Shown in pieces: positions 1 through 64,000 of a stretch of 64,000 nucleotides of DNA. A model generated the notes under the pieces. That model was not told the origin of the DNA. It was given only the letters and a program-made list of their open reading frames with translations, and made no database searches. The translations under genes and the position numbers were made by a program. The stretch's first letter is position 1. Each line of letters opens with the position of its first letter. The DNA comes from Pascua guehoae (taxonomy: Eukaryota > Basidiomycota > Tremellomycetes > Trichosporonales > Trichosporonaceae), in NCBI GenBank assembly GCA_001600415.1, contig BCJX01000001.1:62001-126000 (forward strand), read 5' to 3'.

Positions 1-761
1 GATCCGCGGGTCGTCTACAACACAAACGTCGTTAGCAACTACAATATCCTCCAGACATGTGTCAAGCTGGGGATCCATCGTGTCGTCCAGGCCAGCTCGG
101 TCAACGCGTATGGCCTGAGCTTTACACCACCGGGACACAAGATCTTTGAAGAGCTGCCCATGACTGAGGAATCGCCTGTGGTTCCTGTGAGTGTGACCAT
201 AATAGCATGTACACAGAGCATCTGCTGACTGTCCCACCAGGAGGATCCATATGCAACCTCCAAAGTGTGCGAATCTATGCTTGGGCACAGATCGGGGTGC
301 CCCCTTCCGTGGTATTGCTGACGATTCACAGCTGTTGCGAGATTCAGGCATCGGCCATGTGTCGATACTACCCCGACCTGCGTGTGGCTTCGCTTCGATT
401 CCACATGTGCCGCGATACGTACAAGTCGGCGTCTGCTGATGCGCGGGCACCGAGCCTATGGGGCTGGGTCTCGCTCGATGCCTGCGCCAGTGCTGCTTTG
501 CTGGGCGTGACGAGCGAAGGGTGGTCGGGGCACGAGATCTTCAACCTCGCTTCAAACGACATTTGCTGGGAAGGGGGAACCGACCCAGCTTCGAGGTTCA
601 ATGGCGAGCATCTCGACAGTCTGACACTGCTGGAAGCAGCTTGGAAAGGGCGGTACCTCAAGCTGGATCGGTCATGGTGGGAGGGACGGCCGCGGCGGGG
701 ATTCTGGGATTGCTCCAAGGCTGAGAATCTGCTTGGGTGGGAGCATGACGACAGCATCTGA
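1..761 (+). CDS. NAD-dependent epimerase/dehydratase family protein (5'-truncated)
   Basis: The C-terminal part of an extended short-chain dehydrogenase (sugar-nucleotide epimerase type) enters from the left edge. I read three exons, 1-186, 241-266 and 332-761, with introns 187-240 and 267-331 (GT...AG). The first exon shows the beta-strand and catalytic Ser region (VVQASSVNAYG). The second begins EDPYATSK, the YxxxK catalytic pair of this superfamily. The third continues EIQASAMCRYYPDLRVASLRFH, a typical substrate-domain segment, and ends SKAENLLGWEHDDSI before TGA. The Rossmann GxxGxxG motif must lie outside the window. Proteins of this type act on nucleotide sugars or similar NAD(P)-linked substrates in the cytosol; the substrate here cannot be told. 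The family is clear, the exact function is not. Confidence 0.85.
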
Positions 762-1594
762 GGTCGATCGTTTGGTTCTGCACTGTAGAGCTGGTATGTA
801 GAGCTTGAGAGCATGTGCATCTTTGTCTCGGCTGGCAGTCATGCCCAATCCCCGTCTCTCAGCAGATGAGTTGAAAGGGCACGCGACGGCAAGTTAGATT
901 CTCGACTGTTGAGTAGAACATAGCACTCACTGATGCCGAGTGAACAGTTACAGTCCGACGGCGCGCATAGACCATTGGATGAAGTGGCGTGGGGATGGAA
1001 AACATGGCAAGGAGGGCCTTGGGAGACAGGCAAGACGCAGGAAAGAGGCTGAAAGACCCATGGCCTGGGTATTGTTGTACCCGAGAGAGAGTGGCCGAGC
1101 ATGGGTTTCATATGGACCAGGCACAGGGGGTGGCGCTCTCTGCCGACAGAGCTCTTGACAGACTACCGACCCATGCGAGTCTGGCAAGCTGGCAAGCGAG
1201 CAAGCGACCTCTACAGGTCGTACACACCGCTGTGCTCGACAGAATCGGCACCGTCGCGAGTGGCGGGGCTCCGAGTGGCGTCGTGGCGGTGTTGATATCA
1301 GTCGGTGCGATGGGTGCTGGCCGTGGCAAAAGGCGATCAGTGCGCGAGTCGGCGTGGTGCTCGAGCATGCGAGCATTGGCTTTCAGCCACACGCAGCGCA
1401 TGGCATGGAGCTTTATACATAATGGATGGACTGCACGTATGCATGCATAGCGACACCCACAGCCACTCTTAGCAACAACAGCGACGCAGAGCGTTCAGAA
1501 CGACACAGCAGCAAGACCGCCACACCCCACCCACACACACGCACACACACACACACACCCATCCACACACACCCCCGAACCCAGCCCCATCGCC
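762..1594. other. Intergenic region, no convincing gene
   Basis: Several open frames overlap here, but none shows a recognisable domain, consistent codon use or plausible splice sites. The right part is A/C-rich and holds a CA microsatellite. Confidence 0.5.
1529..1572 (+). repeat. CA-rich microsatellite
   Basis: An imperfect (CA)n tract interrupted by CCC and CG. It lies just upstream of the candidate ATG at 1595. It could be a promoter-proximal or 5'UTR pyrimidine/CA tract; no function is shown. Confidence 0.8.
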
Positions 1595-2083
1595 ATGCCC
1601 TCCAACCCCACCCCCTCCCTCATGTCCGACGCCACAAAGGTCGCGACCCGACCCCCTAAGATGAACGCCGGACCACCATACTATGGCGAAAGGCCTGCGC
1701 ACGCGTTGCCGCCCCCCGAGGTGCCCCAGCGCGAGCCCGACGGCGTCGTCATTACCGCCAAGGGACCTAAGGGGTTCTTCCAGCGTCTGTGCGACAGGTC
1801 GGCATGGGCGCTGGGGACAGCTTGCCTCGCTCATCCACACTAGATCCACGGCACATGAACCCTTTGTGTCGACATGGTGCGGTGGGTGTTCCCCTCGCCA
1901 CCCACGGGCGGCGGCGCCGAGCCAGGCGGAGCGAGGTCCGCATCGCGCAGATTGCAAGGTGTACTTCGAGGTGGGCCGAGCCATACTCGATGTCGTACTC
2001 TAACGCATAGCAGGAAGGCGGCCAGAAAGCCCCTATCAGTCGTCGTGCCGGCTGAGATGGTTATAATTGGTATCGTGTCATGA
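1595..2083 (+). CDS. Doubtful small hypothetical protein
   Basis: An ATG in reasonable context opens a proline-rich frame (MPSNPTPSLMSDATKVATRP...) that ends in a more ordinary segment, DGVVITAKGPKGFFQRLCD. After that the frame degenerates. A GTCGGC donor near 1798 and a CGCAG acceptor near 1950 could join it to a short second exon ending at 2083, but other joins are possible. I recognise no domain. It could be a real short gene of about 80-120 residues, the remnant of one, or chance. The downstream neighbour is the transposon at 2145. Confidence 0.3.
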
Positions 2084-2144
2084 CAAGACGATGGAGAATA
2101 TGTACCTCTGTTCAACCGAGATGCTGTATCCAATGGCCTTTCTT

Positions 2145-2226
2145 GATGAAAACTTAAGACACCTACACCTGGTCGTTGTTGGCACCTACCACGTGACTTT
2201 ATCAGTACACCAAATTGACACGTCAT
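2145..2226 (+). repeat. Left terminal inverted repeat of the 501-bp element
   Basis: It matches the reverse complement of 2564-2645 at 80 of 82 positions. Both differences are C/T transitions. It contains CACGTG within CTACCACGTGAC. The repeat is preceded directly by CCTTTCTT. Confidence 0.93.
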
Positions 2227-2563
2227 GAAATCTGACACCGATTCGCTACACCTCCAACTTTGAAAACTAGTCAATTCACCAACATCCCCGAACTCAGTTT
2301 CCTGATGACCTGCTAAAGAAAACATGCAAACAGACACCACAGTGATGTAGAGCCGTGTCCAATGCATATAATAGAGCTATTAGATTGCCAAAAACTGCCC
2401 GGAATCACCGTCAATCTCCATTTCGGCCTCAACCGTTTCATCAAGATTGGTGCAGTCGTTGGTGAGATATGATATGACGTATGTGGCAAACGTCGAGCTG
2501 AGTTGCAATGAGAGGTGTGAACTTGAATCGTGGTTGTTTGTGTGCATGCGGAAGTAAATTTTA

Positions 2564-2645
2564 ATGACGTGTCAATTTGGTGTGCTGATAAAGTCACGTG
2601 GTAGGTGCCAACAACGACCGGGTGTAGGTGTCTTAAGTTTTCATC
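2564..2645 (-). repeat. Right terminal inverted repeat of the 501-bp element
   Basis: It is the inverted partner of 2145-2226 and is followed directly by the second CCTTTCTT copy of the target duplication. Confidence 0.93.
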
Positions 2646-2928
2646 CCTTTCTTTCAGTAGTCGAGTACCCGGGTATACATCGGGCAAATCATCGGCGATC
2701 AAAGTCACGTGATGTCGGATTTCGGTTAAAGTCGCTTTCCCGGACTGCTGCCTGAAGAGGCCGTCGGCACTGGGTGGAGCTTTCTGCTTGCCGCCTGCAG
2801 CCTGGGGCAGAGGTCGAGTAGCTTGCTGGGCATCGAGCCACAGCGGAGATGTTGCAACTACAGAATGCCGGATCCAGAATGCGGGGGCAGCTTTCACAGC
2901 ATCCCTCCATCGCCATCACCATAACCAT

Positions 2929-5733
2929 ATGAGTTCCCACTCTTCCGACCCCAACCGAGATAGTCCCTCGGATCAAGATGGTCCGTCGGCCCCAAAGCGC
3001 GCTCGGCGAAACGTTAAACATGTTTCCCGAGCATGTGACAGTTGTAAATCAAAGTCAGTTACCCCGGACGCATACTGATGAGTCGCGACAATGACTGATC
3101 CGAATGTAGGAAAACAAAGTGCGATGGTGTCCACCCAACCTGTGGTCCTTGCTCCGCCAAGAGCTGGACATGCACTTACACCAAGGCGGATGGCAGAAAG
3201 TGGGTCCACACTGTTGTTAGGTTATGGCATCTAAGACGTGCAGAAGCAAGGGCGGGAACTCTGGCCAACTACGAGATCGTATCGGCTCCCTTATCGACCT
3301 GCTCAGCTCCAAAACGGATCTACTTGTGTCTAGGACGCAGTCGCCGACGGCTGCGCGTCCACAGTCGCCATCATCGGTGTCCCAATCCCCATCGCAACCC
3401 CAACCACGTCAGTTATCTTTGGGAGCCGGCTTTCGTAGTGGCTGACGCCTTCCGCAGCCGCACCCCCTGTCGTAGAAGAGGCCGACGGGGGTGCGTACGA
3501 TTACCTCGAGCCCTCGTTCGACGACGGTCACATCACATCAACGTCGCTACCGAACGAGTCGCTCACACTGGTCAACTTGACTTCGTCACTGGATACATCA
3601 GCCCCGCCTGCCGCAATGGTCGAATCCTCCCCAAACAACGCCTCGGATAAATCACACAGCCCATTGATACCCGCTTCTCTGGGGTCGCAGGGCCACCAGG
3701 TCACACCCCTCGGTGATCGTCTCAAAGTGAGCAACCATCTTCAGCTGTCCCCTCCTCGCCGCTAACATGATGCCAGAGGTCCGACGCAGGGACGCTCATG
3801 CAATTCGGCCCAACCTCTCTGTGGTCGTACATTGGCGAGTCGAGTGGTGTCCAGTTTCCACCCACGCTGAGCGCACCCGATCTTCGCCCCGGCGACTGGA
3901 TCGACTGGGCTCGGCCTCTTCCATCAGAGCTCAACATTTCCAAATCTGTGCACGACGCGGCTCTGGCGTGCTTTGCCGCTTACTATGCACCATGGTTCAT
4001 GATCGTCGACATACCTGCCTTCTTGCGCGACCTCGAGGTATGTAACCTCGTTACAAGAATACCTCGTCCGACGCCCTCACCATCTCGCACACCGTCATAC
4101 TCGCCACTATTGCACAACTGCGCACTCTACATGGGCCTTCATATCGGGCGTGAAGAGTGGTGGGAGACAATCGAGTCGTTTGATGCCGTCATGGACAAGC
4201 ACTGTGCCGGGCTGATTATGAATGAGACCGAGGACCCCAGTATGAGTACTCCTCAGGCCTTGGCGCTCTACGCTTCGTGAGTGGTTCCATGGTACAGTAT
4301 GGCTAACAGGATACTCAGATGCTTGAATGTGCGCAAGGACAAGTCCGCGAGAAACACAGGCTACATCTACTTTGGTATGGCGTTCGCGGCAGTGCAGGCT
4401 GTAAGTGGAACCCCAAAGACCTCGCTAACAAGTGTGCAGCTAGGCGTCAATTTAAACGTTCGTGCCGGCAACATTATGGAGCTGACGTCCCTAGTGTGAC
4501 GACCTCGTGGACAGCGGACAGATGACAGGCGAGGAGCGAGATCTACGTAATGCGTGCTTCTGGACCATTTTTCAGCAAGACGTGGTGAGTGCTGCTCCGC
4601 GACTTGATGTGTGTACTAACGTCCAGCTTCGCGCAATTGCAGCAGGCCGCCCACCGATGTTAGGTCAGCACATCGATGTGGCTTTTCCAAGAATCGACCC
4701 TACTGTCGACGAAATCTCCTGGTACTCTGCTAGCCGACAGAAGATGTCTTCAGTTAGTGGAAGAAAGAGTATGCGCTCTACCGTGTTCCACTGGTCGACG
4801 AGACTACACTGCCTCCTTCGCAAGGTCATTGAGACGACCTTGTGAGTTCTCCTGCCAGCGATATTCGCCTCGTCACTGCTAATGACAGGTTCTCGCCCAA
4901 TGGCGATGTCGCAAACCGCGATGCACGCGTTGTTACCATTGCGACCGAGCTCGAGACGTGGCATCGCGAGCAGCCTTTCCCCCATCCATCGAGGTACCCG
5001 CTCCCACATCTGCTCGTCATGCACATGATGTATCATCTTACCCAGATCTACCTCTTCCGACCATTCTACCGCGCCGAGCTCGACATCAACCCCCCTCCGG
5101 CTCAACGGTGTGACCAGGCCGCTGCGATGTGCGCCGACCTTCTCAAAGTAGGTACAGACACATCGATTCTATGAGGAAGAATTAACCCGGCTACAGGTCT
5201 ACGCTGCCGAGCATGGGCTGCGCAACGGCCCTGCGACATTGAGTACGTCGTGCATCTCCATGCCTGGCACTTGACTAAACCTTCAGTTCCCATTGTATTT
5301 GCAAGCGCCACTGTCCATCTACTTGCCTTGCTCTCGCAATCCGGGCCGACAGAGTCCCAACCTCAGCTTGACAGCTTTAACGAATCGGTAAGCAGTGATT
5401 GGTGTTGGCTGGGCGAAGCTGACTCGACAGGTTCAGTTCATGGGCGAACTCGGTAAGTGCCGCAGTAGGACACCACAGCCAGCATTCTACTAACTATCAC
5501 CAGCGCAAACCTGGATCGAGGCTCGTCGAGGGCTACAGGTGCTCAACACGCTACAGGCCGAGTGGCCACCCTACCGAGAGACCACGACCGCCGCCAACGA
5601 GCAGAATACCGCCAGCGCAGAGCTAGACTTTTCCGCCGAACTGCCAAGGGAATTGCACGAATGGCTTCTTGGGACGACGTACTATGATATTCTACACGCA
5701 AGTAATGTTCTCGGTCCAAACATCACATTGTAG
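2929..5733 (+). CDS. Zn(II)2Cys6 transcription factor with fungal-specific TF domain
   Basis: A nuclear DNA-binding regulator. The ATG at 2929 opens a basic N-terminus (PKRARRNVKHVSRACDSCKSK). An intron at about 3051-3109 splits the zinc cluster; after joining, the six cysteines are spaced C-x2-C-x6-C-x6-C-x2-C-x6-C (CDSC, C, C, GPC, WTC), the canonical binuclear cluster. A Ser/Gln/Pro-rich linker follows (about 3330-3450). Then comes a fungal-specific TF middle region (PF04082-like), with LWSYIGESSG, a WFMIVD segment, RNTGYIYFGMAFAAVQ and ACFWTIFQQD, then AGRPPMLG. Many short introns interrupt it. The last exon ends LHASNVLGPNITL, then TAG. The target genes are unknown; the nearest downstream gene is 5-oxoprolinase. 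Family call is firm; exon detail is approximate. Confidence 0.85.
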
Positions 5734-6244
5734 CAAGAGCCCTTGGAATAATGAAATGTTGTACAATTTCTCAAAAGCAGATGTACAGGATACTACACTT
5801 GCAGTGGTGACATCCACACGTACTCGCGAAAAGGAGGATCTGGACGCCAAGTTTAGGAGCTGGGACTTGCTTGTGATAACACGGTGAGCCATTCCCAGCC
5901 AGGAGCACGTTCTCACATGCTGACGTTGCGCGGCTGGCTGGATCAATATCTCGGGTTTGCCCACTTCCGAAAATCCGACGTTCCTCAATCCTCCAACCCC
6001 AACACATCAACAACCCCCTGGATGTGAAGCGGATTTCCTCAGCCCGATGGCTTCTTGACCACACATGCAGGACACGTACTTCGGAGGTGACATGCCTGCA
6101 AGTTCCCGTACGCCTGCTCCCGCTCTTTGCCGCTGTTCACCGTGGTCGTACCACTTGTGCTCTAATATTAAGCACCTGCCACAACGATTCCTCCGTCATC
6201 ATTGCCTCTAGCTTCCTTTGCTCACCTTTCAAGCCTGTCCCGCC
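5734..6244. other. Intergenic region / 5-oxoprolinase promoter
   Basis: It has no supported gene. The right part is pyrimidine-rich (CTAGCTTCCTTTGCTCACC...), as expected for a fungal core promoter and 5'UTR ahead of the ATG at 6245. Confidence 0.5.
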
Positions 6245-9200
6245 ATGCCAGTAGCAACACACCCTGTCGACAAGGTCAAGATATGTATCGACCGTGGTGG
6301 AACGTTCTGTGTAAGCGTCTCGGGCAGAGTTGGTGTGAGCGCCTCTGACTGCAACAGGATGTCATCGCAAGGAGCGAGAAGAAGGGCGATTACCTCGTCA
6401 AGCTCCTGTCCGTGGACCCCAACAAGTGTGTTTATGACAGTACCGGCAATGCAAACGTCGAACTGACACTATTTCAGCTACCCCGATGCACCAAGAGAAG
6501 GCGTGCGCAGGGTTCTGGAGTGGTTCACTGGCAAGTCCATTCCGCGGGACCAGCCGTTAGATACCGCCAGCATTGAGTATCTGCGCATGGGCACAACTGT
6601 AGCGTGCGTCTCTAGATCCAGCACCCAAGCACACCGCTGATAGCCAAAAGTACGAATGCCCTCCTGGAGCGAAAGGGTGAACAGGTGGCCTTGGTAACCA
6701 CCAAGGGGTTCAAGGACGCGCTGGAGATTGGTACCCAGACACGACCCCACCTGTTCCAGCTAGCCATCAAGAAGGTTCGTAAACTGAAACCTTGTGGCGA
6801 TCTAACATACTAGCCCGACGTCCTGTACACCAAGGTTATTGAGGTATCGGAGCGCGTGGCGCCCGAGTGGGATGACTTTGGAGAGGGCGAATCTGCACCA
6901 GAAGAGTACCTCAGCGTCGGCGAAGAGGTCACGGGCGTGAATGGAGCCAAGATGAGGCTGCTGGAGCCCCTGGGTGAGTCCAAGAGGTCTCCAGTTTTCT
7001 TTCAGGACGCTCACCCAGGTCTACAGACGAAGACGACGCTGAGCGCAGCTTGCAGAAACTGTACGATGAGGGGTACCGCTCCATTGCCATTGTTCTAGTC
7101 CACTCGTATCTCTACCCGGCCCACGAGCAGAAACTCGAGGCAATTGCGCGCAAGATTGGCTTCCCTCACATTTCCACCTCGTCGAGCCTCCAGGCCATGA
7201 TCAACCTGGTATCACGCGGAGGCTCAGCCACGGCTGACGCTTACCTTACTCCCGAGGTCCGGCGATACCTCGACGGTTTTGCCAAGGGATTTGTCAATGG
7301 CCTCAATGACCAGTCCTGCCGCGTATCCTTCATGCAGAGCGACGGGGCACTTTGCGACCACCGCTCATTCACGGGTCTCAAGGCGATTCTGTGTAAGTGC
7401 AATCGAGTATCCACAGGAGACATGCCTGACACGCCGTAGCTGGGCCCGCTGGCGGCGTCGTCGGGTTTGCAAAGACCTCGTACGACCCGCTGGACGGCTC
7501 CCCCGTGGTCGGTTTCGACATGGGTGGGACGGTGAGTGGTTTTGGGCTTGCTGGGTGATGCTGACAGTTTCAAGTCGACGGATGTATCCCGTTTTGGAGG
7601 TGCTTATGAACACGTTTTCGAGACTACGACGGCCGGTGTCACAATCCAGACTCCCCAGCTAGACATCAACACTGTGGCCGCTGGTGGCGGTTCCATTCTG
7701 TTCTACCGCAACGGCCTCCTTGCAGTTGGGCCAGAGTCTGCGGGTGCTCACCCAGGACCTGCCTGTTACCGGTAAGGATTCCATCTACCAGCCTGGACGC
7801 TGACGTATTTAGCAAGGGTGGGCCCCTGACAGTCACCGATGCCAACGTCTTCTTGGGTCGCATCCACATCGACTCATTCCCTCACAGTGAGTCACACCAT
7901 AGTTGACTGTGCTGATATCTAGTCTTCGGTCCTACCGAGGACATGCCCCTCGACTACGACATTGTCAAGCAAAAGTTTACCGAGCTTGCAGACAGGATTA
8001 ACAAGGAGAATGGCAGTGTCCTTACTCCCGCTCAGGTTGCTTCAGGCTTCATCGACGTCGCCAACACGTCCATGGCCCGTCCCATCCGCGCCCTTACCGA
8101 GCAGCGGGGTTTCCGCACCGGCGACCACATCCTTGCCTGCTTTGGGGGCGCCGGTGGCCAGCACGCCACCGCCCTCGCCCGTGTAATGGGGATGCACACT
8201 GTCATTGTTCACAAGTGAGTTCCCCATTTAAACGACTACTAACTTGCAGGTACTCGTCTCTGCTGTCGGCGTTTGGCATGGCCCTCGCCGACCTGGCCAC
8301 GGACATCTCGGAGCCCTTCCACGCCGTTTACGACGCCGAGATGAAGGACGCTCTCAACAAGCGTTTCGAGTCCCTGCGAGAGACTGGCCGTGAGCAGCTC
8401 CTTGCCCAGGGAGTTTCCGAATCTTCCATCCGGTACGAGCACTATCTCAACCTCCGGTACCGCGGTTCCGACACGCGCATCATGGTGCCAGAGCCAAAGT
8501 CGGGCGACTATGGGGCAGCATTCGAAGCGATGCACAAGCGCGAATTTGCCTTCAACCTCGACGCACCGATCGACATTGAGAATGTGCGTGTCCGCACTAT
8601 CGGATTGGGCGAGCAGCAAGAGGACACTTCGCCTTTCGTCACCGACCTCAAGACCCTTCCAAAGGTGCCAGTCGCCAAGGATGCCCACTTCTCTACAAAC
8701 GAAATCTTCTTTGACGAGGAAGACAAGTTTGTCACTGCCCCACTCTACCGCCTCGACGCTTTGGCTCCTGGGACAGTGATCAAGGGACCTGGTGTCCTCC
8801 TGGACAACACGCAGACGATTCTCTTGCACCCTCAGAACGTGGCAACCATTCTTACCAACTGCGTCCAGTGAGCACCTGGGTATCCCCCTTGTGACAAATC
8901 AGACTAACCGTTTCAGCATCGATGTGGGACTGGCCGCACGTACAGAACTGGACCCCTCGTTGGTGGATCCTGTCCAACTGTCCATCTTTTCGCACCGCTT
9001 CATGGGCATTGCCGAGCAGATGGGCCGTGCTCTCCAAAAGACGGCCATGTCAGTCATGATCAAGGAGCGTCTCGACTTTAGCTGTGCCATCTTTGGCCCC
9101 GATGGCCGTCTTGTCGCCAACGCTCCCAATGTCCCCGTCCACCTTGGCAGTATGCAGTACGCTGTCGAGTTCCAGGCCGAGCGTCGTAAAGGCCAGCTCC

Positions 9201-10940
9201 GCCCTGGTGATATTCTGGTTTCAAACCGGCCCGCGGCTGGTGGCACCCACCTCCCTGACATTACTGTAAGTCTGACGCGCGTGGCCCTGCTTGAGGAGCT
9301 GACACGCTCTAGGTCATTCAGCCCGTCTTTGAGAGTGGTTCCGACACAGACATTGTCTTCTGGGTAGCTTCACGTGGCCACCATGGAGATATCGGTGGCC
9401 TGCAGGGCCAGTCGATGCACCCCGAAGCTGTCGAGTCTTGGCAGGAAGGAGCGTCTATCGAGTCAACCTACCTCGTCCGGGATGGCGAGTTTGATCTCCA
9501 AACCATCACCGACATCTTCACGGCCGCCGGCAATTATCCCGACTGCCTCGCCTCTCGTCAGCTGGACGTCAACATCTCCGACCTCAAGGCACAGTGTTCA
9601 GCATGTGCAGTCGGGTCAGCTCAGATCCAGGACCTTTTCAAAGAGTGGGTGCATCCGTTTTGTCGAGACCTGCCTGCTGACCTATCAGGTACGGCAAGGA
9701 TGTTGTTCAGCTCTACATGGGGGCCATCCGCTACAACGCCGAGGTTGCCGTGCGCAGTTTCCTCAAGGAACTGCCTCGCACAACGCTCATCGCGGAGGAC
9801 TACCTCGGTGAGCACAAGCGTTATGGAGATGACTCTAACCATCGCAGATGACGGCTCCATACTCCGTCTCCGGATCGACGTCGACAAGGAGGACGGCTCA
9901 GCCTCGTTTGATTTCACTGGCACCACCATCGAGTCGTACTCCAACCTCAACGCCCCGCCGGCCATCACTCGCTCGGCCATCATCTACTGCCTGCGTACAC
10001 TAATTGGCACCGACATGCCGCTGAACGCTGGCGTCCTCGCGCCCATCGACCTTACGATACCAGAGAACTCTATCCTCTCGCCCAGCGAGCACGCGGCCGT
10101 GTGCTCTGGGAATACCGAGACCTCGCAGCGCATTGTCGACGTCATCTTCAAGGCTTTTGAGGCGACTGCCGCTGGACAGGGGGGCATGAACATGACGGGC
10201 TTCGATTACAAGAACTACTACTACGGCGAGACGATCTGTGGTGGCGCGGGAGCGGGGCCGACCTGGGCTGGGCAGTCGGCCGTGCACGTCAATGTAAGTG
10301 GATCTGTTCTATTTGGTCAGGTTGTCATCTCTGACCACGCCAGATGACAAACACACGCATCGGCGACGTCGAGATTGTCGAAAAGCGCTTCCCCGTTCTC
10401 CTCAAGGAATTCTCCATCCGCCGCGGCTCGGGTGGCAAGGGGAGGAATAATGGCGGCGACGGTGTTCACCGCCAATACCAAGCCCGCGTCGATATGAGGG
10501 TGAGTGGACCTGTCATAGTTGATCCGTTCACTGACACTCCTCCCAGGCATCGCTCAACGGCGAGCGCCGCATCACCCAGCCTTATGGGATGCATGGCGGC
10601 CAGCCCGGCGAGCGCGGGTGCAACTACTGGCTTCGCAAGTCGGCTGTGCCGGGCACGCCAGACCGCAAGGTCAAACTCAAGCCCGCAGCGGCCTTCAAGT
10701 GAGTGGGAATGAGCTCAAGGGACCGGAGCGTCACTGACACGATACAGCATGAAGGCAGGAGACTCGGTCATCATCCACACGCCCGGCGGTGGTGGGTATG
10801 GCTCCAAGAGCGAGAATGGGATGGCCAACGGCCATGCCAGTTCTCTCATTCCCAACGGGCACATGCCGGCGCATCAGCCGCACCAGCGTGCAAATGGCAG
10901 CATTGCAGAGTTCCAGTCGATGCAGGAGACGGGTAACTGA
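6245..10940 (+). CDS. OXP1: 5-oxoprolinase (ATP-hydrolysing)
   Basis: It hydrolyses 5-oxo-L-proline to L-glutamate with ATP in the cytosol, closing the gamma-glutamyl/glutathione cycle. The spliced product is about 1,270 residues, the usual eukaryotic length. It has the three expected parts in order. An N-terminal hydantoinase/oxoprolinase domain starts [19 protein letters not shown]. The HyuA-like domain holds [26 protein letters not shown] and [10 protein letters not shown]. The HyuB-like domain starts [13 protein letters not shown] and holds [26 protein letters not shown], and NGGDG...TPGGGGYG near the end. More than ten small introns interrupt it; the first two are about 6304-6358 and 6426-6478. 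The start at 6245 places the first conserved strand about ten residues in. The C-terminal 45 residues are a non-conserved His/Asn/Gln-rich tail. All key motifs look intact. Confidence 0.95.
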
Positions 10941-11720
10941 TCAAGAACGGATATTTGGGAGTAGACAGTATCAAGTAGAATGTGCAGATGGAATGCAGGA
11001 CATGTTTCTTGGACTTATTTTTTGGGGGTACAATGGTGTAGCGGCCGTGAATTCCAGCAGGCGCCCACAGAACGTCAATATTCCCTTCACCTATCTTCAC
11101 AATCCCCTACTGGACACAGACGAGGCCGCCATCACCATTGTGAGCTAGTTGCTTAGACATCGAGGGAGAATGGCCCCAATTGCCACCCAGTATCTGTCTG
11201 GTCATCCATGCGCGTCCCTCACTTTTTCGACTGCTCTGTGGATCTGCCATTGTGTTTTGCATGCCCTTGTTCTCGCTGCAACTCCTACCACCCACTCCAT
11301 GCGACTCCCCGCACCTAGTTTCCACCCCAGTCAGAATCCGGATTTTGGTCGGATTTCAAGAACCCGCGACATCTGTGGCGGAGATGGCCGTCGTTTGGGC
11401 AGCAATTCCGACACACCTCCATCACAGAATCAGTAATACGTCAGGTGGTTCCTTTGGGCGGCTAGCTGTTGCTCGTGTCGGGGAGTTGCAATCTTGCCGC
11501 CCAAACGACCAAGACGCTGTCAAATGGCTGTTTGGTGTTGGCCGCTGTCCCCACTGCGTCACCCGTTCAGCCTGATCAGGCGGCCAGTCGACGGGCCTAC
11601 GGGTATGCTCGTCCCACTGGGTTGAGCTTGATAATGGGTCGTTGCTGTGGCTTCCATACAAAGACTAACGTTGACACTGATCTCTCTCCCACCCACCCTA
11701 GCAACTAACCCATTGGCACC
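10941..11720. other. Intergenic region
   Basis: I see no gene, RNA or repeat. It serves as the 3' end of the 5-oxoprolinase gene and the promoter of the aldolase. The last 40 bases are a CT-rich leader (CTGATCTCTCTCCCACCCACCC). Confidence 0.5.
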
Positions 11721-12863
11721 ATGACCTCAAACGGAGCAGCCACACACGCCCCGGCGCCCCCTCCGGGCGTCTACTCGCCGATCGTGACCTTCTTCAACGC
11801 GGATGACACGGTCGACCTCCCATCTACCACCGCGCACGCGCTGCGCATGGCCGAGAGCGGCTGCTCGGGCGTCGTCATTCAAGGCAGCAACGGCGAGGCG
11901 ATGCACCTCGATGACTCGGAGCGCGTGGAGATTATCCGCACAGTGCGTCAGGCCCTCGACGCTGCTGGATTCGAGCGCGTCATCATCATTGCCGGCATCG
12001 GGAGCCAGAGCAAGCGCCACAGCATCCGCCTCGCCAAAGAGGCCCACGCCGCAGGCGCAGTCTACTCGCTCATGCTCCCGGCCTCGTACTGGGTCAACGC
12101 CATGACAAAGCCCGTCGTCGAGGCCTACTTCCGCGCAGTCGCAGACGAGAGCCCCCTCCCCATTGTCCTGTACAACTTTCCCGCAGTCGCAAACGGCATC
12201 ACGCTCGATTCCGACACAATGATCGCGCTCGCTCAGCACCCCAACATTGTCGGGTGCAAGCTGACCTGCGGTGTGAGTACGGCAGGCGACGGCGGTCAGG
12301 CCTCAATCACTCACACATACACAGAGCATGGGAACCCTCAACCGCGTTTGTGCCCATGTCAAGCCGACAGAGTTTGCCTGCTGGGCTGGCAAGGCCGAGT
12401 TTGCCCTCCAGGGCTATGTCGGCGGCTCCCCAGGCCTGATTGCTGCGCTCGCCAACCTGTGAGTAATCGTAGAACGCGCAGTCTTTTCGACGAGCGCCTC
12501 CCTCTCCCTCTCCTGGAGGTTGTCCTGCCCTTCCCCGAACATGTGCTGTAGACGCCTTCCACCGTTGCTTGACCGAAGGATAGCAACAAAACTAACTCCA
12601 GCTCCCCCAAGGTCCTCGTCGCGCAGTTCAAGGCCTACAAGGCGGGCGACCTCGCGCGCGCGCAGGAGCTCCAGCGCCTGCTGGCCGACTCGGACCTCGC
12701 CCAGATGAAACTCGGCGTTCCGGGCCTCAAGCAGGCCGTGTCCCACTACTTTGGCTACGGCAACGGGCAGACGCGCTCCCCGCTCCCGGACGGCGAGCAG
12801 GCAAAAGTCGACGCCCACACGGGCATCCTCGACAAGCTGATGGAGCTGGAAAAGAGCCTGTAA
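11721..12863 (+). CDS. Dihydrodipicolinate synthase-family aldolase/lyase
   Basis: A class I TIM-barrel aldolase of the DapA/NAL family. Three exons: 11721-12272, 12325 to about 12461, and about 12601-12863. Visible motifs are the N-terminal GVYSPIVTFFNADDTVD, the substrate loop QGSNGEAMHL (GxxGE), the catalytic Tyr in VLYNFPAVANG and the Schiff-base Lys in IVGCKLTCG. The C-terminus runs VAQFKAYKAGDLARAQELQ to MELEKSL, about 317 residues and full length. Fungi make lysine by the aminoadipate route, so true dihydrodipicolinate synthesis is unlikely. A 4-hydroxy-2-oxoglutarate, 2-keto-3-deoxy-sugar-acid or similar pyruvate aldolase role is more probable (inference). It follows 5-oxoprolinase and precedes a dehydrogenase on the same strand, but no shared pathway is proven. 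Confidence 0.88.
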
Positions 12864-13277
12864 AAGTGTTTGTATTTGGGTTGGGAAGTGCCGGATTGTA
12901 TGACAGAGATGAGATGCACTAGATGCTCTTCCTTGAGTCGGTCTGGGAAGGGCATGGGACGAGTGTTGCGGAAGCGACGTTTGCTGTGGGTAGGCGAGGC
13001 GGTGGGTTGCATGGGATGCTGGTCGGTCGAAAGATGGGGATGCGGCCTGATGGGGTCGGTGGGAGTGGTGTGCTTCGGCGATGGCCGTGACGTGGACAGA
13101 CTGCGGGGGCGGAGGTTACTGTATTTGTCCGGTGCCTGGCATCGTGCCGAGGCCTCCACCCACCGTCTCACCCCCACCACGACATCATCAGTGATCAGTG
13201 ATCGTGGCCTCAACACCCATCGTCCAAACTTCTTGCTTTTCTCCTAAAGACCAGTTTGTCACCCAAGACCCATCATC
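12864..13277. other. Intergenic region
   Basis: I see no gene. It ends in a C/A-rich leader ahead of the ATG at 13278 (CACCCAAGACCCATCATC). Confidence 0.5.
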
Positions 13278-14478
13278 ATGGCCGACTTTGGTATCACTTC
13301 TCGGTAAGTGAGATTGATCAAGAAATGATACTTCTTCGATGGATTGAGCTAACCGTTGCAGTCTCGACGGCAAGACTGGTTCGTCTGTTCCCAGCCTCCA
13401 CTCCCACGTGCCCCGTTGACCTACCCAGCCCTCATTACTGGCGCGTCGAGCGGTATCGGCGCTGCGACGGCCATCCTCTACTCCAAATGCGGTGCCAACG
13501 TTGTCCTCGTCGCGAGGCGCGCGGACCGCCTGGCCGAGGTCAAGGCCAAGTGCGAGGCTGCCAACGGCGGCAAGCGCAAGGTTGTCGTCATCGAGGGCGA
13601 CATGAGCAAGAAGGAGGACATTGAGAGTGTGGTCCCCAAGCTCAACGGGCTGCAGGTTGACATGTGAGTAGGGAGTGTAGATGTGAGGTTTGAAAGGCCA
13701 AGGATGTGAGCTAACACGGCAGTCTTGTCAACAACGCCGGAATGGTCAAGGGCCGCGAAGAGGTTGGAGGTAGGTAGTCGCCCCGGGCCGGCGTTGCATG
13801 GCGTTCCGCTCACACGCGCAGACATTGCCGACCAGGACCTTGTCGACATCTTCGAGATCAACGGTATGTTCCTGGTATTGAGGGACGGCCAGAGTTGATA
13901 GCAGTGATTGGTCTCTTCCGCCTGACGCAGATCTTTGTCCGCGAGATGAAGAAGCAGGGCTCGGGTGTGAGTGCTTCTGGGAGCGATGGTATGATATGCC
14001 TGTGTACTGACAAAGCTCTAGATCATTGTAAACCTCGGATCTGTTGCCGGGCGTGAGCCCTACGTCGGCGGCGCAGTCTACTGTGCGACCAAGCACGCCG
14101 TAGCCTCGTTCTCGTCCACGCTCATGAAGGAGCTCGTCAACACGCCCATCCGCGTGATCGAGATTCAGCCTGGTATGGTCGAGACCGAGTTCTCCGTCGT
14201 GCGCTTCCGCGGCGACAAGGAGGCCGCCGCCAGCGTGTACAAGGGACTGGACCCCCGTGAGTATTGGCCCTCGGGATCGTTCACGCTTTGCTAACGCTAC
14301 AGTCACGGGCGACGACATCGCTGAGGAGATCATCTGGTGTACCTCGCGCCCGCCTCACGTCCAGATTGCCCAGATGCGTGAGTCCTGCACACTGCTTGGT
14401 GGCCTTGGCTTACAGTTCCCAGTCATCTTCCCGACCGCCCAAGCGTCGGCGACGATCAACTACCGCCGCCCCGAATAG
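13278..14478 (+). CDS. Short-chain dehydrogenase/reductase (classical SDR, YMR226C/YdfG-like)
   Basis: An NAD(P)-dependent oxidoreductase, probably cytosolic. A very short first exon (MADFGITSR) and a second short exon (LDGKT) lead to [15 protein letters not shown], the TGxxxGIG cofactor loop. After it come [18 protein letters not shown], the catalytic Ser in IVNLGSVAG, and YCATKHA, the YxxxK pair. The C-terminus holds [15 protein letters not shown] and ends ATINYRRPE. At least six small introns interrupt it. Arg after the strand-2 residues (VARR) favours NADP(H). The closest well-known relatives by motif are the yeast and bacterial 3-hydroxyacid/L-allo-threonine dehydrogenases; this substrate call is inference. 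Confidence 0.88.
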
Positions 14479-15015
14479 AGAGTAGATGGACGAGGAGTGG
14501 TGTGCGTGTGCATGATGCAGTGAGGTGAAGAAGGCGACCCACCCCTTGGGAACTCACACAGCCTGACTATGCGTCTGCGGCAGAGCTGCTCTGCCGGGAA
14601 GCTAACCCAGCCCATCCCCTCACGACGCCCAAGTTTGACATATCCTGAGCGCCCCATCCGAAGGTCGGCAATTTGCCTGCACCAGGCGCATGTGGCTACC
14701 ATGAGGTCAGCGCTGGCGGCCTTGTCCCCCACTGGTCACACCACACCCTCCTCCCCGTCACGTCAGCGCTGTACGCAAAGCCTCAACCGTGCCTGGCTCG
14801 CCAGATCGACACGGTGTCCCTGTCGTCCACTACACCAACGGATGAGCTCTCAACGACATCCCTCCACTTCATCATCCACTTACATCCTCTCTTCTCTTCA
14901 CCGTTCACCACCCACCCCTATTCTATTCGACCTTTGTTACCGCACTACCCTCGAAACGACCACAGTCTGCTACCCCACCTTGATCCTTCCCGCCCTCCCC
15001 AATAACTACGACATC
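14479..15015. other. Intergenic region / promoter of F-box-like gene 1
   Basis: It has no supported gene. The stretch 14860-15010 is strongly pyrimidine-rich (CATCCTCTCTTCTCTTCACC and similar), fitting a transcription start region. Confidence 0.5.
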
Positions 15016-15909
15016 ATGTCCAGCACCACGCTCATCGATGCGAGTGCGTTCCCCGAAATCATCGCAATGGTCGTTTCCCACGCGCCCGTGGAGGCGCTTC
15101 CCGCACTCCGAGCTACATCTCACACGATCCGCCGCTTGGTTGATCGCCGCCTCGCCCGGCATATCGTCCTCAAAGGCAACGATACATTCAAGACGGCATA
15201 TGGGCCACTCCCCCCGCTCTGGGAGTGGGACGAAGTCTATTCGTCCGTCAGGGTGGTGGACGTCGTAAATGACATCGACCAAAACGACAACTACGACAAC
15301 GAGGATGAAAACAGGGTTGAGGCCCTGGACATTTGCGACTCGCTTCGCAACGTGGAATACGTCCGGGAGCACGGCGACGCTAGATCCGAAGGGGGCCTTA
15401 TTGACACTCGCAACTCGATCCATTTCCTCCCCATGCCCCAATGCGATACCATTGAGATGACCAACCCCCCAGCGATAGGCGCGCGCAGGTTGGTGGTAAA
15501 CCTCTGCAACTGTGAGGGAACGATGCAATCGGATGCTTCGCACCGTTTTTTCAACGTCGACGAGGAGTGTGACATTGTCATCGTTTTCAGTATACTCGAC
15601 TGCCCAGACGCGTACCAAAGAGCTCTGGGGTACTTTTTCTACATCGTCTTCAGGTGGAAAACATGTCATACGGGGGCGGTGACTATCGTCGACAAGGACG
15701 GCATATGTCCACCTGGCCGTTTTCGAACCGATTTCCTCGACTACTATCCCACCCATCGCCCCACGACCTGGCCATATCCTGGCCCGGACGAAAATCCCAC
15801 TATCGAGTGGGTGGCCGAAAACGTTACCTTCCTCACATTCGACGAGTACCGCTCGCGCGTCGGCGATGAAGCTGCCGCGCTCGAGACGGACAAGAACGCC
15901 ATTGCGTAG
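15016..15909 (+). CDS. F-box-like protein of a lineage-specific family, copy 1
   Basis: An intronless gene of 297 residues starting at ATG 15016. The first 55 residues (DASAFPEIIAMVVSHAPVEA, then LPALRATSHTIRRLVDRRL) resemble a diverged F-box helix set: a hydrophobic N-terminal helix, LPALRATS and a basic helix. The rest has no recognised domain. It is acidic in the middle (NDIDQNDNYDNEDENR) and ends DEYRSRVGDEAAALETDKNAIA. It is a clear paralog of the gene at 16658, sharing LRATSHTIRRLVD, LARHIV, YGPLPP, VIVFSIL, RWK and the C-terminus. F-box proteins usually bind Skp1 to recruit targets to SCF ubiquitin ligases; that role is inference here. A long antisense frame overlaps and is ignored as a shadow. 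Confidence 0.75.
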   Translation: MSSTTLIDASAFPEIIAMVVSHAPVEALPALRATSHTIRRLVDRRLARHIVLKGNDTFKTAYGPLPPLWEWDEVYSSVRVVDVVNDIDQNDNYDNEDENRVEALDICDSLRNVEYVREHGDARSEGGLIDTRNSIHFLPMPQCDTIEMTNPPAIGARRLVVNLCNCEGTMQSDASHRFFNVDEECDIVIVFSILDCPDAYQRALGYFFYIVFRWKTCHTGAVTIVDKDGICPPGRFRTDFLDYYPTHRPTTWPYPGPDENPTIEWVAENVTFLTFDEYRSRVGDEAAALETDKNAIA

Positions 15910-16657
15910 GCACACACAATTGGTCCCAACGGCTACCGAGCCCTGCGACGTGTCGTGCCGTTGATCGGAATGTTACATAGGATCCCCATCTGTGCACAGG
16001 TTCGTACCGCATACGTCTGTTGATGAGTTACTGACCCCGCCTAGCCATCCCGAGCTCCACGAGAGCGTGTCTGATCACCTCGGTTCTAGCGGTTCTTGTG
16101 AGGAGAAAATCCTGAATGGCCGACCCACCTCCAACAGACCATATGCTTCTCTCCGAACCACCTTACTGCGATTCGATTTCCGACTCAAGAACCTATGACG
16201 CCAAAGTACACGAGTGTTATTTCAGTGACTATCGGAATGTGTACATGTGCTCTTTGCATGCATGTCATGCACAGCACGTCATGTGTGCATGCTGACAGAG
16301 TAGGTGGTGTGACCTGTGGCCCATGTGACGTTCTGGAGTGGCCTCACCGCTGGCCTATAATCGACCAGCTCGCCAGTGATGTGATGAGATCGAGCTCCTT
16401 GGGTACACTTTGGGCGCAGTTGGGCAGTGCGCCCTACGAGCATGGTGCACCTGAACCATCGTCAGCATGCGCCGTGCGTTGCTTCTCTTTTTCTCTTTCT
16501 CTCCATCCGCCATCACCACGTCACCGCCCCGCCCATTGACTCTGCACCCGGCAAACCTACTTGCTCCATTCAAACGCCCATCAGCACCGCGAACCACCAT
16601 CACAATCACCATCGCCACTGCCATACCCCCCATACCACAACCTCCCCCTCACCCATC
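15910..16657. other. Intergenic region between F-box-like paralogs
   Basis: I see no gene. It contains short palindromic TGCATG/CATGCA stretches around 16255-16295. The end is A/C-rich (CACCATCACAATCACC) before the ATG at 16658. Confidence 0.5.
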
Positions 16658-17572
16658 ATGGCGCGTGGAACTCATGTCATCATCGACGCCAGCGCCTATC
16701 CCCACATCATCGCGAGCATCGTCTCGTTTGCGCCACCAGAGGCTCTCGCGGCTCTTCGAGCTACGTCTCACACGATCCGCCGTCTGGTCGACCTCGGCCT
16801 CGCGCGCCATATCGTGTTCGAGCACCACACTCTGCGGACGGTGTATGGGCCGCTCCCTCCTGGCTGGGACTGGGAAGAAGTTTCGTCGGCTGTAAGGGCC
16901 GTCGATACGAAAGACCTTATCAACCCCATGGCGAATAGCCACTATTCATTGCAAGAGGAATACGACTTTGAGACCAGCCTCAACATTTGCAAGGCATTCC
17001 CCAACCTCGAGTTTGTGAGGCAGTGCGGGACGACAGAGGTTGACGGGTCCATCATTCCCGCACCCACCTCGGTGAACTTCCTCTCCGTGCCGCCAATCGA
17101 CTCGGTCGTTATGGAGGCCGTTCCTCATGCCTTAGGTGCCAGCAAGGTCGTGATCAATCTGGACGACCGTGACGAAACTTGCATGGACCGTGTCCCTCTC
17201 CTGTTCGACGTCGACGAAGATTGCCAAGTCGTCATTGTCTTCAGCATTCTCCGTACCCCGAACATTTACAGGGTGCTACTCGAGTATCTTTGCCGTACCG
17301 CCTACCGATGGAAAATGTGGCACACGGCGGCGGTGACTGTCGTCGACGTTGATGGGATTCAGCCACAAGGCCGTCTGCAGGACGATTTCCTCCGCTATTT
17401 TGACGACTTTCAAGACAACTCGCACGCGGCGACCACTCCGTATGCCCCTTACTCCCGGCCAACATGCGGCTGGGTCGAAGAGAACATTTCCTTCATCACC
17501 TGGGACGAGTATCGTGCCCGCGTGGGCGACGACATTGCAGCCCTCGAAACCGACGAGAACACCATTGCCTAG
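16658..17572 (+). CDS. F-box-like protein of a lineage-specific family, copy 2
   Basis: An intronless gene of 304 residues, in tandem with and parallel to copy 1. The N-terminal block is nearly the same (IDASAYPHIIASIVSFAPPEALAALRATS, in two overlapping parts with copy 1). The shared core then continues with LARHIV, YGPLPPGWDWEEV, VVINLDDRDET, VDEDCQVVIVFSIL and YRWKMWHTAAVTVVD. The end, DEYRARVGDDIAALETDENTIA, mirrors copy 1. The middle diverges most. The pair arose by tandem duplication; the two copies remain open over full length, so both are probably used. Function is unknown beyond the weak F-box resemblance. Confidence 0.77.
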   Translation: MARGTHVIIDASAYPHIIASIVSFAPPEALAALRATSHTIRRLVDLGLARHIVFEHHTLRTVYGPLPPGWDWEEVSSAVRAVDTKDLINPMANSHYSLQEEYDFETSLNICKAFPNLEFVRQCGTTEVDGSIIPAPTSVNFLSVPPIDSVVMEAVPHALGASKVVINLDDRDETCMDRVPLLFDVDEDCQVVIVFSILRTPNIYRVLLEYLCRTAYRWKMWHTAAVTVVDVDGIQPQGRLQDDFLRYFDDFQDNSHAATTPYAPYSRPTCGWVEENISFITWDEYRARVGDDIAALETDENTIA

Positions 17573-18007
17573 GGCGATTCGAACGGAGACGATCATATGA
17601 GCGTCGCCCACCGTTTCGACTTACAAGGCAAAGTGGACTCACCTCCGTCTGTCACAGGTTTGTTTCATAGATGTTGTATATGGATGACTGACCCCTTCAG
17701 CCACCACACAAAATATTTCCACACCATCGCCCCCGTGCCAGCGTATCGAGTGTTACCAAGACGTCAACGGAAGAGACTGCAACCGACATGTTGAAGCGAG
17801 TGTGCGGTGGTTGACGCGCGGCTCCCGATATACAATGATTCAGCGTCCCAATTACGTTTAATTTTCCATCATCTCATCCCTGACATTGCCTATATCACTC
17901 CTGTTCTTCTGTTCTTGAACCAACCCAGTTCTCATCTCATCAGACGACTATGTACATGTGTCCTCGCCGTGCCGCTCGGCTTCATCCGTCTTCAATCTCC
18001 ACAATAT
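17573..18007. other. Intergenic region, convergent gene ends
   Basis: It lies between the 3' ends of F-box-like copy 2 (+) and the ABC transporter (-). I see no gene. Confidence 0.5.
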
Positions 18008-20280
18008 CTACTTCTGCTCTCCATCAAAGCGCTGCCGCTGCAAAATGAAAAGCTCCTGGTACTTTCCACCCAGCTCCATGAGCTCATCGTGGGTCCCGTA
18101 CTCGATGATCGTCTTAGGTAGTGTGAGCAGCTGCACACACACACACTCACACCACAAAAAGAAAACTCAGACTCACCCCTTTGGAAACAAACGCAATCTT
18201 GTCGGCGCGGCGGACGTTGGCAAAGCCGTGTGAAATGTAAATGGTCGTGCAGCGATGGTCTTTGCGGCGAGAAAGAGAGTAGAGCGTGTTGAACAGCTCA
18301 GATTCGGCCAGGGGATCGAGGGAGGACGTGGGCTCGTCAAACACGACGAGGTCGGCCGTGTCGGCCCGCATAAACGCACGCGCAAGGGCTACGCGCTGCC
18401 ACTCGCCGCCCGAGAGGTGTGTGAGGTTGCTGCCCCATCTCTGGTTCTTTTCCTCGTCGTCGTCGTCCTTGTCGTCCTTTTCCTTCCCTTTATTGTCCTT
18501 TCCCTTCCCTTTATTGTCCTTTTCCTTCCTTTCATTGTCGCCTTCGCTCAGCTTGGTGCCTGTGCCCAGCCACCTCATGTTTCCCCTGTTTAGCAGGGCC
18601 TCGAGGCCGATGCGATCAGCAACCGCAGTGCCGCCTCCGCGGTCGATCGCCGTGTGAATCGCGTCGTCCTCAAACGACGCTGAGAGGTTTCCCAAGCCTA
18701 CCTCTTGCCGAAGGGTAAAGCCGTACTTTGCAAAGCTCTGCAGAACACAACTGACCCTCGAGTAGAGCGTTGCCGGCTTGTAGTCGTTCATGGGTATGCT
18801 GTTGATCAACACTTGACCCTCCGACGGGGCGACCAGGCCGAGGAGTGCTTTGATGAGTGTGGTCTTGCCGCTTCCGTTGAACCCGACAATGGCCAGCGTT
18901 TCCCCGGGTTCGATGGACAGATTGACATTTGACAGAGCGGGGGACCTGTCCTTCTTTCCGTAGTTTACTGTCAGGTTACGCAGCTCGATGCGCATGCCGT
19001 TTCCTTCACGGCGTTTTGCATAGTCGATGGTTCCGTCCATTGACTCAAGTTTGGAGTTGGCATCGAGAGCTGCGCAGAATATGCCAAAGAAGATGGTGTG
19101 ACCCATCATGTACTTTGCATTCTCGGCCGCCGAACGAATTCGGGATCCGAGTCGGGTGATGGCGGCTTGAATGAGAGTGAGGGTGGCAAGGGAGGTAGAG
19201 GTACGGATAACGCCAGTCGCCAAGAGTACCTTTGTCTCTGTCAGTGGTGTTGCAAACGTGGCAGCAAAAACTCTACTTACCCAGACCAAATTGTGGACAG
19301 CGGCTACGATGGTAGACCGGCTCTGGTCGTTGCCGCTGTCAGCCATTTCAAGGTTGATCACATTCTGGGCCGTTGCAGTAGTCTCCCACTGGTCGATAAT
19401 CCAGTCCTTGAGCCCGAAAATGGACACCTCCTCGGTGTGCCGAGCAGCCCGTTTCAGGGTGAAAGCTTTATCCTCGAGCGCCTGCCATTTCATCATCCGG
19501 CGTGGTGGCATGGTGGTCGGTACCCAAAGCTCGAGCAGCGTGGGAAGTGAAAACAGAGCAACGAACGCCATGTGGTTTAGCCACGAGCCCTCGGTCTCGA
19601 GGGCATGTACAGTGACGACCAGTTGCGACACGATGGCAACAATGGACGAGATCAGGCCGGTAAAGCTCAATACTCTTCGGCGCATCCCCGAGTAGGCTCC
19701 TTCTGGGCGACTACGGTTCCAGGCAGTTAAGGTGCCACCGAAAACTTCGGCCTCGGAGACAAGGGCATCGTGGATTTCATCGTGGGGTCGACGGAGGCTC
19801 TTGGAAAGCTTCAGACTGAGCATTGTCTTCTGTGCGTGTTGATTTAGGTCTGCCTGGCAGGTCAACGAAACTGGACTTGGAGCCCGACATCGAGGTCCAA
19901 GTAGATGTCACTTACGGCGAGTTGTTGTTCAATGCGACGCAGCTTGCGCCTGTCTCGCTCGACGTAGCCCGTGATGCCGACAATGAAGGCGACAAGAGGA
20001 AGGGCTAGCTGCCTTGTACAGCGAGGTGGCGAATGTACGCAATCACCAAGGGCTGAAGGTGCCTGCGATCGCTCATAAAGCCCGCCCAGCAACGCGGTGC
20101 AAGAAGCCACGCAAAGTCGAGGGCAATCTTGATGTTGGAGAGCGTGACCGGCCGCACCTCATGGGGCCGCAGTAATTTCTTGCTGCTGGCACTGGGGTCT
20201 TGCAGGCGTGATTGAAGCCATAACCGTGTGAGAGGAGGGAGGTCGTCATACTCGCTCGATAAGGTGAAGGTAGACAGCAT
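18008..20280 (-). CDS. ABC half-transporter (membrane domain plus ATPase), divergent B-type
   Basis: One polypeptide carries an N-terminal membrane region and a C-terminal nucleotide-binding domain. The ATPase motifs are complete: Walker A GFNGSGKTT, Q-loop LQSFAKYGF, signature LSGGEWQRVALARAF, Walker B LVVFDEPTSSLD, H-loop ISHGF. After a last intron the C-terminus reads TIIEYGTHDELMELGGKYQELF and ends GEQK, typical of exporter ATPases. An insert of about 40 residues rich in Lys/Asp/Glu (repeats of DNKGKEK type, about 18455-18545) sits just before the signature. The membrane part is weakly conserved. A CA microsatellite lies in the last intron. Substrate and membrane are unknown. The layout recalls bacterial-type ABC exporters, so bacterial ancestry is possible but untested. 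Confidence 0.85.
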
Positions 20281-21894
20281 GGTTTGGACGAGGATACCGT
20301 GAGAGTGACAATGTGGGTATGGGTTTCAAGTGATGAAAGGTCGCCAGTGGGGAACAATGGCAAAGAGAGAATGCGAGAATGGAGGATCCACCATTTCAGT
20401 CAAGTCAAGAGGCTTGCACAACACAAGAGCTTTGGGGTTTGTCTTGAGAAGCAAAGCAAGCGGTTACACACGAACCGTGCATGACGGCGGCGGTGACAAA
20501 CGGATATGACTGGCTGCCCTAGCACCAATGGACACAGCCGGAAAGGCATACAGAGAGTCATCGTCATGCTCGGCAACCTTCAGATGCCCGTGCGTGCTGG
20601 CGTGCACAGCGCTGCATGGTGCACGGTGCGTGGTGCGCGTGGTATGTGTCCTGTCTCATGTCTCCCAGCGTCGCCTAACTTAAAGAACAACAACAGTCAA
20701 TGCTGACCTGTTCTGAACGCTTTCAACTCACATTCCACAACTGAACATTACAATGAACCCTCGGCGCCTCAACTGGGGATACATCGACGACACGGCCGTC
20801 AGCTAGCACAATCGCATCTTATAGCAGGCCCGATGGATGCGGGGGACGCACGCTGACCGTCTGATCCACTGCATCGACCCGCTCCTGGCAACCGAATGCC
20901 ATGCGCTCCTAATTGATGGCGACGTTCCTTGAGGAAGGACGTGGTCGGGTGGGTGAGTCGTCATGACAAGTGAGGGAGTCTGGACGACAGCGAACTCGCT
21001 GTCCCTCAAAGCCCATGCTCTTCATCTTTGCCCAGATCGTCTCGATATTTGATGCATAGGGAAGGAAGTTTCCGTCGAGTGAGACGAGACGAGCACCATC
21101 GGTTTTTGGCCTACTGCTTGTCTAGCAGTACACAGCTCACACAGCACACGTACACAGCATCATGTCAACATCTCAGTATCTCAGCATCTCGGCATGCACA
21201 GTACCTGCACCGCATACTGCATCATTTCACCGCCTTTCTGGGGCTGGAACTGATCCTGAAGGTGTTGAGGTTGCATGTGGACGTTTCAGATGCGCTCGAG
21301 GTTGTTCCGCGCCGAGGGGAGGCAAACGACGTTTCAGCACAGCATTGTTGTTTGGCCGCTTGCGCCGCCGCCGCTAGAGCCATTGTCGCATCTGTATCTG
21401 TTTTTACACCAGTACTTCATTCTCTCTCCATCCCATCCTATTCTACATCTCTACAGTGCACTACGCTATATGCACAACTCAAGTCTTATGACATCGACCG
21501 CCCGACTCCAACGACAAAGCCTTCTCAGCCTTTCACATTCGCTATCTCTACCCCCTCGCCCCCCCCGGCACAAGGGCTTCTCTAGCCTTCGCGCGTCCGT
21601 CCTCACCTTGCACCCGACGTCTCCAATGCGTTCGACCTCCTGCATTGTTCAAGGTGTGCTCATTGCATACAACACATCGAATGTCAACCACAGGACGTGT
21701 GCTAGCGGAGGTCCCAACACATACCCCCAACGCCCATGTCTGTGCGGTCCCCTCTTCCCGGCGCTGACTCGTAGTCGCTCCCTCGCGGTTTCTCTCGGTG
21801 CCCTGATTCTGACGACCGGATCAATGTGAAGGAATTGAACGGCGAGCATGCTGGCGAACCCGACGATACCCCTTTGCTGCCCGTAACACTCCAC
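20281..21894. other. Divergent intergenic region (ABC transporter / kinase-like gene)
   Basis: About 1.6 kb. Open frames at 21028-21829 have irregular, Ser/Leu-rich low-complexity composition and no domain, so I do not call a gene. The segment 21380-21560 is a pyrimidine-rich tract that may belong to the promoter of the + strand gene. Confidence 0.45.
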
Positions 21895-22871
21895 ATGGCC
21901 AGTGCCCAATCTGGCCCTTTCGCCAACATGACATTCATCCCCCCTTTGCCTTTACCTCGTCCCAGCATGAGGCCAACCTGCCCATCTCCTGATGCGATCG
22001 TTCTCCGCGAAATCAACCAGCGCGGCTACGGCGCTCTCTCTGAAACGTACACTGTGGATATCCATCACGACGGCACGGTATCGCCAGGGATATTCAAAAC
22101 TTCTGACATAGAAAGCTTCAGGAACGACTTTACAATGGAAGATGCACGGGCTGCCATTCTCAAGGAAGCGGCCGTGTATCGTCAACTCGGCGATTGCGGA
22201 CTCCAGGGGAAGATAGTGCCACGATACTGGGGTATCGGAGCGCTTTATCCACCCGGAGGCGACTTGAAGGACTGTAGCTGTCTATGTTCAGTCATGGAGG
22301 ATGTGGGCAAACCCATGCCGGAGGAGCTAAAACGTGACCCAGACGTACGGTGAGTACCACAACCTCTGCATCTCATTATGATCCGGGCAGGCGACGGCCA
22401 GGAGGAATGTTGCAGGCGACTGTGCCGATATAGTACCCATGTTCTCGTTGCCGGGACATAGTGCCATATTCCGGTCTACAGGCATCACCTGCTGGTTGAG
22501 ACTTGTAACTTGCTCGCCGTCATCAGCTTGCCATATTTCCATCCACGCCTCTCAAGGGAGATGTTGGCTTGTGGGTTTCAACCCCAGTTTGAAGGCCACT
22601 ATCGTGCCCCGTGACGGGGCGTAGCCCTGTTCCGAGTGCTAAGCTGATTGATTCTAGCCGCCGGATCTATGACATGTATCGCGCCCTCCACGCCGCCGGC
22701 GTTATCCATATCGATGAGCACTGGCGCCACGTCTTGCGCAACAATGACGGTGACCTCTTCCTTATCGACTTCGATCACGCGGAGATGCGACAAGAGGGCG
22801 AGTCTGATGAAGTGTGGGACGCCAGCTGTAGGACCCACCTGGAAGCTCTCCAGTACATCTTTGTCGAGTAA
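21895..22871 (+). CDS. Small protein kinase-like protein with altered catalytic loop
   Basis: Exon 1 (21895-22349) ends EELKRDPDV plus the first two bases of an Arg codon. An unusually long intron of about 307 nt (GTGAGT ... TTCTAG) follows. Exon 2 starts RRIYDMYRALHAAGVIHID and ends at TAA 22871. The joined product of about 222 residues is short for a kinase. It shows a possible N-lobe Lys (GIFKTSD) and Glu (AAILKEAAVY), a hinge-like VMEDVG, a catalytic-loop equivalent HIDEHWRHVL and a DFG equivalent LIDFDHA. In the loop the usual metal-binding Asn is His, so activity is uncertain. Fungi have many such kinase-like proteins. The ATG at 21895 was chosen because the frame upstream has no other ATG. 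Confidence 0.6.
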
Positions 22872-23483
22872 GCACTTTCCTACCTGTATCTATCTACATA
22901 TAGGCCAATGTAAAATTGGTTCAGTGGAGGGAGCAGCCTCGAGGCAGATGCCAGGCGCCCTGCCACCCCCCCACAGCCCACAACATTTCGCCCCGTAATT
23001 GATCCATCTTGGCCGATACACTGCATGATGAATCGGTTACGTTTCTCTCTTTCATCGTGTCCGCGTTTCTCTTTCTCGGCCCAGGCCATTCTGGCGTGTC
23101 TTCTCCGTGTTCGCGGACCCTGGTCGTGCACATACTGTAACATTACAAGAGTAACATCCTTGAAAGGTACCGAAAGCTCATACATTGACTAACCCCTGCT
23201 CCACCGTTGCAAACATCCACACTCCAAAGCACATCAGTCAAGCGTACTCTCAAACACCATCAGATTTGCCATCAGACAAGGGCACTTTAGATTCATCACA
23301 CCATTAGCAGACCGCCCTCAAGTGCGTACCGATGGAACTCCCGACGAAACGACAGAGCCGGATCACACGGTCCAACGCCCTACAGCGATTGCGCCATCAG
23401 CACTCCCGCCTCTCGACTGCGTACCATTGATAACATCGACTCCTTCTCGGGGGTGGGGAGCGATCCCATGCCGCCCCCGCGTT
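22872..23483. other. Intergenic region, convergent gene ends
   Basis: I see no gene or RNA. It separates the kinase-like gene (+) from the permease (-). Confidence 0.5.
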
Positions 23484-25860
23484 TTACACTTTCTCTGAAA
23501 GAACCACAGTATCCTCGGCGTTGGTCGGGGCCTCATCGGCGGGGAACTCGATCATGTCGGCGGGGCCAAAGTAGTGCCGCCTGGCGTAGACGAGGAACCA
23601 CAGCCCGCCAAGGAGCATGACGCCAATGGTGATGGGTCCAGCGTAGCTGTGGGTGTTAGACAGAATGGTTGCGAGGCGACTCACTTCATGTTTTGAGCCG
23701 TGACAGGGTAAACGGCTGGGAATGAGAGGATGACACATTCAAAGAGAATGTAGACGACTGCAACCCAGTTGACGACTTTACTCAGTAGTCCGTCACCGAG
23801 GGTAAACCTGTGCATGTCAGCAGGGTCACTCAGGTGGTGGGTCGCTCGAGTAGACGCACGGTCCAGGCGCCCACTCGACGCCAGGCTGGCCAGCAAAGAT
23901 CAGCCGGAAGAAGATTGGCAGGCCGTACGACAGGTCGAGCGAGACGGCGGCAAGGGAGAACACGGCCTGTGCAGCAATGGGAGACGCAAAGTCGAGCTAC
24001 CACATTAGCACCGCCCCGTCACCACGACGAATACTCACACATCCGAGCGCGATTGAAATGACCACCACACACCACACGCCGTTGATGGGCGTCTTGGTAT
24101 AGTTGTTGATCCGACCAAAGAACTTTGCGTCCGGCAGGCCGTGGTCGCGACTGAATGCAAAGACGGCGCGTGCGTTGGCTTGGGAACGTCAGTTGGACGC
24201 AGCGACTTTGGTTTACGTACCTTGCAGACCGGTTTGGAGGGTAAAGAAGCTGATGAGGATGGTGAACGCCCACACTGTGAGTGCGCCTCCCAGTCCGAGA
24301 CGGTTCACAAGGATGGTAAGGTAGGCATTGCCGGTCGGCCCCGGGAGGTCTTCAAGAGGTCCGGATACGAGCACAATGACGAGGCTGTGGTTAGAGAGTC
24401 TGGTTGTGGCTGTTAGGGCCTACTTGAGAACCCAGCCCAGGAGGCCGGTGCTAATTACTGCCCTGTGGAGGTCAGGATGGAACCGCGACTCCAATGCGCC
24501 ACGTACTGGAAAATGGCCGCAGGAGCAGCAATGGCAGCCCTCTTGACTTCTTCCGAAATGTGCGCCGTAGCGTCGTAGCCTATACCAGTTAGTCGCAGCC
24601 ACTGTATCGTTACTCCACTCACCTGTCATCGTCCACTGGACAGACAGCAAGCCGAGAAGGAACGACAGACCGCTACTTGACCAACCACTCTGGTTGTTGA
24701 GGTACGTGAACGTGTACTTTGCAGAGTGGATCTCGCCATGCGGCGTCTTGGCTAGGACGGCAATGATGGTACAGAGCGCGACACCCATGTTGACTGCGAG
24801 TTAGTCACCGCACAACGTCGGAGAGCTCACTGAAGGCAAAGAACTGGGTGAAGAAGGCGAGCTGCTTGGTCTTGAGTGAGTTGAAGAGGCCGTGAATACA
24901 CAAAAGGCCGATAAAGAGACCAACGACCTGGCCAGAAGTAGCCTCGTAGCCCTCTTCGCCCTTGGATGCACCGTACGCCGCCCAGATCATTTCACTCAGG
25001 CCAAACTCGGTCGATGCGGCGCCAGCAATGTTGCCAAGCACGTTCATCCAGCCGATAATGTAGCCTACCCAAATACGGTGGTGCGGCGGCACGAGGCGCG
25101 CAGAAGCAGTGTACCTGGAGCGCCGGGTCAGAAATAGAGCCAATCGCAACCCTAATCGCCATGTTGTAGACTTACAGGGCGCCAGAAGTCGGGTACGCAG
25201 AGACGAGCTCGGCCACAGCTGTTCCAATAAAGGTGGAAAAGATGGAACCAATCATCCAGCACCAGACGACACTGGCAGGGCCGCCCGTGAGCATCGGCGT
25301 TCCGAACGTGACAGCGACGGACGACGAGAGGCCCATGACCGAAAAGGCGAATGAAAAGGTCGCAATGTTTCCAAACTCGCGGAGAAACTCTTGCTGTGCA
25401 CGACGACATTGTGCCAGTGCAAATGGAGTTGGGCAATAGATGAAGTTGGGCAGTGGAGTTGCAGAAAGTTGTGGTGAGCGTTGACGGACGGGTATACCAC
25501 AATACGGGAATGAAAGTGACACCACTATCTAATCTTGGTATCGTATCTGGACATTGGGTACGGGGACCCAGAGCCTGGGAAACCCAGGAGGCGCAGTTAT
25601 CCGGGCTGTCTTGGAACTATCCCACACCCTCCCCATGTGGGTTGGGTCAGCAGGATGTAACAAAGGTAGCTCGTACGACCCCGCCCCCGTGGTCCCTTCC
25701 TTGAACACAATCCTGGCAGTGGCGACGACGAAAAGCAAGGTGGGCATTCACTCACCTTGTACCCCTGCTTCTCCAGCGCCAGGCGGTCATCGTCGTCGCT
25801 GTCGATAGTCGACGGCGCCGACATGGACAGCGAGCGCTTGCGTGGCGGGTGGTCGGCCAT
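23484..25860 (-). CDS. Amino acid/GABA/choline-type permease (APC superfamily, Uga4/Hnm1-like)
   Basis: A plasma-membrane or vacuolar symporter with about 12 membrane helices, spread over roughly ten exons. The N-terminus is MADHPPRKRSLSMSAP plus an Asp-rich stretch. The first conserved block is QEFLREFGNIATFSFAFSVM with GTPMLTGGPASVVWCWMIG, followed by AELVSAYPTSGALY, the TM3 signature of the GABA/choline permease group. Later blocks include YIIGWMNVLGNIAG, SVQWTMTGYDATAHISEEV (the conserved TM8 region), FSRDHGLPDAKFF and VEWAPGPF. The C-terminus is hydrophilic and acidic and ends VVLSEKV. Length and motifs are intact. Substrate choice between GABA, choline and amino acids cannot be made by reading. 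It is the first of three permeases in the window. Confidence 0.92.
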
Positions 25861-27575
25861 GGTCGAGGTTGGTCGGGCAAAGGGAACGTGCCAAAGAGAA
25901 GAAAGGTGGGGGGAGCTCTTCACTATCGCCGTTGTCTGTCCGCTTAAGTGTACCAGTTCAAAAGGGCGGAAGAAGGGGTTGCCATGGTTGTCAGCAGTGC
26001 TGCAAGGTCAAAGAGGCAGGAGAGGCAAGGGGGGTTGGCCGAGCGGCCTAGCGGCGTGAGCGGGCCCCTTGGCCAGTTCCTGCGCATGTGCTGTCACAGC
26101 AAGGTGAGTTTGATCCGCGGGGCTGGCACAGGGGCCCGAGAAGCCCAAGGAGCCATGCACATATGTGCACGAGCTAGTGGGAGGCATCAAACCAGGCGTC
26201 AGAGAGGCATCAGTCAGGCAATCGACAAAGGGGTCAGTTGGCGTCAGTGACATTTTGGGCAACGTCCATTCTATTTCGGGCCCTCGAGTACAGACGTCAT
26301 GCAAAACATTCACCTTGCACCTCTACACTGCCGACTAGTGTCCATCCTCATTGGACCCGACCGCACGTGACCTCGCTCCTGCGGTCGATCATCCCAAAGG
26401 CACACCCATTACCCATTCTAAAGCCATCCGCATGCACGGTGCTCTAGCACATGGAGCGTTCCCGTCATGTTATCCGGGTGGTTCGTCTTGGCCACCTCTG
26501 CCGCATTCGCACATGGATCCTCCGTGTAGCGGAAAGCCACCAGCAGTGCCAGGAACAATCGGCTTTTTTATCTAACAGTCGCCGATTTCGGCTAGCTCGG
26601 CTGTTTCGGGTTGCCCTTGGTGTGCCCCACTGGGACGGCTAACGGGGTTAACCAGAGGTTGTTTTACTTTTGTCGATTGATCAGTCTCTTGAGCTGTGAG
26701 TGGTGGTGTGTACATGATGTGATGGGTTGTGGACGTCGCAGTGCGTGGTTCAAGTGATGGGCATGATGCATGATGGGCAACGGCAGCCTTCCAGCTTTGA
26801 TACCATTCTATCATGCAAGGTTGGGTTGTCGCGGAAGCAAAAGTACCCGCCCTAGTGACGTCACCGTCACCAATCCACCCATCAAAGTCCAATCGCTCCT
26901 CCTTTGCTATCACAGCGATCGACAGCGACTTGCTCGTTGCTTGTCCTCTTGCCCTCTTAACGACATCTCTACAACGGCTTCAGTTCTGACCACCTTGCAC
27001 TCCGCCATGTCCACTTCGCGGCTGTCACCTGTCTTTGACCACCACTCTTTCCGCACATTATCGAATGTATCATCGCACATGCGACCCACGACGTCCTTGG
27101 CCACGTCAGAGAGTATGTTCCGTGTTGAGCTGTTGTGACTGCAGAGGGGAGGTATTACCGCTGGCGCCAACCGAGAGAGAATCAACATGCACCTCTCCCA
27201 TAGAGCGGACGTTGTGGCAGCCAGAGGGACGGACATCGGACCAGGAGTGCCTCCCCTCGGAGCCGAAGACGTTTCCGTCGCCAGGCACGCCGCAAACATC
27301 AACGGGCGACGGTCATCGCTGCCCGTCCATCCCACAATTGGCACGCAACGCCGAGCACTGCCTCTCCAACCAGCGCGGCGCACCGACTCGACCACTTACC
27401 GGCGCGGCACGCCGACTCTGCCTCAACCGGCGCCAACCGGAGTCGAATGAGGGTTTGGCGCGACGCGGACGCGACACGCGGAACCGAGACGTACCATCCA
27501 TAAGGGGCTGCATTCTATCGATGCTTCTGTTCACACTTTGCCTCCCCCCACGTCAGCCGCACTGTAACTAGTACC
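25861..27575. other. Divergent intergenic region, 1.7 kb, no gene seen
   Basis: It lies between the permease (-) and a membrane-protein gene (+). The open frames here are Arg/Pro/Ser-rich shadows. A tRNA-like D-arm string (GGTTGGCCGAGCGG) at about 26033 has no matching anticodon or T arm. Confidence 0.45.
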
Positions 27576-30474
27576 ATGAAGGACGACGCACCCTTCTCCG
27601 CCGTTTCGACCGCCGCCCAGCGCCCCAGACGGCGCCGCTTCACCGCACGGACATGTCTGCTCGGCCTCTGCGGGCTGGTGTCACTTGCGTTTTCGGCGAT
27701 AATCGCCTTTATACTCTACCAAGCCCTCCAAGTATTCGTCTGCGACCCACATGGACTGCAGTTTGGGGACAGCAAGGCTGCCAGCTACGGACTGCTGCCA
27801 CAGCTCGTCCGGAACGACGCGTATCCCGACTTTGTCCAGCCTCTCATTGACGACCACACTAGGTTCGATGTCGTGTTCACTGTCTTTGCACGCAAACCAC
27901 CCCCCGACGATTCGTCGCGAGAGAGACAGGTGCTCTACGACGAGGACTGGGAGCTCACCCCGGAAAAGGTTCCGTCGTACTGGGACGTTGCTGTCGGCGA
28001 GGCAGATCCGGGGACAAGGGAGGCATATGTCCCCGAGGAAGAGATCATCTTTTCGGAGACGGTGCTGAAGAAGCTCAGAATGAAGGACGTGGAGAACGAG
28101 GTTGAACTGCAGTTTGAGCTGCCGCTGGACCGCATGTGAGTCCCCGACTGTTGTTTGCTGTCATAATATTGCAGTTCCATGAGCAGCTCCTTCTGGGAGC
28201 GAAGGTACGCGATAGAAGCCTGGTGGGCGATAGAAAGCCTGGCAGGCCTAGTAATTATACGGTGCTTGGGAGGAATCGATGGCACAGATGGGGAGATGGA
28301 GAAATCTTGCAGCGACGGGATGTGTTCTGACACTTACAGCTACCAACACCCTGGTGATGTTCGTGGAGCCATTGTACTCAACCCCTACCACCCCTCGCGC
28401 TTCGACCGGGTAACCAAGGCGTCCGACGTTCGCCCCTTTTCTGCCCCTCGGCTACCGCGCATTGTAGGAAAGTGAGTGGGCTGCAGTGGTATTCGGGGTA
28501 GAGTTGGCGGACCAGAGGCTCGAATGCGTGCCAGTATACTTTTCCGCGTATGCTGACGGCTAGACTCAGGAGCCAGAGCCTACCCGGTTTTGAACTGCAT
28601 AGAAACCTCTCTAGCCTGGAGCAGCGATGGCTTGGGATCATGGGGACCTCGTTCCCACTGATTACCATGGTGGAGAACAGGACCGTAATTCCGAACAAGA
28701 CGAGGTTGACGTCTGATCCCATTGCTGGCCGTCCCAAGCATTACCAACCATTCCTGCTGACTCGGTGAGTTTTTGTCATCATCCCCGTACCACTCCCTGC
28801 ACCGTTCCCTGTACCGCTCCGTTAGATAGCACGTGAGGAACAAACCTAGTTGTCGTCACCCTCAAGCTGTCTCATGGACCAGTGGCACGTATTTTTCGTA
28901 TAAAACTGACGCCCAGAGCCCACGCGTTCGTGATCAATGAGACGCGTCCGTTTGAGCGACAAGTGTTCAAACAGCTACATGCAGATCTCAAGACGCAGAG
29001 GGTGAGTACCGTACTGGTTACTATACCAGGAATCGTGGATCGGCCACAGAGCGATCTCAATTCGTGTCAGTGAGGTTGGTTGGCACGACGACTCATTCCG
29101 CAGGGCGCCCGCTGCGCACATCGGGCCGTGAGCAAACGGGCTGCCGACCTCTGTACCCGCACCTACATGACCATGGGCCATTGGGAGTTTGAGTACGAAC
29201 TGGGCAAGGTGCCCATGGGTGCCACAGGGAAGCAGGCGCTCTCGTACCCGCCGTATGTTGGGCATGTGCCCTTGGTGACAGAAAACAAGGTGGGTTCTTG
29301 CACAATCATCATTTCCCGCTGACAGCATCCAGCATCGGATACAGCTGCCTCCCCTGGAAAACACTACCGACACCCTCAAAGTCCCCTTTACGCTTCAGTT
29401 TTCGATATTCAAGCCACGCCACGCGGTGCTCATGGAGACTATATTTTGCGCGGATAGCGCTGGCCTTGACCTTCCGATGGACGACGTTTGGAAACAGGAA
29501 ATGTTCGAGCTGATGTGTGAGCCAACTCATAATGCCGGCACTCAGGCTGACGTGCAGACGGACTCGCTCATCGCCCCGTCAATGGAACCCAGCCGGTGCG
29601 TCGCCTGCTCCTTGGCAGCATCGAGTAAGCACCAGAGAGTTCTCGCGCCAGGTACTGACCCCCGTCCGACACAGGGTGCTAGCCCGCTTTTCCGACAATT
29701 GGCTCATTGTTCCCCTCTACTGGTGGACGCGTCAGACCACGACCGGCATCAGCCATACCGCCGTGTGGCTCTCGATTGCATCTACTGTGGCCTGGTGGGG
29801 AGTAAAATTCGCTTGGCCGTCGACACGGCTGGTACATCGCGACCAAGTGATGAAGATGTGGATAGTTGACGCTGTCCCGCAACTCATTGTCGCCCTCCTC
29901 AAAGTCTGGCTTGTGTGGCCGATAACGCCAAGGCGGCGTGCCAACGGCCACCGGTGGGGATGGTGGCGTACATGGACACACAAGGAACGTGCCAGTATGC
30001 GGCGCGACGTGTCCTTTTACACTGTAATACCGGTGAGTGTAAACGCTGTGACACGTTCTGACGCAGCAGCTCTCCATGGCGCTGACCCTACTGGGCATGC
30101 TCACAAGACATTATGGGCTTTTCCTCGTCCAACCACAATGGTCATTAGTGGCCCCCGAGGAATTGACGCCAGCCCATCGTCTGCTCAGGGACGCCATTTC
30201 GGCCATCAATATCACTTCGAGAATCATTCAGGCCGTGCACAATCGCCGCACCCAGACATTCGCAGGGAGCTACAAGATTGCCCCGTGGGTAGATCTCCTG
30301 CAACGCGCGTGTGTGCATGTGTATCTGTTCCCCAGTATCGTGGGACGGTGCAGCCTCGGCTATGGGCTTGACCCGATGGACGTCGTAAGTATGGGTGTGC
30401 TGCTATATCGCCTGTTCCAGGCGGTTACTCTCCCGAGCGTCCCGCAGGATGAGATGGATGAGGATGAGGAGTAA
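27576..30474 (+). CDS. Predicted multi-pass membrane protein of unknown function
   Basis: I do not recognise the family. Exon 1 starts at 27576 with a basic cytosolic N-terminus (RPRRRRFTARTC) and one strong helix, LLGLCGLVSLAFSAIIAFIL. A long non-cytosolic-looking region follows (DDHTRFDVVFTVFARKPPP, RGAIVLNPYHPSRFDRVTKA, and PRLPRIVGK at about 28443-28472). Near the C-terminus several hydrophobic segments appear (WLSIASTVAWWGVKFAW, QLIVALLKVWLVW, SMALTLLGML), then PWVDLLQRACVHVYLFP. It ends with an acidic tail DEMDEDEE. About eight introns are needed; the 28135-28339 junction is the least certain. One luminal domain between a signal-anchor helix and a C-terminal helix bundle recalls the layout of some ER membrane proteins, but this is only topology. 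Confidence 0.65.
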
Positions 30475-31191
30475 CGATGCCCCGGCGTGTGACGCTGGTC
30501 GTCGATGCCGCTCCTTTGGACAACGCTGCCACCAGCGCGCCCTGCGCTGAGTGGGATTGTCAACACGTCCTTACATGCGTGCTACTGGTTTCGGCTGCCA
30601 GGACTGTGGCAGTGATGGAGCTGTAGGGTTGAACATGAGACGTGGTATTAGATGTCCGCCTACAATGAAACCTGACATGTTATACATGGGTGTCACCATT
30701 GTTGCAATGTTGTAGCTTGCACTACACGTGGCGGTATAGTCCTCCAGAAGGCCAGAATGCTCCTTGTACCCGCTGGACATGCAGTCCGCAGTCCCAGCGC
30801 GCCCAGCCGTCCTCAAGGCCTGGAGTGCTCTCACAGCGTTATCAATGCACGTGTTGTACATGCGACTTTCACGTGGCTTAGAAATGACGTGGCAAAGCAT
30901 TGTCCATGCGTTGTGCGTTTTTGCCAAGCCTTGGCCCATGGGCGCCAAACGTCTGATGACGTACAAGAAGGAGCATGCGGCGGGTTGACCCCCCCACGGT
31001 GGCTGTGCAGCCAATCTCCAATCTGCCCCTTCCCCCACCCCAGCACTTGCTTCGCACGCACACACACTCACGCACTCCACAAAACTCGATGCACACAAAC
31101 ACTCCCAGACCATTAAAACAACTCGATCCTCGAATCTGATCATCAACTACTCTTCTCCATCTTACGACTACCACCAAACGACGCCGCCACC
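30475..31191. other. Intergenic region
   Basis: I see no gene. The last 150 bases are C/A-rich (CACGCACACACACTCACGC, then CGCCGCCACC before the ATG), typical of a leader. Confidence 0.5.
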
Positions 31192-33078
31192 ATGCAGCAG
31201 CGGTCGACATGGACGTACGTACTGCCCTTTGGCCGCGTTTCATGGCTACCTCTCGGCGCCATGGCTGGCTTGCCTGCTCTCGCCGGCCTTGCCACCCAGG
31301 ACGCGCGTCGCACCCCACACGACTTGACCTTCCACCTCGCTTCTTCTGTATCTATATCGCTGACGAGCAGGATCATCAATGCCGTCCTAGCGTTCATCGC
31401 GACCATCTGGGCCGCGTATATCGGAGGCTTGGCGCTGAAGCGCCACGGCTCGCCATACAGTGCGTGTCAGGGTGGCTTTTGTTCGGGCGGTTGGTTAGCG
31501 GGCGCACTTGGCCTTTCTCACGACCTCTTCGGCTGTGCTGGATGGCCGCTCCCCCATCATGACGACGGTATCAGTGTTTGCTAACGACAGCCGGCGACAA
31601 GTCAAAGGTGTTTGACCTCATCATCGGCATCATGTGCTTGATCATTGCGGGCTGCGCATTGTACAGCTTTGTCGGGTTCTTCAGTGTGAGTTGGTGCGAG
31701 TTGGTTCTGGCAAATGTGGTTGCGAAGGCGACCGGGGACGAAGGGCTGGAAGCAGAAGCGGCGGGCCGGGCCTGGCTACTCGGTTGGTGATATTTACGGT
31801 TTCAACCGTGCCGTGGACCGGAGTGTTCTTTTTCGCGGCCACTCGCGGCAGCAGGATGCTGCGACCCGGAGCGTCGCGGTCCAGGCGAATGTCGACGTCC
31901 GTCGTCGCCGTGCCGCTCCGTTCCTGGAGAAGCTAGGCCCAGCAAAGATGCCCACGAATAGACCACTTGTCCGCGACCTGCGAATTGGGCCTCTCGGGCC
32001 TTGCTCTTGGCACCAAACTCAAATCGAAACTCTCAACGCTAACTGGCAGGACAAGCTTCCCGGCATTGCGCTTGTGGCACCGGCCATCCTGGTCGTCAGT
32101 TTTGCCACATCAATCGTGTACATTATCAGCCGCTTTGTGCCCAAGGTATGTGGTTGGGCTCGGCCCCTTGGACTCGACAAGCGCTGGAACCAACCACTGC
32201 TCACCCCAACAGGACGAGATCATCCACCGCTGCGAGGTCAACTTTAGCAATGGCACTCAAGTCTCGTGGAGCGTCTGGGGTGTGAGTCTCCTTTAGTACT
32301 GCACTTCTCAGACGAAACTAATGGCAGGGGTACGGATCGACGACCACCCGTGTGCAGCCGTCCGAAGTGCCTGGCAGTGAGTACACTGTGCCGCATGGGG
32401 GCATTTCCTGACAAACCAGTCTGCCATGACCGCTGGCGCCGAGACACGATTGTCGCCTTTGTGGCCTGTGCTTTCATCATTTGCTTTGCAGTGAGTTGCG
32501 TCGTGTTGTTTAGAGATTGGCAGCACGGGCCTTTCTTTCGTATGGGCCAGCCATCTTCTCGGCGGACAGTCTGAAGCTCTGCGCTCCTGTCTAGCCTACA
32601 TTGGCCCTACATGGTACCCCACTACTATCTACACTTCATTCACAGCTAACCTCAGCTCTACTACCTCTGGGCCACACGCAGGCAGAAGATGATGGAGAAC
32701 CGCCAGCGCCTGCAGCAAAACTTTCCCATGGGCAACTACAACTTCAACACGCCTGCGCCGCAGCAGGCACCACCGCCGCCCGACTATGCGCGCTACGATG
32801 ACCCGGTTTTACCAAAGTACGAGCGCCACGAGCCGTACGGGAGCAGCCCAGAGTACTCGAACCCGTACGGAGAACCCACGACGCCCGGGTACAAGCTCCA
32901 CGACGACGACAATGCGTGGCGCGCCAACGAGCGTGCAGCGCCCGCGCCCTCGACCGACTCGCACGATATCCGTGGGCCCGACCATGTACGCCCGGCGCGT
33001 CTCAGCGACGAGAGCCAGCGGGAAGGACTGATCCGCGACTCGCCATTCGCGGAACGCCGCACCGAGGGAAGGGTCTGA
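31192..33078 (+). CDS. Predicted four-helix membrane protein with Pro/Tyr-rich cytosolic tail
   Basis: I see helices in IINAVLAFIATIWAAYIGG, LIIGIMCLIIAGCALYSFVGFF, IALVAPAILVVSFATSIVYI and TIVAFVACAFIICFALYYLW. Between helices 3 and 4 is a short loop with two Cys and an N-glycosylation motif (RCEVNFSNGTQVSW). This tetraspan-like layout is followed by about 120 hydrophilic residues rich in Pro, Tyr, Glu and Asp (PPPPDYARYDDPVLPKYERH). ATG 31192 is in CGCCGCCACC context. A GTACGT donor at 31215 and an acceptor at about 31370 could remove a large first segment, and an intron of about 350 nt after helix 2 is likely. The tail's PPxY-like motif PPDY might bind WW-domain proteins (speculative). Similar fungal proteins are uncharacterised. 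Confidence 0.65.
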
Positions 33079-34416
33079 GCCGCGAAAAGCCGACTCGACC
33101 TCCCTGTTGGCGCCCGTCCCGTTGGCGATGATGGCGGCCGGTGAAAGACGCTGGTCAAAAACGTTTTCACTCTCCCAACAGACCCAGATGTGGAAGAGCT
33201 GGACACATGAAATCCCCGGATAATGTATGGAAGCGCTGTAACCTTACATGTACGCTGTGATGCTGAGATTCACATTTGTTTGTGGACTCGAGATCGAGAC
33301 GAGAGAGCGACCCTTGTGAATAGAATATCTTATCGCGTCTAGAGATAGTGGGGGACATAGCGTCGAGACCTCTCCCCTGGGATATTGGAGACGAATGCAT
33401 AAGGCAGCGACGCAGCCGCTACGTACATGCGCTGGCAGGCTGTCTTGGGGCCAATGGTCGGAGCAGAGTACAGGACTGGGGCCAGCATAGGACACAGGTA
33501 TGAAGAAGACACGTGCCTGTCTGAAGAAGTCGCAGAGGGGCTGCAGAGGGGCTGCAGAGGGGCTGCAGAGGGGCTGTAGAGCAAGTCATCAGTGCCCAGA
33601 ATCTGCGCCCAATGACTACCGTGTACTGTATGAAAATGTTACTTGACACTGGGTTTGACGACAACCACCAGTCTGCCGAAGGCACAGGTTGCGCAGGTTG
33701 CACAAGGAACTGGGTCTCAAGGGAACACAGGCCTGAAGGAGGTTTGGAACAGAAAGCATAGAGTTACAAAAGCTGTAGCCTTCCAGGTTGACCTCAGCAG
33801 ATATGTATTCTGTAGTCATGGGGCGGGGCGGGGAGGGAGCGCTAACTAGTAGTGGACCTGGCTTAGTAGAGACACCTGTCATCAGGACTTTACACAGAGA
33901 CATCGGTGACGGATAGGAGAGGAAGTGGTCCTAGAGATGAGGTTGCGGGTTGTGTGCAGAGGATGCGCCGGCCACTGGTTCTCGCCCGCGAGCGGCGTCG
34001 GCTAGGCCCCCGCCGGGGGGGAATACGGCGACGGCGCGTACATGTCGAGGCCTTCGTGGTGGTCGGCTTTGCCGAGGGTTACGTTTTGCTTGAGGCGCCG
34101 GCAGCATGGGGTTAGGGGGGTGATTCGGGATGAAAGACGGCAGGAGATAAGGCGGTGGTGTGGACTCTGTGAGTGTCAATGGTCACACTTTAGAATGACA
34201 TTCCGTTCTAGCACGCTGCAAGCCTTGCGCCAGCCGTTTCATTTGGGATAAGAACTTTCGGTTCTCGGCCGACCCCGACATGTGAGCAAGGCCACACCCA
34301 CGTTGACATTCACTGCACCGCAAGCGTGACACCAGCGCTCCATTGGTAACCTGGAGGGTTCTTACATATGGCGCCTCCTTTTCCATGTTGACATTAACTG
34401 CATCACACAATCAATC
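33079..34416. other. Convergent intergenic region
   Basis: It holds an 11-bp tandem repeat (33533-33576). A minus-strand frame at 33931-34179 looks weakly coding but has no start, splice or domain support. Two copies of TTGACATT(C/A)ACTGCA lie at about 34303 and 34388. Confidence 0.45.
33533..33576 (+). repeat. 11-bp tandem repeat, four perfect copies
   Basis: CAGAGGGGCTG is repeated four times without change and then breaks to TAGAGC. It is outside any called gene. Confidence 0.9.
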
Positions 34417-36142
34417 TCACGCTGATCCCATGATCTCTGTCGACTCGGCGGGCTCGATCCATGGCTTGAACAGACGCATGACCCCATCAAAGTAAGGTAT
34501 CCGGGACCCGTTCTGAATCGCGCGCATCATTGTTGGGTCACGTGGCTTTGGGAGCCGCGGCGTACCTGGGTCACCGGTTCGTTCGTACAGCTTGTACAAC
34601 TGAGAGAACGGGTGGTCAGCGGATGGGCAAGAAATGCAAGGTGATGGTGCCCCCGAGACAACTTACACCAAAGACGCCTCTGGGGGAACACCGTCCGCCG
34701 GGCTGCACGCCCTGGAACCGCAAGAGCGTTTGCGCAGAGGGCGACTCGATGACAATGTCCCATCGTAATTGGGGGGGGTCATCGCGCGTGAGATGCACAA
34801 CGCCCGACAGGAACTTGGGTGGTGCCGTGGTTTCGGTGTTATCGCTACAGCTGTAGAAGTACAAGGGTGGGAGGGCCGAGTTTGGATCGAGATGGATGCG
34901 TGGAAGCACCGCGTGATCCGACGTGATATCGTGAGCGTACGTTGCCGAGCCAGATAATGTTGTGTCCTTTCCAAACTCGGCATGGTACGCGGAGGCGAGT
35001 GCATTGTTGTCCGAGACGGGAACAAGCGCAAATCGCACGGGTTCGTCCTCTGTTGAAGGGGGGCCGGACGGAAAAGTGCCAGATTTACGGTTGCACCCTG
35101 CGTGGGTGGCGAGTACGGGGGGGGTGTGTAGCTCGTACCATGAGCCGCTCACGTCGGCCCAGTCCCAGACAGAAAAGGAGGGAAGATGGCCTGGACGATG
35201 AAGGTCGCGGATACCGATCCCACGTGCGAATGAGTGGTCGAGGTGGGGTAGAGGGTCACCCAGGCGCCGTGCGGATAGCGGATTTTTTGCGTGTGATTGT
35301 GACTGGGTCCTGTTAGTGGATTGTCATGTTATCCACCAACTCACCAGTGCTATTGCGGCACCAATGTCATCCCAAGCCGTTAAATCGTTTGCCCATGGAT
35401 CCCCTTCACGAGTTTTTGACCTGATGACACCGAAAAAGTCAATCCAGGCTTGAAAGTAGTTGCCACGCCCTCGGCTTCCGCGTTTGCGCCACAGCACAAC
35501 CCGGAGATGAGCGACGATGGGAACCTTCTGCCGATCCCTTTCGAAACGAAAGGTCATGTGTGATTGCATGCCCCCAAACTCTTGCCAGGCCATGATCCGT
35601 TTCATTATTGGAACGTTGAGCGACGGGACACCAAGTGACGGGAGATCGTAGTACATGTCGACCAGAGTCGCATACACAAACGGCGACAGCTCATCCTTAA
35701 TGGGTCAGTCGGTACCCCAGCTAGGCCGGCACAACTCACCACTTGCTCCAGACCCATTGGAGCAACAGGTGGCTGGTATTGTCGAACGACATCAAGGAGA
35801 AAGTGTCTACAGATCACTCGTTGTCTCCAGTCATAGTCGACTCTTCCCGATGGAAAAGCGCATGCAAGACGGGGGTCATCGTATTGTGCAAGGAATACAG
35901 CTCTCCATGGGCTTTGTTGGTCCTGGGCGAGATTGTCAGATGAGCAATCTAAGCATCCCACGGCACAACTCACATAGACAAGGTGGTATAGAGGCTTGCA
36001 GACGAGAGCGACAGTGGCTAGATCAGTGGTTTCTTCGAGTCCAACCAATGTAACGATATGCAGAAGGATCTGGAAAGGTCAGCGCACGGTCGTTTCGACT
36101 TGTGAGCAGACTAACATCATCAGGCAGCGATAGGAGGGACAT
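34417..36142 (-). CDS. F-box domain protein
   Basis: The first exon gives MSLLSLPDD. After a short intron (about 36068-36115) the frame continues ILLHIVTLVGLEETTDLATV, then ALVCKPLYHLVY. This is a textbook F-box (LPDDILLHI ... LATVALVCKPLYHLV), expected to bind Skp1 in an SCF ubiquitin ligase. The rest (about 450 residues over several exons) has no WD or LRR pattern that I can see. Readable segments are WRAVFLAQYDDPRLACAFPS, WQEFGGMQSHMTFRFERDR, SGSWYELHTPPVLATHAG and RWDIVIESPSAQTLLRFQG. The stop is TGA (complement) at 34417-34419 after STEIMGSA. It has no close resemblance to the tandem F-box-like pair at 15-17.6 kb. Confidence 0.8.
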
Positions 36143-36714
36143 GCTAGTGAGGGCACCCAATGTACGCCGTTGCAATGGTTTGGAGGTACCTGTAGCGGGG
36201 TAGCCAGAGAAGATTGGATGCCAGAGTGTGGATGGCGTTGATTGATGGATGATGGGAGCGATGGAGAGGTTGACAAAGACAAGAGTTGTTTGAGAATGCG
36301 GGGACGAGGCCATCAAGGCGGTGTGGGCACAAAGGGGAACCACGTGATTCATGTGAAAATCCAGACCAAGGGGAATGAAACAATAAACCCCTCTCTGCCC
36401 CTTGCCGCCCCCTTGGCAGCTCCTGCTTCACATTGGTATGACAACAACGCCTTCATGTGTGGGTACTAGTCAGGTATAAGGAGTTGTTGTTACAAAGCAT
36501 GTACCCCTTGAGCTGCAGCTAACTCTCTAACTTGGAACCTAGAACCCCATGTCGGGGAAGTACTGCAAGGGGCGGGTAGAGACATTTAGAAGCCAAGGGG
36601 GAGATGTATCATTCAGCACAACGAGTCGAGCTTGTGCTCCAGAAATCGAACTACATAATGAGCCCACGACCCACCCCCAGCCTCGTTCGCCCAATTTCTT
36701 CCTGTCACCGCAAC
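36143..36714. other. Divergent intergenic region (F-box gene / aspartic protease)
   Basis: A shared promoter of about 570 bp. In-frame ATGs at 36658 and further upstream could extend the protease N-terminus, but they give no signal peptide. Confidence 0.5.
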
Positions 36715-38623
36715 ATGCCTTTCCATAAGTCCCGCGCTACCAAGCAGCCTTTCGTCCTGCCCTTGGAAGTCATCCACGACCCCGACAACAACATTCGTAA
36801 GGGCAGCGCGCTTTCCAAGGGCCCCACTCTAAGTCGACCGGGGCAAACGAAGTACGTGAAAACAATCTCCAGTGTCAACGTCATCAGCTAATCGCTAGCA
36901 TCGGCTTTCCCAGCTCATACCTCCTGACAGCCAAGATCACCATAGATGGGCAGAGAAAGCCTTTCAATGTATTGGTGGACACTGGGTCACACGACCTACT
37001 GCTCTTTCGAAAGGACTGCGTGTTCGCAACGACGGATCCATCCAGTGGCGGCAGGGAGATGACACTCCCTTGGAATGTCGTAACCCGAGAATATGCTACC
37101 GCCTACCAAGTCAAGAGGCCCCACAACAGCACATACGACCCAGCCAGGTCTGGCAACCGGTACACGCGGAAAGCATCGAATGTAGAAATGCACCCGTTCA
37201 CGGACGGACAGCACAGCTGGGGCTACTACGCCACGGATACGGTCACAATGGCTGGCGAAGAGATCGAAGAACAGTGGCTCAGTAAGGGCGCATTCGAATG
37301 TGGAGACATCTTTCTCTGACCGCACAGCGGAAGTTTCCGTTTCCCTGGACAAGTCTGGATCAAAGATCTCTGGAATCTTGGGCTTTGCCTGGAAGATGAT
37401 CACGGGTCAGCCCGACGACCCCCTATGGTACCGCATTGCCAAACGCGTTGGCCAACCCGTGTTTGCCTTGTATTTCAAGCCCTATTCGACATGGGGAGAC
37501 TTCGGACATGCGAAAGAGGACGGCGAGATGATGATTGGGTATGTCAGACAGTTGGGTGCAGATAGCTCACCCAACCAGGGGGTATGATCTCGACAAGGTC
37601 ATCAATCGCGACAGCGGGCAAATCTGCTGGTTAGACGTGCTTCCACCTGACGAAGGGGACCGACCCCATTGGGTTGTGGAGATGATGGGTATTACCTGCG
37701 TCAACGGCCACACCAGCAACCACCACCCGCTACACTCATCGGCTACTCTCGACACAGGATTCATTTGCACATTTGGGCCATCCGGCCAGGTTGACCTAAT
37801 TTTCGAGAGCATCCCTGGGGCCAGGTTGACATCGACGGGCTGCTGGAACGTTCCACCGTCATCCCTCCCCACAGGGCGGTCGGTTGGGTTCTGTTTGGGT
37901 GGCTACACGTTCTTTATCAATGTCGACGACTGCCTGGAGGCCAATGGGGACAGTTTAATCCGTTCCCAGGCTGAGGATGACGACGACGATGCGAGTGAGG
38001 AGGAGCCGGGCAGCGGCAATGACACGTAAGCACACTTGTGTTTCTAGAGCGGACAAGGTTTGGACTGATCATTCAGTGGTCCATGGGAGTTTGGCCTGGC
38101 ATTTCTCCGGCACTACTACTGCATCTTTGACGACTCGAACGTTCGGAAGATCGGACTCGCGGAGCCGCGCCATGCAGTGTCACCGGGCACTACTGTTACA
38201 CCATTTTTGAGCCAGGCTACTGCACGTCCAAACGAGCACCGTTATCCAACTCTGGCCCCCGAGCACCCCTATCCACCTGAGGCCCCCGAGCACCAATCTA
38301 CTCTCCGCAGAGCTAGGGGAAGTACGCCGACAGACCAGCGCAACGTCCACTACCCTTCCGGTCCTTCAACACAACGAAACGTTCCCATAGCCGCCCATTC
38401 ACACCAGGCCCAACCGACCCACCGCGTAGGCCAGCGGTTCACCCCTTCCCCGCCGACGCCACATTTGCCGCGACAGGCGTATCCCCAATATTTGCAGTCC
38501 TCATCGTCGTCTCATACACCTACTGGTGGGCCGACTACAAGCTCTCCCCCAGCCCTGAGCGGCCGCTACTACCAATCTAGCCACCCCAGTTCATCGCGGG
38601 GGGCCCGTCCGCCACCATGGTAG
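36715..38623 (+). CDS. Pepsin-like aspartic protease (A1) with Pro/Ser-rich C-terminal extension
   Basis: Both catalytic motifs are present: FNVLVDTGSHDLLLF, and HSSATLDTGFICTFG in the second lobe. A typical C-terminal strand, WEFGLAFLRHYYCIFDD, appears once the intron 38026-38076 is removed. After that come about 150 residues rich in Pro, Ser, Gln and His (PSPPTPHLPRQAYPQY, SSSSSHTPTGGPTTSSPP), unlike most A1 enzymes. The intron after GQT at about 36850-36898 joins to IGFPSSYLLTAKITIDGQRK. No signal peptide or membrane anchor is visible from any in-frame ATG, so secretion is doubtful or the true first exon was missed. An acidic insert (EDDDDDASEEEPGSG) precedes the last strand. The second motif has Phe after DTG where Ser or Thr is usual. 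Confidence 0.85.
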
Positions 38624-39330
38624 AAGGGATGGCGGGCAATGTAAATAACGCCATAGGTATGCAGCTGGTCTGATACCTATGTACATGTCAATACTTGCTG
38701 CGGAAGCCGGCTTGGCGGGTGGTTTAGTTGTTGCAGTAGCAGAGATTGGCGGCGCCTGCGAGCAGGCAGCGCCAAGTGCTTAAGTTGTTTTTGCAGTTCC
38801 ACAGATATTGCGGTACCCACATGGCTCATTGCAGCGACGTAGCAAGGAGTCCGGGGGGGCCTTGGCTCGCCTGGCCATTACCCAGCGTGGCGCCGTATGG
38901 GGGGGCCACAGTGCACCTGGCGGCCTGAGGCGCCCACTACAACTTGGGCCACTTTTCTGACTCTCAGAGAAGACCGTTCTGTCCTCTGGCGACTGTTCAT
39001 GCCTTTAAACCTTCGTAAACGTATGTATATCTTAGTACAGCACAGTAGATGCAGAGGAGCGTGGGTTCATTTTGCGAACATTGTTTTGTCCGCGATTCTG
39101 AAAGTTCACTTCATCACCATCGGGGTTTCTCCGAAGCCAGGTGACACGTTGCAATTGCCAAATACTTACTCTTGGCGGCTTCAAGGTACCTCTTTCGGGA
39201 AGGCTTCAGCCGACAAGAGGAACTCATGATAACCCTTGATGCATGATGACAACGAAACACTGATGTAACCACTACAAATCACCCAATCCCTGTAGACTTT
39301 ACCAATAATGTCTCTATGTGTACGTGCTCT
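38624..39330. other. Convergent intergenic region
   Basis: I see no gene between the protease (+) and the MFS transporter (-). Confidence 0.5.
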
Positions 39331-40981
39331 TTAACCCTGGTAACGGAACTCTGGGTGGTCCTCGAGAATCTTGCCGTGGCGGTCGGCCTTGCGGTTGGCG
39401 ATGCGGAAGTGGATGCAGATACCTGCGCAGAAGATGATGGAGAGGGCGTTCATGGCGAGGGTGAGGTAGACACCGGTGGGGTATCCGCGCTTGGCCTCGT
39501 TCTCCTTGAATGCGACGCCGGCAATGATACCAGCAATGCCACCGAAAGCGACGACGAGGGCAGAGGTGTAGCCGCGCTTGGACTGGCGACGGATCGAGCT
39601 CTGTGCCCAAGAGATGACAAGAGGAATATTGGCGTTGGAGCCACCGACGGCGAGGAAGATGCCGGCGTAGCGGGCGGCGGTCTGGTTGGCGTGCAGCTGC
39701 GAGTACATGCAGGTGCCGACAATGACCTGCAGACAGTTGAGCGAGACGGCCAAGCCGCGCTGGTGGTAGCGGTCCGAGAGCCACGCGGTGGCGAGGGCGG
39801 GAATCGGGATCCAGACGTAGGGTGGGGCCACGAGGAGCTGGGACATGAAGCCCGAAAAGCCCATCGAGAGGAGGATGCGAGGAAGGAAAAAGTTGAGCGA
39901 GTAGCCCGACATGCCCGCAGTGCAGAAGAGGTAGGCAAAGATCCACAGCTTGATGTCGGCGAGGTATTGCAAAAACTTCTTCATGGTGATGGGGTCGTAC
40001 TGCGAGTCGTTGCGGTCGCGCTCAATGCGCGTCTGGATAATCTCCTTTTGCTCCTGCGCAAGGAAGGTCGCCTTGTCTGGGAAGTCGACAATGAAAATCA
40101 TTCCGATAAACGCAATCACAATCGTGATGAGGCCGTTGATGATAAAGATCCAGCGCCAGCCAGAGTATCCTCCCCTGCCGTGAAGCATCGAAATGCCGTA
40201 GGCGAGGCACGCCGACAGACCCGTGACGACGACGGACAGAATGTAGAAGAAGGTAAGACGGGTGGCCATCTGGCGGCGTGGGTACCAGCACGAGATGAGG
40301 ACTGATGGCGTCAGTTTTGTGGAAAGTTTTTGTATCGTTCGCCGAGGGATGGCAAGGAGGACTTACAAGAGGCACCCGGGAACAATGCGCACTCAAAGAC
40401 ACCGAGAATGGCGCGGAGAGCGACGAGACCTTGCCAATTTTTGACAAAGCCAAAGCACATCATGACGACGCCCCAGAGGAAGCATGCCGTGCCGAGCCAC
40501 CAGCGTGCGCCGAATGCGCGAAGGCCAAGCTGCGACTGGGCATGTCAGCACTTTATTCTCTCAAACATATGGGAGCGAGTGAAACACCGTCGGCCATGAC
40601 CCAAAGTTTCCTAGTGACACTTACAGGAATCTCGAGAATAATGTACGGGACGAAGAAGATGAGAGTGGCAAGGCCGTAGCGGTTGTTGCCACCGAGCAGG
40701 TCGAGCTCAGTGTTCATGGTCTGGTTGTTGGCAGCGCGTGCGAGGGACAGGTTGGTGCGGTCGATAAACGAGATGCAGTAGAGGAGCGAGAGGACCGGGA
40801 TGAGGTGGCGGTCGATCCTGCGCGTGATGGCGCGGATTTCATGGGGGTCGAAACCCTCGTCAATGTCACGAGGTCCCGTGGGCGCGACAACGGCCGAAGC
40901 CGACTCGATATCGTGCTCCTTGACATCGACGTGGTGAAACTCCTTCTTCTCGTCAATGCTCCGCGTGTCGGCGAGAGACAT
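39331..40981 (-). CDS. MFS transporter, anion:cation symporter type (allantoate permease/Dal5-like)
   Basis: Twelve-helix major facilitator. ATG 40981 starts an acidic cytosolic N-terminus (DVKEHDIESASAVV). The family hallmark RIDRHLIPVLSLLYCISFID and RTNLSLARAAN follows, then YIILEIP, GVFECALFPGAS, VLISCWYPRRQMATR, YSGWRWIFIINGLITI, WLSDRYHQRG and a cytosolic tail ending EDHPEFRYQG. The three exons are separated by short introns near 40300-40365 and 40535-40625. The family carries small organic anions such as allantoate, nicotinate, biotin or pantothenate; the substrate is not readable here. It is parallel to the next permease and 1.8 kb from it. Confidence 0.92.
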
Positions 40982-42779
40982 TTTGTTTCGAGTGTGGGAG
41001 GGGGTGCAGTGTAATTGAGTTGAGGCGAAAGAGGGGACGAGTTGGCGTCGCGGTAGGTACTAGCGCGTGTTAAAAGCGTAGTGGCGGTGAGAGTAGTGGA
41101 GACTAGTAGTAGTGCCCGTTGGAACTGGATGGAGTGAGTTGCCACAAGACCAGTCGACCCAGTAGTTTAAGTAGTAAGTTGTGGCACCCCGTCCTCGGCG
41201 GGTTCGATCACCGGGGGGTCAGTAACCAACCAATGCGAGCACGCTCAAATTGCGCGGGACGCAGAGATGTGCGACGGTTCGGTGTTTCCTCTTCGTATTC
41301 CTCTTGCAGGTACTCACATGGACGGCGCCACACAACAGGCGCGTCTCGTTTGGCGTCTACAAATGGCGGTACCTCGGCCCCCGCACTCACCATCGAGGGA
41401 GAAACCAAAAGCGTGTTTCTGGCAAGGTGTGGAGGAGAAACCAACGTGGGATGCTGGGAACGGTCGGGGTGCAGAGTAGAGGGGCGTTGGAGGGAACGAG
41501 AGCAGAGCAGTGAGCGAGAGGGGCGGGTCCCAACCATAACAAGGCGTCCAGGCTCAAGGCACCGGGGCGCTCGACGACCATTTGGGCCCCGCGTGATCAG
41601 AAAATGGTTTGGAAAGGCCGTTGTCACCTGTCTCACACCTCTCGGTCGACCTCGGTCCCAGCGCACGAGCAAGGCAGGGATCTGCTTTGCCCCCTCGATG
41701 TGTGCCTGAGAGCAGTGCCAAGCGAGTGGTGGCCCGGTAAAAACAAACACGCCTCGTTATCAAGCTGGCATAATTGGCTCCACATCAACTTGGCGCTGAG
41801 GCGCTCGAGGGTTGCTGTGCGGGGGAAAAGGCATCCGGATTCGTGGAGACGCATGGGGTAAAGGGCAAATGTGGGGTCGGATGCCATGGGCGTTCATTTA
41901 CTGCCAACTTGCCATCTCACGTCCCTCACGTCCCGATCCCACCATCGATTGCGCGGCACTGGGGTCTGGGCATCATGCGGTGGCATTCCTCGGATGCAGG
42001 ACTCGCAGGCCGTAAATATGTCGCCTGACGCTGTATCCTTGCCTTGGCACACGTCAAGTCATTGACCAAGCATGTCGTCGTAAGCAATAGACTCTGGCCA
42101 TGCGCACTCTAAAGGAGGGGCAAAAGGCCTGGGCATGCTGGGCAGTTGGGGCTTGAGGCCGCCACATGTTCGTTTGAGGTGGGTGGATGGGATCTTGTCA
42201 TTCAGGGGCGGATGGAAACCCCGGGGGATCCGGGGTCAAGGGACCTTTTCTCCGAACCGCCGGCCCCGCATTTTGGATACTCCGGCCGTGCAGACGCCAG
42301 CCTGCCCAACGCAAAATATCGACAGCGCATGCACAAAGTTGCGGTGAAGAGGTGGCGGAAGGTGCTGTCCGCTCTGCTATCGCTGGCCCCACTCCAAGTC
42401 GGGTGTCAGTGCGATGATTGGCTGGTATGAAGAAGGAATACCCACATTTCCGTTATCCCCCACATACCCCGCAAAGCACCAGTTGGTCATCCGGGGGTCG
42501 GTGAGCAGCAGCGACCCACCGTTTATCGGCCATCAATCATCGACTGGTCTTCTGACACGACTAGCGCACTCCCGATACGTCCGATATGGCGCTGCTCTGC
42601 GTATCACGGACAAGATAATGGGGACGGTGCACGTGAGAGCAGGTCGGGCCCTAGGCGGCTCTTGGCCATCCCACATGATGCGTGCCAGGTCAGGTTGATA
42701 CATCGGTTTTCCCATAGGTCGGCCCAACAAAGGAGGATACACACCTCCGATACCCACATACAACAGCATCCACTGTATC
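40982..42779. other. Intergenic region, 1.8 kb, no gene seen
   Basis: It contains the upstream region of the MFS gene and the 3' flank of the next permease. Open frames here are Arg/Pro-rich and lack domains. Confidence 0.45.
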
Positions 42780-44827
42780 CTAGAACAAGAAATTTGAAAA
42801 CTTTTGCGCACGACTACGGGTGCGAGTCAGCCGCCTCTCCTCGGATGCGGCTGTGAGCGCCTCGATTTCCTTGATGTCCGACTCCAAGTCCATCTGTGAT
42901 GCGGGCGTGAAGAATGTGTGGTGCTTCTTGACCACGTAGTCGTAAGTCTTGGCGCCGACCCAGATGGCGAGAAAGATGAAGAGGGATCCGTAGGTGAACA
43001 CAAACTTTTCGGGCGCCCAGCCGCCGGGCAAGAAGATTGAGTATCCGCTGCAGAAGAAGACGACGACGGACCAGAAGAATAGCCAGTACTGCGACCACGG
43101 TTGCCACTTGCCCTTGACGGGGACAAACCCGGTGCCGAACAGTCCCTGCGCCTTGAGACCCGCACGGAAGCGAAGGCTCATTCTGTCCGTCAGTATTTTA
43201 TAGGTTGATACACACTTCTCGCTCGACTCACACAGCAATACACGCCCAAGTCACCAGCGATGTGGACGATACGAGGTTGATCCACCAGTTGAGCACCTTG
43301 ACAGCACTGTTGGAGAGCGACATGTACGACAGACATCCTACGATACTGCTTGTCGCGACGGCAATATATGGGACGCCATGGCGGTTGGTCGTCGAGAAGA
43401 ATTTGGGCGCGAGTCCACGCGCCGAGAGGCCCACGACTGAGCGACTCGACGTGTAGGTGAAACTGTTGGTGGTCGAGATGAGGCTCACAAGCACAGCCGC
43501 ATTGACAATGTGCGGAAGGATGGGAATTCCCAGGCGGTTCATCGCTGGTGGTTAGCGCAGGCCACGAGATCATCTTCCCGCCACAACTTACAGATGATGT
43601 AGGGACTCTGGGCTGCACCCGGTGCTCCGCAATGGCACCCAGGAGGTGCGGGTCTTGAGAGGACGTGACGATACCGACACACAAGGCGCCGACGACATAA
43701 AAGATCTGCAATCAGCGACAAGACTCCAACAGCCAGGAGAATAACTGCTCCGCTGTGGTGTAAAGTACGTACCATGATACGGTAGATGGTGGCATTGTAC
43801 GCCCTGGGCATGATCCGGCGGGGGTTCTTCACTTCACCACTGACGAGGGAGAGGTAGTCTGGTCCGACAACACTAGCACGTTAGTATGTGTACGCGGGGG
43901 CCTAAAACTCACGCAAAAACACCCCACAGTGCCGAGTCAAAGATGGAGCGTACGACCTGCTTGGCGCTCGTCTCGCCGCCAAACGGACCGGGGCTCTTCC
44001 AGAACCGGAACCCGTATACATCATGAAGGGGATTTCTGCTCGTCAGTCCCTGGTCCTTTATACTTCTTCACACTACAACTCACCCGCCGACCATGGTGAC
44101 GAATGTATACATCGTGAGACCAATAATGAGGATGACCTTGCGGATGGAGATCCAAAACTCGGCCTCGCCAAAGTACGACACCTTCCAGATATTCATGGCC
44201 GTAGTGAGCGCGAGGGTGACCGAGATCATGACGGCGGGGCTCAGTGTCGTCGTCCAGTAGCCGATGACGACGTTGACGGCCGTGAGTTCAAAGTTCTGCC
44301 GTCAGGGACAAGGAACACGGGCGCAAGCAATGGGCAGGGGGATACTCACAACAAGGGCAAGCTGGGTGATGTAGTACTGCGATATCAGCGCACGCTCTCC
44401 ACGTAGGTTTCCCACTCACATTCCACCCCACCGCCATGCCAAACGAGCGGTCCACGAACCGCGATGACAGCTGAATAAAACCTCCGTCGATGGGAAGCAG
44501 GGTCGTGGGCTCAATGAGGCTGTTGGCGGCACACCACACCACCGAGCACCACGCGCTCAGGCCCAGCAAGAGTCCCAGCGGGCCAGCGTTCGTCAACGGC
44601 CCGCCAATGGATACGAAGAGCGCAGATCGATCCACTTATGGCGATGAGCTGGACGTGGCGCATCTTGAGTCCTCTGCATGTCAGCTGTGACCGAAGTGGT
44701 GGACATACCGGTGCGGACCGCCGAGGTAGGGCGCGGGCTCGCTGTCGAGCACGGGCGCGACGGTGGCATCGACAGGGTCGGCGACGACATCCGACCCGGG
44801 CTTCTCTGGCTTCTCCTTGAACGACAT
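42780..44827 (-). CDS. Amino acid permease (yeast AAT family), with apparent frameshift
   Basis: A proton-coupled plasma-membrane amino acid transporter of the Gap1 type. Visible blocks are HLKMRHVQLIAISGSI, FVSIGGPLTNAGPLGLLLGL, SLIEPTTLLPIDGGFIQLSS, VRSIFDSALWGVFA, SLVSGEVKNPRRIMPRAY, TSSRSVVGLSARGLAPKFF and WPWSQY-like KWQPWSQYWLFF, with a C-terminal cytosolic tail (SASEERRLTRT type, ending SNFLF). About nine exons. In the exon at about 43578-43697 the frame reads SSQDPHLLGAIA, but the conserved continuation GAPGAAQSPYII is one frame over. The downstream exon (SMNRLGIPILPHIVNAA) fits only the shifted frame. So one base is missing near 43626-43632, through sequencing error or true inactivation. 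Confidence 0.88.
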
Positions 44828-46428
44828 GGTGGGCGATGAACAAACGGGGGGGAGCGTGGGACCCTCTTCCAACCCACCTCCATCTTTTAAACGAGGGACC
44901 AGCAAGGTACATGCCTATCGGCACGCAGTATGCTGCAGAAAAGGAAGTGGGAGGGGCCGCAGTGCATCCCGTCCCCATCGGCCAACGCCGCAGCAGGAAT
45001 AGAACGCCGAGATAGGCACTTTGCGTGGTGGGCATTGGAAGCGTCCACACCCAGGCACCGCTAAAGGACTTGGCCGCCGGCTCCAACGGTTGCTCGGTTG
45101 GGTGGTGTCAGCCGAGGTTAAGGCTGATTGCTCGGTATGCGATGGTGGGCTCTCGCATGCGTGCCGTGCTGTTCGCCGTTAATTGCCGTAGGGATGGTGT
45201 CCCATTAGCCGTGAGGGATCTCGTTGGAACATGTGCAGCGGCGTTTCAGAGGTGCGGGTGAGAAGAGCGGTGGGTGGCGCGAGACAAGCGTCACCCTGCG
45301 CCACTCACGTTCCTTTTTGACATGCACTGTATGTCGGATGCAGCCCATATGCGGCCTCATGGCCTCATGGCGACATGCCGATAAGTAATAGATCTTCTCT
45401 CATGAGTACCAGAGCCGTGAGGGTGGAACTGCAGCTTGACTTCAACATCAGGATATATTGGGTTACTCGTCCGTCTTGGCGTCGGCCGTCATGGCCGTTG
45501 GGCCAAACGGCCACCAGTAGCTTGCGCCACGCATGCGGTCTATCAGGATATCAGGATCGATAGAAGCGCCTTATCTACAGCACCACGCCACCACGCGGTC
45601 GACGTGTGGTGCAGCGCGTGTAGAATCGAATTCGACGTGTCAGTTCGACGCCGCCGCAAGTGGCGTCATGGCGGTGCCTGTAAATCTCGGTGCTGGCCAT
45701 GCTGGCCATGCTGGGCGTTTTGCTGTAGCTGAAGCTTGGTCCTAGGGTAGGGTAGGCCGGCGTGTGGGTGCCAACGCGCGTGCGTAAAGGCTGGATTAGG
45801 GCATGTGGAGTTTCGCCTTGGCTCTTGGCACGTCTGTGCCGTCCTCCTTATCTGTCGGGAGGTGGCTGGTGCTGTGTCTCGGCAGCGCTGGTGGGTGAGT
45901 GAAACTGATACGTGTCCGGACACGCCCTCTTGCATTAGAATTGGCAGAGACCATGTCAGGTGGAGTCATTCGCCTAGTTACACCCGCACGTCCGACTCGT
46001 CGTTTGATCGAACTATGTACTGGCGTCGTGCAGCCACATGACAGCCGTTGGAGGTGGTAATCGAGACATATATATATCGATGGCGGCCAACTTGGCCCGC
46101 TCCCGGTCCATCCCACAACCCAACGACGTGTACCGCCCTCACAGAGCTTGCAGTAGCTACTTCCAGGTGCCGTCACTGGGATGCCGATCCACGCGTCCAC
46201 TGACACGTCGGCAGGGGTTCCATGCCAGCATCGCCACCTGCCAACACCGCTCTGCTCTGTTCCACGTTGCACATCATAGCTCAGCTGGCTTGTTTGTGAC
46301 GACACCATGGATGTTTCTGAAAACCCTCACCGTCAAGATAAAAGTAATAAAGGAGACCGCCATGGGCGTCGTGGCAATACAAGGCGTGCACAGCACACTT
46401 TCCACCCCAACACCACTCGCGGCCGACC
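44828..46428. promoter_or_regulatory. Divergent promoter region with three GATAAG sites
   Basis: It lies between the amino acid permease (-) and a secreted-protein gene (+). GATAAG occurs at 45380-45385, and CTTATC at 45570-45575 and 45847-45852. GATA factors bind such sites to control nitrogen-regulated permeases in fungi, so a role is plausible. Random expectation over this length is roughly one, so the evidence is weak. A TATA-like AT-rich stretch (GATAAAAGTAATAAAGG, about 46337-46353) lies about 80 bp before the ATG at 46429. Confidence 0.35.
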
Positions 46429-47624
46429 ATGCGCTCACCCCTAGCCATCATCTCTGCTGTGGTTCAACTCGCCATCCAAGCTGTCACACCGTCGACAAAC
46501 CACACGACGCAAGTCGTCGTCGCCGCACCGCCCACAAACCACACGACGGACTTCTTCTTCAACGCCCCGGGCGTCACTTATGCACCCCTTGGCGAGTGGA
46601 CGACAGGCAACATGGGCGCGAGGTCGGAGACGGGTGGAAGCATCAGCGTCAGTGCGCTCACAACCGGGATTAGGTTCAACGTCTTTTGCGACAATGTCGG
46701 CTTGCTCGTCAACGGCACCAGGGCAGAGGATATGGGCGCCACAGTCAACATTACAAATTCCACGTCCCGGGTTACTGGGCTCCCGTATGGATGGTACAAC
46801 TTTACGGCCGTCACGGAGGGAGAAGCAAGTTTTTGGGAGGCGCGTCTGGACCCAGTGGCCGTTGTGGAATCGTGAGTCGGTCGTTGTTGATACAGCTAGT
46901 GCAGTCGTACAAAGTGTGCTGTGCTGTGTGCGTGTCGTGGACTGCAGTCCTTGGCGTACCGTGTCACGTCGTGTCATGTGTCCTACTCACTTGCAGGACG
47001 ACCTACAACGTCGGCGGCTTTGGCTACAGGTCCCCGTTCCGACCCGACACCAACCGCACCCTCCCCGTCAACATGATTGGCAACTGGTGTAAGGCCCCTC
47101 GACAACGCACGGCGATATCTAACATCCCAGCAACGAACCTTGGCCTCACGACATCCACACCGGGCTCACGGCTCATCATGGACGTACCCGACAACACGGC
47201 GACGCTCGAACTCCTCAGTGACGCCAACTGCCTGACGGGCGGATTCGCCCCGTTTCGTGTCACCGTCTCGCCACCCCCGCCACATGCTCCCGCCACACAA
47301 ACGTTTGAGGCCACGTTGCCGTGGGCCGATTGGGGGGCTTTACTTATAGGTTGGGACTTGCAGCTCCTCTACCCCGTCCAGCTGTCGCCCATGACCGAGT
47401 ACAGCCTCGAAATTGAAGTGCTGGGGAATGAGACATCGTGGGGCGACGCGGTAACATTCTGCATTGACGAGGTGCGCGCTTACGAATCGTGAGTTGTTCA
47501 TTGGGGGAGGGTGTGTCCTAGTCGCTGATGCCCTGTTAGGCCCATTGTCGAGTCGACAGTTGAGAATTCCTTGATGGTTGCACCTCCTGTGGCGATTTCC
47601 CTACGGGACAGACCTGAGGCGTGA
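46429..47624 (+). CDS. Predicted secreted N-glycosylated protein of unknown function
   Basis: It starts MRSPLAIISAVVQLAIQAVT, a plausible signal peptide. The mature part is rich in N-glycosylation sequons (NHTT twice, NGTR, NITNSTS, NFTA, NRTL, NETS). Exon 1 ends at 46871; the intron 46872-46996 follows. A 42-nt intron at 47089-47130 (GTAAGG, CTAAC branch, CCCAG) is likely, although the frame stays open through it. A last intron 47489-47539 gives a tail ending LRDRPEA; without it the protein stops at 47492. The beta-rich pattern (FFFNAPGVTYAPLGEW, GSRLIMDVPDNTATLELLSD, EVLGNETSWGDAVTFCIDEV) suggests two jelly-roll-like repeats, each ending in VES or YES before a splice. I recognise no family. 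Confidence 0.7.
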
Positions 47625-48315
47625 GAGGATGGTTATGTCGCTGCTTTGTAAAAGAGAGCCTCTTGGGCAACACTAAAGAGAGCCCCTGGGTTAACACTTC
47701 CCATAAATGTATGATGTGTTGACTGTACGTCTCGCAGGTGTACCGCGAGCTCTCACCTAATGCTATGCTGTACATGCGATGTGGGAGGTAAAAAGGGTGG
47801 ACATGATGCAGGTGCTACCAGAAGGTATTGAGATTGCCACGTTGGTCGCGCGCGCGGCACCATTGCAAGACCACGTACAGGAAGTGAAGGGCATAAATGG
47901 AAGATAATCTAAGGACCACCTGTAGGTCCACTATTGTTACCTGCAGATTCACCGTTGAGTACAATTGCAAGATTGCACTGTGTACCATATGGTACGAGTC
48001 ACCCTAATGCGAATCATCGGATTGAGACAGAGAGTTTCCACGCTCAAGGTAAGGCGCGACCGGGCTCATTGTGGCAGTCTCAATACTTTCTGGTAGCACT
48101 TGTACGGCAAGTATGCGCGTGACAGTAAGCGCGCTATTTAGAAGCACAGCGGGGGTACGTCGACAGAGATGGGGGATGGTAGGTTGACAGCGAGTACACG
48201 TGGAGGGGAGGGACACACACGAGAGCGCATGAGAAAAGGCATATTTGGACAAGCAAGTTTCACGCTCTTGCCAATAGTTGATACTCAGCTGTACATGGCT
48301 GCGGTTCCATTAAAG
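47625..48315. other. Convergent intergenic region
   Basis: I see no gene or repeat between the secreted-protein gene (+) and the phosphatase (-). Confidence 0.5.
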
Positions 48316-50582
48316 CTACCTGAGGTACATTTTGTTAAACCCGACCACCTTCCACTCGTTGGTGTTGGTGTTGAGCGTGAGATTGGTGTGCTTCACGTCC
48401 CCGCCGCGGAGCGCACCGCTCTCGACCCTACCACCCGCAATGGGACGGCTGAGGTGGCTGTCCCCGGCCTTGACCGTAAAGTTGGCCAGGGGGAGATCCC
48501 ACCCGTTGCGCGTCGCAATCGTCGGAGAGCCTGCCAAGTCAGCCAACCTGTGAACCCCGGAAGCACCTTTGACTTACCATAATACTCTGCCTTTGCCTCC
48601 TCGGGGCCGATCTTGAGGAAATAGTATCCGCGGTAGTAGCCCTCTTTCCACTGCAGTTCCTGGTTGAGCTTGACAAACTTGCGCGCATTGTCGCCGGCCA
48701 CGGGCTCAATCGTGCCCTTGATGCCCGACGACGAGACGGCGGTGCCTGCAAACTCGACGCCAATGGCGCCCGCGCCAGTCTTGCTGTTGTAGTCCTTGAC
48801 GCCCGACCACGCCAGGTCGGCGACCCAGTTCTGGTGGCTGTCGCCCGCCAAAAAGATGTTGTTGGTGAGCTTGTTGTCGTACATGTGCTTCAGGGTGCGG
48901 TTGCGGTTGGCTAGGTATCCCATCCACGTGTCGCGGCTCATGGCGCCCGCCTCGTTGGACTGGATGTGCGAAAAGACAATTTGGTTGCCGACGATGCGCC
49001 ATTTGGCGCCCCGCTCCTGCGACTCGGACAGGGACCGGTAGAACCACTTTTCTTGCCGCGAGCCCATGAGTGTGCGCGACGGGTCGTTGCGGATCAGGTC
49101 GATGTACTTGTCGTTCCACCCTGGGGTGTCAGTGTACCCGTCTTCCACTCTACACTCCAAGCACGTACCAAGCGAAGTAATGCTGCGGTCGTAGTTGCGG
49201 GTGTCGATCATGATGAGATCGAGGAGCTTGCCCATCTTGAACGAGCGCCAGACACGTAGGCCGTCGTCCATGTCCGTCACACTGGATGCGTCAGAATACA
49301 ACATGCCTGTGTCCCGCTTTGCTTACCGGATGGGGATCCACTCAAAGTAGGCGCGGACGGCGTTGGCCTTACGCGCGTCCACCGTCGCCTTGCTGCCCTT
49401 TGCCTTGAACGATTGTTCGGTGTTGTTCAGGTTGCTAAAGCCGTCACGGTAGCCGTTGTTGGCAAACTCTGTTCGTCAGCAAACTGTAGCAAGTGTAGTG
49501 CGTGGCTCTAGCACTCGGATCAGGTGCTAGGAAGGACACACGGCACTAGCACTGGGACCATGCAAGAAGAGCACATTGTCCTGGCACCCTTGCACCAACG
49601 CACCATGGTCGTCCCAAACAGTGATCCACGGGCTGCTCTCGGTGAGGAGCTGCAGGTCGGGGTCGGAGCGGTACTGTCTGTCAGCACGACTGAGGTAGTG
49701 CAAACGGAGGGGTTAGGTCACACACCTGGCCATGGCGCGTCCGGTAATCGTGCAGAGTGAAGATTTCGCCCTGGGGCGCACTGTCGCGCTTGCCGTCGCG
49801 GTCCTTGTCCTGCTGGCCAGCCTCGTAGATGTAGTCGCCGAGGTGGATGTTGTAGTCTTGGATATTCTTGCGTGCGGCGTTTCCATAGGCGTTAAAGTAG
49901 CCATTGGCTTTTGGAATTAGCCACCATTACATGCATGGAGTGACAAGCGCTCACGATAGTTGCTGCACGAGAAGACGGCAAAGGAGATGTTTGACACGTC
50001 GTCGTCTGCGCCGGGTGCTGTCTTTGTGTGGCCCACCTTCGACTTTACGTTCGAGTCGCACACCGTGAACTGGTAGTCGTACGCCGTAAAGGGCTGGAGG
50101 CCAGTCGCCTCGACCTTGACGGTAAAGTCAATGTCCGAGGTCGTGTATGCCTTGCCGCTCGCGACTGCCGCTCCCGTGATCGCATCCGCAGTGGGGCCCG
50201 CGCTCGGGTACACACCCCACTCGACACAGATCGGGTTGGCGTCGGCCTTGATGTACTTTTCATCGTCGTGGTCGTAGATCGGGGCCGTGCCCGATACGGG
50301 CTTGTTGCTCTTGCTCGACGCGTTGCTGGGCGCCACGCGCGTCCACAGAATCACGCTGTTGGGCCACGGGTCGCCCGACGCCACGCCGTGGGTAAACTTG
50401 AGGTCGGCGGGCTTGTACTGCACATTTTGTCGTTTCCACGACCGGCGCTGGATGTGGTCGACGTCCAGACCCAGCCAGTCGTGGCGGCGCGAGGGGCTCG
50501 CGTAGTTGATGTTGCCCTCAAAGCTGGCACTGGCCGTCGTGGCCCAGAGGCCAGCTACTAATGTGAGATGGCTCAGAATCAT
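48316..50582 (-). CDS. Secreted PhoD-like phosphatase/phosphodiesterase
   Basis: Metal-dependent alkaline phosphatase D family. ATG 50582 gives a clean signal peptide (MILSHLTLVAGLWATTASAS); the in-frame GTG/ATG-type extension upstream is less likely. The PhoD N-domain shows KFTHGVASGDPWPNSVILWT. The catalytic domain shows FAVFSCSNYPNGYFNAYG, IHLGDYIYEAG, LHDYRTRHGQYRSDPDL, WITVWDDHEFANNGYRDGF, MIDTRNYDR, EKWFYRSLSESQERGAKWRI, NNIFLAGDSHQNWVAD and VEFAGTAVSSSG. These are the metal-binding and active-site blocks of the family. Five or so introns of 45-120 nt interrupt it. The enzyme would release phosphate from external phosphoesters. A TATA box lies about 45 bp upstream. All key residues appear intact. 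Confidence 0.94.
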
Positions 50583-50627
50583 TGTTTCCTGTTGTGTGCG
50601 CGCAAGGCGCTTCACCTGTCGCGTCGT

Positions 50628-50637
50628 CTTTTATATC
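50628..50637 (-). promoter_or_regulatory. TATA-like box of the PhoD gene
   Basis: On the minus strand it reads GATATAAAAG, about 46 bp upstream of the PhoD ATG, a sensible core promoter distance for a regulated secreted enzyme. Confidence 0.55.
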
Positions 50638-53413
50638 GTACTCCATGGTTGATGTCCCAAGTCGCAAGTGGGCAGCATTAGCCACAACTCGTCTTGGCCC
50701 AAGTGCGGTAGTGCGACCCCACGCCGGCCAGTAAGAACGCGTCAGATTGACAACACTGACGCGACCACATGGCGGGCACCCGTGGCCGTTGCCCCGCTCA
50801 CGCGTTGGGCATATTGAGAAACGAACGTGTTGGTGAAAGATTGCCTTTAGCGTGAAACAGGTACCAAAATTACGCTTGCCAAGAGTTTGGGTAACGCCTT
50901 GCATGCATAGCGGATGTCTTCTGTTCGGGATAGCGTAATGACAGGGCGTTTGCTGGGCATCTCCAAGGGCACTCAGTTCATCAGCTCCATCACTGCTTAC
51001 AGTCACATGGGTTCATGGATGGTGTCGTCGCTCGTGACGATCATAGAAGGCTATCGTTAGTGAAGACCGGTCATGCTAGGCAGCAAACGTGGGTACAGTC
51101 AACAAACAAGGAACAAACGTGTGATAATGGAAGACGTAGAAGGAACGCTAGTTGAAGTTTTAGGCTAGGGAGTGAGCGACAATCGGACCCACTCTCAAGG
51201 TGGTGTGGTTTGCCTCGATTGTGAATGGGCCAAAGCGCTTGAAACGTGCCATGTATGGAGCATGAAACGAGTGGTGGCGCCGATGTTGTCCGATGGTGTA
51301 GAAACTACGTCATACCCGTCATGCCAACTGAGCGGCGCGGCAGCTTTGGTGAATAAGGGAGTGGGGGCTGCGGATAACGAGGATGCAGAGACGCAGAGGA
51401 TGTCGGGGCTGCGTGGTGTTTCGACAGCACCGTGACGACCTCAAGATTGTCACCATCGTGAGTTGGCCCCTCCCATACCTTCTGTGCCCGCCATATTCAA
51501 CTCTGAACCTTCGCACATCGATACCGATCGCGTGTTGCAACCCTCCACCGACGTGTCGCGCGACCAAGGCTTCACCGCTTTGGCGTGTTACTTTCAATGG
51601 TGGTGGCCGCGTCGTTGACGCGTTGTTCGCGTTGCTACATTCCCCCCTGGCAAGAAGAGTTAGGCTCCAAAGGCATCAGATGACCGTGCCCTGAGGCAGA
51701 CCAGACCTCCCTCAACTTGATACCAACTTGAACATGGCCGACAGCCTTAAAGTCGCATTGGAAAGGTCACCGATCGCTCATGATTAGCTCGACGTCCACC
51801 TTGTCCGCGTTGGTGTGGTCATGGGGTTAAGAAAGTCGATAACTGTCATGGGTTGGATATTGGTGCAATGCAATAAAGGAGGGCAGGCCATGGCCAGCAA
51901 TGGCCGATGGCCAGTCCAGCAGTCCAGGGAGTGGGTGGGGATGACACACAGTGCGGAACCAAATCCCTGTCGGCTCCCTTCGGGCGATCGGGTCGTCTGC
52001 AAGAGACAACCCCCTCGTCCCCCAGGTCATCACCGTCTCGCCATCCTCCTCCTCGATTCTCCTCATATCAAGCACAAACCGCATAACAGCAACGAGAACG
52101 ACAATCAAAGGCACAATCGCCCATCTGTCGTTACTTGGAAACAGAGCAAAGTTGGTAAAGGTCCGTGTGGATCGATCCAGATGCACAGAGTCAACAGGAC
52201 GTTTTCACCCGATGCTTCTTACGACGTAACAGCGCATCCCGCCCTACAGCTGACCAGCATGAACAGAGGGCCACATCTGGAACCTTGGTACAGCCCAAGA
52301 CCGAGTACGACTGGAAACACTGATCATCTACTACACCCCGAGGACGGGTAACGTCATTGACGACAACCCGACGCGGCAAGTCTGTCCCGATGGGAACAAA
52401 TGGTGAGTACAGTGCGCTGCGGTTCACCGTCTTCAGCGTGGTGAAAGCCAGCATCTGCTGGGATTGCCCAATGACCCCGCGCTATAAAGACGTAGACGGA
52501 GTCCAGAGCCTACAGAGTACAGTCTCTGTCTCTGTCGTTGCGTTTGCCCCTCCTTTGACCACCAGTGAGACTAGACTCGTGCGCCTCACGCAAACAGGCT
52601 GTGCGACATGGGTGGCAGACATCGGACGACTTTTACCCATGCGCGGCCATGCGTTTAGCCTGGGGACTGAATGATCAGCGGCAGTCTGGTGACTGTGCGC
52701 TACGTACTGCGCACTTCGCGCTACGCGCGCTGCGCCCCGTTCGCAGTTAGCAAGCGTCTGGAACTTCAGCTAGTGCTTGGCGAAGTAGGCATGAGGCATT
52801 GATGCGCCCCAATGCCTCGAGCGCTCAGGTGGTCGCGCCGTCGCATCACTCGGATGTGGGAACCGGTGGCCGGTGGGAAGCTGACATGACGACGGGGGTC
52901 ACGGAGTATCGCGGAGAGGGCAAGTGCGCGGGCGTACGCATTGCCCACCCGTCGATACCGACGCCGGTCCAGTCAATGCGGGCCTCGTCGCGTAACGACG
53001 GCTCTGGGGCCAATGATCCTCATGCGCGTCACCCATCAACCGTCCGCTTTTATAGTCCCAGCAACCTGGTTACTTGTTGGGCGCAGCGAAGACCTACACG
53101 GACACGTCGGGGCCTGGTACATAAAGTGCCATACCGAGGGTGCAGAGGGACGAGTGCGCGAACGTTCCCGCGACGCCCGCTACCCCGCGCGTCCTACTGC
53201 CAGCCTTTGCCCTGGTTCCATCTGCACAACACATTCCTTGGTCTCCTTTGCTCTCCACTGACCCTTTCTCTGTCCTCGTCGGCCACTGACACCCCTACAC
53301 TCACTTCTCCTTTACTACTTAGCCCAGTCTGCTTGTTCATCCACTCTCCATCCTTCTTATCGCCCACTCATCCTCTGAACGCCACCAACAATCAACCACC
53401 AGAACGAACAAGG
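50638..53413. other. Large divergent intergenic region, 2.8 kb
   Basis: No gene is called. A TATAAA string lies at 52483-52488 without a convincing gene downstream. A short + strand frame around 52264-52400 reads GHIWNLGTAQDRVRLET, then ends at a GTGAGT; it has a protein-like look but no start or partner exon. The last 150 bases before 53414 are pyrimidine-rich. Confidence 0.4.
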
Positions 53414-55410
53414 ATGTCTGCGCTCAACACCTCGATCAACCCACTCGCCCCCGAGGACGTCGCGGCTCATCAGCACCTCGTCGAGATGGGATTTGTGCGT
53501 CCAACCCTGTGGTGCTGGCGCGATGCTTACCCAGCAGAAGTTCTCGCTGGCGTGTATCTTTGGTGGACTCCTCGGCGATGTCCTTCTGTGGTGAGTCGCG
53601 CCCGCCGAACCGTTCGACTCGGCACCTCGCTTCCAACCGGGCACTAACGGCAGTGGTATCTTTACGATGATGTTCTGGCAATACTTTAGCAGCCAAACTG
53701 AACGCGCAGACCCGCTGTGGATGCGCGTGCTGGTGGGCTGGGTGGGTCTCCTGTCGTACCTTTTCACTGGTATGTCGGAACGACAGTCTTCCAGATGGGA
53801 CTTGGCGAGAGGAGGACGGCAGCACACGCGTGTTGCGCTTCTGACGTGCACAGGGTTTCTGATTTCCTACGGCGCATTCCACGTGGGTACTTTCTCTATG
53901 GATTGCGATAGCCGCCACGGCCATTCGTGGTCTCGATACGCTACGCTGTTTCCCCAAACTCACCACCCAGTTTGTCGATTGCTTTGGTATCTACGTCCAC
54001 TTCTTTGAGACCGAGCGGCGGTGAGTCAACCAGACCCGAGCAACGGCTGACGGCAAAAGTGGGTGGCTTGTCGTTTTCGACGGTACGTCGCTGCTAACGC
54101 GCGCATGCAGCACTGACTTGCCTCAGGCGTCATGTCTGCATCGGTGCAGTCCTTCTTTGCATACCGCTCGTTCCGTCTGCTGGACCGCAGCTACCTTGCA
54201 CTCATCTCAATCTTGGTGCGTCTCTCGAACTCCCAACGATGCTGACAATGCACAGACTGCATCTTTGATTTCGCACGTATCCCACGTCCTAATTTTGGTT
54301 TGTTGCGCTGACAGCCAGGTTGGGCGCGTCCATTGCCCTCCTGGTCCCCTTTACCTCAAGCGACACGTCGAATGAGGGAGCGCGGCTCGTGCGCATCTGT
54401 GAGTGCCTGCACACGTGCTAGGAACGCTGACAACAGATGTCTTTTTGTGCGTCGACATGCGTGCCCGTGTTTTCACATGTCAGTAAAGCAACTGACATTT
54501 TTTTAGGTGGGAGATACCGACCATCGTCGCCGATGCCATCATCACCTTCACCATCCTCTACGGTCTTTACCGACGCCGCACTGGGTGGGACCGTACCAAC
54601 AAAGTGGAGTCAACCTTCAGTCTCCCACCTGCTTTACCCAACTAACATACCACCCAGCTCATCGCGCGCCTCATTTTCATGACGTTCGAATGTCAGGCCC
54701 CCCCTCTCATCCTCGCCATTACCTTTTTGGTCCAATATGTCGTTTCGCCCACCACATACCTCACCATCTTCCTCGCCAGTCTTGCACCAAAGATCTACGC
54801 CATTGGCCTGCTCTTTTCCCTCAACAAGCGCACCACCCTGTTCCCGACATCCCCCATCGTCATGATGGATGGTACAGACAAGGTGGGTGACGCCCTCAGA
54901 CTGAGGCCTGAGAGGGCCGCTAAGGAATGAAAAGTAGTTTAACACCAGAACGGGACGCTCAACTCGTGCCAGCACGACGGAACGATTCAGGTCGACGTCC
55001 AGACCGAAGTGTATGAAATGGTGCGTAAACGGACAGTTTACTCCGACAAGTGTTTCTCGTGGTCCACCACATCAAAGCCTACGTGCGGAGCATCTAATCT
55101 TTCCCTCCACTTCTTTCCCTCGCCGTCTTCCATCCTCCCACATTGCGCTCTTCCCTTGCTCCACTATCGACCCCCCGCATACGACTAACCGCAGCGTACT
55201 GCCGTCGCGCCCCCTCTCGGGGTCAACCGCCGCGAGAATGATCTCGAAAAAATCGACGACACCGAGTCGGAGGGCAAGACGCACGTCTACATGGGGGGCA
55301 CACCGAGCAACGACTCCAAGGTCCGCCTCACGCCGCCGACACCTACCAGTATCACCTCTGAGCGCGGGTCCACGACCGTGCCGTGCAACGGGTCGCAGCA
55401 CTCTGTGTGA
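53414..55410 (+). CDS. Basidiomycete multi-pass membrane protein (DUF6534-like)
   Basis: A protein with about seven helices, split by roughly ten short introns. Reading the exons gives INPLAPEDVAAHQHLVEMG, FIFGG-like CIFGGLLGDVLLCGIFTMMF, WVGLLSYLFTGFLISYGAFH, FVDCFGIYVHFFETERR, VMSASVQSFFAYRSFRLLDR, IPTIVADAIITFTILYGLYR, RIIFM-like IARLIFMTFECQAPPLILAI and APKIYAIGLLFSLNKR. This order is typical of the DUF6534 group common in mushrooms and relatives. A cytosolic C-tail of about 90 residues (NRRENDLEKIDDTESEGKTH) ends CNGSQHSV. The function of the group is unknown; a receptor-like topology has been noted by others, but no ligand is visible here. Confidence 0.75.
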
Positions 55411-55963
55411 GCGCGAAGGAACGCGCGGGCGTCTCCACGTCCCGAGCGGGACTCGAGGCGTTCGCGATACAATACTTGGGCCATCCTGCTGCGGGCGGCT
55501 TAGGGTATTCCTTCTTTTTAACCATACGTAATTGGGCTGGCTGCGACTTCGTGGTCGCTCTGTTTGTGTCGTGGCTGTCACGTCTGTCATTCCATCCCTA
55601 CCCGTACCCTCTTCGTACTGTAGTCGAAAGGTTTAGTCTTTTTATGCACACCCTTTGCAGCAATCTGTACCCCTTCGCCCGCTGCTATGTACCATGCCAC
55701 CATGTCCAAAGGGTATGGACGACATCATGCGCGGCAGACTGACTGAGAGCGCCTAACTCACAGTCACATACACCCAGGCTGTGGTGAGCCACATCCCGAG
55801 CACGGCCCCCAGTGGAGTTGAAAGCGGTGCCCAATCGTTCAGCCAAGGTGGATCCCGGGTAGAAGGCGGATGCAAGGAGGCGGCAGTCCACTTCGAGGCG
55901 ACCCCGACCCGCGATCTCGCAGTCACACGCCGAGATGTTTGTCGCGGAGAGTAAAAACACAGT
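55411..55963. other. Intergenic region upstream of tRNA-Asp
   Basis: I see no protein gene. It is the 3' flank of the membrane-protein gene and the 3' flank of the tRNA. Confidence 0.5.
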
Positions 55964-56046
55964 CTCTCTGTCGGAGAGTCGAACTCCGCTCTCCCGCGCG
56001 CACAGAAGTGACAAGCGAGCATACTAAACCGATATACGAACAGAGA
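55964..56046 (-). tRNA. tRNA-Asp (anticodon GTC) with a 10-nt intron
   Basis: Read on the minus strand. Acceptor TCTCTGT pairs with ACAGAGA over 7 bp and is followed by discriminator G. The D arm is GTAT ... GTAT, the anticodon stem CTCGC/GCGGG, and the loop TTGTCAC once the insert CTTCTGTGCG after position 37 is removed. Variable loop AGAG and T arm CGGAG-TTCGACT-CTCCG complete the cloverleaf. Without an intron the anticodon stem cannot form. U1 and discriminator G fit fungal tRNA-Asp. Confidence 0.85.
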
Positions 56047-56281
56047 TTACATCAATCCTCCTATGACCTTATACTGTGTCTTAGTCCGTCCCTATGGGAT
56101 TAGAGATGTTGATGTACGCGGCAAGCTGGCAGGCCTGGGATGGCCGGCCTTGATGATCTCTCTGTCTCCAAAGCGCAGCTGAGATGGGTGGTCGGTGCAG
56201 CGCGTGTGGGGCAGGGTGGTGGATTCAGAGTTCAGCTCATCAGCGACCACCGAGACCTGACTTCCAAGTACGCTGCATCAA

Positions 56282-57585
56282 CTACTTTGTAAGGACACCC
56301 AGCGTGTGCGGGGTTGTCGCGTACCACGGCTCGTCGACGGGCATGGCGAGGTCGACGTTTGTCCATGGGCCGGCGTTGCGGAGCGTGCGTTCCGTGTTGC
56401 GGCACATGTTGCACCCGCCCATGACGGTGGGCCAGATGAGGTTGAGGATGGCTGGGGTCAGGTGCTGGTTCGAGTTTGTGTGAGGGGAAGAGCGGGGGGA
56501 AGGAAGTTAGGGAAGGAAGGTGGGGAATGAAGGCGGTAGGATAGAAGCTCGGACGCAGTCGGCCAGAACATGCCAGGATAGGTCAGGCGGGGGAGAGAAG
56601 CAAGTAACGCTTGCCCGTTGAGGTTGGACATAGGCGCTCGGGGAATCAACTCGATGGCGCAGAAAACGCGCAGAAAGGAAACCCAGCTGGGGGGATAGAA
56701 CAGACTGGGATAGCACTGGCTGAGATAGAGCCGGTTGGGTGGGATGGTATGTGCTTGCCTCGCACGCGGTCGGACGCAAGCCGTTGGATATAACCACAGG
56801 CAGACACTTTGCTACCCGTACTCACACTGATACAGCCCCATGGCCCAGCCCTGCGACGGATTACACTTGACGTGTTCGTAGACAAACCACCTGCCGCCGG
56901 GCTTGAGGTACGTGTACAGCTCGCGAATATTCTTTTCGGGCTCGGGGATGCTGCACAGGCAGAGAATCGTGGCGATGCAGTCGACGCTCTCACGCTCGAT
57001 CCCGACCTTGGCGATATCCTCAATACCCACGGGAACGAGGGTGTACGTGCCCTCGAGGCCCGCCTCGCGGACGCGGCGGCGGAGTGCGTCGTGGTGGTCC
57101 CCATTGGGCTCGATGCCGAGGACGCGCGTAATCCTCCCCGACTGTGATCCGGACTCTGTCCCCGTGCGCTGCCGGAGCCCGTCGCCGGCGGTGCCCGCGT
57201 CGTTGGTGTCGCTCGTCACCGCCCCCGTGTCGCTGAGGTACTTGTCGGTAAAGATGCTGACCCACATACCGCTCCCGGGCCCAATCTCGACGACTGTCCC
57301 CCGCACACCGTCCTGCCCCGGCCCGGGGGGCTCGATGCGCCCCGCCCGCACCCGCCCCTGGAGGAGGGGCACGACGCGCGCCTCGGACGACGACCGTACC
57401 TGCGGACCAGCCCATACCCAAAATGTCCCAAACCATGCGTCCTGGAAGCGCGACCACGACGACAGCGTGCCCCAGTCGGACCGCGAGACGATCCGGTAAA
57501 TGGTCACGGGGAGAAAGGTGAGGGCGTACCCGAGAAAGATCCAGGGCTCGAGCAGGCCGATGAGCACGTCGGTGGTGCTCGGCAT
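56282..57585 (-). CDS. Class I SAM-dependent methyltransferase (METTL7-like)
   Basis: A hydrophobic N-terminus (VLIGLLEPWIFLGYALTFLP) suggests membrane anchoring, as in METTL7 proteins. The methyltransferase core follows: motif I GTVVEIGPGSGMWV, acidic strand GIEPNGDHHDALRRRV, then LVPVGIEDIAK, VDCIATILCLCSIP and LKPGGRWFVYEHVKC. Exon 1 ends MGLYQ plus one base at about 56818. An intron of about 370 nt follows, and exon 2 gives SILNLIWPTVMGGCNMCRNT, NAGPWTNVDL and stop 56282-56284. The WP...GGC.....T segment before the end matches the METTL7 C-terminus. An insert rich in Thr, Asp and Ser (DTNDAGTAGDGLRQRTGTES) sits between the motifs. The substrate is unknown; relatives methylate thiols or lipid-like molecules. 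Confidence 0.85.
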
Positions 57586-58095
57586 GGTGCGGGGATGGGG
57601 TTGTGGTTGTGGTCGTGTGTCTGAGGATGGATCAAGGTTTGGAACAACAGGCGCGGGACGGGGATGGAGATGGGCAAAGCGCTGGGTGGGTGGTCAGTGC
57701 CGCTTACCTATATACTGGCTCGTGCCGCTTGCCGCTGCCCAAACGGCGTTCGGGCTTAGCCGAGCAGACCTCCACCTCCTCGGTTAATTGCCGGGTAAAC
57801 ATTGAGGCTTGCCAGTTGCATGTCAACTTCGATGCTGACGCCGAAACCCACGCCGACCCCGACGCCGCCGCGAGTCTGGCGTTGAAGGGAAATTTCCATA
57901 CGTGCACCTGTACATCTTGGTCCATGTTTTCCGCCACTACCCTTGCACGTTTACTCACTCATCCCAACAGCTGAGGCCGCATTGGCCTGCCACGCTGCCA
58001 CGTTGCAAGCCACTCATAAAGTGTGGCGTGTTAGAAAGATCGGCAAAAGGCCTGGTGTCTCCTTGTGGTCTCTCATTGTCGACGGGTAAGCATGA
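57586..58095. other. Intergenic region upstream of tRNA-Gln
   Basis: I see no protein gene. It contains the methyltransferase promoter (minus strand) and the 5' flank of the tRNA. Confidence 0.5.
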
Positions 58096-58182
58096 GGTCC
58101 GATAGTACAGTGGTTAGTACACAGGTTTTTGAGAACACATGTCCTTATACCTGGAACCTGGGTTCGAACCCCAGTCGGACCT
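58096..58182 (+). tRNA. tRNA-Gln (anticodon TTG) with a 15-nt intron
   Basis: Acceptor GGTCCGA pairs with TCGGACC (7 bp), discriminator T. D arm GTAC-AGTGGTTA-GTAC, anticodon stem CAGGT/ACCTG, T arm CTGGG-TTCGAAC-CCCAG. The loop TTTTGA-T carries anticodon TTG. The 15-nt insert GAACACATGTCCTTA sits at the canonical 37/38 position. All stems are perfect. Confidence 0.93.
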
Positions 58183-59810
58183 TCCAATACAAACTTCGTT
58201 TTTGCGTTGTTTGACCAACATCCAAACCCCTCGGGTTCAAGCCTCGATAGAACACATGCCCTTTGCTGCACGGAGCAGTAGCAATCATGGGCGGGATACA
58301 GTCCAAACACTTCCCAAGTTGGGGGAAGAGATTTAGAGGGCGTTACCACCGGTGATTGAGATGTTTGGCAACGTTATTGAACAGGAACACCGTTGCCCGC
58401 GCGGGCCTGGCCCAGGAAACACGCATGATGGCGTAATCAACTTGGCACTTTGTGAGGTCCCATGTTTCCTCACAACCTAAACTGACCCGTCCCCTCGAAG
58501 CTGTGCGATCAAGATTGGGACCAAGCAAGGATGGATGCGGCTTGGTGTTGTAAATAGCAGATGGGCGCGGGCTGGCGGTCACATACTCCCGCCCCCCACT
58601 GCCAAAAGACAACAACAGAATCCACAGGCAGTGTCGTCAAGATGCACGTGATCGACCTGTTACGCACACTGGGGACAATGGCGATGCACAAGTGTGCGCT
58701 TCTGCGGTCACCCGAGGCCACTGATGAGGTGGCACATCGCATCCGACAGTACTCAGTTAGTGGCCAGTTCCCAACCTTGATCTTGATCGGATCTCTTGAT
58801 TCTCGAACAGTAGTGTGTTTGAAACTCAATCTGACATCCGAAGTCGAGCCGCGAGTTTGACGCGTCCAACATTGTGCATCTGACGCGTTTTCTACGTCAC
58901 GCATGACATCATTCTGCAGCCACGTAGACTACACCCGCTGCACTGCAGACTACGAATGGACCGACGCGGCCAGGGGCCAATGTTCTGCATCCATGCATAT
59001 GACTGATCCAGTGCATCCACCATCCGGTCTAGTCTGCCCGTTATCGCATCAACAGTTGAACAAGTCGCTTTGGAACATTCGGGGACGGGCACGCGGTGGA
59101 CTGCACCAACTCGGCCCCCCCTGGAAACACCCCTGACGCTAGACCCATCGGGCCAGTCGGATCGCATGGGCCATCGGGCCGTGTGGCACACCCCTCCACA
59201 GCCCATGATCCAGCACCCCGGCGCAGTCGGCAACGACGGCGGCGCTAGCATCTCATACCATCGCTCGGTCCTATTCACAACTCACGTCACAAGTGGAGCA
59301 AGCGTCATGTGACCATGGGCGGGCTCACTGACCCTTGCCCGCTCGGACGTGGCTCGTAGCTTGGTGCTGTGCACACACGGACAACGGTGTCAACAGCGGA
59401 TCGGAAACCCTTGACAACACACGTTCTAGTCTGTTGCACGTTTCAGTAGCCTTGTTTTGGCGTCCAGTAGCGCCCAACTGAACGAGCGCGCCGGTGGAAT
59501 TGCAAGGGTGCATAGCGTGCGTCTACGCCCTTCTGGACTGGGATGTTTGTCCGTCGGGCGTATCTCAACAGAGGCGCTAGGTTGGCGTTCCGCGGCGGGG
59601 GACACTGACCTCTGACCGTGACTCTGACCCCATGATCGCCAAGAAACTCGAGAGCACGCAAGTGAGGTACTGTACCTTTACAGAAGCGCGGAGAGTCGAG
59701 CTAGCTCGAGTATCGATCAACGCCACGTCCGCGGGACGAGCAGGCAGGTGACACGAGCAAAGTTCCCGAGTGAGTGCCGTCGTTGGGCCCAGAATGCTCA
59801 TCTCGACGCA
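58183..59810. other. Intergenic region, 1.6 kb
   Basis: No gene is called. Open frames at 58561-58860 and 58903-59312 have no domain and irregular composition. The right end is the promoter of the secreted peptidase. Confidence 0.45.
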
Positions 59811-59818
59811 TATATAAA
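59811..59818 (+). promoter_or_regulatory. TATA box of the secreted peptidase gene
   Basis: TATATAAA, 62 bp before the ATG at 59880 and followed by a C/A-rich leader. It is a clear core promoter for a regulated gene. Confidence 0.75.
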
Positions 59819-59879
59819 GGGCGAGTTGGCTTGCAGTCGAGGACGCCTCACTCCACCTACCGACACTCCTTTCCCCAAC

Positions 59880-61208
59880 ATGCGCTTTTCACTTCACATT
59901 CTTTTCCCCCTCCTAGCCACGTCTGTACTGGCGTTACCCACGCCCGAGGCCGAGACCGACCTCACCGAGCGGTGGGAGTACGACCCTGCCCATGGCGGCA
60001 GCCTTGCGGCGCGTATGCCGCACGACTGGCACGACGGCGAGCGCGACTATACCGAGGTGCGCGAGTTTGAAGCGCGCGACCTCGACGAGCGCGACTGGCA
60101 CGATGGCGAGCGCGACTATGTCGAAGTCCGCGACCTCGACGAGCGCGACCTCGACGAGCGCGACCTCGACGAGCGCGACTTGCACGATGGCGAGCGCGAC
60201 TATGTCGAGGTGCGCGAATTCGAGGAGCGCGAGTTTGAGAGCGAGGAGCGCGACGTGAGTCTGCCCGACATATATCACTAGCCATCGACTGACAAATTGC
60301 AGTTTGACGTCGAGGAGCGCGACGACGCGTTTATGCTCGACAAGCGTGCGGCCCTGACGGGTGCCCAGGTGACGGCCTCGTCCAACGCCAACGTCATCAA
60401 GGCGCTGCAGTACCTCCTGATTGCGCGCGGACACAAGGTCGACGTCGACGGCAGCTACGGCCCCAAGACCAAGGCGGCGGTGACGAGCTTCCAGAAGGCC
60501 TCCAAGCTCACTGCCGACGGCAAGGCCGGCCCCGCCACGCTCGGTGCGCTCGTCTCGGTGGTCAAGTCGGGTAACACGGGCAACGTTGTCAAGGCTGCCC
60601 AGTCTGCGCTCAACGGCAACGGCGCCAAGCTCGCTGTCGACGGCTCGTTTGGCGCGGGGACCAAGACGGCGGTCGTGGCGTTCCAGAAGAAGAAGGGTCT
60701 GGGGCAGGACGGCACCGTGGGTCCCCTGACGTGGACAGCGCTCTTTGGCGGCAAGGGTGGCTCTACCGGTGGCGGCGGTGGTGGCGGCAGCTGCGACAGT
60801 GTCAAGGCCGGCGTGAAAAAGGACCAGACGGTCGTCGCCGCGTCCAACATTCGCGTCAACAAGTGTCTCGCGCCGCGCGTCAAGCAGATGGTCGCCGACG
60901 CCAAAAAGGCGGGCGTCACCCTCACTGCAAACTCGTCGTGGCGCGACCCCGCTCAGCAGATTGCCCTCCGCAAGCAAAACTGCGGCACGTCCCACTATGA
61001 CATTTACCAAAAGCCCTCGACACAGTGCAACCCCAACACGGCCATCCCGGGCACGTCGCGCCACGAGCGCGGCCTCGCCATCGACTTTGCAAACTGCCAA
61101 AAGGGCACAAAGGTCTACAACTGGCTCGTCAAGAACGCGTCCAAGTACCACCTCAAGAACCTCGTCACCGGCACCGAGTCCTGGCACTGGAGCTGGGACG
61201 GCAACTAG
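59880..61208 (+). CDS. Secreted peptidoglycan D,D-carboxypeptidase-like protein (VanY/M15B) with two peptidoglycan-binding domains
   Basis: Two exons (59880-60254, 60303-61208) encode 426 residues. Residues 1-18 are a signal peptide (MRFSLHILFPLLATSVLA). Residues 19-140 are a charged, repetitive pro-region ending LDKR, a Kex2-type site. The mature part holds two PG_binding_1 modules: about 148-205 (VDGSYGPKTKAAVTSFQ) and about 213-270 (VDGSFGAGTKTAVVAFQ). A Gly-rich linker leads to a VanY/M15B domain (about 285-426). Zinc ligands are His379 and Asp386 in SRHERGLAIDF and His420 in TESWHWSW; Glu417 is the catalytic base position. All are intact. Such enzymes trim or cleave bacterial cell-wall peptides. 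Fungi lack peptidoglycan, so horizontal acquisition and an antibacterial or bacteria-feeding role are inferred. The single intron sits at the pro-region boundary, showing adaptation to the host. Confidence 0.92.
60022..60238 (+). repeat. Coding tandem repeats of the pro-region
   Basis: A unit encoding HDGERDY(T/V)EVR(E/D) occurs three times, at about 60027, 60099 and 60183. Between the second and third copies a 15-bp unit (CGCGACCTCGACGAG) repeats three times in a row and encodes RDLDE. The array is in frame, so copy-number change would only lengthen or shorten the pro-region. Confidence 0.85.
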
Positions 61209-62314
61209 GCTTGCCCCGGGTCTGATGTCGATGCTGCACTACAGCAGCTGCAACGGCAGCCTTAGGGGTAGTAGTAGTAGCAGTAGCAGTACCAAGTAGT
61301 TCCAAAGTAAGAGTCAAAGACAAACCTAGCAGCGAGATCAAGTAGAAATCAGCCGAATGAAGTTCCTCTCCCTTTCTGCAGGCCATGCGCGTCTCCACTG
61401 ATACGAAACAGCTGAACGTGAACGTGCAGTTGACCTGCGGAGCTTCGTGCTTTCGGCTCGATGGGATACCAGTGACCACCGCTACTCACGTGCAAGAGTC
61501 TGCGTTTGGGGTACTGTCCGGCTCGGCTCCATACAGCGCGTCTACGTCTTGCCCCCAACGTGGTGATGGGGGACATGTTGGCGACGAGTATTCCAAGACG
61601 GAGCAGAGGAAGAACAANCGGGGGGGGGGGGGGTCGACTTGGAAATGGTCCATGGCTAGAGAAGGAGATGGCTTGCGATGTGTGGTGTGTCTGTCAAGAG
61701 TATGGTTGCGGGAGGAGATGATCAAAAGGCGAAGACGTGTGTGATGTCGCTCCCAAACGCTCTGCACTGCAGTTGGGTGGGCAATGGTGGCCAAGTAGCA
61801 AGTGGGCAAGAGGTGGGCAAGTGGAGGGCGAAGGGCTGGCTTGGCATGGCGCCACCGTATCGGCCCGATTGCTTCCGGTCGATCAGAAACATTTGATCGA
61901 CAGCTCGCGATTGATCTTTACCGGGCCACTGGTGCTCTTGTCGCGTGCAACCCTCGCCCTAAGTCGCTCGATAACTCATGACACATTTCACTATCAATGC
62001 AAACACGTTGATGCTCACTCTTGAGCGCCAACGTGCATCCCGTAAAAGCTCTGTGGTATCTGTAGACGGCTGGGGTGAACGATGGGGCTTCATCGTCGCC
62101 TTGCGCACCGGCCACAGCGGTCCGTGAGCTGTGGTGGCTGAGACTATTACTCTGTCCTGCCTGTATCGCAAACACAATTAGCTTGGGATCCAGGTTGGGG
62201 GCCAGCCCTGGGAACTGCCATGTTGCACATGCCACGGACCATTCAGCCTGCTTGCTTAGCTAATCGTCTCCTGCATCCTCTCTCTTTGCCACATCACCCT
62301 CGGACCACGCGACA
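61209..62314. other. Intergenic region with an assembly ambiguity
   Basis: I see no gene. A GTA-type trinucleotide run (GTAGTAGTAG) lies at about 61269, and one undetermined base followed by a G-run at 61618-61633. Confidence 0.5.
61618..61633. other. Undetermined base followed by a 14-base G homopolymer
   Basis: One N at 61618, then C and a run of 14 G. It marks locally poor sequence quality and is relevant to the two apparent frameshifts elsewhere in the window. Confidence 0.9.
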
Positions 62315-64000
62315 ATGGCAACGGCCTTGTCACAGTCGGCGCCCTATGGATGTACCAACGTGCTCTCGGCCTCTCTTGCCCACCTCTGCAGGTGGGTTTC
62401 GATGTCGGCCGTCGTCCGGGTGCTTGTCACACTGGGCGCGCTCTATCTCTACCTCTTCCCATATCGCCAATCACGGTTCTGGGGGCGCAACCTTCCCAGC
62501 GCGCCAGCGTACCACTGGCTGTTTGGCGACGCGCCCCAGTTCTTCAAGGGCGCTCCCGGTGTGGCACACCAAGCATGGATGGACAAGTATGGCAAGGTAA
62601 GTGAGGTATCCCACTTGGTAGCACTGACGCCGGTAGGTGGTGCGGTACCCGTGGGTGCTGGGCGACCAGGGGCTCCTCGTCGGCGACGCCGTGGCGGTCG
62701 GGCACATTCTGAACCGGACCGACCTCTTTGACAAGGACAAGCAGAGCAGGAAGTTCCTCGAGGATATGTTTGGGCCGACCATCCTAACGGCCGACGTCGA
62801 GGCGCACCGGCGCCAGCGGCGCGTCATTAGCCCCGCGTTTGCGGCGAAACCGATTGCCGAGATGCTCCCTGCCATCTGGAACGAGACGCTCGAGCTGCGG
62901 CGCGAGCTGGTCAACGCCGTCGGCGGCGGCGGTGGCCGTAGTGGCACGGACTCGGGCACGGGCACGGGCGACGGGCCAAAGCGGAGCGGGGTCGAGATCA
63001 ACATGATGGCGCAATTTAGCCGGGCGGCGCTCAACATTATCGGCACTTGCGGCCTTGGGCATGACGGCCTGGGACGAGCCGACAACGATCTCGGCAGGGC
63101 ATACACGGCGTTCATGGCAGCACGTATGGATTTCAGTCCCCTCACCATGTTCCAGCTCAACTTTCCGCTCATCCGCAACCTGCCGACCAAGCCGGTCCGC
63201 ACTGTAAAGGCCAGCTTTGCCACCATGAAGCGCACGGCCAACGAGATTATTGCCAAGAGTCGCCAACAATGCCTAGACGGCCAGGACAGTGACTCTGACA
63301 CGGTGCTGTCGCACATCCAGCGCGCCAACGCCGACCCTGAGCGGCCAGCCTCCCAGCGCCTCGAGGACGCCGAGGTGCAGAGCCTCGTCATGACGCTCAT
63401 GTTCAACGGGCACGAGACGTCGGCGACGGCCATGTCCTGGGGTCTGTGGCGCCTCGCCGCCCGCCCCGACCTGCAGGCGCGCCTGCGTGACGAGCTTGCG
63501 ACCCTCCCCGAGCGGCCCAGCATGGACGAGCTGAATGCGCTGCCGCTCCTCGAAAACGTCGTGCGCGAGGTCCTCCGCCTGAACCCGCCCGTGTGCGGGA
63601 CGTTCCGCGAGGCACTCGAGGATACCGTCCTCCCGCTCGGCGAGCCCATTCGGTGCCTCGACGGGACCACCATGGACGCCCTGCCCGTTCCAAAGGAGCA
63701 ATCCATCTATATCCCCTACATCAACATCAACTGCTCGACCGAGATCTGGGGCGAGGACGCACTCGAGTTCAACCCCGACCGCTTTGACCGTCCTGGCATC
63801 CCCACCGCCCGCGTCCCGAGCCTCTGGGGTAACCTCCTCACATTTGCGACAGGCCCCCACAACTGTGTCGGGTACCGCTTTGCCCTCGCGGATCAAGGCC
63901 ATCTTTGCCGTCCTCGTCCGCGACCTGGAATTCGAGCTCGTCGACGGCGTCGAGATTGTGCCCCGCATGCTGATGACGTCGCGCCCGTTTGTGGCCGGCA
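62315..64000 (+). CDS. Cytochrome P450 (3' end beyond window), with apparent frameshift
   Basis: A membrane-anchored haem monooxygenase. ATG 62315 is followed by a hydrophobic anchor (VVRVLVTLGALYLYLFPY). One intron (about 62596-62637) joins YGK to VVRYPWVLGDQG. P450 landmarks are in order: C-helix AHRRQRRVISPAF, I-helix LMFNGHETSATAMSW, K-helix ExxR in VVREVLRLNPP, PERF-type FNPDRF, and the haem loop FATGPHNCVGYRFALA with the Cys ligand. Right after this the expected EIKAIFAVLVRDLEF is read only in another frame: GCG GAT CAA lacks two bases at about 63891. The shifted frame stays open to the window end (SRPFVAG). Either the sequence has an error or the allele is broken just past the haem site. 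The N-terminal half resembles fungal CYP4-like clans; the substrate is unknown. Confidence 0.88.

What the first reader, a model, noticed from the sequence alone, without database searches (positions are those of the whole stretch)
59880..61208. Fungal secreted peptidoglycan hydrolase of bacterial type
Seen: signal peptide, repetitive pro-region ending in KR, two PG_binding_1 modules, a Gly-rich linker and a VanY/M15B domain with His379, Asp386, His420 and Glu417 all in place. Known: M15B enzymes cut D-Ala-D-Ala or related stem-peptide bonds in bacterial walls, and such walls are absent in fungi. Inferred: a bacterial gene was acquired, fitted with a yeast-type prepro leader and an intron, and is used against or for feeding on bacteria. 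A TATA box and intact frame suggest it is expressed.
Basis: partly seen in the sequence, partly recalled or inferred. Interest (0 to 1): 0.88.

Follow-up and report, generated by a model that had tools for sequence, protein, structure and literature searches.

The report
Yeast's borrowed bacterial wall-cutting enzyme
A yeast carries an intact, probably secreted enzyme of bacterial origin that should bind and trim bacterial cell walls, and the same wall-binding part is also found joined to fat-splitting enzymes in this yeast and its relatives, which suggests a home-made tool set for attacking or eating bacteria.

Summary
Window 59880-60254 + 60303-61208 encodes a 426-aa preproprotein: secretion leader, repetitive acidic pro-region ending in Lys-Arg, two PG_binding_1 modules, Gly-rich linker and an intact M15B (VanY/LdcB-type) metallopeptidase, split by a 48-nt intron. 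It lies on a 3.97-Mb contig, 122 kb from a telomere-like repeat. Bacterial-type proteins of the same architecture are 42-57% identical; the named ones are Actinobacteria. In the full-length tree the window protein, Trichosporon asahii and two unnamed metagenome proteins form a clade (96/98). The catalytic domain alone does not recover that clade but does not reject it (p-AU 0.33). Acquisition from Actinobacteria is well supported; substrate and role are inferred.

The larger result lies outside the coordinates. The two-module head also occurs on two more genes of this genome and in Cutaneotrichosporon, joined to class 3 lipases and group XII-like phospholipases A2. Nine heads counted as fungal form one clade (97/91): one bacterial head, reused as a wall-targeting tag. 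The genome also has four GH24 lysozymes. Most likely role: digesting or killing bacteria outside the cell (about 0.7).

The parts
59811..59819 (+). TATATAAAG, TATA-like element about 70 nt before the ATG
   Evidence: motif only, no expression data
59880..60254 (+). exon 1: start codon, hydrophobic secretion leader (about residues 1-19) and most of the repetitive acidic pro-region
   Evidence: signal peptide read from sequence, no predictor run
60255..60302 (+). 48-nt phase-0 intron, GTGAGT...CTGAC...TTGCAG, holds an in-frame TAG
   Evidence: two further head-bearing genes of the genome also have a predicted phase-0 intron between leader and head
60303..61208 (+). exon 2: end of pro-region, mature enzyme, stop codon
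60342..60347 (+). Lys139-Arg140, putative Kex2-type processing site; mature protein would start at Ala141
   Evidence: sequence; processing inferred
60396..60551 (+). PG_binding_1 module 1
   Evidence: residues 157-208; G000:C1:122396-122551
60579..60743 (+). PG_binding_1 module 2
   Evidence: G000:C1:122579-122743; structure matches
60747..60791 (+). Gly-rich linker
   Evidence: low confidence in the model at exon-2 residues 153-161
60849..61202 (+). M15B (VanY) peptidase domain; ligands His379 (61062-61064), Asp386 (61083-61085), His420 (61185-61187), catalytic Glu417 (61176-61178)
   Evidence: the roles of the residues are recalled from the M15 family

Best explanation
The gene is an intact, horizontally acquired Actinobacterial wall peptidase (two PG_binding_1 modules + M15B domain) in a yeast of the Trichosporonales (order inferred from the nearest named relatives; species unknown). 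It is made as a preproprotein, probably cut after Lys-Arg140 in the secretory pathway and released. Outside the cell the two modules hold it on bacterial peptidoglycan and the zinc peptidase trims or cuts the stem peptides (D,D- or L,D-bond; undecided). It belongs to a set: the acquired head was duplicated within the fungus and placed on a fungal class 3 lipase and on group XII-like phospholipase A2, and the same genome has four GH24 lysozymes. The set as a whole most likely serves extracellular attack on, and feeding from, bacteria. Shown by computation: gene structure, domains, catalytic residues in place, fold, Actinobacterial relatives, one clade of heads on three enzyme types. Inferred: secretion, processing, zinc, wall binding, activity, benefit.
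Against: The VanY-domain tree does not group the four rows counted as fungal, although grouping is not rejected (p-AU 0.334); separate acquisitions or conversion of the catalytic domain stay possible. Two of the four rows (P0001, P0004) are unnamed metagenome proteins that I call fungal from their leader remnants. A pure D,D-carboxypeptidase would not by itself lyse bacteria. No expression, activity or binding data. In this genome the PLA2-type copy with the head (L088) shows a change of frame near an assembly gap, and the exons of the lipase-type gene (L089) were only partly worked out. NlpC/P60, GH25 and Amidase_2 families gave no match here. GC3 of the gene (0.85) is slightly above that of the other long frames of the window (highest 0.82).
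Confidence: 0.7

Rival explanations
1. Scavenging only: the enzyme and its head-bearing relatives digest wall fragments and lipids of already dead bacteria (D-Ala, peptides, fatty acids) and kill nothing.
For: Carboxypeptidases trim rather than lyse (recalled); lipases and phospholipases are digestive enzymes in many fungi (recalled). The named relatives include Cutaneotrichosporon oleaginosum, known to me as an oil-accumulating yeast (recalled).
Against: GH24 lysozymes in the same genome could open intact walls; a wall-binding head on a phospholipase suggests intact cells as targets (inference).
Confidence: 0.35
2. Contaminating bacterial DNA in the assembly.
For: Close bacterial relatives of the same architecture; GC3 0.85 is slightly above the other long frames of the window (highest 0.82).
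Against: Intron with an in-frame stop, secretory leader, 3.97-Mb contig with telomere-like repeats at its start, T. asahii homologue on a contig of 3.79 Mb, two more head genes on other contigs with the same leader-intron-head layout.
Confidence: 0.02
3. The gene came from a phage endolysin rather than from a bacterial chromosome.
For: Phage endolysins carry PG-binding modules; 242 of 50,697 phage records match.
Against: 0 of 242 cover 80% of the query and all are under 60% identity; the 12 of 242 listed match the head only. 30 viral-contig loci are weak (best 31% over 110 residues) or very short (20 residues). Bacterial-type relatives cover nearly the whole mature protein at 42-57%.
Confidence: 0.05
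4. Two or more acquisitions: the head arrived once and was shuffled, while M15B domains were taken up or replaced separately in different yeasts.
For: VanY-only tree places P0004 and P0011 outside the starred set that holds the window protein and P0001; the nearest non-fungal row to the heads is an unnamed GH19-type protein, P0063 (88/81).
Against: Full-length clade 96/98; grouping of the VanY domains not rejected; bacteria already have the complete three-part architecture.
Confidence: 0.2

Closest known systems
Actinobacterial secreted PGB-PGB-M15B proteins (Propionibacteriaceae Y1700 P0012, Agromyces terreus L003, Nakamurella L004/P0018, Microlunatus soli P0019)
   Same: Order of domains, linker position, active-site motif, four invariant cysteines; P0012 53%, P0018 45%, P0019 45% identical to the window's exon 2
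   Different: Bacterial-type leaders read from sequence, one uninterrupted frame, no Lys-Arg pro-region like this one
VanY / LdcB D,D- and L,D-carboxypeptidases (M15B)
   Same: Fold and the SxHxxGxAxD...ExWH residues
   Different: Not in a resistance cassette; preceded by two PG-binding modules; extra conserved cysteines
Zn D-Ala-D-Ala peptidase 1lbu (Streptomyces albus G, M15A; organism and subfamily recalled)
   Same: PG_binding_1 module before an M15-type domain
   Different: One module; catalytic domain of another M15 subfamily (recalled)
GH25 muramidases moved from bacteria to fungi, an insect, a plant and an archaeon (PMC4241558, passages read)
   Same: Bacterial wall hydrolase taken up by fungi; one phylogeny there points to an Actinobacterial donor, though no definite donor is named; the aphid gene is a fusion with a eukaryotic carboxypeptidase domain
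   Different: Other enzyme class, ancient in Dikarya; the passages read report no wall-binding head spread over unrelated enzymes
Trichomonas NlpC/P60 hydrolases (PMC6299479, abstract read) and archaeal wall hydrolases (PMC12352652, passages read)
   Same: Non-bacterial organisms with peptidoglycan hydrolases used against bacteria, reported from experiments there
   Different: Other hosts and domains; activity not shown here
Bacterial polymorphic toxins with Tox-PLA2 and PGB1 domains (PMC3482391, passages read)
   Same: Exchange of effector domains behind a common front part; related PLA2 domains are noted there in secreted fungal proteins
   Different: Other secretion routes; no PG-head/PLA2 fusion in fungi in the passages read

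Membership tests
Peptidase M15B / VanY (PF02557) | Profile match over the curated cut-off | tested here: met
   51.8 bits against 25
Peptidase M15B / VanY (PF02557) | His-Asp-His metal ligands and catalytic Glu | tested here: met
   His379, Asp386, His420, Glu417; the columns are invariant in 23 of 23 rows; the motif aligns with VanYB 6a6a
Peptidase M15B / VanY (PF02557) | VanY/LdcB fold | tested here: met
Peptidase M15B / VanY (PF02557) | Carboxypeptidase or endopeptidase activity on stem peptides | not testable with these tools
   needs purified protein
Vancomycin-resistance VanY | Part of a van resistance cassette in a bacterium | tested here: not met
   fungal contig; of ten nearby frames scanned the domains found were PhoD (2) and methyltransferase (1), seven gave none
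PG_binding_1 (PF01471) | Two tandem modules over the cut-off | tested here: met
   102.8 bits, 2 stretches; solved modules 5tv7, 5nm7, 6tci match
PG_binding_1 (PF01471) | Binding to peptidoglycan | not testable with these tools
   needs a pull-down
Bacterium-to-fungus transferred gene | Fungal clade nested in a bacterial family | tested here: met
   full-length tree 96/98, 2 of the 4 rows unnamed; wider bacterial family as outgroup
Bacterium-to-fungus transferred gene | Fungal clade also in the catalytic domain alone | tested here: inconclusive
   not recovered, not rejected, p-AU 0.334
Bacterium-to-fungus transferred gene | Shared gene order in related yeasts | not testable with these tools
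   no fungal genome collection is held
Head-bearing group XII-like PLA2 (P0140, P0141) | PF06951 match over the cut-off behind two PG_binding_1 modules in one protein | tested here: met
   47.8 and 45.8 bits against 34; both returned as single proteins
Head-bearing group XII-like PLA2 (P0140, P0141) | PLA2 fold | tested here: inconclusive
   model of P0140 has nearly all residues after 158 under pLDDT 50; no fold search was run with it

The most novel reading that the evidence does not exclude
Trichosporonales yeasts captured a bacterial two-module wall-binding head with its peptidase, and then used the head as a general address tag, putting it on their own lipase and phospholipase A2 behind a like leader-intron layout. 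The result is a fungal, modular set of bacterial-wall-targeted enzymes that attack wall, lipid and membrane, comparable in build to bacterial toxins with exchangeable effector domains.
Probability: 0.6. Interest if true: 0.85.

Novelty: new variant of a known kind. Interest (0 to 1): 0.73.

Why it matters
Transfer of wall hydrolases to eukaryotes is known, GH25 in fungi being one case. I found no report of the M15B class in fungi, nor of a eukaryote reusing an acquired bacterial wall-binding module on its own lipid-splitting enzymes; that rests on ten searches of an open-licence library, several with only the top of a longer list shown (20 of 256; 56: 12 of 23; 57: 12 of 53; 58: 12 of 42; 63: 10 of 6,411). 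If true, it shows how a eukaryote turns one transferred gene into several targeted weapons or digestive enzymes, gives natural templates for wall-targeted antibacterial enzymes, and makes fungus-bacterium antagonism directly testable with a handful of proteins.

Full report
1. What is there. The window is G000:C1:62001-126000 of a 33.6-Mb assembly in 28 contigs with one VanY match. C1 is 3,969,531 bases long and begins with CCTAACCCCC repeats, a telomere-like repeat (recalled as the Cryptococcus type). The gene starts at C1:121,880. Exons 59880-60254 and 60303-61208 give 426 residues; the 48-nt intron is GTGAGT...TTGCAG and holds an in-frame stop. The protein has a hydrophobic leader, an acidic repetitive pro-region (ERD 9 times), Lys139-Arg140, two PG_binding_1 modules, a Gly-rich linker and a VanY domain. 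His379, Asp386, Glu417, His420 and four cysteines (289, 313, 352, 367) fall in columns invariant in all 23 aligned sequences. GC3 of the gene is 0.85, slightly above the other frames of 300 aa or more in the window (0.52-0.82; a PhoD exon has 0.79). Of ten nearby open frames scanned, two carry PhoD domains and one a methyltransferase domain; seven gave no family.

3. Relatives. The protein search with residues 141-426 returned 443 hits, 120 listed, most unnamed; 22 of the 120 cover at least 92% of the query. P0001-P0021 and P0121 went into the full-length tree; P0065 (39% identity, 93% covered) was left out. Identity of the 22 aligned rows to exon 2 is 42-61%; without the three that I count as fungal it is 42-57%. 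Rows with an organism name among P0001-P0021 are three Actinobacteria (Propionibacteriaceae Y1700, Nakamurella, Microlunatus) and one fungus, T. asahii CBS 8904 (P0011, recorded under a lectin name). P0001 and P0004 are unnamed; I take them as fungal from their starts (for instance ERRAALGSGAQ, like DKRAALTGAQ here). A scan of genome contigs (84,980 bacterial and archaeal species) with the bacterial alignment found 165 encoding stretches, 80 loci kept, mostly Actinobacteria by title; four match nearly the whole alignment: L002 (Propionibacteriales MAG), L003 (Agromyces terreus), L004 (Nakamurella) and, at 33%, L018 (Cellulomonas). The first three are in the tree, L018 is not.

4. Trees. Full length, 26 rows, 329 columns: window protein, P0001, P0004 and P0011 form a clade (96/98); P0011 has a long branch. 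VanY domain alone, 62 of 150 matching rows, 124 columns: the window protein lies in a starred set of 18 rows (95/90) with P0001, Propionibacteriales and Nakamurella proteins, but P0004 (paired with P0029, 94/80) and P0011 fall outside it. Holding the four together costs 9.9 log units, p-AU 0.334; without P0011 0.116; window protein and P0001 alone 0.102. So bacterial origin is firm; one single acquisition of the catalytic domain is not proven.

5. The head is used elsewhere. PF01471 finds six modules in the genome at three loci: this gene, C9:253928-254275 and C17:664037-664378. At C9 the head is followed by a class 3 lipase frame (PF01764, E 7e-6), the counterpart of Cutaneotrichosporon oleaginosum P0072 (head plus Lipase_3, E 1.8e-12; 61% in the head part, 40% in the lipase part); its full exon structure was not worked out. 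Whole head-PLA2 proteins exist: P0141 of C. spelunceum and the unnamed P0140, both over the PF06951 cut-off. All three head genes of this genome have a predicted phase-0 intron between leader exon and head exon.

6. One head clade. In a tree of the two-module head (44 of 82 matching rows, 123 columns) the nine heads that I count as fungal (P0001, P0004 and P0140 unnamed) are one clade (97/91), the lipase and PLA2 heads a subclade (100/98); the nearest other row is P0063, an unnamed GH19-type protein, with 88/81. Without T. asahii and three other rows the clade has 98/90. In the same call, holding 3 fungal and 15 bacterial VanY-type heads apart from the lipase and PLA2 heads gives p-AU 0.031; seven further bacterial VanY-type rows were left out of that group and it was named after the tree was seen, so this counts for little. 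PLA2 genes (C22, C9:209512) and lipases (C19, C13) without PG_binding_1 match nearby occur in the same genome; the PLA2 of P0141 is 49.5% identical to the C9 one. So the lipid enzymes look native and the head looks imported. Whether PLA2 fusion happened once or more often is open: P0140 and P0141 are no closer to each other (39%) than to head-less copies (41-50%).

7. Other wall enzymes. GH24 phage-type lysozymes: four matches, E 4.0e-40 to 6.4e-35; two of the four were rescanned and confirmed. NlpC/P60, GH25 and Amidase_2: none at E 0.001; introns could hide weak ones.

8. Mechanism. Secretion and processing put the mature enzyme outside; the head binds peptidoglycan; the metal-dependent peptidase acts on stem peptides. 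Together with lysozymes and head-bearing lipid hydrolases this fits attack on or digestion of bacteria. Steps from secretion onwards are inferred.

9. Literature. PMC11708051 (passages read) reports Tremellomycetes with the highest median number of prokaryote-derived genes (47) and 20 transferred lysozyme genes in fungi; the find tool counts 0 uses of 'peptidoglycan' and 'carboxypeptidase' in its main text. PMC4241558 (passages) describes GH25 transfer to fungi. PMC7954357 (passages), PMC12352652 (passages), PMC6299479 (abstract and section list) and PMC3482391 (passages) give the nearest parallels. None describes this case in what I read.

Noticed in passing
L089 (G000:C9:250500-258500), head within 3366-4058 +, lipase frame 4219-5481 +: Second head-bearing gene: leader exon, predicted phase-0 intron, two PG_binding_1 modules, Pro/Thr-rich linker, class 3 lipase frame with GHSQG. 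Full exon structure not worked out.
   Followed up: partly
L088 (G000:C17:660500-667500), minus strand, about 3000-4320: Third head-bearing gene with a PLA2-like C-terminus; a run of N in the linker and a change of frame before the PLA2 catalytic motif. Described only.
   Followed up: partly
L132-L135 (G000:C7:860633, C6:1081716, C6:1050476, C4:2089665): Four GH24 phage-type lysozyme matches in the same yeast; the L134 frame has a secretion-leader-like start.
   Followed up: partly
P0061, P0078, P0091: VanY proteins of about 260 aa with a cysteine-rich N-terminal part and a eukaryote-like leader, in a different part of the VanY tree: perhaps a separate transfer to another eukaryote.
   Followed up: partly
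P0139 (290 aa): Cysteine-rich protein with a VanY domain and a KR-D pro-like junction, eukaryote-like, far from the window gene (35% identity).
   Followed up: no
P0011: The T. asahii homologue is recorded as a Curculin-domain lectin although the Pfam scan finds only PG_binding and VanY families: probably a carried-over name.
   Followed up: yes
window 61618-61633: An unresolved base beside a run of G downstream of the gene, a likely low-quality spot in the assembly.
   Followed up: no
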